Part shown: positions 1 to 64,000 of the stretch, piece after piece
Layout: each line of letters opens with the position of its first letter
Position numbering within the stretch: position 1 is the first letter of the stretch
Notes under the pieces: generated by a model
Databases searched by the model: none
What the model was told of the DNA's origin: nothing
The model's input: the letters and a program-made list of their open reading frames with translations, nothing else
Origin: Amycolatopsis umgeniensis
GTDB taxonomy: Bacteria; Actinomycetota; Actinomycetes; Mycobacteriales; Pseudonocardiaceae
Length of the DNA stretch: 64,000 bases
NCBI RefSeq assembly: GCF_014205155.1
Contig: NZ_JACHMX010000001.1
Coordinates: 8,742,001 to 8,806,000, forward strand
Reading direction: 5' to 3'
Position numbers and translations under genes: made by a program

Positions 1-152
1 GCGAGGTCCGCGACGGAGTCGGCCCAGATCTTCTCGTAGGCGTGGTCACTCTTCGGGTGGGTGACGACGAGGGCGACATCGTGGCCCGCGTCGATCAACG
101 CCCGCAGGGTGCGGTGTCCCCAGGTCTGGTATCCGAACATGGCGACCCGCAT
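1..152 (-). CDS. Siderophore-type (hydroxyornithine) formyltransferase, N-terminal fragment
   Basis: Partial gene: only the first 50 codons lie in the window and the rest continues past base 1. The start ATG is read leftward from 152, with AGGAGG eight bases ahead. The translation begins MRVAMFGYQTWGHRTLRAL and continues with an alternating beta/alpha pattern. This is the N-terminal Rossmann-like start of the methionyl-tRNA formyltransferase (Fmt) family, which moves a formyl group from 10-formyl-tetrahydrofolate. It diverges from an ornithine N5-hydroxylase and an NRPS across an iron-box region, so the likely substrate is N5-hydroxyornithine, giving the formylated hydroxamate arm of the siderophore (as CchA in coelichelin). 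The catalytic Asn-His-Asp residues lie outside the window. A housekeeping Fmt is the alternative, but the context argues against it. Confidence 0.75.
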   Translation of the reverse strand, partial: MRVAMFGYQTWGHRTLRALIDAGHDVALVVTHPKSDHAYEKIWADSVADL

Positions 153-200
153 GGGACCGGCCTCCTCCTGGTCGAGGGATGAACATCACCACTGAAAGTA

Positions 201-219
201 CTAGTTGAGCCTCACCTAA
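201..219. promoter_or_regulatory. Iron box (DmdR1/IdeR operator), copy 1 of a tandem
   Basis: These 19 bases match 15 of 19 positions of the actinobacterial iron box TTAGGTTAGGCTCACCTAA; the right half CTCACCTAA is perfect. The site lies in the divergent promoter between the formyltransferase and the ornithine monooxygenase. Binding of Fe(II)-loaded DmdR/IdeR here would shut off both directions when iron is plentiful. Confidence 0.75.
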
Positions 220-220
220 C

Positions 221-239
221 TTAGGTTAGGGTTCCCTGG
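221..239. promoter_or_regulatory. Iron box, copy 2 of a tandem
   Basis: The left half TTAGGTTAGG is a perfect ten-base match to the iron box; the right half is weaker (14 of 19 overall). It abuts the first box with a one-base gap. Tandem boxes of this kind allow two repressor dimer pairs to bind on neighbouring faces of the DNA. Confidence 0.65.
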
Positions 240-289
240 TCTTTGTAACGAAGTACCGAGATGCGGCTGAGCCGCGCAAGGGGTTCAAG

Positions 290-1633
290 ATGGCACGAGC
301 AGTGGTCGGCGAACGGGTTCCGGTCTACGACGTGGTCGGGGTCGGGTTCGGACCGTCGAACCTGGCGCTCGCCATCGCCGTCACCGAACACAACGCGCTG
401 CCCGGGGCCGAGACCGTCACGGCCCACTTCCTCGAGCGTCAGGTGCGTTTCGGCTGGCACCGCGGGATGTTGATCGACAACGCCACCATGCAGGTCTCCT
501 TCCTCAAGGACCTGGCGACGATGCGGAACCCGACGAGTTCGTTCAGCTTCCTTTCGTATCTGCACAGCAAGGACCGGCTGGTCGATTTCATCAACCACAA
601 GAACCTGTTCCCGTTGCGGATCGAGTTCCACGACTACTTCGAATGGGCGGCGGAAAAGGTCGACGACCTGGTTTCCTATGGCACCGAAGTGCTTTCGGTC
701 ACGCCGGTCTTCGACGGCGACGAGATCGTGTTCTTCGACGTTCACGCCCGCACCGGCGGTGAACTGGTGAATCTGCGTGCCCGCAATCTGGTGATGGGCA
801 CCGGGCTGCGGCCGAATCTCCCCGAAGGTGTGACGCCGGGCACTCGTATCTGGCACAACAGCGAGATGCTGCACCGCCTCGAGGGCATGGCCGCCGAGGA
901 GCCGCGCCGGTTCGTCGTCGTCGGCGCCGGCCAGAGCGCGGCGGAGGTCAGCGCGCTGCTGCACGACCAATTCCCCCAGGCCGAGGTGTGCGCGGTGTTC
1001 GCGCGCTACGGCTACAGCCCGGCCGACGACAGCGCGTTCGCCAACCGGATCTTCGATCCCGAAGCGGTCGGGCGGTTCTACGAGGCACCGGAAGCGGTCA
1101 AGGAACGCTTGATGCGTTATCACGGCGCGACCAACTATTCGGCCGTGGACATCGAGCTGATCGACGAGCTGTACCGCCGCGTCTACCGCGAGAAGGTGCA
1201 GGGGATCGAGCGGCTCAAGCTGATCAACGTCTCCCGTCCCACCGAGGTCATCGACACCGGATCCGAGGTCCGGGTCACCATCGAGGCGCTGGAGACCGGG
1301 GAGCTGACCAGGCTCGACGCCGATTTCGTGGTGTACGCCACCGGGTACAGCCCGGCGGACCCGACGCCGCTGCTCGGCGAACTCGCCTCCGCCTGCCTGC
1401 GCGACGACGAGGGCAGGCTCCGCGTCGAACGCGACTACCGGATCGTCACCGAACCACCGCTGGACGGCGGGATCTACCTTCAGGGCGGCACCGAACACTC
1501 GCACGGCATCACGTCGTCGCTGCTGTCCAACACCGCCGTCCGGGTCGGCGAGATCCTGGAGTCCATTGTGGACCGGCGCGCCGCTGACGCGTCCCGGCCC
1601 GAGTACGCGGTGAGCGGCACCGGGCCCGCCTGA
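290..1633 (+). CDS. L-ornithine N5-monooxygenase (siderophore biosynthesis)
   Basis: This 447-residue flavoprotein hydroxylates the side-chain amine of ornithine, using FAD, NADPH and O2, before the NRPS loads it. The FAD site GVGFGPSNLALA lies at about residues 18-29. The NADPH site VVGAGQSAAEV is near residue 208. The late ATGY motif typical of N-hydroxylating monooxygenases (here YATGYSPADPTPLL) lies near 350. Length and motif order match SidA/PvdA/CchB enzymes. The ATG at 290 has an AAGGGG Shine-Dalgarno sequence seven bases upstream. It is transcribed from the iron-box promoter and is followed 45 bp later by the NRPS, so it is almost certainly co-transcribed. Lysine hydroxylases (IucD) are a related family, but the NRPS binding pockets downstream fit hydroxyornithine. 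Confidence 0.93.
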   Translation: MARAVVGERVPVYDVVGVGFGPSNLALAIAVTEHNALPGAETVTAHFLERQVRFGWHRGMLIDNATMQVSFLKDLATMRNPTSSFSFLSYLHSKDRLVDFINHKNLFPLRIEFHDYFEWAAEKVDDLVSYGTEVLSVTPVFDGDEIVFFDVHARTGGELVNLRARNLVMGTGLRPNLPEGVTPGTRIWHNSEMLHRLEGMAAEEPRRFVVVGAGQSAAEVSALLHDQFPQAEVCAVFARYGYSPADDSAFANRIFDPEAVGRFYEAPEAVKERLMRYHGATNYSAVDIELIDELYRRVYREKVQGIERLKLINVSRPTEVIDTGSEVRVTIEALETGELTRLDADFVVYATGYSPADPTPLLGELASACLRDDEGRLRVERDYRIVTEPPLDGGIYLQGGTEHSHGITSSLLSNTAVRVGEILESIVDRRAADASRPEYAVSGTGPA

Positions 1634-1678
1634 CCGGCGTACGACGTTTCGAGCTTTGAACGGTGGAGGCAGACCCCG

Positions 1679-4600
1679 ATGAACCGCGGTATTCCCTTGA
1701 CCCCGGCACAGCGGGGGATCTGGCTCGCCCAGCAGCTCGACCCGGCCGATCCGGTCTACACGATCGGCTGGGTCGCGGAGCTCCGAGGCGAGCTGGACCT
1801 CACCCGGCTGGGTGACGCCGTTCGTCGGGCGGTCGCGGAAGCGGAGTGCCTGCACGTCACGATCGGGCTGGAGGACGGCACGCCGGTCCAGCGTCCGGGC
1901 ACTCCCGGCGACGTCGCCGTCCTCGACTTCACCCGCGAGCCGGATCCGGAGCGGGCGGCCGACGAGTGGGCGCGGGCCGAACTGGGCGTGGTGGCCGACC
2001 TCGGCCGGGGCCCGCTCACCGGGCACGCCCTGCTGATTCTGGCCGAGGACCGGGTCCGCTGGTTCCAGCGCTACCACCATCTGGTGATGGACGCGTACGG
2101 GCAGGCCGTCCTGACCCGCCGCGCGGCGGCCCTGTACTCGGGTACCGCGGAGGAGGTCGACTGGCAGCTCTCGGAGCCGGCCGAGGCCGCCGAAGACGGG
2201 GAAGCCGGCCGCGAGTACTGGCTCGGTGAACTCGCGGGCAGGCCGAGTCCGGTGCGGCTGCTCGGACGCGCGTCGTCCGGCCCGATCAAGCTGCGGCGGC
2301 ACTCGTGGGAGCTGCCCGCGGCGGAGACCGGCAGGCTGCGGAAGTTCGCTTTGGACACGGGGACGAGGCTGTCGCGCGTCGCGATCGCCGCCGTGGCGGC
2401 GTACGCCCATCGCGTGACCGGCGCCGAAGACCTCGTCCTCGGCCTGCCGGTCACCGCGCGCACCACCCGCGCCCTGCGGGAGCGGCCGGGCATGGTCTCC
2501 AACGTCCTGCCGCTGCGGCTCGACGTTCGCCCCGAGATGACGGCGGAGCAGCTCGTCGCCCAGGTGGCGGGAAAGGTCTCCGCGCTGCTGGACCACAGCC
2601 GGTATCGCGGCGAGGACCTCGCCCGCGAACTCGGCGCGAGCGGCGGGATCCACGAACTCGTCGGGCTGAGTGTCAACTTCATGGCCGTGGACGGCGAACT
2701 CGCGTTCGGCGACGCGAGCGCCACGGTGCACAACCTCGAACTCGGGCCGATCAGCGACATCGCCATCGCCGTGTACGACGCGGGTGAGGGCCGGGGCCTC
2801 AGGTTCGACTTCGACGCCGACGGCGCCGTCTCCACCGACGAGGAGCTCGCCGAACACCGTCGCCGGTTCGCCGCGGTGCTGGACGCCCTGGTCCAGCGGC
2901 CGGAGCGGCCGCTTGCCGCGATCGACCTCCTCTCGGCCGAGGAACGGGCCAAGGTGCTGGAGCTCGGGACCGCCGTGGCGGAATCGCCGGAAGTGTCCTG
3001 GCCCGAGGCGTTCGCCCGGATCGCGGCGCGGAAACCGGACGCGGAGGCCGTTGTCTGCGAGGACGTCCGGCTGACCTACGCCGAGGTCGACGCCGCCGCC
3101 AACCGGCTCGCCCGTCTGCTGCGGCAACGGGGTGTCGGTGACGAGGACGTCGTCGCCGTGGCGATGCCGCGTTCGGCCGAGCTCGTCATCGCGCTCCTGG
3201 GCGTCATGAAGGCCGGGGCGGCCTACCTCCCGCTCGACCTCGACCATCCCGAGGATCGCCTCTCGTACATGCTGTCCCACGCGGGCGCCCGGATCGTGGT
3301 GTCCACGGAGGACGAGTCCGCACAGCTCCCGTCCGATGTGGACGTCGAACGGGTACTCCTCGACGATCCGGGGATCGCCGCCGAACTCGCGGCGCTGGAC
3401 CCGTCCGCCGTGGACGTGAGCGGGATCGCGCTGAACCAGGCCGCGTACGTCATCTACACGTCGGGTTCGACGGGGAGGCCGAAGGGCGTGATCCTGTCCC
3501 ACGACGGGATCGGCAGCCTGATCAGCACGGCGACCGAACGGATCGGCATCGGCGAGGACAGCCGGGTGGTGCAGTTCGCCTCGACCGGATTCGACGTGAC
3601 GGTCTGGGATCTGGTGATGTCCCTGTGCGTCGGCGGGACGCTGATCGTGGTGCCGTCGCACCGCCGGGTCGCGGGCGTCGAACTGACCGGTTACATCGCC
3701 GCCAACGCGGCGACGCACATGATCCTGCCGCCGTCGCTGGTCGCGGCCTTGCCGCCGGACTGCGAACTGCCGAAGGGCGCGGTGCTGATCGTCGGCACCG
3801 AGACCGTCCCGCCCGAACTGATCGCGCGCTGGGCGGAGGACCTGAAGGTCGTCGCCGCGTACGGGCTCACCGAGGCCACGGTGAACTCGACGCTGTGGGC
3901 GGCCGAACCCGGCTGGAGCGGGCCCATCCCGATCGGCAGGCCGGATCCGAACACCCGTTGCTACGTCCTCGACACGTCGCTGCGGCCGGTCCCGGTCGGC
4001 GTCGAAGGTGAACTGTACGTCGGCGGTCGCGGTCTCGCGCGGGGTTACGCCGGACGTCCGGAGCTGTCGGCGGAACGTTTCGTCGCCGACCCGTTCGCCG
4101 GTGGCGGCGCGCGGATGTACCGCACCGGTGACAGGGTCCGCTGGCGCGCGGACGGCGACCTGGACTTCCTCGGCCGGACCGATCACCAGGTCAAGATCCG
4201 CGGGTTCCGGATCGAGCCGGGGGAGATCGAATCCGCGCTCGCCGCGTACGCCGGTGTCGAGCGGATCGCCGTCGTGCCGCGCGAGGTGAAACCGGGGGAC
4301 CGGCGCCTCGTCGCCTACGTCGTCCCGGAGGCGGGCGGATCGCCGTCGCTGCTGAAGGATCTGCGCACCCACGCGGAAACGGCGCTGCCGCACTACATGG
4401 TGCCTTCGGCGTTCGTGGTGCTCGACCGGCTGCCGATCATGCCGAACGGCAAACTGGACCGTACTTCGCTGCCCCTGCCGGATTTCGGCGCCGCCGCCAC
4501 CGGCCGCGCGCCGCGCACCGAGCGGGAGCGGATCCTGTGCGACGTCGCCGCGCGGGTCCTCGGGCTGGCCTCGGCCGGTGCCGATGACGACTTCTTCACC

Positions 4601-7600
4601 CTCGGCGGGGACAGCATCCTGTCCATCCGGCTGGTGCTCGGCGCCGCGGAGCGCGGCCTCGCCATCACCCCGCGCCAGGTGTTCCAGCACCGGACTCCCG
4701 AGGCTCTCGCCGAATGCGCGGGCGCCGTGCCGGTCGAGTCCACTGTGGACGAGAGGCCACTGCTGGAGCTGACCGACGCGGAACGCGCGTCGCTCGCCGA
4801 GTACGCCGACGTCCTGCCCGTGACGCCGTTGCAGGAAGGATTCTTCTTCCACGCGGAGTTCGAAGGCGGTGCGGCCGCCGACATCTACACGGTCCAGGAA
4901 GTGCTGGACCTCGAAGGACCGGTCGACGCCGACGCGCTGCGGCGGTCGACCCAAGCGCTGCTGGACCGCTATTCGTCGCTGCGGTCCGGTTTCCGGCAAC
5001 TCGACGGCGGCCAGGTCGTCCAGACGGTGACCCGGCGCGCGGAACTGCCTTGGCGTGAAGTGACCGCCGAGGACGCCGAGGAAGCCTTCGAGTCCGATCG
5101 CGCGCGCCGGTTCGACTTCGCCCGGCCGCCTCTGCTGCGAGCGACCTTCACCCGGCTCGGCGAAGACCGTGCGAAGCTGGCGCTCACGTTCCATCACATC
5201 ATCGCCGACGGCTGGTCGGTCGTGGTGCTGCTCCGCGAACTGCTGGCGGGATACGCAGGTGTGGACGCTCCTCTCCCGGAGCAGGACTCCCGCACCGACC
5301 ACCTGCGGCGGCTCGCGTCGCGCGATCACGAGGTCTCGCGGGAAGCCTGGCGGATGGCACTGTCCGGAGTGGACGAACCCACGCGGCTGATCGACACACC
5401 GGCCGCCGAGAGGCGGTCGTCCCGGGTGCATCTGAACCTCGGCGAGCGGGCGACGGCGGAGTTGTCCGCCATGGCCCGCGCGCACGGGCTCACCCTCGGC
5501 ACCGTCCTGCACGGCGCTTGGGGCCTCCTGCTCGGCGGGCTGACCGGCCGGGACGACGTGCTGTTCGGCAGCACGGTTTCCGGCCGGGACACGGGTGCCG
5601 CCGGCCTCGAGTCGGCGGTCGGCCTGTACATCAACACGGTGCCGGTGCGATTGCGCTGGTCCGGGTCCGAAACCGTCGCCGCCGTGCTGCGGCGGCTGCA
5701 GGACGAGCAAGCGGCCCTGCTGGACCACCAGCACCTCGGCCTGGCTGAACTGCAGCGCATCGCCGGTGCCGGGCAGGAAGAACTGTTCGACACCCTCGTC
5801 GTCGTCGAGAACTTCCCACGTGACGACGAGCGCGCCGATCCCTCCGGAACCGTGCGCCTCACCGGCGTCGAAGTCACCGACGCGGTGCACTTCCCGGTCG
5901 CGGTGATCGCGACTCCGGGCGAAGACCTCGGGTTCGGCTTCAAGTTCGACGCCGCCCGGATCGACGCCGTCGCGGCCGGGCAGCTCGCGGAACGGTTCGC
6001 CCGGCTGCTGCAAACGCTGACCGCGGCTCCCGGTCTGCCGGTCGCCGCCGTCGACCTGCTGTCGCCCGCCGAGCGCGGCCGTCTGGCCGAACTCAACGCG
6101 ACCTCACATCCGGTTCCCGAGCGCACGCTAGCCGGTGCTTTCGCCGAACAGGTCACGAAGACACCGTCCGCGACGGCCGTGATGTTCAAGGACACCGAAC
6201 TGTCCTATGCGGACCTCGACGCGCGCGCGGAGGGCTTGGCGCGCGAGCTGCGTTCCCTGGGCGCCGGTCCCGACGAGGTCGTGGCCGTCGCCGTGCCGAG
6301 GTCGGCCGAGCTGATGGTCGCCCTCCTCGGTGTCCTCAAGGCCGGGGCCGCCTATCTGCCGATCGACCTCGACTACCCGGCCGACCGGCTCGAGTACATG
6401 CTCGCGGATTCCGGTGCCCGTCTCGTGCTCTCCGAACCCGGGACGGCCGCTCGGATCCCGGTCGTCGCCGGGCTGACCCAGGTTTCCGTGACCGGCGAGC
6501 CCGGCGCCGAGGACGTCCAGGGCGCGGCCGCCGGACCGGACGACACCGCGTACCTGATCTACACGTCGGGATCGACAGGACGGCCGAAGGGCGTGGCGGT
6601 CACGCATCGCGCGATCGTCAACCGGCTGGCGTGGATGCAGCACGAGTACCGGCTCACGGCGTCGGACCGTGTGCTGCAGAAGACGCCGTCGAGTTTCGAC
6701 GTGTCCGTGTGGGAGTTCTTCTGGGCACTGTGCGAAGGCGCCACGGTGGTGCTGGCCGAACCGGACGGCCACCGCGATCCGGCCTATCTCGCGCGGGTGA
6801 TCCGGGACCGGGAGATCACCACCCTGCATTTCGTCCCGTCCATGCTCACCGCGTTCCTCGGCAGCGAGGACGTCGTCGAAGACCTCCGCTGGGCCCGACC
6901 CCTGCGCCGCGTGTTCTCCAGCGGCGAGGCGCTGACCGGCGAGACCGCCGTGCGCTGGCGCTCGCTCACCGGTGTCCCGCTGCACAACCTCTACGGCCCC
7001 ACCGAGGCCGCCGTCGACGTGACCTTCTTCGCCGCCGACGGCGCCCAGGGCGCCACCGTCCCGATCGGACGTCCGGTGTGGAACACGCGGACGCACGTCC
7101 TCGACGGCTGCCTCCGCCCGGTGCCCGACGGCGTCGCGGGCGAGCTGTATCTCGCCGGTGTCCAGCTGGCGCGCGGCTACCACGGAAGGCCCGGGCTGAC
7201 CGCCGAACGTTTCGTCGCCGACCCGTTCGGCGAGCCGGGGCAGCGGCTGTACCGGACCGGGGACCTGGTCCGGCGCCGCGCGGACGGTGAGATCGAGTAC
7301 CTCGGCCGCACCGACCGGCAGGTGAAGATCCGCGGCAACCGGATCGAACTCGGTGAGATCGAAGCCGTCCTCGCCGCGCAGCCGGAGGTCACGGCCGCCG
7401 CGGTCGTGGTGAACGACGGCAAGCTCATCGGCTATGCGGCCGGTGGCGCGGATCCGGAGCGGCTGCGTGCCGCGGTGAGTGAGGCGTTGCCCGCTCCGAT
7501 GGTCCCGCACTCGTTCGTGGTCGTCGACGAGTTCCCCTTGACTCCCAGCGGAAAACTGGATGTCCGCGCGCTGCCCGCGCACGAGATCGGGCAGCCCGCG

Positions 7601-10600
7601 GCCACACCGGAGAACGAGCGGGAACGCGCCCTCGCGCGGATCTTCGCGGACGTCCTCGGGCTGGACGCCGTCGGCGCCGACGGTGACTTCTTCCTGCTGG
7701 GCGGCGACAGCATCTCCTCGATCGCCGTGTCGAGCCGTGCCCGGCGGGCGGGGTTCGAACTGAGCCCCAAGGACGTCTTCGAACTCCGGACCCCGGCGGC
7801 GCTCGCCGCTTCCGGTGCGCGGTCCGAGCCGGTCGCCGACGTCGACGGTGTCGGCGCGCTGCCTCTCCTGCCCGAAGTGCTGCGGTTGCGGGAACTGGGC
7901 TCCGCCGTACAGCCGGAGTCCGTGCTGCTGACCGTGCCGTCCGGGACCGATGTCGAGACGCTCGCCGCTGCCCTGCAGCTCGTGCTCGACCACCACGACG
8001 GCCTGCGGCTCGAGCTGTCACGGGTCGCGTCGGTGCTGTGGTCGCTCGAGATCCGTCCACAAGGGACGGTTCAGGCGACGGATCTGCTCCGCCGCGCGGG
8101 CGACTCTCTCGATGCCGAATACCAGGGCGCCAAGGACAGGCTGGCAGACAACCTGCTGCAGGCCGTGTGGTTCGAGGAGCCGGGCCGGCTTCTGCTGGTC
8201 GCGCATCCGGTCCTGGTGGACGCGCGGAGCCTGACGACACTGGCGGCCGATCTCGCGATCGCCTGGCAAGCCGCGACCGGCGGCCACGCTCCGGTGTTCA
8301 CGCCGGTGCGGACGTCGCTGCGGGCGATCGCCCGCGGGATCTCCGAGGCGGCGCAGGACCCCGCGCTGCTCGGCGAAATCGAGCACTGGGCCGGAACTTT
8401 GGCGCCTGGCGCCTACGAGCTTCCCGCCGACGGCGAAGTCGTCGAACGCCGGATCACTCTGTCCATCGAGGACACTCGGACGCTCGTCGGGTCGCTGCCG
8501 TCCGCCGTGCACGGCGACGTCACCGATGTCCTCTTGACGGCGCTGAAAGCCGCTGTCGATGGCGACCTCCTCGTCGACCTCCATGGCCGGGTGGACGACT
8601 CGGACACCGTCGGCGCGCTGACGTCGGCCCGCCCGGTGCGGATCACCGCGACCGGCGAACCGCTCGCGATGCTCAAGGCGGTCAAAGAGACCGTCCGGAA
8701 GACGCCCGAGGGCTACGGTCCGCTGCGTTACCTCGATGCTCAGGCGGGGCCGCTCCTCGCCGGGCTGGCGAAACCGCGGATCGCCCTGCGGTACGACGGG
8801 CGGATCCCGGCCGGGCCGGGGGAGTGGCAGGTCGCCGGGTACGCGGCGGTGCCCCCGCCCGGAGACCACGTCTTGCGGATCGGGGTCGCCTGCGAGGACA
8901 CCGAGGACGGGCCACGGCTGACGGCGAAGTTCGCGGGGCCGGCGGGAACGCTCGCCGATCGCTGGGCGGCCGCATTGGCCGATCTGGCGTCGGTGGACAC
9001 GAACGCGCCGGTGGGGCTCACGCCGTCCGACCTCGAACTGGTGTCGCTGACCCAGGAGGAGATCGCCCGCGTCGAGCGGTTCAGCCCGGTGCCGGTCGCC
9101 GACGTCTGGCCGTTGTCGCCGCTCCAGGAAGGCCTGTTCTTCCACTCCAGCTACAACTCCGACCGGGTCGACATCTACACGATCCAGGAGGCGATCGACT
9201 TCGACCACCGCCTGGACGCCGATCGGCTGCGGTCGGCGGTGTCCGCGCTGCTCCGCCGGATCCCGAGTCTCGGCGCCGGTTTCACCAGCGAGGGGCTGCG
9301 GGGGCCGGTCCAGTTCGTGGCGGCCGACGTCGAACCCCCGCTGTCCGAAGTGGATCTTTCGGCGCTGCCCGAGGACGAGCAACGGGCAAGGCTCGACGAA
9401 CTGATGGCCGAGGACCGCGCGACGCGGTTCGACCTCGGTGCCCCGCCGTTGTTCCGCCTGAAGCTGGTGCGGCTCGGGGACGGACGCGATCGTGTGGTGC
9501 TGAACCGGCACCTGCTGCTCTGGGACGGCTGGTCCGCCTGGCTCTTCATCGAGCAGCTGTTCGCGCTGTACGAACTCGGCGGGGACGACCGGACGCTGCC
9601 CGCGGCGGGGTCCTATGTGGACTTCCTGCGCTGGCTGGACCGGCAGGACATCGAGACAGCCACCGGGGCGTGGCGCGAGGCACTCTCCGGGCTCGCGGAG
9701 CCGACCGTCATCGGACCGGAGGGCCGTGACCTGGTCCCGGCGACCCCGGTCAACCTGGACACCGTGCTGCCCGGCGACCTCAGCCGGGGGCTGCGTGAAC
9801 AGGCCCGGCGGCACGGCCTGACCGTCAACTCCGTGCTCAACGCCGTCTGGGGCCTGGTCCTGTCGACCATGACCGGACGGCACGACGTCGTCTTCGGCGC
9901 CGCCGTGGCGGGTAGGCCCGCCGCCGTGCCCGAGATCGAGAACACCATCGGCCTGTTCCTCAACACCGTGCCCACCCGGGTGCGGCTCGACGCGGGCGAG
10001 TCCGTCCTGGACCTGGTGCGGCGTGTGCAGTCCGAGCGGATGGATCTGACCCCGTACGAATTCATGAGCCTCGGTGTCCTGCAAAGGGAGGCCGGGCATC
10101 GCGTCCTGTTCGACACGCTCTTCGTGCTGCGCAACGCCGACGGTGACGAGCGGCGCGACGGCCTCCGCCACCGGCACGGCATCACCGACCTGCTCAACAT
10201 CGACGCGACGCACTATCCGCTGACCCTGGTGGTGACGCCGGGCGAGGAAATCCGGATCACGCTGTCCTACCGGGACGACGTGATCGACGCCGCCGAGGCA
10301 GCGTCGGTGCTGGGGCGGTTCACCTCGCTCGTGGCGCAGATCGTCGACGATCCCGCGAAACCGGTCGCCGCGCTCGCGACGGTGTCCACTGAGGACCGTG
10401 CCGCGCTGGAGGCGGGCTGGGCCGAGGCCGCGCACCCGGTGATCGAGGACACGATCGCGGACCTGCTTGCCGTTCAGGCCGAGCGGACCCCGGACGCGAC
10501 GGCCCTCGTGTTCGGCGCGGAACAGCTGACCTACGCGGAACTCGACGCCCGCATCAACCGGATGGCCCGGTTGCTGCTGGCGAAGGGCGCCGCGCCGGAA

Positions 10601-13600
10601 CAGGTGATCGCGCTCGGCCTGCCGCGGTCGATCGACATGGTCGTCGCACTGTTCGCAGTGCTGCGGACCGGCGCGGCGTACCTGCCGCTGGAGCTCGACT
10701 ACCCGGCCGACCGGCTGGCGGTGATGCTGGAGGACGCGGCACCGCTGTGCCTGGTGTCCACAAAGGACGTCTCGGCGACGCTGCCCGACGCCACGCCCCG
10801 GGTTCTCGTGGACGAGCACGAGGACAGGGTGTTCGGCGGCGGCCCGATCTCCGACGCCGAACGCCCGTCGTTCGCCCGGGGCCGCGCGGATCGCCTGGAG
10901 CATCCGGCCTACGTCATCTACACGTCGGGCTCGACGGGCAAACCCAAGGGCGTCGTCACGCCGTATCGCGGCCTGACGAACATGCAGCTCAACCACCAGG
11001 GCGCGATCTTCGCCCCGGCCATCGCGTCGGCGGGGGGACGGCGGCTGCGGATCGCGCACACCGTGTCGTTCGCCTTCGACATGTCCTGGGAAGAGCTGCT
11101 GTGGCTGGTCGAGGGGCACGAGGTCCATGTCTGTGACGAGGAACTGCGGCGGGACGCGCGGGCGCTCGTGGCGTACTGCGACGAGCACGAGGTCGACGTC
11201 GTCAACGTGACCCCGACGTACGCGCACCTGCTCATCGAAGAAGGGCTCCTGGACGGGCACCGGCCCGCGCTCGTGCTGCTCGGCGGCGAGGCGGTTTCGG
11301 AGTCGGTCTGGAACCGGCTGCGGGACACCGACGGCACCTACGGCTACAACCTGTACGGCCCCACCGAGTACACCATCAACACGCTCGGCGGCGGGACCAC
11401 CGACAGCGACACCCCGACCGTCGGCAAGCCGATCTGGAACACCCGCGCCTACATCGTGGACGCCTGGCTCCGGCCGGTCCGGGACGGGGTCGCCGGTGAG
11501 CTCTACATCGCGGGCGAGGGCCTGGCCCGGGGCTACCTCGGCCGCCCCGGCCTGACCGCCGAACGGTTCGTCGCCGACCCGTTCGTCCCTGGTGGCGGGC
11601 GGATGTATCGCACCGGCGACCTGGTGCGCCGCCGCGCGGACGGGAACCTCGACTTCCTCGGCCGGACCGACGACCAGGTGAAGATCCGCGGCTATCGCGT
11701 CGAACTCGGCGAGATCGAGACCGCGCTCAGCCGCTACCCGGAGGTCGCGCAGGCCGCCGTCCTCGCGCGGCCCGATCCGTCGGCGCCCGGTCTGCAGCGG
11801 CTCATCGGGTACGTCGTGCCCGCCGAGCTGAGTGGGGACGCGCGGGCCGAGGCGGAGGCCGACCAGGTCGGCGAATGGCGGCAGATCTACTCCGACGAGT
11901 ACACCGAGATCCCGACGGCCCTGTTCACCGAGGACTTCGCGGGCTGGGACTCCAGCTACGACGGTGACCCGATCCCGCTGGAGCACATGCGGGAATGGCG
12001 GCGGGCGACCGTGGAGCGGATCGCCGAGCTCAAGCCGGAACGGGTGCTCGAGATCGGTGTCGGCACCGGCCTGCTGATGGGGCAGATCGCGCCGCTCGCG
12101 CGGGAGTACTGGGGCACCGACCTCGCCGCGCCGGTGATCGCGAAGCTGAACCGGGAGCTGGAACGGGATCCGGCGCTGGCGGCGAAGGTGAACCTGCGTG
12201 CCCAGCCGGCGCACGTGTTCGACGGCCTGCCCGCCGGGCGGTTCGACACGATCGTGATCAACTCCGTCATCCAGTACTTCCCGAGCGTCGACTACCTGAC
12301 CGACGTCATCACGAAGGCGATCGGCCTGCTCGCTCCCGGCGGCGCGCTGTTCGTCGGCGACGTCCGGAACCTGCGCCTCGCCCGCGCCTTCCACACCGCC
12401 ATCCAGCTCACCCGTGCCGACGCGACGTCCGACGTCGCCCAGGTGCGGCGGGCGATCGAACGCGGTGTCGCGCTGGAGAAGGAACTGCTGATCGACCCGG
12501 ACTACTTCACCGCGCTCGCGCGGCGGCTGCCGGAGGTCGTCGCGCAGGTCCGGATCAAACGGGCCCGGCTGCACAACGAGCTGAGCCGGTACCGCTACGA
12601 CGCCGTCCTGGTCAAGGAACCGGCCGGGACCCTGCCGGTCGCGCAGGCGCCCCGGCTGTCCTGGGACGAGGTGGGCTCGCTCGCTGTGTTGGAAGAGCGC
12701 CTCACCGACGCGGAAACGCTGCGCGTGAGCCGGATCCCGGACGCCCGGCAGGCGCCGGAGGTCGACGCGACGCACGCGCTCGACGCCGGCGCCCCGCTCG
12801 TCGACGTCCTGGACTTGTTCCGTGCCCGCGGCGGGGTCGAGCCCGAGGACGTGCACGAACTCGGGCACAGGCTCGGGTTCGGGGTGTACGCCACTTGGTC
12901 GGCCGAGGGCACCTTCGAAGCGGTGTTCGTCCACAAGGGACAGCCGGACGCGCTGGTCACCGGTGTCCACCAGCCGGTTTCGATCGGTACGAACCTCGCC
13001 AAGTACGCCACGAGCCCGACCGCGGCCCGCGGCGGCGGCGAACTGGTGCAACGCCTGCGGGACAGGCTCAAGACGGAACTGCCGGACTACATGGTCCCGG
13101 CCGCGTTCGTCACGCTGGGCGCCCTGCCGTTGACCGACAACGGCAAGCTCAACGTCCGGGCGCTGCCGGAGGCCGATCAGGCGGTGCGGCTCGCCGAAAG
13201 CCGCCCCGCCGAAACAGCCGGGGAGGAGACGCTGTGCGCGCTCTTCGCCGAGGTCCTCGGTCTGGACGAGGTCGGCGTCGAGGACAACTTCTTCGACCTC
13301 GGCGGCCATTCGCTGCTCGCCACCCGGCTCATCAGCCGGGCAAGGACCGAACTCGGGGCCGAACTGGCCATCCGTGACCTGTTCGAGGCACCGACGGTCG
13401 CGGAACTGGCCGCTCGCGCGGGTGATGGCGAACCGGCGCGGCCGCCGGTCGTCCGCGCCGAGCGCCCCGAGCGGATCCCGTTGTCGTCCGCCCAGCGAAG
13501 CCTTTGGCTCGTCGACCGGATGGAAGCGAACGCGGTCGCCTACAACTTCCCGCTGACCTTCCGGCTCCGGGGAAGTCTCGACCTCGAAGCCCTGCGTGCC

Positions 13601-16600
13601 GCGCTCGGCGACGTTCTCGGCAGGCACGAAGTCCTGCGGACCGTGTTCGCCGAGCAGGACGGGGAGCCCTATCAGCGCGTTCTCGACGCGCCGGAGCTCC
13701 CGTTCGCCGTCGAGGACTGTGACGAGGCCGGGCTGGATGCCCGGATCGCCGAGCTTTCGCGGACGCCGTTCGATTTGGCCCGCGAGATCCCGGTCCGGCT
13801 GCGGGTCTTGCGGCTCGGCGACGGCGACCAGGTGATCTCACTGGTCCTGCACCACAGCGCGACCGACGAGTGGTCCGACCGTCCGTTCCTGGGCGATCTG
13901 ACGTCGGCCTATCAGGCCCGGCTCGAAGGCCGAAGTCCCTTGTGGACGGACCTCCCGGTGCAATACGCGGACTTCGCGCTGTGGCAGCGAGATTTCCTCG
14001 ACCAGCGCGGCGCCGCACAGGTCGCCTACTGGGCCGAATCCCTGCGCGGCGCGCCGGACGAGGTGACGCTGCCGCTGGACCGCCCGCGTCCGCTCCGGCC
14101 GACCGGCAAGGGCGGAAAGGTGAAATCCCCGCTGTCCGGGGAGCTGTCGGCCGCCGTGCGTGACCTCGCGGCGAAAGCGGGGGCGAGCCCGTTCATGGTG
14201 CTCCAGGCGGCGGTTGCCGCCCTACTGCACCGGACCGGCGCGGGAGACGACATCTCGCTCGGTGCCCCGATCGCCGGGCGCACCGACGCGGCGCTCGACG
14301 ATCTCGTCGGGTTCTTCGTGAACACGCTGGTACTGCGCACCGATCTCTCCGGCGAGCCGACGTTCGCCGCATTGCTCGACAGGGTGCGTGAGGCGGATCT
14401 CGCCGCGTTCTCGCACGGTGACCTGCCGTTCGAGCACGTCGTCGAGGAGCTGAACCCGCCCCGGGTGCCGGGGCGTAACCCGCTGTTCCAGGTGATGGTG
14501 GGCTACCACCGGCAGACCGGCGCCCACGACGTGCTCGGCCTGCCCGCCGAGTGGTTCGAGATGGACACCGGGATGGCGAAGTTCGACCTGCATTTCACGA
14601 TGGTCGACGCCGAGAACACCGCCACGCTCATGCTGGAGTACGCCGAAGACCTCGCGGACGAGGAGACGGCCGAGCGGCTGCTGGCCCGGCTCACTTCGGT
14701 ACTCGCGCAGGTCACGGTGGATCCGGCCCGTCCGGTCGGCACGCTCGACGTCCTCCTCGGCGACGAGCTCGCCCGGGTGACCGAGTGGAACCGCACGGCT
14801 CAGGAAGTCCCGGCGGCGACCCTGCCGGAGTTGTTCGAGGCGCAGGTTTCGCGGACGCCGGGTGCGATCGCTGTGGTGTTCGAGGGTGCTGAGCTTTCGT
14901 ATGCCGAGTTCAACGCGCGGGTGAATCGCCTGGCGCGGTGGCTGGTCGAACAGGGGGTGGGCGCCGAGTCGGTGGTGGCGGTGTCGCTGCCGAGGTCGCT
15001 CGATCTGGTCGTCGCGTTGTACGCGGTGCACAAGGCCGGCGGCGCTTACCTGCCCGTCGACCGCGACTATCCCGCGGATCGCGTCGCGTTCATGCTCGAA
15101 GACGCCGCTCCGGCGGTCGTTCTCGACGAGTTGCCCGTTGTGGACGGCTTCTCCGGGGAGAACCTGGGACGGGTCGTGGATCCGTCGTCTCCGGCGTACG
15201 TGATCTACACGTCCGGTTCGACAGGTCGTCCCAAGGGTGTTGTGGTGCCCCATGAGGGCATCGTGAACCGGTTGCTCTGGATGCAGGACGAATACGGGCT
15301 CACGGCCGATGATCGTGTTTTGCAGAAGACGCCGTCGAGTTTCGATGTGTCGGTGTGGGAGTTCTTCTGGCCGCTCCTCACCGGCGCGACGCTGGTCGTC
15401 GCCAAGCCGGAGGGGCACAAGGATCCAGTCTACTTGGCGGAGCTGATCCGCACCGCCGGGATCACCACCGTCCACTTCGTCCCGTCGATGCTCGCGCTGT
15501 TCTTGGAGACGGCGGACTGCGACGGGCTGCGGCGCGTGATCTGCAGTGGCGAGGCGCTCCCCTCGGAGCTGGCCGCGCGCGTGGATGTCCCGCTGCACAA
15601 CCTGTACGGCCCGACAGAAGCTTCGGTCGACGTGACGGCTTGGCAAGCCGGAGCCGAAAAGACGCCGTCCGTCCCGATCGGGCGTCCGGTGTGGAACACG
15701 CGGACGTACGTGCTGGACGCGCGGTTGAACCCGGTCCCGCCGGGTGCCCCCGGGGAGCTCTACCTCGCCGGGGTGCAGCTCGCACGCGGGTACCTGGCCC
15801 GGCCCGGGCTGACCGCCGAGCGCTTCATCGCCGACCCGTTCGGCGGCGCGGGCGAGAGGATGTACCGCACGGGCGACCTCGCGCGCTGGTCCACCGACGG
15901 TGTCCTGGAGTTCCTGGGCCGCGTCGACGACCAGGTCAAGATCCGCGGCTTCCGGGTCGAACTCGGTGAAGTCGAGGCTGCCCTGACCTCTGTCGAATCC
16001 ATCACGCGTGCCGTGGTGGTCGCTCGCGAAGACCGATTGGTGGCCTACGTCGTCGGCTCCGAAACCGGACTGCGTGACGCGGTGGCCGCGAAGCTGCCCG
16101 AGCACATGGTGCCGTCGGCGTTCGTCGTGCTCGACGAGATCCCGTTGACACCCAACGGCAAACTCGACCGCAAGGCGCTCCCCGCACCCGAGTTCGCGGC
16201 CGCGGAAGGGCGCGAGCCGCGGAACTCGCGGGAAGAGGCCTTGTGCGCCCTGTTCGCCGAGGTGCTCGGCGTCGAGCGGGTCGGCATCGATGACGGTTTC
16301 TTCACACTCGGCGGGCATTCGCTGCTGGTGATGCGCCTGGTCAGCCGGATCTCGGCGAGCCTGGACGCCACGGTGTCGGTCCGCGACGTCTTCGACGCCC
16401 CCACGGTCGCCGCACTGGCGGAACGGCTCGCGGGACCGTCGGCGCAGCCGGTCCTGAGCGCGGGAACCCGGCCGGACGTGCTGCCGCTTTCGCCCGCGCA
16501 GCAACGGTTGTGGTTCCTGTACCGGCTCGAAGGGGTCACCCCCACCTACAACATCCCGCTCGCCTGGCGCCTGCACGGCGAGCTGGACGCGGACGCGCTG

Positions 16601-19600
16601 CGTGCGGCGATCGGCGACCTCGCCGAGCGGCACGAAACGCTCCGGACCGTGTTCGTGGAGGAGGAAGACGCCGTCTCGCAGCGGATCCTCACCGGCGCGC
16701 GGCCGGACGTCGTGTTCGCCGAGGCCGTCGATCTGTCGGCGCAGATGTCCGCCGAAGCCGGTCGTGGATTCGCTCTCGACGAGGACCTCCCGATCCGGGT
16801 CACGGTCTTCGCCGTGTCGCCGCGCGAACATGTCCTGCTGCTGGTGCTGCACCACGTGGCGACGGACGAAGGTTCCCAAGGGCCGCTGATGGCCGACCTC
16901 GCCACGGCATACGAGGCTCGCCTGACCGGCGACAGGCCACAGTGGACGGATCTGCCGGTCCAGTACGCGGACTACGCCCTGTGGCAACGGGAACTGCTCG
17001 ACTCGACGGCCTCCGGGCACCTCGAGTTCTGGCGGCAAGCGTTGACGGGCCTGCCGGACGAGCTGGCCCTGCCCACGGACCGGCCGCGTCCTGCCGAGTC
17101 GAGTCACCGGGGCGGCCTCGTCACCTTCCCGATCGGCTCCGCGCTCACCGGACGTCTGCGCGAGGTCGCCCGGCGGCACGACGTCAGCATGTTCATGCTG
17201 GCGCAGGCCGCGGTCGCGGTGCTGCTGCACCGGCTGGGCGCCGGGGACGACATCCCGCTGGGCGCGCCGAGTTCCGGCCGCACCGACGAGCGGCTGGAGC
17301 CACTGGTCGGCTTCTTCGTCAACTCGCTCGTCCTGCGCACCGACCTCTCCGGCGATCCGGCTTTCGGTGACCTGCTCTCGCGCGTGCGCGCGACGGATCT
17401 GGCCGCCTTCGAACACCAGGACCTGCCCTTCGAGCGCCTGGTCGACGCCGTCAACCCGGAACGTTCGCTGGCCCGGCACCCGTTGTTCCAGGTGATGGTG
17501 GTGTACCTGCCGGAACCAGGGGAAGAGCTGAGGCTGCCCGGCCTCCGCGCGCACCAGGAGGACTTCGCGCAGGGCGTCGCCAAGTTCGACCTCGAATTCG
17601 GCTTCCTGGAGAACACCGACGGGATCTCGGGCGCCATCGAATACAGCGCAGACCTGTTCGATCACGCGACGGCCGAAGGATTCGCACGGCGGCTGGTCGC
17701 CGTCCTGGAGCAGGTGGCCGACGACTCCACTGTCCCGGTCGGCGCGCTCGATGTCGTCGACGAAAACGAACACGCGCTGCTCACGCGGTGGAACGAGACC
17801 TCGCACGACGTCCCGGCGGTGACGCTGCCGGAGTTGTTCGAGGCGCAGGTTTCGCGCACTCCGGGGGCAACCGCTGTGGTGTGCGAGGGTGCTGAGCTTT
17901 CATATGCCGAGTTCAACGCGCGGGCGAATCGCCTGGCGCGGTGGCTGGTGGAGCAGGGAGTCTGCGCGGAGTCGGTGGTGGCGGTGTCACTGCCACGCTC
18001 GCTCGACCTGGTCGTCGCGCTGTATGCGATCCACAAGGCGGGTGGCGCCTATCTGCCACTCGACACGGACTACCCGGCCGATCGGTTGGCCTTCATGCTC
18101 GAAGACGCCGCTCCGGCGGTCGTTCTCGACGAGTTGCCCGTTGTGGACGGCTTCTCCGGGGAGAACCTGGGGCGGGTCGTGGATCCGTCGTCTCCGGCGT
18201 ACGTGATCTACACGTCGGGCTCGACGGGGCGCCCGAAGGGTGTTGTCGTGCCTCACGAGGGCATCGTGAACCGTCTGTTGTGGATGCAGGCGGAGTACGG
18301 TCTCGTGGCCGATGATCGTGTTTTGCAGAAGACGCCGTCGAGTTTCGATGTGTCGGTGTGGGAGTTCTTCTGGCCGCTCCTGACTGGTGCGACGCTCGTG
18401 GTCGCCAAACCCGAGGGGCACAAGGATCCGGTCTATCTGGCGGAACTGATCCGCGACCAGCGGATCACGACCCTGCACTTCGTCCCGTCGATGCTGGAGG
18501 CGTTCCTCGCCGAGACCCCGCGGTGGCACGGCGTCCGCCGGGTCCTGTGCAGCGGCGAGGCACTGCCGCCGGAAGTGGCCGCGCGCGTCGAGGTCCCGCT
18601 GTACAACCTCTACGGGCCGACAGAGGCTTCGGTGGACGTCACCTCCTGGGAGGTCTCCGACGACACCGTCCCCATCGGACGTCCTGTGTGGAACACGCGG
18701 GTCCACGTCCTGGACGCCCGGCTCCAGCCCGTACCGCCGGGGGTGGCGGGCGAGCTGTACCTGGCCGGGGCGCAACTCGCGCGCGGTTACCTCGGCAGGC
18801 CGGGGCTGACCGCCGAACGGTTCGTGGCGAACCTGTTCGAGGCGGGGGAGCGGATGTACCGCACGGGCGATCTCGCGCGGTGGCGTGCCGACGGGGCGCT
18901 CGAGTACCTCGGCCGCGCCGACGACCAGGTCAAGCTGCGCGGCTTCCGGATCGAGCTCGGCGAGATCGAGTCCGTGCTGTCCGCCAGGGTGGTCCTGCGA
19001 GAAGGCAGGCTCGTCGCCTACCTGACCGGTGCGGCCGACATCGAGGCCACCCGGCGGCTGGCGGAAACTTCGCTGCCGGAGTACATGGTGCCGTCGGCGT
19101 TCGTGGTGCTGGACGAATTCCCGTTGACGCCCAACGGGAAGCTCGATCGCAAGGCGCTCCCCGCCCCGGACTTCGCCGGTGCGGTCTCCGGCGACGCCCC
19201 GCGCACGCCGCGCGAGGAACTGCTCGCGTCGCTCGTCGCCGGTGTCCTCGGGCTGGAGAAGGTCGGCGTCCACGACGACTTCTTCCGCCTCGGCGGTGAC
19301 AGCATCGTCGCGATGCAACTGGTCGGCCGCGTGCGGAGCGCCGGGTTGCTGCTCAGCCCGCGTGACGTCTTCCGGCACCGGACCGTCGCCGGCTTGGCCG
19401 AGGTCAGTTCGGTGCGGCTCGACGCGCCCGGGTCGGCGAGCGGGAAGCCGTTGGTGGATCTCGATCCCGTCGAACGCACCGAGATCCTCGACGTCGCACC
19501 GGATACCGCGGAGGTGTGGCCGCTGACGCCGTTGCAGGCGGGGCTGCTCTTCCACGCGACGATGGACGGCGACGGGCCCGACGTCTACACCGTGCAGGTG

Positions 19601-22600
19601 TCCTTCGATCTCGACGGACCACTCGAGCCCGCCCGGCTGCGCGATGCCGCTCAGGCACTCGTCGACAGGCACGCCGTCCTGCGCACCGGATACCGCTACC
19701 TCGCCTCGGGGCGTCCTGTCGCTCTGGTGGCGCGCTCGGTCACGGTTCCCTGGCGTTTCGTGGAGTCGGCGGGCGACGTCGAGGCGGAAATGGCCCATGA
19801 CCGGCGCCGCTTCGATCCGGCGGCCGCGCCGGTGCTGCGCTTCCTGCTGCTGGCTCTGCCGTCGGGAGGGCACCGGCTGGTGTTCACCCATCAGCATGTC
19901 CTGCTCGACGGCTGGTCGGTTCCGCGGCTGTTCGCGGAGTTGTCCCGGCAGTACGCCGGCGCCGACGTGGCACCGGCCCGCCAGTACCGCGACCATCTCG
20001 GCTGGCTCGGCGACCAGGATCGGGACGCGGCGGAAGCCGCTTGGCGGCGGGCGCTCGACGGGGTGGAAGAGCCGACCCACGTCGTCCCGCACGACCCGCA
20101 GCGGACTCCGGCGCTGCCGGACCGCTCGTCCCTGGAACTGCCGGAGCAGGCGACACAGGCGCTGGCCGGACTCGCCCGTTCGCGGGGGCTGACGCTGAAC
20201 ACCCTCGTCCGGACGGCGTGGAGCATCGTGCTCGGCAAGCTGACCGGCCGTTCCGACGTCGTGTTCGGCGCGACGGTCGCCGGGCGCCCGCCCGAGCTGG
20301 CCGGGGTCGAGACGATGATCGGCCTGTTCATCAACACGATCCCGGTACGTATCACGATCGACCCCGCCGAGAAGCTGGGCGCGCTGCTGGACCGGGTCCA
20401 GGACGAGCAGTCCGGTCTGCTCGCGCACCAGCACCTCGGGCTTACCGACATCCAGCGCGGTGCCGGGCTGGGGGAGCTGTTCGACACGCTGATGGTGTTC
20501 GAGAGCTATCCGGGCGCGGCGGAGGACGAGACCGGAGCCGGGTTGCGCGGGGAGATCGTGCGCCACGAGGACTCCACGCACTATCCGCTCACCTGGGCGG
20601 TGGAACCCGGCGCGCGGCTGAAGCTCACCGCCGAGTACCGCTCCGATCTGTTCGACGCAGGTCTGCCGGAGCGGCTTCCGGTCGCGATGGAGCGGGTGCT
20701 CGCCGCGATGGTGTCCGATGTGGACACTCCGGTCGGCAGGGTCGGCATCCTGGCCGAGGCCGACCTCGACCGGATCGTCCACGAGTGGAACGGCACGGCG
20801 CTCGCCGTCGAACCGTCCACCGTGGCCGGTCTGTTCGAGGAACAGGCCCGGCGTTCGCCCGGCGAGACGGCGGTGGTGTCCGGAGCGGTCGCCTGGTCGT
20901 TCGCCGAGCTGAACGAGCGCGCCAACCGGCTCGCCAGGGCACTGGTCGCCCACGGTGTGGGTCCCGAGGACTTCGTCGCCTTGGCACTGCCGCGTTCGGC
21001 GGACGTGCTGCTGGCGATCCTCGCGGTCCACAAGGCGGGGGCGGCGTACCTGCCGCTCGACCCGGAGTATCCGGCGGATCGGCTGGCCGCGATGCTGGCC
21101 GACGCGCGGCCGAAGCTGATCCTGACCGAGCCCGAACTGCTGGAGTCGCTGCCCAGGAACGAGATCGAGACGCTGGTGTTGTGCGCGCTCGTCATCGAAG
21201 ATCGGTCGGCGCACGATCTGACCGATCGGGATCGCGTTCGCCCGCTCGATCCGGAACATCCGGCGTACGTGATCTACACGTCCGGTTCGACGGGGACGCC
21301 GAAGGGGGTCGTCGTCCCGCATCGCGGTGTGGTGAACCTGTTCCACAGCCACCGCGCCACGTTGCACCGGCCCGCGGTCGAGGCCACCGGCAAGCCGCAT
21401 CTGCGGGTGGGGCACGCGTGGTCCTTCTCGTTCGACGCCTCCTGGCAGCCACAGCTGTGGCTGCTCGACGGGCATGCCGTGCACATCGTGGACGAAGAGA
21501 CCCGTCGCGACCCGGAACTGCTGGCCGCGATGATCGACCGGGACGGTTTCGACTTCATCGAGGTCACGCCGTCGTTCTTCGCGCAGATGGCGGAGGCGGG
21601 CCTGCTCGACGGAGACCGGTGCCCGCTGGCCGTGATCGGAGTCGGTGGCGAGGCGGTGCCCGAGAACCTGTGGCGCCGTCTGGCCACTTTGGACGGAACC
21701 GACGCCTTCAACCTGTACGGTCCAACGGAGTCCACAGTGGACGCTTTGGTCGCGCGGATCGGCGACAGTGAGAATCCGCTGGTCGGGCGTCCTGTCGCGA
21801 ACACCCGCGCCTACGTGCTGGACGCGTCGCTGCGACCGGTCCCGCCCGGCGTCACCGGTGAGCTGTACCTCGCCGGTTCCGGTCTCGCCCGGGGCTACCT
21901 CGGGCGTGCGGCGCTGACGTCGGAGCGGTTCGTGGCGGATCCGTTCGGCCCGGCGGGCGCACGGATGTACCGCACCGGTGACCTCGCCCGCTGGACCTCG
22001 GACGGCAGGCTGGACTTCGGCGGGCGCGCCGACGACCAGGCGAAGATCCGCGGGTTCCGGGTCGAACCGGGCGAGATCGAAGCGGTGCTCGAGCGGCACG
22101 ACGACGTCGCACAGGCTGTCGTGCTGGTGCGGGAGGACCGTCCGCGGGTCAAGCAGCTGGTGGCCTACGTGGTGTCCACTGTGGATCGCGCGGACCTGCG
22201 GCGATTCGCCGCCGAAAGGCTTCCGGAGTACATGGTCCCGGCGGCGTTCGTGGCGCTCGACGCGCTTCCGGTGTTGTCCAACGGGAAACTGGACCGCAAG
22301 GCGCTGCCCGCGCCGGACTACGCGGAGCTGACCGGCGGCCGGGCGCCCGAGACCGCGCGAGAGAAGGCGCTGTGCGCACTCTTCGCGGAGGTGCTCGACG
22401 TACCGGAACTCGGCGCCGACGACGACTTCTTCGCCCTCGGCGGGGACAGTATCGTCGCCATGCGGCTGGTCAGCCGGGCTCGCGCGGCCGGGCTGAAGAT
22501 CACGCCGCACGAGGTGTTCGCGCGCCGGACGGTCGCGGCGCTGGCCGAGGTCGCCGAGAGCCTGGCGGACGACGACGTGATCACGCCGACGCCGATCATG

Positions 22601-23938
22601 CACGCGCTGCGCGAACTCGGTGGGCCGATCGACGGCTACCACCAGGCGGCCCTGCTGCGCACGCCGTCCGGGATGACCGCCGAGCAGCTGGAGACCGTTC
22701 TCGGCGCGGTCGTCGCGCGGCACGACATGCTGCGGGCGCGGCTCGACCGGTCGGTGCCGGGCTGGGCGCTCCGGGTGGCCGGATCGGTCGACGTCGTCGT
22801 CGAACGTGTCGAGGTCGTGGGCGATCTGCCGGCGCTGATCGAACGGCACGCGGAACCGACCCGGGCCCGGCTCGACCCGGACGCGGGCGTGATGCTGAGC
22901 GCGACGTGGTTCGACGCGGGATCGGCCGGGCCAGGACGGTTGCTGCTGATGATCCATCACCTGGCCGTCGACGGGGTCTCGTGGCGGATCCTGCTGCCGG
23001 ACCTCACCTCCGCCTGGGACGCGGTCGCCGACGGTCGTGAGCCGGAGCTGTCCTCGGTGGACACTTCGTTCCGGCGGTGGTCGCGCGCTCTGTCCATACA
23101 GGACCGCGAGGGCGAACTGGACCGGTGGAAGTCGGTGCTGGGCGGCGGGGAGCCGATCCCGCTGGACCGGGTGCTCGACCCCGCGCGGGACGTGCTGGGC
23201 ACCGTGCGGAAGGTGTCGCTGACGCTGCCCGCCGAGCGGACGGCCCCGCTGCTGTCCCGCGTTCCGTCGGCGTTGCGGGCCACGGTCAACGACGTCCTGC
23301 TCACCGGTCTCGCGCTCGCCGTCGCCCGGTGGCGCCGGGACGGGGGACGGGCGGTGCTGGTCGACGTCGAGGGACACGGCCGCGAAGAGGAACTGGCCGG
23401 TGGCGCGGATCTTTCGCGGACGGTCGGCTGGTTCACCAGCGTCGTGCCGGTCTGCCTCGACTTGGGCGACCTCGATCTGGACGACGCCTTCGCGGGCGGG
23501 GCCGCCGCCGTCGTCGCGCTCGAGCGGGTTCGGGCACACCTCGACGGCCTGCCGGACGCGGGGATCGGGCACGGCGTGCTCCGATACCTCAACCCGCGCA
23601 CCGGCCCCGAACTCGCGAAATTCGCGAAGCCGCAGATCGAGTTCAACTACCTGGGCCGGATCGGCGTCCCCGAGGAGACCGACTGGTCGTACGCGGCGGA
23701 GGCCGAGTCGGCCGAACTCGGGGCGGACGACGGGATGCCGGTCTCGCATGCTTTGACGATCAACGCCCTGACCGAGGACCGCCCTGGCGGCCCCGAGTTG
23801 GGGGCACACTGGACCTGGCCGGAGGCCGTGCTGACCGAAGGATCGGTGCGGGCACTGGCGGAGGACTGGTTCGCCGCACTGGACGCGCTCATCCGCCGGG
23901 CTGATTCACCGGATACACCAAAGGAGAACAAGGCATGA
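1679..23938 (+). CDS. Six-module hydroxamate-siderophore NRPS (albachelin-type)
   Basis: Single 7,419-residue synthetase; ATG at 1679 with GGAGG 11 bases upstream. Approximate domain map by residue: C1 5-435, A1 440-935, T1 945-1015; C2 1030-1460, A2 1478-1975, T2 1978-2048, E1 2051-2440; C3 2458-2900, A3 2918-3830 with an embedded methyltransferase 3394-3654, T3 3841-3914; C4 3931-4364, A4 4378-4841, T4 4844-4917; C5 4931-5361, A5 5378-5834, T5 5838-5911; C6 5934-6364, A6 6378-6881, T6 6888-6964; E2 6968-7407. Nine-residue pocket codes aligned by eye: A1 DVWIIGAVN, A2 DVWHFSLVD (Ser), A3 DMENLGLIN (N5-hydroxyOrn), A4 DVWHISLVD (Ser), A5 DVWHLSLVD (Ser), A6 DAQEGGLVD (probably hydroxyOrn). 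A1 is inferred to take formyl-hydroxyOrn. Starter C1 keeps HH at 133-134 and would N-acylate the first residue. The composition equals albachelin as I recall it. There is no thioesterase. E1 looks dead. Confidence 0.93.
7830..9000 (+). other. Degenerate epimerization domain of NRPS module 2
   Basis: Residues about 2051-2440 of the NRPS occupy the position of an E domain after a GGDSI-type carrier domain. The HHxxxDG motif reads AHPVLVDA at 2175-2182: the first His is Ala and the Gly is Ala, while the second His and the Asp remain. The usual EGHGRE block is LHGRVDD, the VGWFTS block is VGALTS, and the FNYLG block is LRYDG. The intact E domain at the protein's C-terminus shows the normal form of all four motifs. 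Most likely this is a structural remnant without activity, so serine 2 may stay L. A low residual activity cannot be excluded by reading. Confidence 0.75.
11860..12640 (+). other. N-methyltransferase domain embedded in NRPS adenylation domain A3
   Basis: Residues about 3394-3654 interrupt A3 between the A8 core ([13 protein letters not shown]) and the A10 lysine region ([14 protein letters not shown]). The SAM-binding motif [11 protein letters not shown] lies near 3460, followed by an acidic strand end (WGTDLAAP) and INSVIQYFP. This is the usual place for alpha-N-methylating domains in actinomycete NRPSs. It predicts that the residue loaded by module 3, N5-hydroxyornithine, carries an alpha-N-methyl group. 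Confidence 0.88.
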
Positions 23939-24144
23939 CGAACCCGTTCGAGAACCCCGACGGCACGTACCTGGTGCTGGTCAACGACGAGGGACAGCAC
24001 AGCCTGTGGCCCGAGTTCGTCGAGGTCCCGGCGGGCTGGACCACGAAGTTCGGCCCGGCCTCGCGTCCCGCGTGCCTCGAGTACGTCGAGACCAACTGGA
24101 CGGACCTGCGGCCCGCTTCGCTCGTCAAGGCCATGGAGTCCTGA
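23935..24144 (+). CDS. MbtH-like NRPS accessory protein
   Basis: This 69-residue protein binds adenylation domains and is often required for their folding and activity. The sequence has the family core [19 protein letters not shown], then [13 protein letters not shown] and a C-terminal [10 protein letters not shown]. The invariant tryptophans, the S-L-W-P block and the P-x-G-W block are present. It starts with an ATGA overlap on the NRPS stop codon and has a strong AAGGAG Shine-Dalgarno sequence inside the end of the NRPS gene, so the two are translationally coupled. The length is normal for the family. Confidence 0.95.
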
Positions 24145-24154
24145 GCCGCTTGAA

Positions 24155-24209
24155 GTCCGTGAAGGACTCCTTCCCTACCTTCAGGGTAGGCAAGGGGCCC
24201 TTCACGGAC
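24155..24209. repeat. Intergenic hairpin repeat, family 1 copy A
   Basis: The outer arms (24155-24165 and 24199-24209) are an 11-bp perfect inverted repeat beginning GTCCGTGAAGG. A smaller CCTACC/GGTAGG stem lies inside (24174-24179 with 24185-24190). Nearly the same 54 bases recur at 33477-33530 after an unrelated gene. The element sits just after the MbtH-like gene and may end that transcript, but the absence of a T-tract and the recurrence suggest a dispersed repeat. Confidence 0.8.
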
Positions 24210-24280
24210 CGCACCCACGAGCAACCGCAGCCAGAACCCAGTCGCCACTCGTGACCCATCCGCCGACTCGGTACTTCACG

Positions 24281-24322
24281 TGATCGGACGGACGACACGC
24301 GTGACTGGACGGGCGACACGCG
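24281..24322. repeat. Tandem 21-bp repeat in the 24145-24457 intergenic gap
   Basis: Two adjacent 21-base units (24281-24301 and 24302-24322) agree at 18 positions and end in GACACGCG. They lie in the 313-bp gap between the convergent MbtH-like and binding-protein genes. Apart from the hairpin repeat before them and the terminator after them, I see no gene or clear signal in this gap. Units with a similar TGATC...CGCG frame occur at 61325-61387. Confidence 0.6.
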
Positions 24323-24407
24323 TGCGGTAGGGGCCTCACCGCGAGTTGGCTGCCCACTCACGCGAACCCTCGCGTTTAGAGGACTAAATGCGAGCCCCGT
24401 AACGCGA

Positions 24408-24442
24408 AACAGGGCCGCGAGCGGAAAGCTCGCGGCCCTGTT
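24408..24442. terminator. Bidirectional stem-loop terminator
   Basis: A perfect 15-bp stem (24408-24422 with 24428-24442; arm AACAGGGCCGCGAGC) encloses a five-base GGAAA loop. It lies between the convergent siderophore-biosynthesis operon and the binding-protein gene, 15 bp from the latter's stop codon. There is an A-rich edge on one side and a TTCC on the other, so it can serve both directions. Confidence 0.85.
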
Positions 24443-24457
24443 CCTTCCCGAAAGGGC

Positions 24458-25546
24458 TCAGGAAGCCGGTTTGACCTCGGTCTTCGGGTCGCCGTCGACC
24501 GCGGCGGTGAGCTGCGGGACGATCCGGTCGACCACGTACGGCACGCTCAGCACGGTCACGAAGGAGACAGCGCTGCCGTAGGTTCCTTCGTTCTCGACGA
24601 AGATCTCACGCTTTTCCTTCGCCACCTTCAGGCCGGTGTAGAGGGCGTCCTTGCCGAGGATCTCCTGCGCCTTCGCCGGGGTGTCGATGAGCCACACGAG
24701 CGCGTCGCGGTCGAGCAGGTCGGTCCGTTCGGCGCTGATGCTCTTGCCGAACTTGTCGCCGATCGCGGCGTCGAGGTCGGCGGGCAGCTTGAAGCCGAGG
24801 GATTCGAGGATGCGCGAGCGCGGGTCCTGGCTGCCGTAGACGAAGTAGCCCTCGTAGGTCGAGGCCATCAGGGCCGACTTGCCCGCGAATTCCGGGTGCT
24901 CCTTGCGGACCTGGGCGAACTTGTCCTCGACGCCCTTGACCAGCTCGTTGGCCTTGGTCGCGCGCCCGACGGCCTGGCCGACCTTCTTGGTCGCCTCCTG
25001 CCACGGGATGCCGTAGTCGTTGTACTCCTTGGGCTGCGCGACGACCGGGACGCCGATCTGGCCCAGCTTGTCGTACTGCTCCTTGGTGAGGCCGGAGTAC
25101 AGCGCGATGATCAGATCCGGCTTGAGCGCGGCGATCTTCTCGTACTGCGGACCGTCGACGTCCTTGAGGACCTCGGGCAGCGCGGCGCCGCCGAGTTTGT
25201 CGGTCGCCCACGGGGCGATGGTGCCGGGGAACTTGCCGAGCCACTCGGTGACGCCGACCGGGACCACGCCGAGGGCGAGCAGCGCGTCCTGTTCGGTCAG
25301 CCCGACCGTGACGACGCGCTTGGGCTCCTGGGTGATGGTGGTGCTGCCGTACTTGTGCTCGATCGTGGTCGGGAACGCGTTCGCGTCGACCGCCGAGCCC
25401 GCGGAGTTCTGCGCGGCCGGGTTGGCCGACTCGCCGCCACCTCCGCACGCGGTGAGCGAGGCGGCCAGCACCAGGGTGGACGCCAGCACGCCGGCGGTCT
25501 TCAGGCGCCCCCGCGCGGCGGAGAGGGTGGGGATTCGGGCCATCAT
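24458..25546 (-). CDS. Iron-siderophore-binding lipoprotein (ABC transporter)
   Basis: This 362-residue substrate-binding protein should capture the ferric siderophore outside the membrane. It has a Sec/lipoprotein leader with lipobox LTAC at about residues 31-34, followed by a Gly-rich linker. The mature part follows the FepB/FhuD-type fold: TIEHKYGSTTITQEPKRVVTVG, then YEKIAALKPDLIIALYSG, and a C-terminal VDRIVPQL. Two adjacent ATG codons are available (25546 and 25543). An iron box lies 49 bp upstream. It is transcribed alone, away from the exporter-like ABC genes, and converges on the NRPS operon. It is the likely partner of the two FecCD permeases at 29.2-31.3 kb. Confidence 0.92.
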   Translation of the reverse strand: MMARIPTLSAARGRLKTAGVLASTLVLAASLTACGGGGESANPAAQNSAGSAVDANAFPTTIEHKYGSTTITQEPKRVVTVGLTEQDALLALGVVPVGVTEWLGKFPGTIAPWATDKLGGAALPEVLKDVDGPQYEKIAALKPDLIIALYSGLTKEQYDKLGQIGVPVVAQPKEYNDYGIPWQEATKKVGQAVGRATKANELVKGVEDKFAQVRKEHPEFAGKSALMASTYEGYFVYGSQDPRSRILESLGFKLPADLDAAIGDKFGKSISAERTDLLDRDALVWLIDTPAKAQEILGKDALYTGLKVAKEKREIFVENEGTYGSAVSFVTVLSVPYVVDRIVPQLTAAVDGDPKTEVKPAS

Positions 25547-25594
25547 CCGTCCTTCTTGATCGGCAATCCGGCGAAATGCCGGATTAATCGAAAT

Positions 25595-25613
25595 TCAGGT
25601 TTGGCTAACCTAA
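25595..25613. promoter_or_regulatory. Iron box upstream of the siderophore-binding protein
   Basis: Read on the minus strand, these 19 bases match 16 of 19 positions of the palindromic iron-box form TTAGGTTAGGCTAACCTAA. This is the best match in the window. It sits 49-67 bp before the ATG of the binding-protein gene, a typical place for repression by DmdR/IdeR. Confidence 0.8.
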
Positions 25614-25656
25614 GACGCTGACCGTCCGATTGCAACCGGCGGCGCTGCGTCCCGGG

Positions 25657-27414
25657 TCACGTCCGTGAACGGTTGTCCGACCAGGCCGCCCAAAGCGTTG
25701 CGTACTGACCACCGGAGGCCACGAGTTCGTCGTGCGTCCCGCTTTCGACGACCACGCCCGCGTCGAGCACGACGACGCGATCCGAGGCAGCCGCCTGCGT
25801 CAACCGGTGCGCGACGACGAGACCGGTCCTGCCTTCGAGCGCGGCCGCCGCGGCGGCTTCGAGGGTCTTCGCGCCCGCGCTCCCGGCCTCGGCGGTGGCC
25901 TCGTCGAGGATCGCGATCGGCGGGTTCGCGAGGACCAGTCTTGCCAGCGCCAGCTGCTGGGATTGGGTGACCGTCAGCTGGTGCCCGCCCTCGCCGACCA
26001 CGGTCGCCAGACCGTCGCCCAGCGCCTCTGCCCAGCCGCGCGCGCCGACTTTGTCCAGTGCCGCCAACAGTTCCGTGTCGGACGCGTCGGGCCGGGCCAG
26101 CCGGAGGTCGTCCGACAGCGAACCGGCGAACACGTGCACCTCCTGGCTGATCAGCGCGACAGCCTGCCGGGTGGCGGACGGCCCGAGTTCGTCGAGCGGG
26201 ACCCCGCCGACGGACACCGTGCCCGAGCCCGGGGTGTGGATCCCGGCGATCAGCTTGGCCAGCGTCGTCTTCCCGGCGCCGCTCGCGCCGACCAGCGCGA
26301 CCCGCTCACCGGGTGCGAGACTCAGGTCGACGTCGCGCAGCACCGGGTGTCCGTCCACATAGGAGTGGAAGATCCCGGCAGCCTTCACCGACGCGTCAAC
26401 GGGTTTCGCGGGCCGCTCGGGCTCGCGCGGCGCGGGGAGGTCGGCGACGCCGATCAGCCGGGCGAGGCTCGCGGCGGCCGCCTGCGCGTCGTCCACCAGC
26501 GCGAGCGCGGTGTTGATCGGGCCGAACAGGCTGTGGAAGTACAACGCCGCCGCGGTCGCCGCGCCGATGGTCACCGCGTCGGCGCCCACCAGCAGGAAAC
26601 CGGCCGCGAGCACGGCCGAGAGGCCGACGAACTCGGCGAGGTTGAGCCGGGCGAAGAACGTCGTCATCAGCCGGACACCGCGCAGCATCAGCTCCATCGC
26701 GCCTTCGGACCGCTGCCGGACCCGCTCCACGTGGGCGTCGGCGAGACGGAACGCGCGGACGGTCTTCGCGCCGCCGATCGTGTCGAGTAGTTGCTGCTGT
26801 TGCGATCCCGTCGCGATCCGCTGCTTCGCGTACAACGGGACGGCGTTGCGGACGTACCAGCGCACAGTGTGCAGCTGGATCGGCGTCGCCAGCAGCGCGG
26901 CCAGGAGGAACCGCCAGTCGAGGACGGCGAGGGCGCCGAGCGTCAGCACGATGGTGAGCGCCGAGCGGCCCAGTTCGGGCAAGGCGTCGCGCACCGCCCT
27001 CGCGACCACCGTGACGTCGTTGGTGACCCGCGCGGTCAGGTCGCCGGAACCCGCGCGTTCGACCTGCTCGAGCGGGAGGCTCAGTGCCCTGTCGACGAAC
27101 CTTTCGCGCAGTTCCGCCAGCAAAGTCTCGCCGAGCCTCGCGGTCAGCGAGACACCCAGCGCCGTCGCGATCGCCTGGGCGATGGCGACCAGGACCAGCG
27201 CCACCACCGGGGTGGTCAGTTCGGTCGCGGGGCGTTTCTCGATGACGAGATCGACGATGTGGCCGAGCAGCCGAGCGGTGAGCAGCCCGATCGCGGTCGC
27301 GCCGACGAGCATCAGGAGCGCTCCGGCGGCCCGGGCTTTCGAGGTGCGGAGCAGTTCGCCGAGGACCGCGCGGATCCGCTTGCCGTCCGCGGTCGGGAGG
27401 AGTTCGCGGGTCAT
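25657..27414 (-). CDS. ABC half-transporter (permease-ATPase), catalytic-site subunit
   Basis: This 585-residue protein has an N-terminal six-helix ABC type-IV membrane domain (about 1-310) and a C-terminal ATPase domain. Walker A GASGAGKTT lies near 375. Walker B AILDEATAE near 502 keeps the catalytic Glu. The signature motif near 478 reads LTVTQ instead of LSGGQ. The partner gene upstream has the opposite defects, so together they make one complete ATP site. The two genes overlap by 4 bp and share an iron-box promoter. The role is siderophore export or, as for IrtAB and YbtPQ, import through an exporter fold; sequence alone does not decide. Confidence 0.88.
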   Translation of the reverse strand: MTRELLPTADGKRIRAVLGELLRTSKARAAGALLMLVGATAIGLLTARLLGHIVDLVIEKRPATELTTPVVALVLVAIAQAIATALGVSLTARLGETLLAELRERFVDRALSLPLEQVERAGSGDLTARVTNDVTVVARAVRDALPELGRSALTIVLTLGALAVLDWRFLLAALLATPIQLHTVRWYVRNAVPLYAKQRIATGSQQQQLLDTIGGAKTVRAFRLADAHVERVRQRSEGAMELMLRGVRLMTTFFARLNLAEFVGLSAVLAAGFLLVGADAVTIGAATAAALYFHSLFGPINTALALVDDAQAAAASLARLIGVADLPAPREPERPAKPVDASVKAAGIFHSYVDGHPVLRDVDLSLAPGERVALVGASGAGKTTLAKLIAGIHTPGSGTVSVGGVPLDELGPSATRQAVALISQEVHVFAGSLSDDLRLARPDASDTELLAALDKVGARGWAEALGDGLATVVGEGGHQLTVTQSQQLALARLVLANPPIAILDEATAEAGSAGAKTLEAAAAAALEGRTGLVVAHRLTQAAASDRVVVLDAGVVVESGTHDELVASGGQYATLWAAWSDNRSRT

Positions 27415-29087
27415 GACAGCACCGCCGCGCGGTAGTCGGCGCGATCGCGCGCGAGGTCGGCGTGGCCGCCTTCACCCGTGACCCGGCCGCCGTCGAGGAC
27501 GACGACGCGGTCGGCGACGGCGAGGAGGGCGGGACTCGTGGTTACCAGGATCGTGGTCCGTCCTTGTCGTAGCCGGGCGAGTCCGGTGGCGATCTTCGCC
27601 TCGGTCACGGTGTCGACCGCCGTCGTCGGATCGTGGACGACGAGCACCGGCGCGTCCGCGGCGAGGGCGCGGGCGAGGGCGACGCGCTGCCGCTGGCCGC
27701 CGGAAAGGGAACGCCCGCGTTCGGTGACCGCGGTCGCGGTGCCGTCCGGCAACGCCGCCGCGACCTCGTCCGCCGCCGACGCGGCCAGTGCCTCGTCCGG
27801 GGCGGTGCCCACGTTCTCCGCCAGCGTTCCTTCGAACAGGTCCGCGTCGTGCGCGGCGACCAGGACGACTTCGCGGACACGTTCGGGGTCCACAGTGGAC
27901 AGATCGACGCCGTCGACGTGGACCTTGCCCCCGGTGGGATCACCCGCCCTGCCGAGGCAATCGAGCAGGTCGGTCGCGGCGGCCGGATCGGTGGCGACGA
28001 CACCGACCAGCTGCCCGGAGGGGATCTCGAGGTCGACTCCGCGGAGGCTGCCGTACGAGACGTCGGTGAACCGGACGTTCCCGGCGGCGGGGGAGGGGAG
28101 TTCGCCATCGCCCGCCCCGACCACCGTCGGCGTGGTCAGCAGATCGGCGACCCGGGACGCCGATGCGCGGCCCTGAGCCAGTTCGCCGTTGACCCACGCG
28201 AAGATCAGGAACGGGGTGAGCAGGAACTGGGCGAGCCCGACCGCCGCGACGAGTTCGCCGACGCTGATCGAACCCGACGACGCGAGGTGCCCGCCGACGA
28301 GGGCGACGATCGCGATGAAGATCCCGGTCAGCGCGAGTACGGCGCCGTCGTGCCAGGCCTTGGCCCGCGCGGCGCGCAGGGTTGCCCTGAGCGAGTTCTG
28401 ACTCGTGTCGCGGTAGCGGGCGACGGCGGCGGGTTCGGCGCCGATGCCCTTGAGCACCCGCAGGCCGGACACCAGATCCGTGGCGACGCCCGAAGCGTGC
28501 GCGGACCGTTCCTGTTCGGCTTCGCTGCGGCGCTCCAGCGGTTTGCCGATGAGATGCGCGAGGTACAGCAGCGGCGGCGTGCCCAGGAGGACGAGGAGGC
28601 CCAGCGGCAGCGAGATGCGCAGCAGCGCGACGGCGCTGACCAGGACCCCGGCGAGCGCGGCGATCCCGAACGGCAGCGCCGCGTTCACGACCCCGACCCG
28701 TTGCGCGTCACTGGTGCCGATGTTGACCAGTTCGCCGGCCAGCTTGCCGCTTTCGGCACCGCCACCGGGATGCAGGACGCGTCTGCTGATCGCGAGGCGG
28801 ATGTCGTGCGCCGCCCGGAGCGAGGCGCCCTCGGCCGCGCGCGCGGCGAACCGGTAGCTATAGGACAGCGCCGCGAAGACCACGCCGAGTACGGCGAGCC
28901 AGAACACGAGCGTGCCCACCGAGCGGCCGGCGACGGCCTGGTCGATCACCACGCCGATGATCACCGGGACGAGTGCTTCGCCGCCTTGATGGCACGCGGC
29001 GAGCACGGATGCGAGCGTGACTTGTCGTCGCTGCCCGGAAATCGCCTGGCGCAGGACGCTCCGGCTGGTGGTGGCCGTTGCGGACAC
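27411..29087 (-). CDS. ABC half-transporter, degenerate-site subunit
   Basis: This 558-residue permease-ATPase is the first gene of the leftward iron-regulated transporter operon. The membrane domain covers about 1-310. In the ATPase domain the Walker A position near 360 reads GVVATDPAAATDL and lacks the Lys-Thr pair. Walker B near 485 reads VLVVHDPTTAVD, with Pro in place of the catalytic Glu. The signature LSGGQRQRV near 465 is intact. It therefore cannot hydrolyse ATP at its own Walker site but can complete the site of its partner (25657-27414). There is no siderophore-interaction domain like that of mycobacterial IrtA. It starts near an iron box at 29108. Confidence 0.88.
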   Translation of the reverse strand: MSATATTSRSVLRQAISGQRRQVTLASVLAACHQGGEALVPVIIGVVIDQAVAGRSVGTLVFWLAVLGVVFAALSYSYRFAARAAEGASLRAAHDIRLAISRRVLHPGGGAESGKLAGELVNIGTSDAQRVGVVNAALPFGIAALAGVLVSAVALLRISLPLGLLVLLGTPPLLYLAHLIGKPLERRSEAEQERSAHASGVATDLVSGLRVLKGIGAEPAAVARYRDTSQNSLRATLRAARAKAWHDGAVLALTGIFIAIVALVGGHLASSGSISVGELVAAVGLAQFLLTPFLIFAWVNGELAQGRASASRVADLLTTPTVVGAGDGELPSPAAGNVRFTDVSYGSLRGVDLEIPSGQLVGVVATDPAAATDLLDCLGRAGDPTGGKVHVDGVDLSTVDPERVREVVLVAAHDADLFEGTLAENVGTAPDEALAASAADEVAAALPDGTATAVTERGRSLSGGQRQRVALARALAADAPVLVVHDPTTAVDTVTEAKIATGLARLRQGRTTILVTTSPALLAVADRVVVLDGGRVTGEGGHADLARDRADYRAAVLS

Positions 29088-29107
29088 CGGCGCCTCCGTT
29101 CTCTGGG

Positions 29108-29126
29108 GTAGGTAAGGCTAGTCTAA
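29108..29126. promoter_or_regulatory. Iron box for the ABC half-transporter operon
   Basis: Fifteen of 19 positions match TTAGGTTAGGCTAACCTAA. The site begins 21 bp upstream of the 558-residue ABC gene, which is read leftward. It shares a 103-bp divergent promoter with the FecCD permeases, which have their own box at 29157. Confidence 0.7.
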
Positions 29127-29156
29127 GTAGACAGCTCGTTGAGGTGAACTCCGGCG

Positions 29157-29175
29157 TTCGGTTAGCCTCGCCTCA
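29157..29175. promoter_or_regulatory. Iron box for the FecCD permease operon
   Basis: Fifteen of 19 positions match TTAGGTTAGGCTCACCTAA, with a perfect GGTTAG core. The site ends 15 bp before the GTG start of the first permease, so it overlaps or directly follows the transcription start and should block it when bound. Confidence 0.7.
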
Positions 29176-29190
29176 TTCGAAGGAGGTTCC

Positions 29191-30234
29191 GTGGTCGTCG
29201 CCGAACGCGCGCCCGCCGAGACGTCCCCGCCGAGCACGGTGGCACGGACGTTCCGCGCGGGCGGTCTGGTGCTCGGGCTCGCCCTGCTGGCGCTCGTGTT
29301 CCTGCTCAGCATCTGGGTGGGATCGAAGAGCATCCCGTTCACGTCCACCTGGTCGGTGCTGTGGCACAACGACGGCTCGACCGACGCGGTGATCATCCAC
29401 GACCTCCGCATCCCGCGGACCCTGCTGGGCGTGGTCGTCGGCGCGGCGTTCGGTCTGGCGGGCGCGGTGATGCAGGCGCTGACCCGGAATCCGCTCGCCG
29501 ATCCCGGCCTTCTCGGGGTCAACACCGGCGCTGCCGCCGCGGTCGTCTCCGGTATCGCTTTCGTCGGTGTCACCAGCGTGCTCGGCTACATCTGGTTCGC
29601 TTTCGCCGGGGCGGCGATCGCCTCGGTCGTGGTGTACGTCCTCGGCTCGGCCGGGCGCAGCGCCACGCCGGACCGCCTCGTGCTCGCCGGTTCGGCGGTC
29701 ATGGCGGTGCTCCAGGCCTACATCGTCGGTGTCCTGCTGCTGATGCCCGAGACGTTCAACCAGTTCCGGTTCTGGAACGTCGGTTCGCTCAGCGGCCGGA
29801 AATGGGACGTGTTCTGGCAGATCTCGCCGTTCGTCGTGATCGGCGCGATCATCGCGCTGCTGCTCGCCCGGCCGCTCAACATCCTCGCGCTCGGAGACCA
29901 GACCGGCAAGGCGCTGGGTGCCCACGTGGGCCGCACCCGCGTGTTCGGCGCGATCGTGGTGATGCTGCTCTGCGGCGCGGGTACCGCCGCCATCGGGCCG
30001 GTCCTGTTCCTCGGGCTCGCCGTGCCGCACGCCGCGCGCATGCTGGTCGGCCCGGATCAGCGATGGGTCCTTCCGTACTCGATGCTGCTCGCGCCGATCG
30101 CGCTGATCGGCGCCGACGTCGTCGGCCGCGTGCTGAACCCGCCGGAGGAACTGCAGGCGGGCATCGTGGTCGCGTTCCTCGGCGCGCCGGTGTTCATCGC
30201 GCTCTGCCGTCGCAGGAAGCTGGCCCGGCTGTGA
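29191..30234 (+). CDS. FecCD-family ferric-siderophore permease 1
   Basis: This 347-residue, highly hydrophobic protein has about nine to ten membrane segments and the BtuC/FecCD fold. Family blocks are RIPRTLLGVVVGAAFGLAGAVMQALTRNPLADPGLLGV near residues 72-110, GRTRVFGAIVVMLLCGAGTAAIGPVLFLGLAVPH near 250-280, and a C-terminal GAPVFIALCRRRKL. The GTG start at 29191 has AGGAGG six bases upstream. It is followed 35 bp later by a second permease and would form the membrane channel with it. The operon has no ATPase gene. Confidence 0.93.
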   Translation: MVVAERAPAETSPPSTVARTFRAGGLVLGLALLALVFLLSIWVGSKSIPFTSTWSVLWHNDGSTDAVIIHDLRIPRTLLGVVVGAAFGLAGAVMQALTRNPLADPGLLGVNTGAAAAVVSGIAFVGVTSVLGYIWFAFAGAAIASVVVYVLGSAGRSATPDRLVLAGSAVMAVLQAYIVGVLLLMPETFNQFRFWNVGSLSGRKWDVFWQISPFVVIGAIIALLLARPLNILALGDQTGKALGAHVGRTRVFGAIVVMLLCGAGTAAIGPVLFLGLAVPHAARMLVGPDQRWVLPYSMLLAPIALIGADVVGRVLNPPEELQAGIVVAFLGAPVFIALCRRRKLARL

Positions 30235-30269
30235 CACCAGGCAAGGGGACCGCGATCAAGGAGCCACCG

Positions 30270-31307
30270 ATGAGCACCCGTGTCCTGCGCACCCTGGGCG
30301 GCGGACTTTCCCTGCGGGTCACCCCGAGGGCGGCGATCGTCGTCGCTCTGCTGGCCATCGCCGTGTTCTTCGTCGGCGCCGTCAGCATGACCACCGGCGA
30401 TTACCCGCTGTCGGTCGGCGAGGTCATCCAGACGCTGTTCGGCTTCGGCGACCGGAGCACCGAGTTCATCGTGACGACCTTGCGGCTGCCTCGGCTGCTG
30501 ACCGCGCTGCTGGTCGGCGGTGCGCTCGCGGTCAGCGGCGCGATCCTGCAGAGCCTCTCCGGGAACCCCTTGGGCAGCCCCGACTTCATCGGCTTCACCG
30601 AAGGCGCGGCCGCCGGGGCGCTGCTGACGATCATCGTGGTGCACGGCGGGATGCTCCAGGTCTCGTTCGGCGCGCTGGTCGGCGGCGTCACGACGGCGGC
30701 GTTGATCGCTTTGCTCGCGTTCAAACGCGGTGTGCACGCCTTCCGGCTGATCCTCGTCGGGATCGGCGTGAACGCGATGCTCATCGCGTTCAACTCCTAT
30801 CTGATCACCAGGGCCGCCCAGCAGGACGGCCTCGCGGCGCAGGCCTGGCTGGTCGGCGGGCTCAACGGACGCGGCTGGGAACACGTCGTCCCGGTGGCGA
30901 TCGCGATCGCCGTCCTGCTGCCGCCCGGCTTCGTCTACGGCAGAAGGCTTTCCCTGCTGGAGATGGGCGACGACTCGGCCAAGGGGCTCGGCGTGCCCGT
31001 CGAGCGGAGCCGGCTGGTGCTCCTCGGCGTCAGCGTCGGGTTGTGCTCGATCGCGACGGCTGCCGCCGGTCCGATCGCGTTCCTCGCCCTCGCGGCGCCT
31101 CAGCTGGCGAAGCGGCTCACGCGATCCTCGGGGCCCGGGCTCGCCGCGTCCGCGCTGATGGGCATGCTCCTGCTGGTGACGAGCGACCTGATCACCCAGC
31201 AGTTGTTCGCCGGCCTGCCCGTCGGTCTCGTGACCGGGGCGATCGGCGGGCTGTACCTGGCCTGGCTGCTGGTGTCCCGGCGCGGGGTCAGCCGACCTGC
31301 GCGCTGA
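30270..31307 (+). CDS. FecCD-family ferric-siderophore permease 2
   Basis: This 345-residue permease is paralogous to its neighbour. The ATG at 30270 has AAGGAG upstream, which makes it a better start than in-frame codons further left. Typical blocks are TTLRLPRLLTALLVGGALAVSGAILQSLSGNPLGSPDFIGF, GVSVGLCSIATAAAGPIAFLALAAPQLAKRLTR, and a C-terminal GLYLAWLLVSR. It is the FepG-like partner of the first permease in the heterodimeric importer. Its last 20 bp overlap the convergent DMT transporter gene. Confidence 0.93.
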   Translation: MSTRVLRTLGGGLSLRVTPRAAIVVALLAIAVFFVGAVSMTTGDYPLSVGEVIQTLFGFGDRSTEFIVTTLRLPRLLTALLVGGALAVSGAILQSLSGNPLGSPDFIGFTEGAAAGALLTIIVVHGGMLQVSFGALVGGVTTAALIALLAFKRGVHAFRLILVGIGVNAMLIAFNSYLITRAAQQDGLAAQAWLVGGLNGRGWEHVVPVAIAIAVLLPPGFVYGRRLSLLEMGDDSAKGLGVPVERSRLVLLGVSVGLCSIATAAAGPIAFLALAAPQLAKRLTRSSGPGLAASALMGMLLLVTSDLITQQLFAGLPVGLVTGAIGGLYLAWLLVSRRGVSRPAR

Positions 31308-32139
31308 CCGGCTCGATCGGCGCGGGCTCGCCGAAGCGGGCCAGCGCCAGCGCCGCCGAAACCGCGAGCGCGAATCCGACCACCGCCACCGCCGCGAACC
31401 CGGGTCTCGTGGTGTCGCCGAGTACGAGAACCCCGATGAGGGAAGGCAAGACGGTCTCGCCGATCACCATCATCGCGGTCGAGGTGGTGACGCTGCCGCG
31501 CTGCAACGCGGTGGCGTAGAACAACATCGCCAGCGCGCCCGCCACGGCGAGCGTGTACGTGGCCGGGTCGGTCAGCAGGTCCAGCGGGGTGAGACTGGTG
31601 AGCACACGGCCGGAGAGGGCGACCACGCCGAAGCACAGTCCGGCGATCAGGCCCAGCGCCGGTGTCCGGATCCGCCGCGACGCGCGGCCGGCGAGCATCC
31701 CGGCCGTGCCGAGTACGACCACCGCGCCGATCAGCACGAGCCGGAAGCCCAGCCCGGTCGCCGCCGAGCCTTCGCTCTCGGCCGACATCCCGAGCAGCGC
31801 GAGCCCGGCGCAGACGACCGCCACCGCCGTCCACTCGCGACGTCCCAACCGGACACCGAGCGCCCGCGCCGCGACCGCTGTCACGGCGAGGCTTCCCGGC
31901 AGCGCCGCCTGGACCACGAACAGCGGCAGCACGCGCAGGGCGACGAGCTGGGCGACGAAGCCGATGACGTCGAGCGCGAGCCCCGCGACGAACTTCCACT
32001 GCCGAAGCACCCGCACGAGGAGCTTGGGATCGACGCGGTCTTCGTCGCCTGAAGTCGCCTTCGCGGCGATCGCCTGCATCACCGAAGCGACGCCGTACGC
32101 ACAGGCCGCGAAGAACGCGCAGATCAATCCCCACCACAT
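31288..32139 (-). CDS. DMT-superfamily (EamA-like) membrane transporter
   Basis: This 283-residue protein has about nine to ten predicted membrane helices and begins MWWGLICAFFAACAYGVASVMQAIAAK. The helix pattern and Gly/Ala-rich segments resemble small-molecule exporters of the drug/metabolite transporter superfamily. The substrate is unknown. It converges on permease 2 with a 20-bp overlap of the 3' ends. No iron box or other operator is visible upstream, so co-regulation with the siderophore genes is not supported. Confidence 0.75.
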   Translation of the reverse strand: MWWGLICAFFAACAYGVASVMQAIAAKATSGDEDRVDPKLLVRVLRQWKFVAGLALDVIGFVAQLVALRVLPLFVVQAALPGSLAVTAVAARALGVRLGRREWTAVAVVCAGLALLGMSAESEGSAATGLGFRLVLIGAVVVLGTAGMLAGRASRRIRTPALGLIAGLCFGVVALSGRVLTSLTPLDLLTDPATYTLAVAGALAMLFYATALQRGSVTTSTAMMVIGETVLPSLIGVLVLGDTTRPGFAAVAVVGFALAVSAALALARFGEPAPIEPVSAQVG

Positions 32140-32180
32140 GGAGCGTCAGCCTAGTCCTGTCCGATGTGTAGAGTGGCCGG

Positions 32181-32705
32181 ATGTCGAACACGAGTTCGAG
32201 TGCTGCAGAACCAGTGGACCGGTCCTGGCCGGACGCGATCGCCGAGGACGAGGCCGGGATCCAGTGGGACTTCCTGCGCTTCCTCCGTGCCACCGCGGTG
32301 AACAAGGTCGCCGGGCTGACCAGGGAGCAAGCGGCCGCGACGCCGCTGCCCGTGTCCCCTCGGATGAGCGCGCTGGGCGTGCTCAAACACCTGACCGCGG
32401 TGGAGCGCTGGTGGCTCTCGATCGAGGCGGGCGGCGCGGATCTGCCGTCGCTGTGGGAAGGCTCACCGGATCCGAGCTGGGACCTGGCAGAGGGCGACGA
32501 CCCGCGCTCGGTCGTCGAGGCATACCGCGCCGAGTGGGCGTTTTCGGAGTCGTCGCTGGCCGGGGTCTCGCCGGACGAGCGGGCGCGCCGGTCGGGGAAG
32601 TTCACCGTCCGCTGGGTGCTGGCCCATGTCGTGCAGGAGACGGCGCGGCACGTCGGGCACCTGGACATCTTGCGGGAGCTGGCCGACGGAACGGTCGGCG
32701 AATAG
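32181..32705 (+). CDS. DinB/DUF664-family protein
   Basis: This 174-residue protein matches the DinB-like four-helix metalloenzyme fold. It shows LGVLKHLTAVERWW at about residues 69-82, and the paired histidines in VLAHVVQETARHVGHLDIL near 150-168 that bind a metal with the first His. In actinobacteria many members are mycothiol-dependent transferases or of unknown role. The substrate cannot be read from the sequence. The ATG at 32181 has only a weak ribosome-binding site. It is followed 17 bp later by a metallo-beta-lactamase-fold gene and may be co-transcribed with it. Confidence 0.8.
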   Translation: MSNTSSSAAEPVDRSWPDAIAEDEAGIQWDFLRFLRATAVNKVAGLTREQAAATPLPVSPRMSALGVLKHLTAVERWWLSIEAGGADLPSLWEGSPDPSWDLAEGDDPRSVVEAYRAEWAFSESSLAGVSPDERARRSGKFTVRWVLAHVVQETARHVGHLDILRELADGTVGE

Positions 32706-32722
32706 CGCCGTAAGGTGTGCGC

Positions 32723-33433
32723 ATGGCTGACAGGCTGTACTTCCGGCAATTGCTCGCGGGCCGTGACTTCGCGGTGGGGGATCCGGTCGCGACGCAGATG
32801 GTCAACTTCGCCTACCTGATCGGTGACAGGGAGACGAACGAAGCGGTCCTCGTCGATCCGGCGTACGCCGTGGGCGACCTGCTCGACCTGCTGGAAGCCG
32901 ACGGCATGCGGCTCACCGGGGTGCTCGCCACGCATCACCACCCCGACCACGTCGGCGGCGAGATGATGGGCTTCTCACTGCCCGGGATCGCGGAGCTGCT
33001 GGAACGCGTCCAGGTGCCGATCCACGTCAACGGCGCCGAAGCCGAGTGGGTCCGCCGCACCACCGGCGTCTCGGAAACCGATCTTCGCTCGCACGAGCAC
33101 GACGAGGTCCTCGAGGTCGGCGCGGTGCCGATCCGGCTGCTGCACACGCCGGGGCACACACCGGGCAGTCAGTGCTTCCTCGTCGACGGACGGCTCGTCT
33201 CGGGCGACACGCTGTTCCTCGAAGGCTGCGGCCGGACCGATTTCCCCGGCGGTGACGCGGAAGCGATCTACCGGAGCCTGCAGTGGCTCGCCGGGCTGGA
33301 CGGGGATCCGGTCGTCTACCCGGGACACCAGTATTCGGCCGAACCGTCGGCGAACCTTTCGCGGGTGAAGGACACGAACTTCGTGTTCCAGCCGAAGTCG
33401 CCGGCCGAATGGCGGCGGATGTTCGGCGGCTGA
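32723..33433 (+). CDS. Metallo-beta-lactamase-fold hydrolase (glyoxalase II-like)
   Basis: This 236-residue hydrolase carries the binuclear metal motif THHHPDHVGG near residue 71, a downstream HTPGHTPGSQCFL, SGDTLFLEGCGRTDFPGG, and a final YPGHQYS histidine. The layout is that of hydroxyacylglutathione hydrolases and related thioesterases. In a mycothiol organism it might act on a mycothiol thioester (inference). A GTG two codons earlier (32717) is possible, but the AAGG Shine-Dalgarno sequence is only one base from it; the ATG at 32723 is better placed. Confidence 0.85.
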   Translation: MADRLYFRQLLAGRDFAVGDPVATQMVNFAYLIGDRETNEAVLVDPAYAVGDLLDLLEADGMRLTGVLATHHHPDHVGGEMMGFSLPGIAELLERVQVPIHVNGAEAEWVRRTTGVSETDLRSHEHDEVLEVGAVPIRLLHTPGHTPGSQCFLVDGRLVSGDTLFLEGCGRTDFPGGDAEAIYRSLQWLAGLDGDPVVYPGHQYSAEPSANLSRVKDTNFVFQPKSPAEWRRMFGG

Positions 33434-33476
33434 GGCACTCCTGACCCACCACTGTGGGGACCCTGGTCGCTCGAGT

Positions 33477-33530
33477 TCCGTGAAGGACTCCTTCACTACC
33501 TTCAGGGTAGGCAAGGGGCCCTTCACGGAC
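33477..33530. repeat. Intergenic hairpin repeat, family 1 copy B
   Basis: This repeats the element at 24155-24209 with one mismatch across the core (TTCACT in place of TTCCCT). The outer stem is TCCGTGAAGG (33477-33486) with its complement at 33520-33529. It again lies just after a stop codon, in the 185-bp gap between the hydrolase and the SsuD-like gene. No other signal is evident in that gap. Confidence 0.8.
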
Positions 33531-33618
33531 CGGGCCCAGGGGCGGCAGGCGTCCAGATCGCGGGACGCGAGGGCGTGCCGATTGACCCGGCCCGTCCCGG
33601 AAGCCGAAGCTCGGAACC

Positions 33619-34728
33619 GTGACGCTCAAGCTGCATTGGTTCCTGCCCACCACCGGTGACGGCCGGACGATCGTGGAGCACTTCCACGCCAGTCGCGCCG
33701 CCGGGGCGTCCGCCGCCCGCGAGCCGAGCCTCGACTATCTCGCGCAGGTCGCCCGCGCCGCCGAGGCCAGCGGGTTCGAAGGCGTGCTGACCCCGACCGG
33801 GACCTGGTGCGAGGACGCCTGGCTGACGACGGCCGCGCTCATCCGCGAGACGAGAAGCCTCAAGTTCCTCGTCGCGTTCCGGCCGGGGACGGTCTCGCCG
33901 ACACTGGCCGCGCAGATGGCCGGAACGTTCCAGCGGATCTCGCAAGGACGCGTGCTGCTCAACGTCGTCACCGGCGGAGACGCGGTCGAGCAGCGCCGCT
34001 TCGGTGACTGGCACGACCACGACCAGCGCTACGCCCGGACCGGCGAGTTCCTCGAGATCGTGCGCGGGGTGTGGAGCGGCAAGCCGTTCGACTTCGACGG
34101 CGAACACTTGAAGGTCGAGGGCGCGACCACGCGCGCGGCGCCGGACCCGGTGCCGCCGATCTACTTCGGCGGCTCGTCCGCGGCGGCGCTGCCGATCGCG
34201 GCGAGGCACGCCGACGTCTACCTGACGTGGGGCGAGCCGCCCGCACAGGTCGCCGAGAAGATCGCGAAGGTCCGCGAGCTCGCGGAGGAACAGGGCCGGA
34301 AACTCCGCTTCGGCATCCGGCTGCACACCCTCTCCCGTGACACGGCGGCGGAAGCGTGGGCGGAGGCGGGCAAACTGCTCGACGCGATCGACCCCGAGCG
34401 GATCGCCCACACCCAGAAGCAGCTGTCCGCCAGCGAGTCCGTCGGCCAGCAGCGCATGGCGGCGCTGAACAAGGGAAACACCGAAGGCGGCGTCCGCGGT
34501 CTGGAGATCCATCCGAACCTGTGGGCCGGGATCGGCCTGGTGCGCGGCGGTGCGGGCACCGCGCTCGTCGGCAGCCACCGTGAGGTCGCCGACCTCATCG
34601 AGGAGTACCACTCGCACGGCATCGAGGAGTTCGTCCTCTCCGGATACCCGCATCTGGAGGAGGCGTACTGGTTCGGCGAAGGGGTGCGGCCGGAGCTGGT
34701 CCGCCGAGGGTTAGTCCCAGCGCTGTGA
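33619..34728 (+). CDS. LLM-class FMNH2-dependent alkanesulfonate monooxygenase (SsuD-like)
   Basis: This 369-residue luciferase-like monooxygenase uses FMNH2 and O2 to release sulfite from alkanesulfonates. It begins LKLHWFLPTTGDGRT. Family blocks are FEGVLTPTGTWCEDAW, FLVAFRPGTVSPTLAAQMAGTFQ, VVTGGDAVEQRRFGDW, PPIYFGGSS and FVLSGYPHLEEAYWFGEGV, which match SsuD along its whole length. The start is a GTG without a clear Shine-Dalgarno sequence. There is no flavin reductase (SsuE) or sulfonate ABC transporter beside it, so it depends on partners elsewhere. Its end overlaps the convergent sortase gene by 18 bp. Confidence 0.88.
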   Translation: MTLKLHWFLPTTGDGRTIVEHFHASRAAGASAAREPSLDYLAQVARAAEASGFEGVLTPTGTWCEDAWLTTAALIRETRSLKFLVAFRPGTVSPTLAAQMAGTFQRISQGRVLLNVVTGGDAVEQRRFGDWHDHDQRYARTGEFLEIVRGVWSGKPFDFDGEHLKVEGATTRAAPDPVPPIYFGGSSAAALPIAARHADVYLTWGEPPAQVAEKIAKVRELAEEQGRKLRFGIRLHTLSRDTAAEAWAEAGKLLDAIDPERIAHTQKQLSASESVGQQRMAALNKGNTEGGVRGLEIHPNLWAGIGLVRGGAGTALVGSHREVADLIEEYHSHGIEEFVLSGYPHLEEAYWFGEGVRPELVRRGLVPAL

Positions 34729-35298
34729 GGCGTACACGACGACGTTGTCCCGATAGGACCGTTTCGCCGCATCGAAGCTGCCGCCGCAGGTGATCAACCG
34801 GAGCGCGCTCCCCGGCGCGGGGCCGTAGACGGCCTGCGTCGGGAACTCGTTCTTCGGGTAGCGCTGCACCGAGTCGACCCGGAACACGACCTCGCCGCCG
34901 TCGGACCGCGCGACCCGCACCTCGTCGCCGGAGCGCAGTTCGCGCAGCCGGTGGAACGGCGCCGGTCCGGAGCGCGAATCGACGTGCGCCGCGAGGACGG
35001 CGGGGCCGGGGTCGCCGGGCACCGGGCCGTCCTCGTACCAGCCGACGTCGGAAAACCGTTCGGGTGCCTGGAGTTCACCCGCCGCACCGAGCGCGAGCGG
35101 GATCAGGCCGGTCTGGTCGAAACCGATCGCCGGGATGGTCAGCCGGACCGGCGAAACCTCGGCCCTGGCGGGGAGCGGGAGCGGGCCGGACACGGCGGGC
35201 GCCACCGTCCCCGCCGGGAGCGAAGGGGCCTCGGCAGGTGCGCAACCGGCCAGTGCGATGAGTCCTAAGAGGACAAAGGCGGCGCGGTCAGCGGTCAT
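34711..35298 (-). CDS. Class F sortase
   Basis: This 195-residue secreted transpeptidase has a leader ending in a Cys-containing AGCA, so it may be a lipoprotein. The sortase beta-barrel carries the catalytic His in AAHVDS near residue 105, the Cys in LITCGGSFD near 170, and the Arg in KRSYRDN near 182. Class F sortases are the usual single-domain type of high-GC actinobacteria. Its start overlaps the stop of a DUF4397 surface protein by 11 bp, so that protein is its likely partner or substrate. I find no clear LPxTG-like sorting signal there. Confidence 0.9.
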   Translation of the reverse strand: MTADRAAFVLLGLIALAGCAPAEAPSLPAGTVAPAVSGPLPLPARAEVSPVRLTIPAIGFDQTGLIPLALGAAGELQAPERFSDVGWYEDGPVPGDPGPAVLAAHVDSRSGPAPFHRLRELRSGDEVRVARSDGGEVVFRVDSVQRYPKNEFPTQAVYGPAPGSALRLITCGGSFDAAKRSYRDNVVVYASQRWD

Positions 35299-36130
35299 GT
35301 ACCGGGCGCCGCCGGATCGCCAGGACGGTCAGCGCGGCCAGCACCGGAAGAGCTGCGAAAGGCCACCATGGCAGGGAATTCTCCGCCGTCCCGCCACCGC
35401 CGGTCTCGACACCGAGCTTCGGCGGATCCGGCAGAGTGGCGCCATCGGCGATCGGCTCGGTCTTCAATCCGGCGCCGTTCTCCGTCACCAGCAGGCTGGT
35501 CGTCGACCCGGCCTTGACGTCCACCGTGGACTCGGACGACGCGCCGCCGGAGGTCAGCTTCAGCGGCCAGCGTCCTTCGGGAAGGTTGGTGTAAGGCGTC
35601 GTGACACCGTACGCGGCGTCGCTCGCCACGGCCTTCCCGTCCGGTCCGGTGACGGTCACCGGGGCCAGCGCGGCCGAACCCTGCACGACGCGCACCCGGC
35701 CGTTGCCCGCCGCGGGCGCGGTCAGATCGTCCTGGACCAGATCGCCCTGCAGGCCGCCGCCGGGTCCGTTCGCGAACACCAGCAGGGAGTACGCGCTCGT
35801 TTCCTTGATCTCGATCGTCGCGCTCAGCGCGGGAGGTGAGGACGCGGCCGCGTCGGCGGGCCGCATCGAAATCGTGTACGCGCCGGGAGCCACCGAGGAG
35901 TACGGCGTCACCGCGCCGTAGCCCGCCTTGCGGATCACGACCTTCTCGGCCTTGCCGAAAGCGGCGAAATAGACGTCGACCGGCGGGACCTTGGGGGAGA
36001 GGTGACCGACGCGGATCCAGCCGACCCCGGGACCGGGGGCCGCGTTCGCCGGGAGCGGCAGGCCCCCGAGCAGGAGTAGTGCAGCGGCAAGCAGGCCGGC
36101 GGGTCTCAGCAGGGCCTTGAGAGGACGCAT
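35288..36130 (-). CDS. DUF4397-domain secreted, membrane-anchored protein
   Basis: This 280-residue protein has a signal peptide (about 1-31, cleaved after PANA). Two beta-rich DUF4397-like repeats follow: the first starts GWIRVGHLSPKVPPVDVYF, the second RVRVVQGSAALAPVTV. A Gly/Thr linker leads to a C-terminal membrane helix (about 250-272) ending in RRRP. The topology is extracellular with a cytoplasmic positive tail. The function is unknown. The gene is coupled to a class F sortase and lies after a large membrane protein gene. Confidence 0.82.
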   Translation of the reverse strand: MRPLKALLRPAGLLAAALLLLGGLPLPANAAPGPGVGWIRVGHLSPKVPPVDVYFAAFGKAEKVVIRKAGYGAVTPYSSVAPGAYTISMRPADAAASSPPALSATIEIKETSAYSLLVFANGPGGGLQGDLVQDDLTAPAAGNGRVRVVQGSAALAPVTVTGPDGKAVASDAAYGVTTPYTNLPEGRWPLKLTSGGASSESTVDVKAGSTTSLLVTENGAGLKTEPIADGATLPDPPKLGVETGGGGTAENSLPWWPFAALPVLAALTVLAIRRRPVHDR

Positions 36131-36154
36131 GGCGGGGACCTTTCTTGCCGGGGA

Positions 36155-37990
36155 TCAGGGTGCGGAGAACGGCGTGAGCAGCCCGGACGGCGGGAACAGC
36201 GGGTACGTCACGAGCACCCCGCCCGGCACACGGGTGACGGACGCGGGTTCGAACGTGGTGCGCTGACCGGTGTAGAAGTCGGCGATGGCACCTTCGTCGT
36301 TACCGGAGACGACCAGACGGCGTAGCGGCTGACCTGCGGCGGCTTCGCTTGGCGCGGAAGGGAAGTCGACCAGGCGCACGGGCTGGAGGGTGGCGAGCGC
36401 GGCCACGGTGGCGATGAGCCGGGGGTCGACCTCGCCCGCGTTCAGCGCGTCCCGGGTGCGCCCTTCACAGCCGATCCGCTGCGAGGACGCCAACGCCGCC
36501 CCGGCGCGAGAGCGCGCCCCTGATTCGTCGGTCTCGCCTGCCGGATCCGAGGGCTCGCCGAAGCGCGAGACGGTGACCGTGTCCGGTCCGGAGCCGAAGA
36601 CCGCGACCTTGTCGGTGCCGTCGAGAAACGCCGACGCGGCCGGGAAACGCGGCCGGTCGCGTTGCCCGGACGCGGTCAGCACGGCCCATTCCGGGGCCGC
36701 GCAGGTCGACGGACAAGAGCCGATCGGGATCAGGGAACCGGTCGGCCAGCCGCCGGCGGCGAGTGCGGTCCAGCTCGCGTCGTCGACCAGGACGACGGCG
36801 CCGGAAGCGTTGTCCCGCAACCATTCCCGTGCCTGGGTGAGCGCGAGACCGGCGGACGGCTCCGGTCTCAGCCTGCCGAAACCGTGCACCCAGCCCGCGA
36901 CGGAGACGAGGGCCAGCACCACGGCCAGCACGACGGCGGACACCGGACGGCGGATCGGGACCAGGCGATGCCCGGCGGGCCGCCTGCCCGCCGCGACCGT
37001 CGCCGCGACTTCGGCGATGAGCAGCGGCGTCAGCGGGATCAGGAGGGCGAGAGGGAGTTCGACGGGGATCGCGGGCCAGGCGAGGACAGCGGCGATCAGC
37101 AACGCCGACACGGCGAGCGGCCGGGTGCGGGGCAGGACCATCCCGGCGACGATCGCGACCATCGACAGCACGACGAGCACCGGATCCAGCGCGACCCAGG
37201 TGGCGATACCCGGCGGTCCCGGGGTGGGCAGCTCCGGGCGCAGCGCCGGACCCGCCGGTCCGAAAGCGACGCCGAGGCCGAGCGTGAACACCACGGCGGT
37301 GAACGCGACCCGGGAGTCCTCGCGCCGCCGGGCGAGCAGCCAGCCCGCCGCGGGCAACGCCAGTAGGGACAGCGGTGACGTGAGCACCGCCGCCAGCAGG
37401 CACAGCGCGGCCAGGACGTCGTGCCACGGTCGCGCCCGCTCGCGGGGTGTCGCGGCGAGGACGAGAGCGGCCAGCACCCAGGTGACGGCGAGGTGCTCGA
37501 CGATCGCCACCCGTTGCAGGCCGATCGCGAGCGGCGAAACGGCCATCAGCACGACGGCCGTGGTCGCCGCCCAGAACGGCAAGCCCAGCCGTCGCGCGAG
37601 GATCCACAACAGGACCGCGCACAGCACGGCCGCGAAGACCATTGTTTCGCGGACCGCCGTGACCGGGACGGTGTTCCGGTCGAACGCGCGCGAGATCAGC
37701 GCGTACCCGGCGAGCTGGATCCAGCCGAACGGCGACGTCCCGGTTTCGCCGGTGCCGGTGAAGGAAGTGAGGTGGCTCAAGGCGAAGACCTGCGCGACGG
37801 TCGCCGGTTCGCTGGCGGGGGACGGGGACGGCGACGCCAGATTGAGCACACGCACGCCGCCGGTGACCACGAGGAGGGTGAGGACGACGTCGATGGACAG
37901 CAACCGCCGTGCGGCCGTCTCCACCCGGCGACGGCCGTCGATACTGACGGGGATTCGGCCCGGTGGCGCGTTCCCCCGGTGCTGGGCCAC
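36155..37990 (-). CDS. Polytopic membrane protein, possible GT-C-type glycosyltransferase
   Basis: This 611-residue protein starts with GTG. About eleven hydrophobic segments cover residues 30-375, followed by a roughly 230-residue soluble part. The arrangement (TM bundle, then an extracytoplasmic C-terminal domain) resembles ArnT/PMT-like lipid-linked sugar transferases. I do not see the canonical DxD or DE motif in the first external loop, so the assignment is tentative. It is 24 bp from the DUF4397 gene on the same strand and may share its transcript, suggesting a cell-envelope role. Confidence 0.55.
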   Translation of the reverse strand: MAQHRGNAPPGRIPVSIDGRRRVETAARRLLSIDVVLTLLVVTGGVRVLNLASPSPSPASEPATVAQVFALSHLTSFTGTGETGTSPFGWIQLAGYALISRAFDRNTVPVTAVRETMVFAAVLCAVLLWILARRLGLPFWAATTAVVLMAVSPLAIGLQRVAIVEHLAVTWVLAALVLAATPRERARPWHDVLAALCLLAAVLTSPLSLLALPAAGWLLARRREDSRVAFTAVVFTLGLGVAFGPAGPALRPELPTPGPPGIATWVALDPVLVVLSMVAIVAGMVLPRTRPLAVSALLIAAVLAWPAIPVELPLALLIPLTPLLIAEVAATVAAGRRPAGHRLVPIRRPVSAVVLAVVLALVSVAGWVHGFGRLRPEPSAGLALTQAREWLRDNASGAVVLVDDASWTALAAGGWPTGSLIPIGSCPSTCAAPEWAVLTASGQRDRPRFPAASAFLDGTDKVAVFGSGPDTVTVSRFGEPSDPAGETDESGARSRAGAALASSQRIGCEGRTRDALNAGEVDPRLIATVAALATLQPVRLVDFPSAPSEAAAGQPLRRLVVSGNDEGAIADFYTGQRTTFEPASVTRVPGGVLVTYPLFPPSGLLTPFSAP

Positions 37991-38188
37991 CCGGGAAGCC
38001 TAGCCTTGGAATCCCGACATGACCACAGCCGAAGTGACCATGGCTGAAGGACGAAAGTCTTTTGATCACTTGAAGTCGCGCGTTTTGGCCGACAGGCCTC
38101 GGGATCGCGATGGCAGGGCGCCTTTTCGCGTTCGGTAAGTGATTTTCGGAGTTGCGCCCTGGTAGCGCGATCCCGATCGCGCGATAAA

Positions 38189-38956
38189 CTACAAAGTGCG
38201 AGACAGGGCCAAAGCCGCGGTCCGGACGGCGGGCGCGACGCGGTTGGTGTGCATGCGATTCGCCCAGCCGGAGATCGACAACGCCGCCACCGCAACACCT
38301 TTCGCGTCGAGCAGCGGGCTCGCGGCGCAGACGACGCCGACGCCGGACTCCTCCCGTTCGAACGCGATGCCCTCGCCGCGGATCTTGGCGAGCTGACGGC
38401 GCAGCAGTCCTGCCGCGGTGATCGTGCGGACGCTGACCCTGGGCAAACCGGCGTCGATCACTTGCGTCACAACGGATTCCGGGGAGAAGGCGAGGATCGC
38501 CTTCCCGACGCCGGTGGCGTGCGCGGGAAAACGGCCACCGATCCGGGACGGCAGCGACGGCGCGTCGGGGCCGCGCAGGATGTCGAGATAGACGACCTCG
38601 GTGCCCTCCAGGACCGCGAGATGCACGGTGTTGCGGGTCGCCTCGCGGAGATCGGCGAGATACGGGCGCGCCGCCTCGACCAGTCCACGGCGCCGTACCG
38701 CCAGTTGGCCTATCTCGAACAGCTTGAGCCCGAGCCTCAGTGCCGCGTCCTCGCGTTCGAGAAGCCCTGTCGCGACCAGATGACCGGTGAGCCGGTGGAC
38801 GGTCGATTTCGCCAGCCCGGTCCGCCGCGCCAGCTCGGAAACGCCGAGGGCGTCGTCGCCGGGACGGAAGGCCGAGAGCAGCGCGGTGACGCGGGCGGCG
38901 ACGAGGCCGTCCGCTCCGGTTCGTTCCGGGTCGTCGTTCCGCCCAGCGGCACGCAT
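38189..38956 (-). CDS. IclR-family transcriptional regulator
   Basis: This regulator has an N-terminal winged helix-turn-helix ([33 protein letters not shown], about residues 35-70). The IclR effector domain follows, with [15 protein letters not shown] near 145 and [24 protein letters not shown] near 215. A GTG at 38992 would add twelve residues but leaves only 5 bp before the divergent dehydrogenase. The ATG at 38956 keeps a 41-bp promoter gap and is preferred. It probably controls the divergent acetaldehyde dehydrogenase/aldolase pair in response to an aromatic or ring-cleavage intermediate (inference from position). Confidence 0.88.
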
Positions 38957-38997
38957 GGGTTGAGTGTGCCCTATCCGCTCGGGGAGCGTCACCTGAC

Positions 38998-39900
38998 ATG
39001 GCGCAACGGAAAGCGGTGGCCGCGATCGTCGGTCCCGGGAACATCGGAACCGACCTGCTCGCGAAGCTGAGGCGCAGCGACCACGTCGAGGTGCGGTACA
39101 TGGTCGGCGTGGATCCGGACTCGGACGGGTTGGCCAAGGCCGCCGAGCTGGGAGTGGAGACCTCCGCCGGGGGCGTCGACTGGCTGCTGTCCCGCGACGA
39201 GCTGCCGGACCTGGTCTTCGAAGCGACCTCGGCGAAGGCGCATCTGGCCAACGCGCCGCGCTACGCCACCGCCGGGATCCGCGCGATCGATCTGACCCCG
39301 GCCGCGGTCGGCCCGTTCACCTGCCCGGCGGTCGGCCTGCCCGAACGGCTGGACGTGCCGAACGTCAACCTCATCACCTGCGGCGGCCAGGCCACCATCC
39401 CGATCGTGCGAGCGGTGTCCCGGGTGACCCCGGTGCCCTACGCCGAGATCGTCGCGTCGGTCTCGTCGCGCTCGGCCGGACCCGGCACCCGGGCCAACAT
39501 CGACGAGTTCACCGCGACCACGGCGCGCGGGATCGAAATCGTCGGGGGAGCGAGCCGGGGCAAGGCGATCATCATCATCAATCCGGTCGAACCGCCGATG
39601 ATCATGCGCGACACGGTGTTCTGCGCGATCGACCCGGACGCGGACTTCGACGCGGTGACCGAATCCATCCACCGGATGGTCGAGACCGTGCAGGGGTACG
39701 TGCCGGGCTACACGCTCAAGGCGGATCCGCAGTACGACCCACCCCGGCAGGGCTGGAGCGGGCAGGCGAGGGTCGCGGTGTTCCTGGAGGTCGCCGGGAA
39801 CGGGGACTTCCTGCCGAAGTACGCCGGGAACCTCGACATCATGACGGCCGCGGCCGCCCGCGTCGGCGACCTGCTGGCCACTCAGGGGGTGGCGGCGTGA
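38998..39900 (+). CDS. Acetaldehyde dehydrogenase (acetylating)
   Basis: This 300-residue enzyme of the MhpF/BphJ/HsaG family oxidises acetaldehyde (or propanal) with NAD+ and CoA to the acyl-CoA. It shows the dinucleotide motif [11 protein letters not shown] near residue 11, the catalytic Cys in [10 protein letters not shown] near 125, [16 protein letters not shown] near 155, and [11 protein letters not shown] near 200. The length is normal. The next gene, the aldolase that feeds it, overlaps the stop by 4 bp (GTGA), fitting the channelled aldolase-dehydrogenase complex. The preceding hydratase of the pathway is missing here. Confidence 0.94.
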
Positions 39901-40931
39901 AGTGGGACGAGAGCGACCGCGCGGTCCGGCTCGTCGACACGAGCCTGCGCGACGGCAGCCACGCCATGGCGCACCAGTTCACCGAAAAGAACGTGCGCGA
40001 CACCGTCCGGGCGCTGGACGACGCCGGGGTGTCGCTGATCGAGGTCAGCCACGGCGACGGACTCGGCGGCTCGACGTTCAACTACGGCTTCTCCCTGGTC
40101 GACGAGCGGAAACTGATCGCCGCGGCGGTCGACGAGGCCCGTCACGCGAAGATCGCGGTGCTGCTCCTGCCGGGGCTCGGCACGGTCGGCGATCTGCGCG
40201 CGGCGGCCGACCTCGGCGCGGGCGCTGTCCGGATCGCGACACACTGCACCGAGGCCGACGTCTCCGTCCAGCATTTCGGCGCGGCTCGGGATCTCGGGCT
40301 GGAGACGGTCGGTTTCCTGATGCTGTCCCATATGTCCACGCCCGAAGCGCTGGCGAAACAGGGCCGGATCATGGTCGACGCCGGTTGCCAGTGCGTGTAC
40401 GTCGTCGACTCCGCGGGCGCGTTGATCCTGGAGGACGCGAGCGAACGCGTCGCCGCGCTGGTGGCGGAATTCGGGGACCAGGCGCAGGTCGGGTACCACG
40501 GGCACCAGAACCTGAGCTTCGGCGTCGCGAACTCGGTGCTCGCCTACCGCGCCGGCGCCCGCCAGATCGACGGCTCGCTCGTGGCGCTCGGCGCCGGTGC
40601 CGGCAACTCGCCGACCGAGGTCCTCGCGGCGACGTTCGAGCGGCTCGGGATCCGCACCGGCGTCGACAAGGACGTGCTGATGGACGCGGCCGAGAACGTC
40701 GTGAAGCCGTACATCACGCGGCTGCCGGTGATGGACCGGTCGTCGATCGTGCAGGGTTTCGCGGGCGTGTACTCGAGTTTCCTGCTGCACGCGGAGCGCG
40801 CCGCCGAACGCTACGACGTCCCGGCGCACGAGATCCTTTACCGCGTCGGCGCCGCGAAATACGTGGGCGGGCAGGAGGACATGATCATCGACATCGCCCT
40901 GCAGCTGGCCGCCGAACGGGATCAGGGCTGA
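39897..40931 (+). CDS. 4-hydroxy-2-oxovalerate (oxohexanoate) aldolase
   Basis: This 344-residue HMGL-like TIM-barrel aldolase of the MhpE/BphI/HsaF family splits 4-hydroxy-2-oxoacids into pyruvate and an aldehyde. It has [15 protein letters not shown] near residue 12 (metal and catalytic residues), [13 protein letters not shown] block [30 protein letters not shown] near 163, and the metal-binding [15 protein letters not shown] near 200. It is translationally coupled to the dehydrogenase. Its last 10 bp overlap the convergent TetR gene. Whether the pathway is aromatic or steroid degradation cannot be decided from these two genes. Confidence 0.94.
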
Positions 40932-41515
40932 CGGTCGGCGCCGAGCACGAGGCGGACGCAATGGTCGATCAGGCGCTCGCGGCTCACTTTGAGCGAGCCG
41001 TCGAGGTAGGCGATGAACACGTTGCTCAGCGCGCCGACCAGGCCGATCGACGTCATCTGCCGTTCGGCCGCGTCGCCGTGGGACAACTGCCCGCTGACCA
41101 GTTCCGCGAACGAGGGGAGGAGCGCGATCCCGCGGGTGGTCAGCGCGGGATCGGTGATCGGCGCGAGCAGGAGCACGCGGCCCTTGCGCGGGTCGTCGAG
41201 CATCAAGCCGACGAACGCGCGGACGGCGGCCTTCGCCCGTTCCGCGGGCTCGGCCGTATCGCTGACGGCGTCGACCAGGGCCTGCCGGGCCTGCTCGCCG
41301 ATGTGCTCGTAGACCGCGACGACCAGTTCCTCGCGGTCGGCGAAGCTCTCGTAGAAGTACCGCTCCGTCAGCTTGGCGTGACGGCACACCGCGCGGACGC
41401 TCACCCCGGCGCTGCCCTGGGTGCCGAGCAGGTCGAGGCCCGCGTCGACGAGTTGCTCCCGTCTCGCGGCCTTGCGGTCGTCCAGGGTCGTGCCTGCCCA
41501 GCTGCGGCCGGCCAT
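40922..41515 (-). CDS. TetR-family transcriptional regulator
   Basis: This 197-residue repressor has an N-terminal HTH ([44 protein letters not shown], about 21-64) and an all-helical ligand domain. It diverges from the MpaB-type oxygenase gene. The 90-bp gap holds two similar 20-bp palindromes, so it most likely represses both itself and the oxygenase/LLM operon. The ligand is unknown. Confidence 0.9.
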
Positions 41516-41530
41516 GATCGGCTCCTCTTG

Positions 41531-41550
41531 TTGACTACGGCCGTTGTCAA
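41531..41550. promoter_or_regulatory. Palindromic TetR operator, site 1
   Basis: This is a 20-bp inverted repeat with a single mismatched pair: TTGAC-x-ACGGCCGT-x-GTCAA. It lies 15 bp upstream of the TetR gene start, in the divergent promoter shared with the MpaB-type oxygenase. Confidence 0.7.
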
Positions 41551-41557
41551 CTTTAAC

Positions 41558-41577
41558 CTGACAACAGTTGTGGTCAA
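41558..41577. promoter_or_regulatory. Palindromic TetR operator, site 2
   Basis: A second, less perfect copy (CTGACAACAGTTGTGGTCAA) shares the outer TGAC...GTCA frame and the TTGT core with the site at 41531. It ends 28 bp before the ATG of the MpaB-type oxygenase. The two centres are 27 bp apart, allowing two repressor dimers to bind. Confidence 0.6.
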
Positions 41578-41605
41578 TTTAACCAGCTCATTGAGGAGAC
41601 CGGGG

Positions 41606-42526
41606 ATGACACAGCCGCGGCCGCTGGGACCGGATTCGCTGACCTGGAAGTACTTCGGCGACTGGCGTGGGCTGCTCATCGCGCTCTGGGCCGGATCCAT
41701 GCAGAACATGCACCCCGAGCTGGGCGCGGGGGTCGAGGAGCACTCGCGGTTCTTCGAGGAGCGCTGGCAGCGGCTGTTCCGCTCGTTGTACCCGATCGGG
41801 GGAGTGATCTACGACGGCCCGCGCGCTCGGCAGACGGCGCTGGAGGTGCGCGGTTACCACGACCGGATCAAGGGCGTGGACAAGCAGGGGCGGCGCTATC
41901 ACGCGCTCAACCCGGACACCTTCTACTGGGCGCACTCGACGTTCTTCATGAGCGCGATCCTCATCGCCGACAACTTCGTCGGCGGCATCGGCGAGGCCGA
42001 GAAGCGGAAGCTGTTCGACGAGCACGTGCAGTGGTACGAGATGTACGGCATGAGCATGCGCCCGGTGCCGGAGTCTTGGGAGGACTTCCAGCTGTACTGG
42101 AAGCGCATGTGCGAGGACGTCCTGGAGGACAACAAGGCCACGCGCGACGTCCTCGACATCAAAGACCTCCCGAAACCGCATTTCCTGCCTTGGCTGCCGG
42201 ATTTCGCGTGGAAGCTGGTGCGCGGGCAGGTCGCGCGGAACTTCGTCTGGCTGACCGTCGGGTTGTACGACCCGCCGATCCGCGAGCGGCTCGGGTACAC
42301 CTGGACCGAACGCGACGAGCGTCGGCACCGGCGGATCGGGAAACTGATCAACGCGGCGTTCAAGCTGGTTCCGCGGGACCGTCGCTACCACCCGCGCGCC
42401 AGGGCGGGCTGGCGCCGGGAGCGTGGCGAACTGGCCACGGACGCGCCCTTGGTCGAGACTCCCGCGAGGAACCTTCCGCCGCTTTCGGAGCGGGGCAAAC
42501 CCGAGCACTACTCGCCGAACGTCTGA
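41606..42526 (+). CDS. MpaB-type oxygenase (DUF2236)
   Basis: This 306-residue protein of the DUF2236 family includes the heme-dependent latex-clearing rubber oxygenase and MpaB proteins. Family features are WKYFGDWRGLLIALWAGSMQ near the start, RTVY-like blocks replaced by QTALEVRGYHDRIKGVDKQGRRYHALNPDTFYWAHSTFF (about 75-115), and the YEMYGMSMRPVP segment. The histidines in the YHALN and WAHST parts are the expected heme or metal ligands. The ATG at 41606 has GAGGAG upstream. It is followed 12 bp later by an LLM oxidoreductase under the same TetR control. The substrate is unknown. Confidence 0.85.
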   Translation: MTQPRPLGPDSLTWKYFGDWRGLLIALWAGSMQNMHPELGAGVEEHSRFFEERWQRLFRSLYPIGGVIYDGPRARQTALEVRGYHDRIKGVDKQGRRYHALNPDTFYWAHSTFFMSAILIADNFVGGIGEAEKRKLFDEHVQWYEMYGMSMRPVPESWEDFQLYWKRMCEDVLEDNKATRDVLDIKDLPKPHFLPWLPDFAWKLVRGQVARNFVWLTVGLYDPPIRERLGYTWTERDERRHRRIGKLINAAFKLVPRDRRYHPRARAGWRRERGELATDAPLVETPARNLPPLSERGKPEHYSPNV

Positions 42527-42538
42527 TTAGGAGCCTCG

Positions 42539-43564
42539 ATGAAGCTGGGTTACCACCTCGGTTACTGGTCCTCCGGCCCGCCCGAGGGCGCGCTGGACGC
42601 GGTGCTGAAGGCCGAAGAGCTCGGCTTCGATTCCGTGTGGACCGCCGAGGGCTACGGTTCGGACGCCTTCACCCCGCTCGCCTGGTGGGGCGCGTCGACC
42701 AGCCGGATCAAGCTCGGCACCAACATCGTCCAGATGTCGGCGCGCACCCCGACCGCGACGGCCATGCACGCGCTGACCCTGGACCATCTGTCCGGCGGCC
42801 GGTTCGTACTAGGGCTCGGCGCGTCCGGGCCGCAGGTGGTCGAGGGCTGGTACGGGCAGCCCTATCCGAAGCCGCTGGCCCGCACCCGCGAGTACGTCGA
42901 CATCGTGCGGAAGGTCGTCGCGCGTGAGGCGCCGGTGACCCATGACGGGCAGCACTTCCAGTTGCCGCTGCAGGGCGGAACGGGGCTCGGCAAGGCGCTG
43001 AAGTCCACAGTGCACCCGTTCCGCAAGGAGATCCCGATCTTCCTCGCCGCCGAGGGGCCGAAGAACGTGGCGCTGTCGGCGGAGATCTGCGACGGCTGGC
43101 TCCCGCTGTTCTTCTCGCCCAAGAGCGACGACTTCTACCGGACGGCGCTGCAGGAGGGCTTCTCGCGCCCCGGCGCCAGGCACGGTTTCGACGATTTCGA
43201 GGTCGCCGCGTCCGTCCCGGTGCTCGTCCACGACGACGTCGAGGAGGCCGCGAGCTGGATCAAACCGTCGCTGGCGCTCTACATCGGCGGTATGGGCGCG
43301 AAATCGGTCAACTTCCATCACGACGTGTTCGCCAGGATGGGGTACGAGGACGTCGCGGACAAGGTCCAGGAGCTGTACCTGGCCGGTCGCAAGGACGAGG
43401 CGGTTGCCGCGATCCCGACGTCGCTGGTCGAGGACACGTCGCTGATCGGGCCCGCGGAAAAGATCCGTGACGAGCTCGCCGCCTGGGAGGAGACCGTGGT
43501 GACCACGCTGCTCCTGCGGGGCGATGCCGCCACGCTCGCGAAGGTCGCGGAGACCCTTTCGTAG
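42539..43564 (+). CDS. LLM-class F420-dependent oxidoreductase
   Basis: This 341-residue luciferase-like TIM barrel begins MKLGYHLGYWSSGPP. Typical blocks are AEELGFDSVWTAEGYGSDAFTPLAWWGA, IKLGTNIVQMSARTPTATAMHALTLDHLSGGRFVLGLGASGPQVVEGWYG and IFLAAEGPKNVALSAEICDGWLP, which match the F420-dependent (Mer-like) actinobacterial branch rather than FMN enzymes. An AGGAG lies upstream of the ATG. It is in an operon with the MpaB-type oxygenase, so the two may act on one substrate. Which reaction it catalyses cannot be told. Confidence 0.87.
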   Translation: MKLGYHLGYWSSGPPEGALDAVLKAEELGFDSVWTAEGYGSDAFTPLAWWGASTSRIKLGTNIVQMSARTPTATAMHALTLDHLSGGRFVLGLGASGPQVVEGWYGQPYPKPLARTREYVDIVRKVVAREAPVTHDGQHFQLPLQGGTGLGKALKSTVHPFRKEIPIFLAAEGPKNVALSAEICDGWLPLFFSPKSDDFYRTALQEGFSRPGARHGFDDFEVAASVPVLVHDDVEEAASWIKPSLALYIGGMGAKSVNFHHDVFARMGYEDVADKVQELYLAGRKDEAVAAIPTSLVEDTSLIGPAEKIRDELAAWEETVVTTLLLRGDAATLAKVAETLS

Positions 43565-43572
43565 CCGGAGCT

Positions 43573-43652
43573 GAAGGGCGCTTTCCCCGCATCGCATGCA
43601 GGGAAAGCGCCCTTCGCCGCGTCTTATGCGGGGAAAGGCCCCTTCAGCCCCC
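43573..43652. repeat. Intergenic hairpin repeat, family 2
   Basis: A perfect 15-bp stem (43573-43587 with 43601-43615; arm GAAGGGCGCTTTCCC) has a 13-base loop. A second, imperfect copy of the right arm follows (about 43627-43646, ATGCGGGGAAAGGCCCCTTC). It lies just after the LLM gene and can end that transcript, insulating the sphingolipid operon that starts downstream. Confidence 0.75.
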
Positions 43653-43666
43653 GGGCCTTCCGTGGG

Positions 43667-43695
43667 TTGCGACGGTGAGCCCCATCACGTAGCGT
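43667..43695 (+). promoter_or_regulatory. Candidate sigma-70-type promoter of the sphingolipid operon
   Basis: TTGCGA (43667-43672) and TAGCGT (43690-43695) are separated by exactly 17 bp, which suits the principal actinobacterial sigma factor. The -10 element directly abuts the long palindrome at 43696, which would cover the transcription start. Confidence 0.55.
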
Positions 43696-43736
43696 CCCGG
43701 CCACGAACATGAAGTCGGTTCATGTTCGTGGCCGGG
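43696..43736. promoter_or_regulatory. Perfect 41-bp palindrome (operator or leader hairpin) before the ceramidase gene
   Basis: Two 18-bp arms (43696-43713 and 43719-43736) are perfect inverted repeats around a five-base GTCGG centre; the inner half-site reads CACGAACATGAA. It lies between the -10 element and the Shine-Dalgarno sequence of the ceramidase gene, whose ATG is 11 bp further. It fits a repressor operator at the transcription start. As RNA it would form a very stable hairpin touching the ribosome-binding site GGGAGG (43734-43739). Confidence 0.75.
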
Positions 43737-43747
43737 AGGTGCTACTC

Positions 43748-45772
43748 ATGGCGGTGAGCCGGAGGCGGGTTCTTGCGGGTGCGGCGGCCTTGCCGGTCGC
43801 GGCCGGCGTGCTCGGCACGACGAGCGCACAGGCGGCGCAAACCGGGGCCCAGCAGGGTTTCCGCGTCGGCGTCGGCATCTCCGACGTCACCGGTCCCGCC
43901 GCCGAGAACGGCATGATGGGCTACTCGATGCCGCAGCAGCAGACCGCCGGCATCCATCTCCGCACCCGGGCACGGGCCTTCGTGGTCGACGACGGCGCCA
44001 AGCGGATCGCGTTCGTGACGGCCGATCTCGGTGCGCTGTTCCAGTCCGTCCATCAGGGCGTGATGCGCAAGCTCAAAGCCGCGTACGGCGAGCTCTACTC
44101 CGAGCAGAACGTGCTCCTCAACGCGACGCACACCCACTCCGCGTGCGGCGGCGATTCCCACTACGCCGCCTACGATCTGGCGATCCTCGGGTTCCAGCAG
44201 GAGGTCTACGACGCTGTCGTCGACGGGATCTTCGAGGCCATCAGCCGGGCGCACGCGAGCCTCGCGCCCGGGTCCATCCGGCTCGGCCGCGCGGAACTGA
44301 CCAAGGCGAGCGTCAACCGCTCCCGCAAGGCCTTCGACCTGAACCCGAAGGCGGACAAGGACCACTTCCCGCAGGCGATCGACCCGGCCGTCACGGTGCT
44401 GCGGTTCAGCCAGAACGGCGCCGACGTCGGCGCGATCAGCTGGTTCGCCACGCACGGGACGTCGATGAGCAACGGCAACCACCTGATCAGCGGCGACAAC
44501 AAGGGGTACGCCGCCTACGAGTGGGAGCACGACCACGCCGGCGTGCGCTACCTCGACGGGAATCCGCGGTTCGTCGCCGCGTTCCCGCAGACCAACACCG
44601 GCGACATGAGCCCGAACCTGAACCTGACGCCGGGAACGCCGGAGACGGAGTTCGAGAACACCCGCACCATCGGCGACCTCCAGTTCCGCGCGGCGAAGAG
44701 CGCTTTCGACGCGGCCGCCGAAGCCGTGACCGGCGGCGTCGACCACCGGATGTGCTACGTCGACATGTCCGACGTCGAGGTCGACGCGAAGTACACGCCG
44801 AACGGACGGCCGCAGCACACCTGCACCGCCGCGATCGGGGTGTCGATGCTGGCGGGAAGCCGCGAGGACGGCCCCGGCCTGCCGCTCCCGGAAGGCGTGA
44901 AGAACCCGTTCATCGACTGGCTCGGCGGCATCGACGCGCCGATCCCGCAGGCGCTCGCCGACGCGCAGGCGCCGAAGGTGGTCGCCGTCCCGTTCGGCGC
45001 GATGAAGCCGTACCCGTGGACGCCGGAGGTCCTGCCGCTGCAGATCGTCCGGATCGGACAGCTGCACCTCGTGGCCGTGCCCGCCGAGCTGACGATCGTC
45101 TCCGGGCTGCGCCTGCGCCGCACCGTCGCCGCCGAACTCGGCGTCCCGCTGGAGAACGTGCTCGTCCAGGGCTACTCCAACGCCTACAGCCAATACGTCA
45201 CCACGCCCGAGGAGTACGACTCGCAGCAGTACGAAGGCGCGTCGACCCTCTACGGCCGGTACACGCTTCCCGCGTACCAGCAGGAATTCGCCAAGCTCGC
45301 GGCCGCGATGAAGGCAGGCAGGCCGGTGCCGCACGGGCCGACGCCGCGCGATCTGCGCGGCAAGCTGATCAACTTCCAGCCCGGGGTCGTCTTCGACAGC
45401 GCGCCCGCGTTCAAGTCCTTCGGCGACGTCTTGGCCGACGCGAAGAGCACCTATGCGCGCGGCGAACAGGTCGCCGTCGAATTCGTCACCGGACATCCGA
45501 AGAACGACCTCCGGCGCGGCGGCACGTTCCTCGAGATCCAGCGGCTCGTCGACGGCAAGTGGGTCCGCCACGCCGACGACGGAGACTGGGACACCAAGTA
45601 TCACTGGGCGCGGACTTTCGTCGCCGAATCGAAAGCCGTCGTCCACTGGAAGATCCCCGCGAACGCCCCGATCGGCAAATACCGCGTGGTCCACTTCGGC
45701 AACTGGAAGAACGGCTGGAACGGGACGATCTCCGCGTTCAGCGGGACTTCCCGGACGTTCGTCGTCTCCTGA
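43748..45772 (+). CDS. Secreted neutral/alkaline ceramidase
   Basis: This 674-residue enzyme cleaves ceramide into sphingosine and a fatty acid. The ATG at 43748 starts a Tat-type signal (SRRRVLAG, then a hydrophobic stretch to SAQA). An upstream in-frame ATG at 43709 lies inside a palindrome and lacks a ribosome-binding site. Family motifs are VGISDVTGPAAENGMMGYSMP, the Zn ligand region NATHTHSACGG, the nucleophile region GDMSPNLNL (Ser in the D-M-S block, near residue 290), and a late PEEYDSQQYEGASTLYG. The C-terminal beta-sandwich is present, so the protein is full length. Next comes a sphingomyelinase-like gene 17 bp later in the same operon. Confidence 0.92.
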   Translation: MAVSRRRVLAGAAALPVAAGVLGTTSAQAAQTGAQQGFRVGVGISDVTGPAAENGMMGYSMPQQQTAGIHLRTRARAFVVDDGAKRIAFVTADLGALFQSVHQGVMRKLKAAYGELYSEQNVLLNATHTHSACGGDSHYAAYDLAILGFQQEVYDAVVDGIFEAISRAHASLAPGSIRLGRAELTKASVNRSRKAFDLNPKADKDHFPQAIDPAVTVLRFSQNGADVGAISWFATHGTSMSNGNHLISGDNKGYAAYEWEHDHAGVRYLDGNPRFVAAFPQTNTGDMSPNLNLTPGTPETEFENTRTIGDLQFRAAKSAFDAAAEAVTGGVDHRMCYVDMSDVEVDAKYTPNGRPQHTCTAAIGVSMLAGSREDGPGLPLPEGVKNPFIDWLGGIDAPIPQALADAQAPKVVAVPFGAMKPYPWTPEVLPLQIVRIGQLHLVAVPAELTIVSGLRLRRTVAAELGVPLENVLVQGYSNAYSQYVTTPEEYDSQQYEGASTLYGRYTLPAYQQEFAKLAAAMKAGRPVPHGPTPRDLRGKLINFQPGVVFDSAPAFKSFGDVLADAKSTYARGEQVAVEFVTGHPKNDLRRGGTFLEIQRLVDGKWVRHADDGDWDTKYHWARTFVAESKAVVHWKIPANAPIGKYRVVHFGNWKNGWNGTISAFSGTSRTFVVS

Positions 45773-45789
45773 CACCGGAAGGGTCTTTC

Positions 45790-46749
45790 GTGCGGAAGCT
45801 CGCCCTACTCGCCATCGCCGCCGCCATGTTCGCCGGAACCGCGGTCCCCGCCCAAGCCGCCGTCTCGGTGAAGGTCATGGCCTTCAACATCTGGCAGCTG
45901 CCGTGGATCGCCAGCCCGAACACCTCGGACAAGCAGGCGAGGGCCCGCGCGGCCGAGGCCGTCATCCGCGCGAACGACGCCGACGTCGTCGTCCTGGACG
46001 AGGCGTTCAGCGCGCAGGCGGAGGAAATGCGGAACCGGCTGAAGGACGTCTGGCCGCACCAGACGCCACTCGTCGGCCAGTACTGCAAGACCTCGCCGGG
46101 CTGGACCACGGTGAACGGGAACTGCTCGAATTCCCCGATCGTGGTCAACGGCGGGGTCACCGTGCTGAGCAAGGCGCCGGTGACCGAACAGCACCAGCTG
46201 GTCTTCCGCAATTCCTACTCGGGTACGGCGGACTACCTGTCCAACAAGGGCGCCGCGCTCGCCCGGCTGGTCGTGAACGGCAAGCCGCTCTGGATCGCGG
46301 GCACCCACATGCAGGCCGACGAGGGACCGGAGACGCTGCCGAAGGCGCACGGGATCCGGATGGCGCAACTCGGCGAGATCCGGGACCTGGTCACGAAATA
46401 CGCGCCCGCGGGCGAGCCGGTCGTGATCGCCGGCGATCTGAACATCGAGTACTGGGCGGGACAGGGGCGCAAGGACGGCTCCGGCCGGACCCAGGTCCAG
46501 CAGGGTGAAGCCGCCCTCGACGGGGTCCTCCGCACGACCGGCGAAGGCGCGTACACCTTCGACGCGGCGACGAACCCGAACGCCGCGAAGTCCGTTCCGG
46601 CGACCTACCGCGACTCGCTGGACTACGTCGGCGCCGTGCGCGCGGGCGGCCGTCCACTCGCCGCTGTCGGCCCGGTACAGCTCGTGCATTACGACGGTGG
46701 CACGATTCCCTCCGACCACTACCCGGTGGTGGCCAAGATCCAATACTGA
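45790..46749 (+). CDS. Secreted sphingomyelin phosphodiesterase-like enzyme
   Basis: This 319-residue protein has a Sec signal peptide (about 1-23, ending PAQA) and belongs to the endonuclease/exonuclease/phosphatase (DNase I-like) fold. Motifs in order: VMAFNIWQLPW (Asn metal ligand), DVVVLDEAF (Glu/Asp position), WIAGTHMQADEG (catalytic His), IAGDLNIEYW (Asp/Asn) and IPSDHYPVVAKI (Asp-His pair). The GTHMQAD block and overall size resemble bacterial sphingomyelinase C, which releases ceramide. The GTG at 45790 has GGAAGGG upstream. Being next to a ceramidase strengthens the call. A phospholipase C or nuclease of the same fold is the alternative. Confidence 0.83.
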   Translation: MRKLALLAIAAAMFAGTAVPAQAAVSVKVMAFNIWQLPWIASPNTSDKQARARAAEAVIRANDADVVVLDEAFSAQAEEMRNRLKDVWPHQTPLVGQYCKTSPGWTTVNGNCSNSPIVVNGGVTVLSKAPVTEQHQLVFRNSYSGTADYLSNKGAALARLVVNGKPLWIAGTHMQADEGPETLPKAHGIRMAQLGEIRDLVTKYAPAGEPVVIAGDLNIEYWAGQGRKDGSGRTQVQQGEAALDGVLRTTGEGAYTFDAATNPNAAKSVPATYRDSLDYVGAVRAGGRPLAAVGPVQLVHYDGGTIPSDHYPVVAKIQY

Positions 46750-46783
46750 GGCCTTCATCGGGAGAATCGCCTCGAGGAGGATC

Positions 46784-48088
46784 ATGGCATCGCTGCCAGC
46801 ACGGACGAGGTACCGCTACTCGCTCGGCTCGTTCGTCACCGGCCCGTTCGGCACGGTTCCCGGCCTGCTCCTCCTGAAGTACCTCACCGACACGATGGGC
46901 GTCGCGGCCGGCGTGGCGGGTTTGATCGTGTTCGTTCCCAAAGCCTGGGACGTGCTCTTCAACCCGATCGCGGGCAGGCTGTCGGACGCGGACATGGTCC
47001 GCACCGGCAGCCGCCGCCGGTTCCTGCTCTTCGGCGGCATCGGCGTCTCGATCCTCTTCGCGGCGCTGTTCGCGCACCCGGGCTTCGGCGGACCGGTGCC
47101 CGACGCGATCTACGTCGTCGTCGTGTTCCTGTTGTGCGCCACCGCGTACGCGTTCTTCCAAGTGCCGTTCAACGCGCTGCCCGCCGAACTGACGGACTCG
47201 GCCGAGGAACGCACCAAGCTGACCAGCATCCGGATCGGTTTCCTCGCGGTCGCCATCCTGATCTGCGGCGGCGGCGCGCCCGCGATCACCGAAGTCATCG
47301 GTGGCGTCGCGGGCTACCGCGTCATGGGCGTGTTCATCGCCGTGATCATCCTGCTCGCGACCCTCGGCGTGTACTTCGGACTGAAGGACGCCCCGGTCGG
47401 CGCGCTGCGGCCGAACACGGTGAGCCCGCGCGAACTGCTCCGGACGCTCGCGCAGTGGCGGCCGTTCCGCTGGCTGCTCGGGGTCTACTTCGTCCAGGCG
47501 CTCGGCATCGGCACGGTGCTGGCGGCGATCCCGTTCTTCGCCGAGCGGATCCTCGGCAGCTCCGGCTACTCGACGCTCCTGTTCGTCGGCTTCGTCGGCC
47601 CGGCGCTGCTGACCATGCCGCTGTGGCCCAAACTCGGCGCGAGCGTGGGGAAGCTGGCCGGGTTCCGGCTCGCCACCGCCGCGTTCGGTGTCGGTCTGTT
47701 CGGGCTGCTCGGCGCCAAGGTGTTCTCGTTGCCCGTCACGATGGTGTTCGTCGCCTTCTGCGGCGTCGGCTACGCGGGGATCTCGGTGTTCCCGCTGGCG
47801 ATCCTGCCGGATCTGATCAGCGACGAGGAGGAGCGGACCGGTGAGACCAGGGCCGGGGTCGCCGCCGGGGTGTGGACGGCGTCGGAGACGCTGGGGCTCG
47901 CGCTCGGCCCGGGTATCTGGGGGCTGGTGCTCCAATTCGGCGGCTACCAGTCCGGTCTCGACGCGAACACCGCGCAGCCGGACAGCGCGCTCACGGCGAT
48001 CCTGCTCGGCGCGTCGATCCTCCCGGCGGTGCTGATCCTGTTCGGTATCCCGCTGCTGAGGAAGTCCGTACTGGAGCGTCGGTCGTGA
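46784..48088 (+). CDS. MFS (GPH/MFSD2-like) transporter
   Basis: This 434-residue protein has about twelve membrane helices. The ATG at 46784 has GAGGAGG upstream. It shows the GPH-family block KAWDVLFNPIAGRLSDADMVRTGSRRRFLL between helices 2 and 3, and FFQVPFNALPAELTDSAEERTKLTSIR between helices 4 and 5. This family includes melibiose/glucuronide symporters and the animal lysolipid transporter MFSD2A. In this operon, between a sphingomyelinase and an S1P-lyase-like gene and overlapping the latter by 4 bp, uptake of sphingoid bases or lysosphingolipids is a reasonable inference. Sugar transport cannot be excluded. Confidence 0.85.
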   Translation: MASLPARTRYRYSLGSFVTGPFGTVPGLLLLKYLTDTMGVAAGVAGLIVFVPKAWDVLFNPIAGRLSDADMVRTGSRRRFLLFGGIGVSILFAALFAHPGFGGPVPDAIYVVVVFLLCATAYAFFQVPFNALPAELTDSAEERTKLTSIRIGFLAVAILICGGGAPAITEVIGGVAGYRVMGVFIAVIILLATLGVYFGLKDAPVGALRPNTVSPRELLRTLAQWRPFRWLLGVYFVQALGIGTVLAAIPFFAERILGSSGYSTLLFVGFVGPALLTMPLWPKLGASVGKLAGFRLATAAFGVGLFGLLGAKVFSLPVTMVFVAFCGVGYAGISVFPLAILPDLISDEEERTGETRAGVAAGVWTASETLGLALGPGIWGLVLQFGGYQSGLDANTAQPDSALTAILLGASILPAVLILFGIPLLRKSVLERRS

Positions 48089-49485
48089 CCGCCGAGGACG
48101 TCCTGCGGGAGCTCCGGGAACTGCGCGCGGGCGACCTGCCGACGCACGGCGGCCGCACCCTCGCTTATGTCTACGACAGCGGTCTGTCCGAAGTGGACGA
48201 ACTCGGCGCGGCGGCGCACGCGCTGGCGTCGTCGGCCAACGGTCTCGACCCGACGGCGTTCCCCAGCCTGTTGCGCATGGAGAACGACCTCGTCGGCACC
48301 GCGGCGCGGCTGCTGGGCGGCACGGCGGAGACGGTCGGTTCGGTGACCTCGGGCGGCACCGAGTCGTGCATGCTCGCCGTCCTGGCCGCCCGCGACGCGC
48401 GCCCGGACGTGGCGTCGCCGAGCATCGTGCTGCCCACGACCGCGCACGCCGCGTTCCACAAGGCGGCGCATTTCTTCGGTGTCCGCGTGGTTTCGGTGCC
48501 GGTCGACCCGGTGACCTTCCGCGCCGTTCCCGAGGCGATGGCCGCGGCGGTCGACGACACCACGGTGCTCGTCGTCGCGAGCGCGCCGTCCTACGCCCAC
48601 GGCGTCCTCGACCCGATCCCGGAGATCGCCGCGCAGCTGGACGGCGTCCGGTTCCATGTCGACGCCTGCATCGGCGGCTGGGTGCTGCCGTACCTGGAGC
48701 TCGGCCCCTTCGGCTTCGACGTCCCCGGTGTCACCAGCGTCTCGGTGGACCTGCACAAGTACGCCTACTGCCCGAAAGGCGTGTCGGTCCTCTTGCACGC
48801 CGACGCCGGACTGCGCCGGCCGCAGTACTTCGCCAGCGCCGACTGGCCCGGCTACACGATGCTGAACACCACACTCCAGAGCACTCGATCGGGTGGTCCG
48901 CTCGCGGCGGCGTGGGCGGTTGTGCGTCATGTCGGCGACGAGGGTTACGTGAAGCTGGCTTCGGCCGCGCGTGCGGCCGCCGTGGAGATCCGTGCCGGAA
49001 TCGAGGCACTGGAAGGACTACGCGTCCTCGGCGACCCGGTGTCGACCCTGCTCGCGTTCACCGTCGAGCCCGGTGCGGGGTTCGACCTGTTCACCGTCGC
49101 GGACGAGATGCGGGAGCGCGGCTGGTACGTCCAGCCCCAGTTCGCCCACGAAACTTCGCCCGCGAACCTGCACCTGACCGTGACGGCCGCGAATCGAGGG
49201 AGTGAAAATGAGTTCCTGGTCGATCTCGCCGCTTCGGTCGTGGCCGCTCGCGAGTCCGGCCCGGTCGTCGTCGACCCGCAGGTGGCGGAGTTCGTCGCCG
49301 CACTGGACCCCGCGACCTTGACTCCGGAGCAGTTCGCCGGACTGCTGGCAGCCGCCGGGCTCGGCGGCGACACGGGCCTGCCCACCCGGATGGCGGAGAT
49401 CAACGCCCTGCTGGCCGCGGCACCCGGTCCGTTGCGGGAACGGCTACTGCTGGAGTTCCTCGGCGCGTTGTACACGGCTTCCTGA
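48085..49485 (+). CDS. Sphingosine-1-phosphate-lyase-like PLP-dependent enzyme
   Basis: This 466-residue group II PLP decarboxylase-fold protein is closest in layout to sphingosine-1-phosphate lyase (Dpl1/SGPL1), which splits phosphorylated sphingoid bases into an aldehyde and phosphoethanolamine. It shows GSVTSGGTESCMLAVLAARD (phosphate cup, near 88), FHVDACIGGWVLPYLE (PLP Asp, near 190), and VDLHKYAYCPKGVSVLL near 225 with the Schiff-base Lys. The GTG start overlaps the MFS stop (GTGA). After about residue 385 it has an Ala/Leu-rich tail. No sphingoid kinase is encoded nearby, so the phosphorylated substrate must be made elsewhere or the substrate differs. Glutamate/tyrosine decarboxylase is the alternative. 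Confidence 0.83.
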   Translation: MTAEDVLRELRELRAGDLPTHGGRTLAYVYDSGLSEVDELGAAAHALASSANGLDPTAFPSLLRMENDLVGTAARLLGGTAETVGSVTSGGTESCMLAVLAARDARPDVASPSIVLPTTAHAAFHKAAHFFGVRVVSVPVDPVTFRAVPEAMAAAVDDTTVLVVASAPSYAHGVLDPIPEIAAQLDGVRFHVDACIGGWVLPYLELGPFGFDVPGVTSVSVDLHKYAYCPKGVSVLLHADAGLRRPQYFASADWPGYTMLNTTLQSTRSGGPLAAAWAVVRHVGDEGYVKLASAARAAAVEIRAGIEALEGLRVLGDPVSTLLAFTVEPGAGFDLFTVADEMRERGWYVQPQFAHETSPANLHLTVTAANRGSENEFLVDLAASVVAARESGPVVVDPQVAEFVAALDPATLTPEQFAGLLAAAGLGGDTGLPTRMAEINALLAAAPGPLRERLLLEFLGALYTAS

Positions 49486-49506
49486 TCCGACCTTGACGCA
49501 ATCGGT

Positions 49507-49534
49507 CGGTTGCTATACAAAGTTATAGCAACCG
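49507..49534. promoter_or_regulatory. ArsR-type operator/promoter of the SRPBCC operon
   Basis: This is a perfect inverted repeat of 11-bp arms (CGGTTGCTATA and complement) with a six-base spacer. It overlaps the likely -10 TATACA (49514-49519); TTGACG at 49493-49498 is a possible -35 with a short spacing. The ArsR gene two positions downstream is the likely ligand-responsive repressor. Confidence 0.75.
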
Positions 49535-49560
49535 ATTGATTGCTACTTGAGGAGGAAGTC

Positions 49561-49992
49561 ATGGGATTCCCCGACCGCATCGAACGCACCGTCGAGATCG
49601 CCCATTCGCCCGCGAAGGTGTGGGCCGCGCTGACCACGGCCGAGGGCCTGGGCACCTGGTTCGGGAACCAGGCGAGCATCGACCTGCGGCCCGGTGGCGA
49701 CGCCGAGATGAAGTGGGACGAGGGGCACAAGGCGAACATGCGCGTCGAGCGCGTGGAAGAGCCGTCGGTCTTCGGCTTCACCTGGAACATCTACGGTCTG
49801 CCCGACGACGACCCCCGTCGCACCTATGTCGAGTTCACCCTCGAACCGGTCGGCGGCGGCACGCGGCTCACCGTCGTCGAGTCCGGTTTCTCCCAGCTTC
49901 CGGAAGACGCCCACAGCGTCGCGTTCGACGGGAACACGAAGGGGTGGGCGGCCGAGCTGGGCGAACTGATCGAATACCTCGATGCCGTCTGA
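49561..49992 (+). CDS. SRPBCC (AHSA1-like) domain protein
   Basis: This 143-residue single-domain protein of the START/Bet v 1-like fold begins FPDRIERTVEIAHSPAKVWAALTTAEGLGTWFG and ends with a long helix (GNTKGWAAELGELIEYLDAV). The ATG at 49561 follows GGAGGAAG by a few bases; an in-frame start further left would lie in the operator region. Such proteins bind hydrophobic ligands and are commonly paired with ArsR regulators in actinobacteria, as here: its end overlaps the ArsR start by 11 bp. The ligand is unknown. Confidence 0.87.
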   Translation: MGFPDRIERTVEIAHSPAKVWAALTTAEGLGTWFGNQASIDLRPGGDAEMKWDEGHKANMRVERVEEPSVFGFTWNIYGLPDDDPRRTYVEFTLEPVGGGTRLTVVESGFSQLPEDAHSVAFDGNTKGWAAELGELIEYLDAV

Positions 49993-50314
49993 TATCGAAG
50001 CGACCGCCGAACAGGTCTTCGCCGCACTGGCCGACCCGAGCAGGCGGAGCATCCTCGCCACCCTCGCTTCGAGCGGTCCCGCCACGGCGACGGACCTGGC
50101 CGAGCGGCTGCCCATCACGCGGCAAGCCATCGCGAAACATCTGGCACTGCTCACCGACGCCGGGCTGGTGACCCCGGAGCAGGGGGAGCGGCGCCGCGTC
50201 CGCTACGCGCTGCGCTCGGCCCCGATGCGGGTCGCCCAGCAGTTCCTCGCCGCGCTCGCCCGTGATTGGGACGGGCCACTCGCGGCTCTGAAAGAGCAAT
50301 TGGAGAGATCATGA
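49982..50314 (+). CDS. ArsR-family transcriptional regulator
   Basis: This 110-residue winged-helix repressor contains VFAALADPSRRSILATLASSGPATATDLAERLPITRQAIAKHLALLTDAGLVTPEQGERRRVRYAL. There are no cysteines for metal sensing, so it belongs to the non-metal branch that is usually coupled with SRPBCC proteins. It overlaps both neighbours (11 bp before, an ATGA after) and probably autoregulates the operon through the palindrome at 49507-49534. Confidence 0.92.
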   Translation: MPSDIEATAEQVFAALADPSRRSILATLASSGPATATDLAERLPITRQAIAKHLALLTDAGLVTPEQGERRRVRYALRSAPMRVAQQFLAALARDWDGPLAALKEQLERS

Positions 50315-50760
50315 CGAGCTTCACGACGAGTTTCACCGTTGACCAGACGCCGCAAGAGGTCTTCGACGCCTTCACCGACGTCCGCCGGTGGTGGTCGGAG
50401 GAGATCGAGAGCGACGGCGACGAGTTCGAGTACCACAACGAAGAGATCCATCGCTGCCGGATGCGGATCACGGAGTCCGTGCCAGGGCGCAAGATCTCGT
50501 GGCTGGTCCTCGAGAACCACTTCGACTTCATCAGCGACGAGACCGAATGGGTCGGCACCACGATCACGTTCGAGATCGGCGAGAAGGACGGCAAGACCGA
50601 AGCGCACTTCACCCATCACGGGCTGGTCCCGGAGTACGAGTGTTTCGAGGTCTGCCGCAAGGCGTGGACCTTCTACATCGGTACCAGTCTCCGGGACCTG
50701 ATCGTCACCGGCGAGGGGCAGCCGAACCGGCGGAGCGCCGTGCCCTCGGAGGCCGCGTGA
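50311..50760 (+). CDS. SRPBCC (AHSA1-like) domain protein 2
   Basis: This 149-residue protein begins TSFTTSFTVDQTPQEVFDAFTDVRRWWSEEI. It has the AHSA1 central block ISWLVLENHFDFISDETEWVGTTITFEI and a C-terminal helix (YECFEVCRKAWTFYIGTSLRDLIVTGEGQP). It is only distantly similar to the first SRPBCC protein of the same operon. It starts with an ATGA overlap on arsR and runs directly into the DUF899 gene. The role is unknown. Confidence 0.86.
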   Translation: MTSFTTSFTVDQTPQEVFDAFTDVRRWWSEEIESDGDEFEYHNEEIHRCRMRITESVPGRKISWLVLENHFDFISDETEWVGTTITFEIGEKDGKTEAHFTHHGLVPEYECFEVCRKAWTFYIGTSLRDLIVTGEGQPNRRSAVPSEAA

Positions 50761-51443
50761 TGAACACGGTTTCCCCGGCGGAATGGGAAGAGGCGCGGCT
50801 TCGCCTGCTGGTCAAGGAAAAGGAGCTCACCCGCGCCCGCGACGCCCTCGCGGCCGAGCGGCGGCGGATGCCTTGGGTCGCTGTCGAAAAGCCCTACGAG
50901 TTCGAAGGCCCGTCCGGAACGGTGAGCCTGCTCGACCTGTTCGAGGGGCGACGGCAGCTGATCGTCTACCGGGCCTTCTTCGAATCCGGTGTCGAAGGGT
51001 TTCCCGATCACGCCTGCCAAGGATGCTCGCTGGTGGCCGATCAGGTCGCGCACGTCGCCCATCTGAACGCTCGTGACACCACTCTGGCGTTCGCCTCGCG
51101 GGGCCCGCAGCCCGACATCGCGCGGATGAAGGTCCGGATGGGCTGGACGATGCCGTGGTACACGATCACCGGCGACTTCGACACCGACTTCGGTGTCGGC
51201 GAATGGCACGGCACCAACGCTTTCATCCGCGAGGGTGATCAAGTGTTCCGGACGTACTTCGTCAACGACCGTGGTGACGAGGTGATGGGCGGCACGTGGA
51301 GCTACCTCGACATCACCGCGCTGGGGCGGCAGGAGGAGTGGGAGGACTCGCCGGAGGGGTACCCGCAGAGTCCGCCTTACGAGTGGTGGAACTGGCACGA
51401 CTCCTACGACGGCGCCGCACCCGCGGGTGGCTGCTGCGTGTGA
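50760..51443 (+). CDS. DUF899 thioredoxin-like protein
   Basis: This 227-residue protein starts one base from the previous stop codon (TGATG-type junction). DUF899 features are the helical start EARLRLLVKEKELTRARDALAAERRRMPWV, then LIVYRAFF, HACQGCSLVADQV with a thioredoxin-like Cys-x-x-Cys near residue 87, WYTITGDFDTDFG, and a conserved end WWNWHDSY. The C-terminus has an extra CC pair. Family members are abundant in soil actinobacteria but of unknown biochemical role. Here the gene is the last of the ArsR-controlled operon. Confidence 0.85.
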   Translation: MNTVSPAEWEEARLRLLVKEKELTRARDALAAERRRMPWVAVEKPYEFEGPSGTVSLLDLFEGRRQLIVYRAFFESGVEGFPDHACQGCSLVADQVAHVAHLNARDTTLAFASRGPQPDIARMKVRMGWTMPWYTITGDFDTDFGVGEWHGTNAFIREGDQVFRTYFVNDRGDEVMGGTWSYLDITALGRQEEWEDSPEGYPQSPPYEWWNWHDSYDGAAPAGGCCV

Positions 51444-51553
51444 GCGTCCGGCCTCGTGTGTGGTAAGGACGGTTATTGAGGGGAAAGCCCTGCGTGTCGG
51501 GTCGCGTCAGGCCACGCCGAGGTTCCGGCGCCAGCCACCCGATCCCGGTCGCC

Positions 51554-51600
51554 CCCAATGTGGCATTGGGGACACTCACCGTCCCCAATGCCACATTGGG
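51554..51600. repeat. Intergenic nested palindrome, family 3
   Basis: Two 20-bp arms (51554-51573 and 51581-51600) are perfect inverted repeats with a seven-base loop. Each arm is itself palindromic (CCCAATG-TGG-CATTGGG), so the element can fold as one long hairpin or two short ones. It lies in the 203-bp gap between the convergent DUF899 and CobW genes and may terminate both. Confidence 0.78.
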
Positions 51601-51646
51601 CGCACACTTCAACGGCACGACCCCTCGATAGAACGGCACTGGACCC

Positions 51647-52720
51647 TCAGTGAACGTGCACCGCTTCCCACTCCGGAAACGGATCCGCGCTGCCTGAACC
51701 GGTCGCGAGGCAGGACCGGAGCGAGTCCAGCAGGGCGTCCTTTTCCAGCCCCACCCCGATGAACACGAGTTCCTGCCGAGGTGTCTCCTCGACACCCTGC
51801 GGCTCGAACCGCGCGACCGACCCGGCCTGCGACCACAGCCCGGTCACCCCGGGCCGCGACGCCAGCGAGAAGAACCCCTTCGACCGCAGCACCGTCCCGA
51901 ACTCCCCGGAATCGAGCCTCCCGACGAAGTCCCACAAGTGTTCCGGGTCGAACGCGAGCGAAGCGCGGAAGACCACGCTCGAGATCCCGTATTCCTCGGT
52001 CTCCGGAACGTGGTCACCGTTGAGCTCGGCCACCCACCCGGGTGCCTCTTGTGCCCGTTCGGCGTCGTAGCGCCCGGTGCCGAGCAGCCGCTCGAGCGGG
52101 ACCTGGCCATGGGTGGAGACGAGTACCTCCGCGGCCGGGTTGAGCCGCCGCAGCACCGCCGTCAGCCGGTCGAGAGACCCGGCCGGTACGAGATCCGCTT
52201 TGTTCAGCATGAGGACGTCCGCGAACTCGATCTGGTCCATCAGCAGGTCGCTGATCGTCCGCTCGTCGTCTTCGTACTGGTCCAGCCCGCGTTCGGTCAG
52301 CGCGTCGCCGGACGCCAGTTCCCGCTCGAAGTTCACCGCGTCGACCACGGTCACCATCGTGTCCAGCCGCGCGGAATCCAGGAAGGAGAACGTCGCCGCC
52401 ACAGGCATCGGCTCGGAGATCCCGCTCGACTCGATGAGCAGGTAGTCGAACCGGTCGTCCGCGCAGAGCCGCGAGACCTCGTCCAGCAGGTCGTCGCGCA
52501 GGGTGCAGCAGATGCATCCGTTGGTCATCTCGACGAGCCGTTCCTCGGTGCGGGACAGGCTGTTCCCGTCCCGCACCAGCGCGGCGTCGATGTTGACCTC
52601 GCTCATGTCGTTGACGATCACCGCCACCCGCAATCCGTCACGGTTGGCGAGGACGTGGTTGAGCACGGTCGTCTTGCCCGCACCGAGGAACCCGGACAGC
52701 ACCGTGACCGGCGTCGTCAC
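51647..52720 (-). CDS. CobW/G3E GTPase, putative zinc metallochaperone
   Basis: This 357-residue protein has an intact P-loop GFLGAGKTT near residue 10, the metal motif [11 protein letters not shown] (C-x-C-C, near 68), [10 protein letters not shown], and the guanine motif LNKADL near 170. The CobW C-terminal domain is present. Members of this branch move zinc to target enzymes during zinc shortage using GTP. It is the last gene of a leftward operon with zinc-independent L31 and L32 and a second CobW-like gene; its GTG start overlaps the L32 stop by 4 bp. It is likely Zur-regulated. Confidence 0.9.
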
Positions 52721-52875
52721 TCTCCACCCTCATGAAAGTGCTTCATCAGCTTGCGCGGCACGAGTTTCGTCTCACCGTTCACCTTGATCGGCACGAGATC
52801 CGGCACGGCCGCCTTCCACTGCGAGCGTCGGGAGCGGGTGTTGCTGCGCGACATCTTCCGCTTCGGGACGGCCAT
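52717..52875 (-). CDS. rpmF: 50S ribosomal protein L32 (cysteine-free)
   Basis: This 52-residue protein begins [21 protein letters not shown], the classic L32 start, and lacks the cysteine pairs of zinc-binding L32 forms. The ATG at 52875 overlaps the L31 stop (TAATG on the minus strand), and its own stop overlaps the CobW start. It sits with other zinc-free paralogues, which replace zinc-containing ribosomal proteins under zinc limitation. Confidence 0.93.
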
Positions 52876-53132
52876 TACTTCGCACCTCCGCGGCGGCCGT
52901 AGCGGCGGTGGAACTTCTCGACCTGGCCGGCGCTGTCCATGATGCGCTGGTTGCCGGTCCAGAACGGATGCGACCACGAGCTGATCTCGACGTTCACCAC
53001 CGGATAGGTGTTGCCGTCGCTCCACTCGATGGTCTGCTCCGACGTCGCGGTGGACCGCGTCAGGAAGGCGTCCCCGGTGGAGAGGTCCTTGAACACCACG
53101 GGGTGGTAGTCGGGGTGGATTCCCGGTTTCAC
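52875..53132 (-). CDS. rpmE2: 50S ribosomal protein L31 type B (zinc-free)
   Basis: This 85-residue protein begins [16 protein letters not shown] and contains [30 protein letters not shown]. It has no cysteine, unlike type A L31. It has a GTG start overlapping the upstream CobW-like stop by 4 bp. Replacement of L31A by L31B frees zinc and is a standard Zur response in actinobacteria. Confidence 0.95.
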
Positions 53133-54382
53133 TGCGTTTCGTCCTTTCGGTTCGACACGTTCGCGTCATGCTTTTCGGGGTCGGTTTCCGTGTCCTCACA
53201 CGGTTCTTCGTGCCACTCGCCGAACGGATCCGGATAGCGGAGCCATTCCTGCTCCCCGGCGGCGAGTTCCTCGTCGGTCAGCAGTGCCCCGCGCAGGGCG
53301 GCCTCGACCTCGTCGGGCGTGGCCTGATCGGTGACGACGACCAGTTCCTGCGCGCGGTCGCCGAACAGCGGGTCCCAGCGCAGGGAGGCGAGCGTGCGGC
53401 GTTCCGGGGAGACGTCGGCCCAGTCCGGCCCGTCGGGCGCGGCGAGCCACGCCCCGGCGTGCCCGATGCCGAGACCGCCGCCCGCGGATTCGATCCACAG
53501 CGCCATGTCGGGCTGGCTCGCCACCCAGAGCCGTCCCCGGGTGCGGACGACGCCGTCGAGCAGGACGTCGATCGCGTCGTGGAGGCGTTCCGGGTGGAAC
53601 GGGCGTTGCGAGGTGAAGGTGAGCAGCCCGATCCCGCAGTCGGTGTGCACCGGCGGTTCGCCCCGCAGCAGCGGGCCGTGCATGTCGGTGACCTCGCCGC
53701 GGCGGGCGTCGGACGGGACCGCGTCGAGCACGGTCTTCCCGTCCACGGCGGACAGTTCGACGCGAGGGATCGACGGGGCGACCCTGTCGAGTACGGCCGA
53801 CGCCTTCGCCGCGGACCAGGCGTCGGTCGCCGCGCCCGCGAGGACGACCAGATCGGCGAACTCGACCTGGGCCAGCGAGACCTGGGCGACGGTGCGCTCG
53901 TCCTCCGGGCTGGCCTGCAGGTTCCGTTCGGCCAGCGTGTCGTCGCCGGTGCTGTCGGCCAGCCAGCCGGCGCAGTCGACGACGGCGAGCACGGCCCGGA
54001 GGTCGACGTCCTCGATCACCGGCCGCTCGCCGACGAGGACGTTGTGGAGCGCCCAGCTGACCGGTTCGGGCTCCATGGCCTCGTCGAGCCGGACCACGAT
54101 GCGCTGCACCTGTGGCATTTGCGAAAGCTTGCGCAGCAACGGCAGCAGGTCTTCGCGCAGCGTGCACGAGACGCAGCCGTGCGCGAGTTCGAGGACCGTC
54201 AGCTGGTCGCGGTCGCCGAGCAAGATCCGCCGCTTGACCACTCCGGAGTGAATCTGCCTCAGGTCGTGGTGCACGACGGCGGTGCCGGGTTCGGCCGAGC
54301 GCAGCCGCTCGGCGAGGTCGGCGGTCGGTCCCGGTGCGAGGCCACTGATCAGGACGAGGGGCACGCGCGGGTTTTCGGTCAC
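53129..54382 (-). CDS. CobW-like protein with lost P-loop (possible Mrf/Rv0106-type)
   Basis: This 417-residue protein has the CobW two-domain layout and a C-terminal CobW domain ([19 protein letters not shown] near 270; [18 protein letters not shown] near 345). The P-loop position (residues 13-24) reads [12 protein letters not shown] without the Gly-Lys-Thr, and the guanine motif reads [12 protein letters not shown] without Asn-Lys. The cysteine motif is [11 protein letters not shown] near 70. It should therefore not bind GTP in the usual way. It heads the leftward zinc-limitation operon. In mycobacteria a CobW-like protein of this genomic context (Rv0106/Mrf) recruits the hibernation factor Mpy to zinc-free ribosomes; a matching role here is inference. 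Confidence 0.82.
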
Positions 54383-54427
54383 TGAAGCTCCGGGGCGTCG
54401 ATTGCGGGCTGGTTCGGCTGTGTACAG

Positions 54428-54453
54428 TAAATGAAAACGACTATTGATATCAA
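54428..54453. promoter_or_regulatory. Candidate Zur box between the zinc-limitation operons
   Basis: The AT-rich stretch around ATGAAAACGACTATTGATAT stands out in GC-rich DNA. It has TGAAAACG and CTATTGATA half-sites spaced like actinobacterial Zur boxes, although the right half is imperfect. It lies 45 bp before the CobW-like gene on the left and 14 bp before the L28 start on the right, so one Zur dimer pair could control both operons. Confidence 0.55.
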
Positions 54454-54466
54454 CTCGGGAGGGCGT

Positions 54467-54703
54467 ATGTCAGCCGTGTGCCAGGTCACCGGCCGGAAAC
54501 CGGGCTACGGGAAGCAGGTGTCGCATTCGCATCGGCGCACGTCCCGGCGCTGGGAGCCGAACCTGCAGGCCAAGCGGTACTTCGTGCCGAGCGAAGGGCG
54601 CTGGGTCCGGCTGCGGGTCTCGGTGAAGGGCATGAAGACCATCGACAAGCGGGGGATCGAGGCCGTCGTGGCCGAACTCCGCGCGAAAGGGGTGAAGCTC
54701 TGA
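54467..54703 (+). CDS. rpmB: 50S ribosomal protein L28 (zinc-limitation paralogue)
   Basis: This 78-residue protein begins [32 protein letters not shown], the L28 signature, with only one cysteine instead of the zinc-binding set. The ATG at 54467 has GGGAGGG just upstream; an in-frame ATG at 54431 lies inside the candidate Zur site and would add twelve atypical residues. It is the first gene of a tightly overlapping operon with L33, S14 and S18. Confidence 0.94.
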
Positions 54704-54870
54704 TGGCCAAGAGCACCGACATCCGGCCGGTCATCAAGCTCCGCTCGACCGCGGGCACCGGCTACACCTACGTCACGAAGAAGAACCGCCGGAACGACCC
54801 GAACCGCATGGTGCTGCGCAAGTACGACCCGGTCGCCCGCAAGCACGTCGAGTTCAAGGAGGAGCGCTGA
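54703..54870 (+). CDS. rpmG: 50S ribosomal protein L33 (cysteine-free)
   Basis: This 55-residue protein is [20 protein letters not shown] followed by [23 protein letters not shown]. The CxxC pairs of zinc-binding L33 are absent. It starts within the L28 stop (TGATG) and ends within the S14 start. It belongs to the zinc-free set. Confidence 0.95.
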
Positions 54871-55175
54871 TGGCCAAGAAGTCGAAGATCGCCAGGAACG
54901 AGCAGCGCAAGGTGGTCGCCGCCCGCTACGTCGAACGGCGGCGTGAGCTGAAGGCCGTCATCGCCTCGCCGTCGGCCTCGCCCGAGGAGAAGGCGGTCGC
55001 GGTGTCGGCCCTGCAGGCGATGCCGCGCGACGCCAGCGCGACCCGGAACCGCAACCGCGACACCGCCGACGGCCGCCCGCGCGGCTACCTGCGGAAATTC
55101 GGCCTCTCACGGGTCCGGATGCGGCAGATGGCGCACAACGGCGAACTGCCGGGCGTCACGAAGTCGAGCTGGTGA
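54870..55175 (+). CDS. rpsN: 30S ribosomal protein S14 (long, zinc-free)
   Basis: This 101-residue protein begins [20 protein letters not shown] and ends [30 protein letters not shown]. The long form without CxxC replaces the short, zinc-binding S14 of about 61 residues. Overlapping TGATG and GTGA junctions on both sides indicate translational coupling. Confidence 0.95.
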
Positions 55176-55420
55176 GCGCGATGGGCAAGCCGAACCGGGA
55201 CCGCCCCTTCAAGCGCAAGACGAATCTGTTGCACGCCAACAAGATCACCGAGGTCGACTGGAAGGACGCCGATCTGCTGCGGAAGTTCATCTCCGACCGC
55301 GGCAAGATCCGCGCCCGCCGGGTCACCGGGCTGACGCCCCAGCAGCAGAAACAGGTCGCCACGGCGATCAAGAACGCCCGCGAGATGGCGTTGCTGCCTT
55401 ACCCCAACGCGGGCCGCTGA
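55172..55420 (+). CDS. rpsR: 30S ribosomal protein S18 (zinc-free)
   Basis: This 82-residue protein contains [64 protein letters not shown]. It has no cysteine; the zinc form has Cys near the start. The GTG at 55172 overlaps the S14 stop by 4 bp; an ATG at 55181 is an alternative three codons later. It is the last gene of the operon and is followed by a strong stem-loop. Confidence 0.95.
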
Positions 55421-55426
55421 CGCCAC

Positions 55427-55459
55427 CGGTCCGGGCGGTGCGACACGCCGCCCGGACCG
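55427..55459 (+). terminator. Stem-loop terminator after the ribosomal-protein operon
   Basis: A perfect 12-bp GC-rich stem (55427-55438 with 55448-55459; arm CGGTCCGGGCGG) has a nine-base loop. It begins seven bases after the S18 stop codon. There is no T-tract, as is usual for actinomycete terminators. Confidence 0.82.
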
Positions 55460-55485
55460 CGGCTCGGCGTGGAAGAATCGGCCGT

Positions 55486-55893
55486 ATGACGGAGAACCCC
55501 GGACAGGCCGAGGAATTCGATCCCGAACTGCTGGCACTGTGGGCGAAGGTCTTCGCCTTCGCCCGTTCCGGCGCGACAGCCGATCTCACCGCGTACGTCG
55601 ACGCGGGCGTCTCGGCGAATCTGACGAACGACCGGGGCGACACCCTGGTCATGCTCGCCGCGTACCACGGTCACGCGGAAACCGTCTCGGCGCTGATCGA
55701 GCGCGGAGCCGATCCGAACCGTGAGAACGACCGCGGCCAGAGCCCGCTCGCCGGCGCGGTCTTCAAGAACGAGCCCGAGGTCGTGAAGGCGCTCCTCAAA
55801 GGCGGCGCGGACGCGACGGCGGGGGAGCCGTCAGCGATCGACGCGGCCAGGATGTTCGGCAACACCGAACTCCTCACGCTGCTGGAGAGCTGA
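55486..55893 (+). CDS. Ankyrin-repeat protein
   Basis: This 135-residue protein is made of about three ankyrin repeats: DLTAYVDAGVSANLTNDRGDTLVMLAAYHGHAETVSALIERGADPNRENDRGQSPLAGAVFKNEPEVVKALLKGGAD. It has an acidic N-terminus and no signal peptide. It is probably a small cytoplasmic protein-binding module; no partner can be deduced. It stands alone between the ribosomal operon and the siroheme synthase gene. Confidence 0.9.
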   Translation: MTENPGQAEEFDPELLALWAKVFAFARSGATADLTAYVDAGVSANLTNDRGDTLVMLAAYHGHAETVSALIERGADPNRENDRGQSPLAGAVFKNEPEVVKALLKGGADATAGEPSAIDAARMFGNTELLTLLES

Positions 55894-55947
55894 GGCGGTT
55901 CTCACTCGGATCGCGGCCGGGGCCGCTGGATCCTTACACTGCCCCGC

Positions 55948-57183
55948 ATGGATGACCCGCATTACCTCTCCGGCCTCGACCTGGCAGGCCGTCGCGTCGT
56001 GATGATCGGCGGCGGGACGGTCGCCCAGCGCCGTCTGCCGCGGTTGATCGGCGCCGGCGCGCGGGTCGAACTGGTCTCGCCGCACACGACACCTTCGGTG
56101 AGCGCGATGGCCGACGCAGGGGAGATCGTCTGGCACGAGCGCCGCTACACCGAGGGCGACCTCGCCGACGCCTGGTACGCGCTGGCGTGCACCAACGATC
56201 CCGAGGTCAACGCCGCCGTCTGCGCCGAAGCCGAACGTGCGCGGGTGTTCTGCGTCCGCGCCGACGACGGAGAGCGCGGCAGCGCGGTCACCCCGGCCTC
56301 GGGCAGGCACGGCGGGCTGCTGGTCGGCGTCCTCTCCGGTGGCGAGCCCCTGAGGTCGGCCACGGTCCGGGACAGCATCCTCGACGGCCTCCGCGCCGGT
56401 ACTGTCGCCGACGGCCGCGTGCCGGACGCCCGTGACGAGCTTCCCGGCGTCGCGCTGGTGGGTGGCGGCCCCGGCGATCCGGAACTGATCACCGTCCGCG
56501 GCCGCCGTCTCCTCGCCAGGGCCGACGTCGTCGTCGCCGACAGGCTGGCCCCGCGCGAGCTGCTCGACGAACTCTCGCCCGACGTCGAGATCGTCGACGC
56601 CGCGAAGATCCCGTACGGCCGCGCCGCCAGCCAGGATGTGATCAACTCCACCCTGATCGACAGGGCCAAGGCGGGCAAGTTCGTCGTGCGACTCAAGGGC
56701 GGCGACCCGTACCTGTTCGGCCGCGGTTTCGAGGAGGTCCTCGCGTGCGCCGAAGCGGGCATCCCGGTGACGATGGTCCCCGGCATCACGAGCGCCTTCT
56801 CCGTGCCCGCCGCCGCGGACGTCCCGGTGACCCATCGCGGCGTCGCCCACGAGGTCGTGGTGGTGTCCGGTCACGTCTCGCCGGGCGACGAGAAGTCACT
56901 GGTGGACTGGGATCTGCTGGCGAAGATGCGCGGCACGATCGTGCTGATGATGGGCGTCGAACGACTGCCGCTGTTCACGAAGGCGCTTTTGGAAGGGCGG
57001 CCCGGGGACACGCCGGTGGCGATCGTCGAGGACGGCACGATGCGCACCCAGCGGGTTCTCCGCTCTACTTTGGACAGTGTGGTCGAGGACGCCGCCGCGG
57101 CCGGGGTGCGCCCGCCCGCGGTGATCGTCTTCGGCCCGGTGGCGGGGCTGGCCCAGCCTTCCGCTCAGCCGTCCGAGACGTAG
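55948..57183 (+). CDS. cysG: Siroheme synthase / uroporphyrinogen-III C-methyltransferase (CysG-like)
   Basis: This 411-residue bifunctional enzyme has two parts. The N-terminal precorrin-2 dehydrogenase/ferrochelatase part (about 1-150) carries the NAD motif VVMIGGGTVAQRRLPRLIGAGA. The C-terminal SAM-dependent methyltransferase part begins VALVGGGPGDPELITVRGRRLLARADVVVADRL (near 165), then VVRLKGGDPYLFGRGFEE and VPGITSAFSVPAAADVPVTHRG. It makes the siroheme for sulfite and nitrite reductases. It is shorter than E. coli CysG (457 residues) because the central dimerisation segment is reduced, as is common in actinobacteria. Its 3' end overlaps the convergent GNAT gene by 19 bp. Confidence 0.93.
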   Translation: MDDPHYLSGLDLAGRRVVMIGGGTVAQRRLPRLIGAGARVELVSPHTTPSVSAMADAGEIVWHERRYTEGDLADAWYALACTNDPEVNAAVCAEAERARVFCVRADDGERGSAVTPASGRHGGLLVGVLSGGEPLRSATVRDSILDGLRAGTVADGRVPDARDELPGVALVGGGPGDPELITVRGRRLLARADVVVADRLAPRELLDELSPDVEIVDAAKIPYGRAASQDVINSTLIDRAKAGKFVVRLKGGDPYLFGRGFEEVLACAEAGIPVTMVPGITSAFSVPAAADVPVTHRGVAHEVVVVSGHVSPGDEKSLVDWDLLAKMRGTIVLMMGVERLPLFTKALLEGRPGDTPVAIVEDGTMRTQRVLRSTLDSVVEDAAAAGVRPPAVIVFGPVAGLAQPSAQPSET

Positions 57184-57713
57184 AACCAGTCGGCCCCGTC
57201 CTCGCCGGGGATGTCGAATTCCTCCGCCCGGACGAGGCCGGCCCGGAGGGCGACTCGCTGCGAAGCGACGTTCTCCGGCCGGACACGGGCGATCACGAGG
57301 TCGTCCGGCCGGTGGGTGCGCGCCCAGTCCACCGCCGCGGCGGCGGCCTCACTCGCGTACCCGGCGCCCCAGGCGGACGGGAAGAGCCGGTAGAAGAGGT
57401 TCAGGACCGTCCGTCGCCGATAACCGACGACCTTCACCCCGCAGAACCCCAGCGGTTCCGGTGAGTCCTGCCGCCGGATCGTCCAGTACCCGAACCCGTA
57501 CTGGTCCCACCAGCGTGACCAGCGGAGCAGCAGAAGTTCCGCCTCCTCGCGTGTCTCCAGGAGATCCGACGGGTTGTGCGCGCAGGCCTCCGGATCGGTG
57601 TGCAGCGCGAAGATCGCGTCGAGGTCTTCGGGTCCGGGGCGGCGCAGCACCAGCCGTCCGGTCCGTATTTCCTCGGCGCCCGTGCCCCGGGTCGGCGCCG
57701 GTTCAACGGTCAT
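57165..57713 (-). CDS. GNAT-family N-acetyltransferase (RimJ-like)
   Basis: This 182-residue acetyltransferase contains IRTGRLVLRRPGPEDLDAIFALHTDPEA at the start, GFGYWTIRRQDS, LNLFYRLFPSAWGAGYASEAAAAAVDWA (acetyl-CoA loop) and VRPENVASQRVALRAGLVRAEEF near the end. These are the hallmarks of the ribosomal-protein-alanine acetyltransferase-like GNAT branch. The substrate is unknown. Its start overlaps the stop of the upstream alpha/beta hydrolase gene by 11 bp. Confidence 0.88.
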   Translation of the reverse strand: MTVEPAPTRGTGAEEIRTGRLVLRRPGPEDLDAIFALHTDPEACAHNPSDLLETREEAELLLLRWSRWWDQYGFGYWTIRRQDSPEPLGFCGVKVVGYRRRTVLNLFYRLFPSAWGAGYASEAAAAAVDWARTHRPDDLVIARVRPENVASQRVALRAGLVRAEEFDIPGEDGADWFYVSDG

Positions 57714-58593
57714 GACAGCGCGCCGAGAAGTCGGTGATGGCCGCTGTCAGGCGGCTCGGGTCGAAACGCAGTTCGACCGGGCTGCGGGCCTGGACGAACT
57801 CGGCCTCCGGCATGTCCGCGGCCAGTGTGTCGGCGTCGCCGAACGGGTGGATCGGGTCGCGTTCGTGCCCGATGACCAGGGCCGGGGTCTCGATGCTCCG
57901 CCGGATCGACTTGGGCGGCGCGATCCGGCCGAAGAGCACGCCGTGCAGGAGCGCGGCCATCGGCGCGGGCTGCTGGGACAGCGTGTCGGTGACGACGTCG
58001 ACCCATTGGTTGCCGTGCGGGACGAGTCGCGCGGCCAGTGCCACGCCTTGCACGGTCACCGGCAGGAACCGGGCGGCCAGGAGCAACGGCGCGAAGGTGA
58101 TCAGGCCGGAGACGATCGCGTTGTCCAGCACCGGCATCTCGACGATGAGCCCGAGCGCGCGTTCGGGAGCGGCGACACCGACCTCGAGCGCGACGTTGGC
58201 GCCCAGCGACGTCCCGCCGATGACGGCGGCGTCGATGTCCAGGTGATCCAGCAGCGCCACGGTCTGTTCCGCGAACGCGGGCATGGAGTACAGCCACGAA
58301 TCGGTGGGCCGGTCCGAGTCGCCGTGGCCGAGCAGGTCGAGTGTGATGGCCCGGAATCCCGCGCGCGCCAGCTTGCGGGCGAGCGGGGCGTGCATCCTCC
58401 TGGTCAGCATGATGCCGTGGGTGAGCACGACCACCCGGTCGCCGGAGCCGAACTCGGTATAGGCGAGCCGATGCCCTTCGTGGGTGAAGGATCCCGAGAG
58501 CTCGATCGGCCGTGAGGAGCGTTCTCGCGCCCGTCGTCCGGGGATCAGTGCGGGCAGGTCGGCGACCGCGGTGGCGCTGCTGGCCGGGCTCAT
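57703..58593 (-). CDS. Alpha/beta hydrolase
   Basis: This 296-residue hydrolase has the oxyanion segment VVVLTHGIMLTRRM, DLLGHGDSD, the nucleophile elbow GGTSLGANVALE (Ser in G-x-S-x-G), and a late HERDPIHPFGDADTL. The ATG at 58593 (MSPASSATAV) has GAAGGA upstream and is preferred to longer in-frame starts up to 58689. No signal peptide is seen. The substrate cannot be predicted. It forms a two-gene operon with the GNAT gene and diverges from the enoyl-CoA hydratase-like gene. Confidence 0.87.
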   Translation of the reverse strand: MSPASSATAVADLPALIPGRRARERSSRPIELSGSFTHEGHRLAYTEFGSGDRVVVLTHGIMLTRRMHAPLARKLARAGFRAITLDLLGHGDSDRPTDSWLYSMPAFAEQTVALLDHLDIDAAVIGGTSLGANVALEVGVAAPERALGLIVEMPVLDNAIVSGLITFAPLLLAARFLPVTVQGVALAARLVPHGNQWVDVVTDTLSQQPAPMAALLHGVLFGRIAPPKSIRRSIETPALVIGHERDPIHPFGDADTLAADMPEAEFVQARSPVELRFDPSRLTAAITDFSARCHDR

Positions 58594-58693
58594 ATCCCAC
58601 CGTCCTTCGTCGATCGTCGGTACTCGCCGGTAGTACCAGGAAAGCATCTTGTGACCACCGTGGCACAGTGGCCGTTGGCAGTCTGCCAATCAC

Positions 58694-59554
58694 ATGAGTC
58701 AAGATGACCTCATGACCGCTACAGCTGACAGTCTTCCCGATCTCGTTTCGCTCGAGGTGGAGATCGACGGGCACGTCGCCGAAGTGACGCTGCTCGGTCC
58801 GTCCAAGGGCAACGCGATGGGCCCCGATTTCTGGCGTGAGCTGCCGATCGTCTTCCGCGCGCTCGACGCGGACCCGCAGGTCAGGGCGGTCGTGCTGACC
58901 GGCAGCGGCAAGCACTTCTCCTACGGGCTCGACCTGCCCGCGATGATGCCCAGCTGGGGCGAAATGCTCGGCGGCGACGCGCTCGCGGGCCCGCGGACGA
59001 AGTTCCTCGACGAGGTCAAGACCCTCCAGGCGAGCGTGTCCTCGATCGCCGAATGCCGTAAACCGGTCATCGCGGCCATTTCCGGCTGGTGCATCGGCGG
59101 CGGTGTCGACGTGGTCGCGGCCGCGGACATCCGCTTGGCGAGCGCGGACGCGAAGTTCAGCGTGCGCGAGGTCAAGGTCGCGATCGTGGCCGACCTCGGC
59201 AGCCTGCAGCGGCTCGCGCCGATCATCGGTGAGGGACACCTGCGGGAGCTGGCGTTGACCGGCAAGGACGTCGACGCGGCCCGCGCGGAGAAGATCGGCC
59301 TGGTCAACGACGTCTACGCGGACCAGGAAACGCTGCTGGCCGAGGCCCGCAAGCTCGCGGGAGAGATCGCCACGAACCCGCCGCTGGTCGTGCAGGGCAC
59401 GAAGAACGTCCTGTCGGCCAACACCGAACGCCAGGTCGCCGACGGCCTGCGCTACGTCTCCGCCTGGAACGCGGCGTTCCTGCCCAGCAAGGACCTCGGC
59501 GAGGCGGTGCAGGCCTTCCTCGAGCGCCGCGCGCCCGAGTTCAAGGGAGAGTAG
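58694..59554 (+). CDS. Enoyl-CoA hydratase/isomerase (dienoyl-CoA isomerase-type)
   Basis: This 286-residue crotonase-fold protein contains HFSYGLDLPAM, the oxyanion block GWCIGGGVDVVAAADIRLASADAKFSVREVKVAIVADLGSLQRL and REL-LTG. The acidic residues in REV and VADLG match delta(3,5)-delta(2,4)-dienoyl-CoA isomerase (ECH1) rather than plain hydratases. That enzyme shifts double bonds of odd-position unsaturated fatty acids. An ATG at 58712 (MTATADS) is a possible alternative start. It is followed 39 bp later by an acyl-CoA synthetase, suggesting a fatty-acid use operon. Confidence 0.87.
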   Translation: MSQDDLMTATADSLPDLVSLEVEIDGHVAEVTLLGPSKGNAMGPDFWRELPIVFRALDADPQVRAVVLTGSGKHFSYGLDLPAMMPSWGEMLGGDALAGPRTKFLDEVKTLQASVSSIAECRKPVIAAISGWCIGGGVDVVAAADIRLASADAKFSVREVKVAIVADLGSLQRLAPIIGEGHLRELALTGKDVDAARAEKIGLVNDVYADQETLLAEARKLAGEIATNPPLVVQGTKNVLSANTERQVADGLRYVSAWNAAFLPSKDLGEAVQAFLERRAPEFKGE

Positions 59555-59593
59555 AAAGAACCGGCGGCCAACCAGCGGACCAGGAGGACGATC

Positions 59594-61297
59594 GTGAGCG
59601 TTTCGGAGGCACACCGCACGTTCCGCGAGGCACGGGACTATCTGCAGACCCATCGCGAGGACTACGAAACCGCGTATCGCGACTTCACCTGGCCCCGGCC
59701 CGCCGAGTTCAACTGGGCGCTGGACTGGTTCGACGTCGTCGCGGCCGATCCGGCCAATCAGGACCGCTACGCGCTGTGGATCGTCGAAGAGGACGGCATC
59801 GAGAACCGCTGGACGTACCCGGAGATGGCGCGCCGGTCCAACCAGGTCGCGAACTGGCTGCGTTCACTCGGCGTCGCCAGGGGCGACAGGTTGATCCTGA
59901 TGCTGGGCAACCAGGGCGAGCTGTGGCAGACCATCCTCGCCGCGATCAAACTGGGCGCGGTCATCATCCCGGCCTCGACCCTGCTCGGCCCGGCCGATCT
60001 CACCGACCGGGTCGAGCGGGGCGCGGCGAAACACGTGGTGATCCGCTCCGTCGATGCGCACAAGTTCGAGAACGTCGAGGGCGACTACACCCGGATCGCC
60101 GTCGGTGAACCGGTCGAGGGCTGGCAGTCCTTCGTGGACGCCTACGAGGAAACGGACGCCTTCACGCCCGAGGGCGCGACGGCGGCGGACGACCCGCTCT
60201 TGCTGTACTTCACCTCGGGCACGACAGCGAAGCCGAAACTGGTGCAGCACACGCAGGTCTCCTATCCGGTCGGGCATCTGTCCACGATGTACTGGATCGG
60301 TCTCGAGCCGGGCGACGTCCACCTCAACATCTCCTCACCGGGCTGGGCGAAACACGCGTGGAGCAATGTCTTCGCGCCGTGGAACGCCGAGGCGACGGTG
60401 TTCCTCTACAACTACGCGCGCTTCGACGCGGTCTCCCTGATGGCGCAGATGGAACGATGCGGCATCACCAGCTTCTGCGCCCCGCCGACGGTGTGGCGCA
60501 TGCTCATCCAGGCGGATCTGACCGTGCTGAAGACCCCGCCGTCGAAGGTGGTCGGCGCGGGCGAACCGCTCAACCCCGAAGTGATCGACCAGGTCGAAAA
60601 GGCTTGGGGCGTCACGATTCGCGACGGTTTCGGGCAGACCGAGAGCAGCGTCCAGATCGCCAACACCCCCGGGCAGGACGTCGTGCCGGGCTCGATGGGC
60701 CGCCCGCTGCCCGGCTTCACCGTCGCGCTCGTGGATCCCGTCACCGGTGAGCGCGCGCAGGAGGGCGAGATCTGCCTCGACCTCGACAAGCGACCGGTCG
60801 GCCTGATGACCGGGTACGCCGACGACGACGAGCGTTCCGCCGCGGCCTTCGGAGGTGGCTTCTACCACACCGGGGACGTCGGCTCGGTCGACGAACGCGG
60901 CTACATCACCTACGTCGGCCGGACGGACGACGTCTTCAAGGCGTCGGACTACCGGATCTCGCCGTTCGAACTGGAAAGTGTCCTGCTGGAACACGACGCC
61001 GTCGCCGAAGCGGCCGTCGTCCCGGCGCCCGACCCGATCCGGCTCGCCGTCCCGAAGGCGTACGTCGTCCTCACGAACGGCCATGAGCCGACCGCCGAGA
61101 CCGCTTTGTCCATCCTGGCTTTCTGCCGCGAGCATCTGGCGCCGTACAAGCGGATCCGGCGGCTGGAGTTCGCGGAGCTGCCGAAGACGATCTCCGGCAA
61201 GATCCGGCGGGTCGAGCTGCGGGGACGCGAGAACGACGCCGGCGAGCGGCCGGCGGGGGAGTTCCGCGAAGAAGACTTCCCACAACTGAAGGCCTGA
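59594..61297 (+). CDS. Medium-chain acyl-CoA synthetase-like AMP-forming ligase
   Basis: This 567-residue ANL-superfamily enzyme has the P-loop LLYFTSGTTAKPKLVQHT near 205, DGFGQTESS near 345, YHTGDVGSVDERGYITYVGRTDDVFKASDYRISPFELE near 425, and the catalytic Lys in PKTISGKIRRVELR near 540. The sequence follows ACSM/MACS-type enzymes that activate medium-chain or aromatic acids as CoA thioesters. The GTG start has AGGAGG upstream. It is co-transcribed with the dienoyl-CoA isomerase-type gene. Confidence 0.88.
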   Translation: MSVSEAHRTFREARDYLQTHREDYETAYRDFTWPRPAEFNWALDWFDVVAADPANQDRYALWIVEEDGIENRWTYPEMARRSNQVANWLRSLGVARGDRLILMLGNQGELWQTILAAIKLGAVIIPASTLLGPADLTDRVERGAAKHVVIRSVDAHKFENVEGDYTRIAVGEPVEGWQSFVDAYEETDAFTPEGATAADDPLLLYFTSGTTAKPKLVQHTQVSYPVGHLSTMYWIGLEPGDVHLNISSPGWAKHAWSNVFAPWNAEATVFLYNYARFDAVSLMAQMERCGITSFCAPPTVWRMLIQADLTVLKTPPSKVVGAGEPLNPEVIDQVEKAWGVTIRDGFGQTESSVQIANTPGQDVVPGSMGRPLPGFTVALVDPVTGERAQEGEICLDLDKRPVGLMTGYADDDERSAAAFGGGFYHTGDVGSVDERGYITYVGRTDDVFKASDYRISPFELESVLLEHDAVAEAAVVPAPDPIRLAVPKAYVVLTNGHEPTAETALSILAFCREHLAPYKRIRRLEFAELPKTISGKIRRVELRGRENDAGERPAGEFREEDFPQLKA

Positions 61298-61324
61298 CGG
61301 CCGGCACGCCACACCGCACCCATG

Positions 61325-61387
61325 TGATCAGGGCCGGAACTCGCGTGCTTGATCACGTAACTCGCGTGATCAGAGCCGGAACTCACG
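61325..61387. repeat. Interspersed 21-bp repeats, TGATC...CGCG type
   Basis: Three related units occur in the gap after the acyl-CoA synthetase: 61325-61345 and 61367-61387 agree at 19 of 21 bases (TGATCAGGGCCGGAACTCGCG type), and a shorter 17-base unit lies at 61350-61366. The 24281-24322 tandem has a similar beginning and end. I see no gene in the 61298-61531 gap. Confidence 0.65.
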
Positions 61388-61477
61388 AGATCCGTCCCCG
61401 ATCACGCGTGTGGGTCGAACGACCCACAGCGCGGTGCCCGGAACCGCGTTAGCATCCGAGGCAGTGAATCGTTGACA

Positions 61478-61523
61478 ACCCGTGGGGGTCACGGGTCTCT
61501 CACCTTCCCTGCCTCGAAAGGTG
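61478..61523 (+). promoter_or_regulatory. Structured 5' leader of the M15 peptidase gene
   Basis: A 7-bp stem (61478-61484 with 61490-61496, loop GGGGT) is followed by a 6-bp stem CACCTT/AAGGTG (61501-61506 with 61518-61523). The second stem contains the Shine-Dalgarno sequence GAAAGG, eight bases before the ATG. Folding would hide the ribosome-binding site. It does not match a riboswitch class that I can recognise. Confidence 0.4.
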
Positions 61524-61531
61524 TCCCTGTC

Positions 61532-62290
61532 ATGCGCATTCGTCTTTTACTGCCGATGCTCGCCCTGGTGGCCGGGCTCGGTACCGCGGTGGCCGCTCCG
61601 GCCGCCGCCGATCCCGGCCCGGTGACGTCGGGAGACGTTTCCGTCGCCGACGCCTGTTACTCCTGGGGACGCACACTGTCCGAAGGAGCGTCCGGCGAGG
61701 ACGTCCGGCAATTGCAGATCCGCGTGGCCGGCTACCCCGGTTACGGCGGCGTGCTGGCCATCGACGGCCAGTTCGGCGCGGGCACCAAGGCCGCGGTCAC
61801 CCGGTTCCAGCAGGCGTACGGGCTGGGCGCGGACGGCGTCGCCGGATCGGCCACGTTCACGAAGATCTACGCGTTGCAGGACGACGACTGCTCGCCGGTC
61901 AACTTCACCTTCGCCGAACTGAACCGGTGCAATGCGGACTGGTCCGGTGGCAACGTCTCGGCCGCGACGGCGAAGGCCAACGCGCTGGTGTCGATGTGGA
62001 AGCTGCAGGCGATGCGGCACGCCATGGGCGACCGGCCGATCACCGTGAACGGCGGCTTCCGCAGCGTCGCGTGCAACAACGCGGTCGGTGGGGCGGCCGC
62101 CAGCCGTCATCTGTACGGCGACGCCGTCGACCTCGGGGCCGGCTCGCAGGGCTTCTGCGGACTGGCGCAGCAGGCCCGCAACCACGGGTTCAGTGAAATC
62201 CTCGGCCCGGGCTACCCCGGCCACAGCGATCACACGCATGTGGCTCACCGCGCCAACCGGTTCTGGTCGGCGTCCTCCTGCGGGATCTGA
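61532..62290 (+). CDS. Secreted peptidoglycan-binding M15 zinc D-Ala-D-Ala carboxypeptidase
   Basis: This 252-residue exported enzyme has a Sec signal peptide (about 1-26, ending PAAA). A peptidoglycan-binding domain follows (EDVRQLQIRVAGYPGYGGVLAIDGQFGAGTKAAVTRFQQAYGLGADGVAG, about 55-105). The M15 catalytic domain carries the zinc motif SRHLYGDAVDL near 190 and the final zinc His in HSDHTHVAH near 235. The layout is that of the Streptomyces albus G DD-carboxypeptidase, which trims the stem peptide of peptidoglycan. It stands alone; its leader contains a hairpin over the ribosome-binding site. Confidence 0.92.
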   Translation: MRIRLLLPMLALVAGLGTAVAAPAAADPGPVTSGDVSVADACYSWGRTLSEGASGEDVRQLQIRVAGYPGYGGVLAIDGQFGAGTKAAVTRFQQAYGLGADGVAGSATFTKIYALQDDDCSPVNFTFAELNRCNADWSGGNVSAATAKANALVSMWKLQAMRHAMGDRPITVNGGFRSVACNNAVGGAAASRHLYGDAVDLGAGSQGFCGLAQQARNHGFSEILGPGYPGHSDHTHVAHRANRFWSASSCGI

Positions 62291-62295
62291 CCTCG

Positions 62296-62928
62296 TCACT
62301 CCCAGCGCCACAACGAAGGCGGCCGTCCTCCCTTGGGCAGGGCGGCCGCTTGCTCGGTGGTGCGCCGCAACCCGGGGACCCGCTCCATGGTCCGGCCCAG
62401 ATTGGCCGGATAGGGGCGGTCCCCGGTCAGCGCCTCGGTGGCGTCCAGCGCCTGTGCCGTGGTGAAGATCGGACCCAGGAGTCCGGCGGTGAAGGCGACG
62501 TCCCGCCACAGCCGCTCGGCCAGCAGCGGGCGGCAGTCCGCCACGATCCGATCGTGATCGAACGCCAGCGGGGGGACCTCGTCCAGCGGAGTCCACACCA
62601 CGTTCCCCGGCTCGTCGAGCGCGGGATCCGTGGTGGCCCACAAGGCGATGGAGAGCGTCGGGCCCCGGGGATCGCGATTCGGCTCGTCGAAGGTGGTGAG
62701 CTGCCCCGTCGCCGAGAGCGCGTCCGGCGGCAGCCCCAGTTTGGTGACCACCGCCCGGCCCGCCGCGTCCCGCAACCGTTCCCCGCGCCCGAGCAGCACC
62801 CCCGGCAACGCGAGTTCCCCTTCGAACGGTTCGGCGGCCCGCGCCGCGATTCCCAGCAGCACGGTCCTGGTGCCGGGGGCGAACCTCACCACCAGCACGT
62901 CAACGGACACCGGCGTCGACTCGATCAC
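62296..62928 (-). CDS. NUDIX-domain protein with NrtR-like C-terminal part
   Basis: This 210-residue protein has an N-terminal NUDIX fold (VSVDVLVVRFAPGTRTVLLGIAAR, PGVLLGRGERLRDAAGRAV, LWATTD). The catalytic box is eroded: the REUxEE core reads RAVVTK, so hydrolysis is unlikely. The C-terminal part (WRDVAFTAGLLGPIFTTAQALDATEALTG...LGRTMERVPGL) resembles the winged-helix segment of NrtR regulators. It may sense a nucleotide such as ADP-ribose. A GTG start at 62928 overlaps the stop of the upstream adenylosuccinate-synthetase-like gene (GTGA), so they are coupled. Confidence 0.8.
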   Translation of the reverse strand: MIESTPVSVDVLVVRFAPGTRTVLLGIAARAAEPFEGELALPGVLLGRGERLRDAAGRAVVTKLGLPPDALSATGQLTTFDEPNRDPRGPTLSIALWATTDPALDEPGNVVWTPLDEVPPLAFDHDRIVADCRPLLAERLWRDVAFTAGLLGPIFTTAQALDATEALTGDRPYPANLGRTMERVPGLRRTTEQAAALPKGGRPPSLWRWE

Positions 62929-64000
62929 GCGTTGATTCTCGACCTTGCCTCCGCGACCCGGTAACCGGCCCTGTCCGGGCCGGATCCGGTGACGGCCACC
63001 GGCAGCCGGGCAGCGAACCACGCCAGTGGATCCGGCAGGTCGACGGCGGGGGAGCCGTCGCCGGGCACCACCCGTAGGCCGGCCGCGTCGAGGTGGGTCA
63101 CCGCGAGCGCGTCCACGCCGTCGCAGGCCGCGATCGCGTAGTCCAGCAGCGCTTCGTCGAGATGGCCCGCCCGCCACGCGCCCTGGAACTCGCCGGTGTC
63201 GTTGTGCGCCTCGGGAAAGCGGGCGAGCACTGAGGCGGACTCGGTGGGAAGCGGCCCCGCGCCGTGCCGGGTGAGATAGGTCCGCGTGACACCCAGGACC
63301 GCGTGCGGGCGCCCGCCCAGTAGGTCGCGGGCGTTGTGCGGAGTGGTGGTGGACCAGGTCGTATGCGGATGGAACCCGTGGTGTTGGTCGAGGAGAACCC
63401 CCTGCGCTCCCTCGAAAACCAGCCGCCCGGCCGCCGCGAGCCGTCCCGTTTCGTCCCCGTCGGTGATCCGCACCGCGTCCGCGAAAGCGCGGTACAGCGT
63501 CACCAGTTCGTCCACGCCGTGCCGCGGGACGGCGAGCGGCGCGTAGAACCGCGCGAGCGTGTCGAGCTTGCGCCGCAGCACCGACGGCCGCGCGCAGTCG
63601 GCGACCGTGGGCGCTTCCCCCGGCGTCCCGATCACCTCCTGGTTCTCCACCACCTCACCCGGCAGGGCGCCGGAAAGCAGCGAGTACCAGACGGTCTCGC
63701 CGATGCCCTTCCCGCACGAGCCATGCCGTTCCGCGCCGCGGGCCTCCTCCCTGGCCCGGTTGGCGTGGATGTGGAACGGGGTCGTGAGCAGGGCCCGCCC
63801 GTCCACGCTCAGCAGGGAGAGCGGATTCCGCACGCCGGCCGTTTCGAGCCGCCGGGCTTCGGCCGCCAGCGCGAACGGCTCGACCAGAACGAACCGTGAC
63901 AGGTGGGTGGGCACGCCGGCGAACGTGCCCGCCCCGAACTGGCTGAACGTGTGGTGCCGCCCGTGCGCGACGACGTTGTGCGCGGCCTGCGCGCCCCCGT
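62925..64000 (-). CDS. Divergent adenylosuccinate-synthetase-like (PurA-fold) enzyme, 5' end beyond the window
   Basis: 358 residues lie in the window; the gene begins beyond base 64000. A GTG at 63914 is not the start because PurA-like sequence (GGAQAAHNVVAHGRHHTFSQFGAGT) continues upstream in frame to the edge. Visible PurA landmarks are HGSCGKGIGET, LVFEGAQGVLLDQHHGFHPHTTWSTTT and YLTRHGAGPLPTE. The catalytic His equivalent of NAGHT is kept as AAHNV. The aspartate-binding loop, normally TTGRxRR, reads NDTGEFQGAW, so the amino-donor pocket has changed. It is probably a paralogue that joins another ligand to IMP or a related purine. It is coupled to the NUDIX gene. Confidence 0.82.
   Translation of the reverse strand, partial: GGAQAAHNVVAHGRHHTFSQFGAGTFAGVPTHLSRFVLVEPFALAAEARRLETAGVRNPLSLLSVDGRALLTTPFHIHANRAREEARGAERHGSCGKGIGETVWYSLLSGALPGEVVENQEVIGTPGEAPTVADCARPSVLRRKLDTLARFYAPLAVPRHGVDELVTLYRAFADAVRITDGDETGRLAAAGRLVFEGAQGVLLDQHHGFHPHTTWSTTTPHNARDLLGGRPHAVLGVTRTYLTRHGAGPLPTESASVLARFPEAHNDTGEFQGAWRAGHLDEALLDYAIAACDGVDALAVTHLDAAGLRVVPGDGSPAVDLPDPLAWFAARLPVAVTGSGPDRAGYRVAEARSRINA

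Follow-up and report, generated by a model that had tools for sequence, protein, structure and literature searches.

A probable sphingolipid-scavenging gene unit with a candidate operator in Amycolatopsis umgeniensis

In this work we have investigated four neighbouring genes in a window of 64,000 nt of the Amycolatopsis umgeniensis genome, and we consider that they probably form a co-regulated sphingolipid-scavenging system which was assembled in two layers, a layer of two secreted enzymes and a core in which a transporter is paired with a PLP enzyme that has the sphingosine-1-phosphate lyase (SPL) fold. What we observed are the families of the genes, their conserved residues and linkage, a conserved dyad within a promoter-like stretch and, in the PLP enzyme, a phosphate pocket that has been altered. 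According to the ORF calls, the genes span positions 43748-49485 of the window on the + strand, and the promoter-like pair and the dyad lie within the 183 nt which separate the ceramidase gene from an upstream gene of an F420-type oxidoreductase:

43667..43672, + strand, predicted -35-like hexamer TTGCGA (sequence and 25-row alignment)
43690..43695, + strand, predicted -10-like hexamer TAGCGT (25-row alignment)
43705..43727, + strand, 23-bp dyad GAACATGAA-N5-TTCATGTTC, candidate operator
43748..45772, + strand, neutral ceramidase, 674 aa (ORF, PF04734 and PF17048, PDB comparison)
45790..46749, + strand, sphingomyelinase-C-like phosphodiesterase, 319 aa, GTG start (ORF, PF03372, TIGR03395, PDB)
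46784..48088, + strand, GPH/MFS_2 transporter, 434 aa, distantly MFSD2/MelB-like (ORF, PF13347, PDB)
48085..49485, + strand, PLP enzyme of SPL fold, 466 aa; two substrate-phosphate contact places hold Tyr28 and Asp55

The genes are tightly packed, with gaps of 17 nt between ceramidase and phosphodiesterase and 34 nt between phosphodiesterase and transporter, and the last two ORFs overlap by 4 nt (GTGA). Their placement, families and order were as an earlier note on this DNA had described them, and the Pfam, NCBIfam and PDB comparisons agree on this; scans of the window with Rfam (gathering thresholds) and for tRNAs gave no matches. In the proposed route, the phosphodiesterase would strip the head group from sphingomyelin or a related phosphosphingolipid, after which the ceramidase would cleave ceramide to a fatty acid and a sphingoid base. 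The base would be carried across the membrane by the GPH-type transporter and cleaved between C2 and C3 by the PLP enzyme in a retro-aldol reaction, yielding a fatty aldehyde and ethanolamine; with prior action of a kinase the second product would be phosphoethanolamine. For this route we infer what the enzymes and the transporter act on, that the first two enzymes are secreted, which way the transporter works, the sequence of the steps and the regulation.

The two enzymes of the secreted layer are clear members of their families. The ceramidase contains both family domains (PF04734, E 1.3e-178; PF17048, E 4.3e-55) and its best solved relative is the neutral ceramidase 2zws (E 8.6e-188), which we take to be the Pseudomonas enzyme. 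Both domains and the catalytic motifs are common to the two proteins; THTHS, THGTSM, QTNTGDMSPN, PAELT and YSNAYSQYVTT are all kept, and presumably these are the zinc, nucleophile and other catalytic motifs. Unlike 2zws, the window ceramidase adjoins genes for a phosphodiesterase, a transporter and an SPL-fold enzyme, and its score of 677 bits is below the NCBIfam NF041649 equivalog cut-off of 1200 bits; judged by these profiles, it is assigned to the Pfam family and not to the equivalog. Its N-terminus, MAVSRRRVLAG, looks twin-arginine-like by eye, while the signal of the phosphodiesterase, read in the same way, appears Sec-like. The phosphodiesterase matches PF03372 (E 1.6e-16) and TIGR03395 (E 2e-36), its best solved relative is sphingomyelinase C 1zwx (E 3.7e-32), and all seven PDB sequences matched at E 0.001 are sphingomyelinases or beta-hemolysin. 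It shares with bacterial sphingomyelinase C (1zwx, 7cne, 2ddr) the EEP domain and the N, E, H, D-x-N and DH motifs, whose catalytic roles we assume, but differs in missing the TIGR03395 equivalog cut-off (125.9 against 248.2 bits), and for this reason "sphingomyelinase-like" seems the right strength of label for it.

The promoter-like stretch and the dyad were absent from the earlier note. In the -35-like hexamer the first T and the G are invariant and the second T is present in at least 90% of the 25 aligned rows, the spacer in the window is 17 nt, and CGTA at 43688-43691, which covers the first two bases of the -10-like hexamer, is invariant in the same rows. The dyad occurs once in the window, against a mean of 0.00 expected from 100 shuffles, and a scan of 39 ceramidase loci showed a degenerate form of it in 37, or, with four loci from genomes already counted set aside, in 33 of at most 35 genomes; the patterns for these searches were written after the sequences had been seen. 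One of the two loci lacking the degenerate motif (L056, L120), L056, carries an imperfect dyad at the same place. The exact core was present in 21 of 204 loci, every one of them ceramidase-bearing, with no match to the exact form in the ceramidase-free ones, and none of the palindromes in 53 ceramidase-free rows was a dyad of this kind before the transporter; the scan for the variant form TAACGCGAA covered the 39 ceramidase loci only. From its sequence, the cluster may thus have its own repressible promoter. Which protein could bind there? A nearby TetR gene is not evidently the regulator, and the inverted repeat between TetR and mpaB (41531-41550) differs from the dyad. Could the dyad instead act as an RNA hairpin? 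The window sequence of this region does fold strongly, at -51.1 kcal/mol (z -6.83). However, inspection by eye showed the outer arms to be unpaired in L067 and L204, and therefore we prefer a DNA operator.

The PLP enzyme matches PF00282 (E 2.4e-16) and forms its own branch in a tree built by a quick method. The first 10 of 30 sequences in the PDB comparison are S1P lyases, which outscore group II decarboxylases in sequence and, with the exception of one partial chain, in fold, and the SPL fold is matched along the entire length of the protein. The roles of the residues which bind PLP and the substrate phosphate in SPL are given in Table 3 of PMC6148460. Seven of the PLP-binding residues (G168, T169, H201, D274, C276, H310 and K311) are identical in the window enzyme and in 120 of 120 close homologues, and the eighth, S353, is Thr in the window enzyme. 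Of the five published substrate-phosphate contacts, Y105, N126 and K317 are kept, again in all 120 homologues, and at the other two the residue differs, with Tyr in place of Ala103 and Asp in place of His129, both fixed in the same 120. Among 120 relatives of StSPL, in contrast, place 103 is Ala in 118 and Gly in 2 and place 129 is always His. The window enzyme therefore has in common with StSPL, human SGPL1, yeast Dpl1 and Burkholderia S1PL2021 the whole-length fold, the PLP lysine, the His and Cys of the PLP sandwich, the PLP Asp and three phosphate contacts, and it differs from them in A103 to Tyr, H129 to Asp and, in the PLP cup, S353 to Thr. We place it, on these alignments, in an SPL-fold subfamily and do not assign it as an S1P lyase. 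The description of it in the earlier note as S1P-lyase-like stands for the fold and the catalytic residues, while S1P is not a safe substrate call, because two of the phosphate contacts are changed.

The transporter is a strong member of MFS_2 (PF13347, E 1.2e-78, 265 bits against a gathering score of 27) and falls below the TIGR00792 cut-off (181.1 against 231.35 bits); MFSD2A and MelB match it about equally (E 4.7e-14 and 1.7e-12). With these GPH proteins it shares the Asp at the place of MelB Asp55 and MFSD2A Asp93. The available part of PMC8329300 names K18, D19, D124 and W128 as the sugar contacts of MelB; these are T19, G20, Q126 and N130 in the window protein, and this replacement of all four contacts in that text speaks against a MelB-type sugar symporter. 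In MFSD2A and MFSD2B, Lys436 and Lys413, respectively, are linked to the phosphate head group of the lipid, as stated in the part of PMC5862976 that was available. The window transporter, in contrast to these lipid transporters as described there, lacks the lysine and has T369 at the place of K436; among 22 homologues the residue is T in 20, K in 1 and V in 1, and the adjoining Glu368 is invariant in all 22. The proposal that transport is "lipid-compatible" thus loses ground: its basis is family resemblance, and the phosphate lysine known from that part of the source is absent. The missing lysine and the altered pocket of the partner enzyme point to a non-phosphorylated, positively charged base as the likely cargo. 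For the same two reasons the PLP enzyme perhaps cleaves the sphingoid base unphosphorylated, and a kinase would then be unnecessary.

Is phosphorylation needed before cleavage? We think that this is the interesting question; in eukaryotes the step is held to be required (PMC6148460). The cluster had been called self-contained, which is not supported: no lipid kinase gene was found in or near it, and all four DAGK_cat proteins of the genome are encoded elsewhere, the nearest about 130 kb away. One explanation, which we regard as a serious possibility although short of an even chance, is the canonical route, in which one of the general lipid kinases phosphorylates imported sphingosine and the PLP enzyme acts as a normal S1P lyase that tolerates Tyr and Asp. 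The four DAGK_cat proteins would be candidates for such a step, and the conservation of Y105, N126 and K317 agrees with it. We take BsS1PL to be an active Burkholderia enzyme. Its column in Table 3 of PMC6148460 has Thr at place 103 and Gln at place 129, which also favours tolerance. Against the canonical route, the kinases are distant, three of them match general lipid-kinase models, only one above the cut-off (TIGR00147), and the fourth matches none; DAGK_cat was found in 13 of 14 control genomes as well, so that the kinase search is not informative. Moreover, a negative Asp and a bulky Tyr are fixed in the close homologues. As for synthesis by the host itself, a search for serine palmitoyltransferase gave three matches to an alpha-oxoamine-synthase-related model, none above the cut-off.

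Returning to scavenging of an unphosphorylated base, a bolder form of it can be offered only tentatively, and we hold it to be doubtful: the transporter and PLP enzyme would be a module, widespread in Actinomycetota, which handles sphingoid bases in unphosphorylated form and bypasses sphingosine kinase. It would consist of an importer without the lysine for a lipid phosphate and an aldolase of SPL fold, with Tyr filling the phosphate pocket and Asp making it negative, and in Amycolatopsis it would have grown into an operon, with a promoter and operator of its own, which degrades sphingolipids from the secreted stage to the cytosol. Bacterial sphingosine metabolism is also served by the sphBCD/SphR regulon of Pseudomonas, which includes a predicted PLP-dependent aldolase, SphD; that system uses a periplasmic oxidase and cytochrome c, and a lyase-transporter pair is not described in the available part of PMC11893366.

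The earlier note knew of no such four-gene arrangement, and a literature search, with subscription journals mostly outside its scope, likewise returned no paper on it. In genomes, however, it is not unique. A search of 80 genomes from the genus found the PLP gene in 74, the ceramidase in 39 and a phosphodiesterase homologue in 38; ceramidase, phosphodiesterase and PLP gene are clustered in 31, and in two of these 31 (G156 and G173) a stop codon interrupts the phosphodiesterase frame. Of the 39 genomes bearing the ceramidase, 35 have it no more than 6 kb from the PLP gene, four of them without the phosphodiesterase; a transporter position was mapped for only 7 of these 35 (G000, G003, G004, G006, G013, G015, G019). 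Three further genomes (G020, G195, G177) have ceramidase, phosphodiesterase and transporter with the PLP gene not found there, G199 has just a distant ceramidase (47% identity), and 38 genomes with the PLP gene gave no ceramidase match. These absences are soft, as the searches score a limited number of candidates per genome. Ceramidase, transporter and PLP gene also stand together in two genomes of another genus (G101, G148) and in the named Amycolatopsis records L120 and L122. In 34 genomes, the identity of the ceramidase to its counterpart in the window is correlated with that of the PLP enzyme (r 0.987), which fits joint descent of the two genes.

Across wider sets the core pair is far more constant than its association with ceramidase. 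In 120 genomes of the family the PLP gene occurs in 40, all of which have the transporter (4 more have the transporter alone), and a visual check of the coordinates shows them next to each other in 37, the exceptions being G068, G115 and G154. Gene calls in other genomes came from a simple GC-frame script which mis-frames some genes, and adjacency was therefore recounted by tblastn (E 1e-10), which very divergent transporters would escape: the transporter is directly upstream of the PLP gene in 97 of 115 loci, and 7 loci have a ceramidase gene in the 6 kb before the PLP gene. Among the 18 loci where the transporter is not directly upstream are distant relatives (L045, L046, L048-L050), Streptosporangiaceae, some of Streptomyces and L137, in which it is 1.3 kb away; the locus set repeats some genomes (for example L047/L181, L066/L114 and L076/L116). 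Nocardioides, Micromonospora, Streptomyces and a Nitriliruptoraceae bacterium are among the best 80 named loci of the PLP scan. In the lineage of the window the pair follows a block of acetaldehyde dehydrogenase, hydroxy-oxovalerate aldolase, mpaB-like oxygenase and F420 oxidoreductase genes, with or without ceramidase. The pair is the older core, spread across Actinomycetota and seldom beside ceramidase, and the two secreted enzymes are a lineage add-on.

Could the pair then serve some other amine or amino acid, as a decarboxylase or another aldolase, with ceramidase and phosphodiesterase as mere neighbours under a shared promoter? If the pair were made for ceramidase products, co-occurrence would be expected, and it was not clearly seen beyond chance, which speaks against the pathway of the earlier note. 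In the family, ceramidase and PLP gene co-occur in 22 of 120 genomes (19.7 expected, p 0.24) and transporter and ceramidase in 26 (21.6 expected, p 0.07), and in the phylum ceramidase and PLP gene co-occur in 3 of 296 (1.3 expected, p 0.13); when the test used only the 15 longest matches in the phylum, these and their overlaps chosen by eye, p was 0.010, and 0.062 minus the window's own genome. In other lineages, 26 proteins encoded around the pair (among them glycosidases, amidase, GGT, methyltransferase, UDG, LigB, aldehyde dehydrogenase and alpha/beta hydrolase) had no common theme and no sphingolipid theme. The rarity of ceramidase beside the pair and the Asp at place 129, which six decarboxylase-like paralogues also have, would suit this explanation as well. 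Nevertheless, we consider it unlikely: S1P lyases are closer than decarboxylases in sequence and, apart from the one partial chain, in fold, K317 and C276 are the SPL states where the six paralogues have Pro and Ala, and in the genus the ceramidase keeps to the PLP gene or, in the three further genomes, to the transporter alone. Still more improbable is detoxification, in which the unit would remove antibacterial sphingoid bases through an exporter or importer and not feed on them; six loci (L079-L081, L202-L204) keep the transporter without an intact adjoining PLP gene, as this would allow, but the toxic base would be produced by the secreted ceramidase itself.

If sphingolipid scavenging is the function, one gene set would let soil actinomycetes dismantle eukaryotic sphingolipids, and a sphingoid base could be cut without prior phosphorylation. 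The PLP enzyme would then be a soluble protein for learning why S1P lyase demands phosphate, and the transporter a bacterial MFSD2 relative for studies of sphingoid-base transport. Attention is also drawn to a subfamily of PLP enzymes which 74 of the 80 genus genomes carry and which is inconsistently named in the sources, as decarboxylase, aminotransferase or sphinganine-1-phosphate aldolase; the closest named homologue of the window enzyme is from A. azurea (94%).

Many relatives keep the same block of genes 5' of the transporter–PLP pair, the older core of the cluster, which consists of the genes for the GPH/MFS_2 transporter and the SPL-fold PLP enzyme. In the window, this block and the elements lying within its span are as follows:

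38998-43564, + strand, acetaldehyde dehydrogenase, 4-hydroxy-2-oxovalerate aldolase, mpaB-like oxygenase and Rv3520c-type F420 oxidoreductase
40922-41515, TetR gene, divergent from mpaB
41531-41577, inverted repeats TTGAC..GTTGTCAA, between the TetR gene and mpaB

The repeats are a possible TetR operator, separate from the candidate operator that we call the ceramidase dyad. Other neighbours were seen elsewhere: an alpha/beta-hydrolase-cluster gene lies immediately 5' of the transporter in ten Nocardioides loci (L129, L134-L136, L142, L145, L146, L154, L155 and L178), and several Nocardioidaceae loci have an aldehyde dehydrogenase a few genes off. These may be a counterpart of the ceramidase layer, the ceramidase and phosphodiesterase added in one lineage.

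We also found the components apart. In a locus from another genus (L072, genome G056) the ceramidase (81%) and phosphodiesterase (66%) occur together, and both the transporter and the PLP gene are missing from their surroundings; it looks as if the two were transferred as one pair. The transporter is present without an adjoining PLP gene in L079, L080, L202, L203 and L204, and in L081 that gene is reduced to a 39-residue match. Since the transporter is retained there without an intact PLP neighbour, it may have a role of its own.

Farther upstream, the window contains:

1679-23938, + strand, 7,419-aa NRPS ORF with condensation, AMP-binding and carrier domains
24458-29087, - strand, periplasmic binding protein and two ABC proteins, adjoining the NRPS ORF

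Together these look like a siderophore cluster, we infer; within residues 1-3,000 the ORF has three stretches each of the condensation and AMP-binding types, along with carrier domains.
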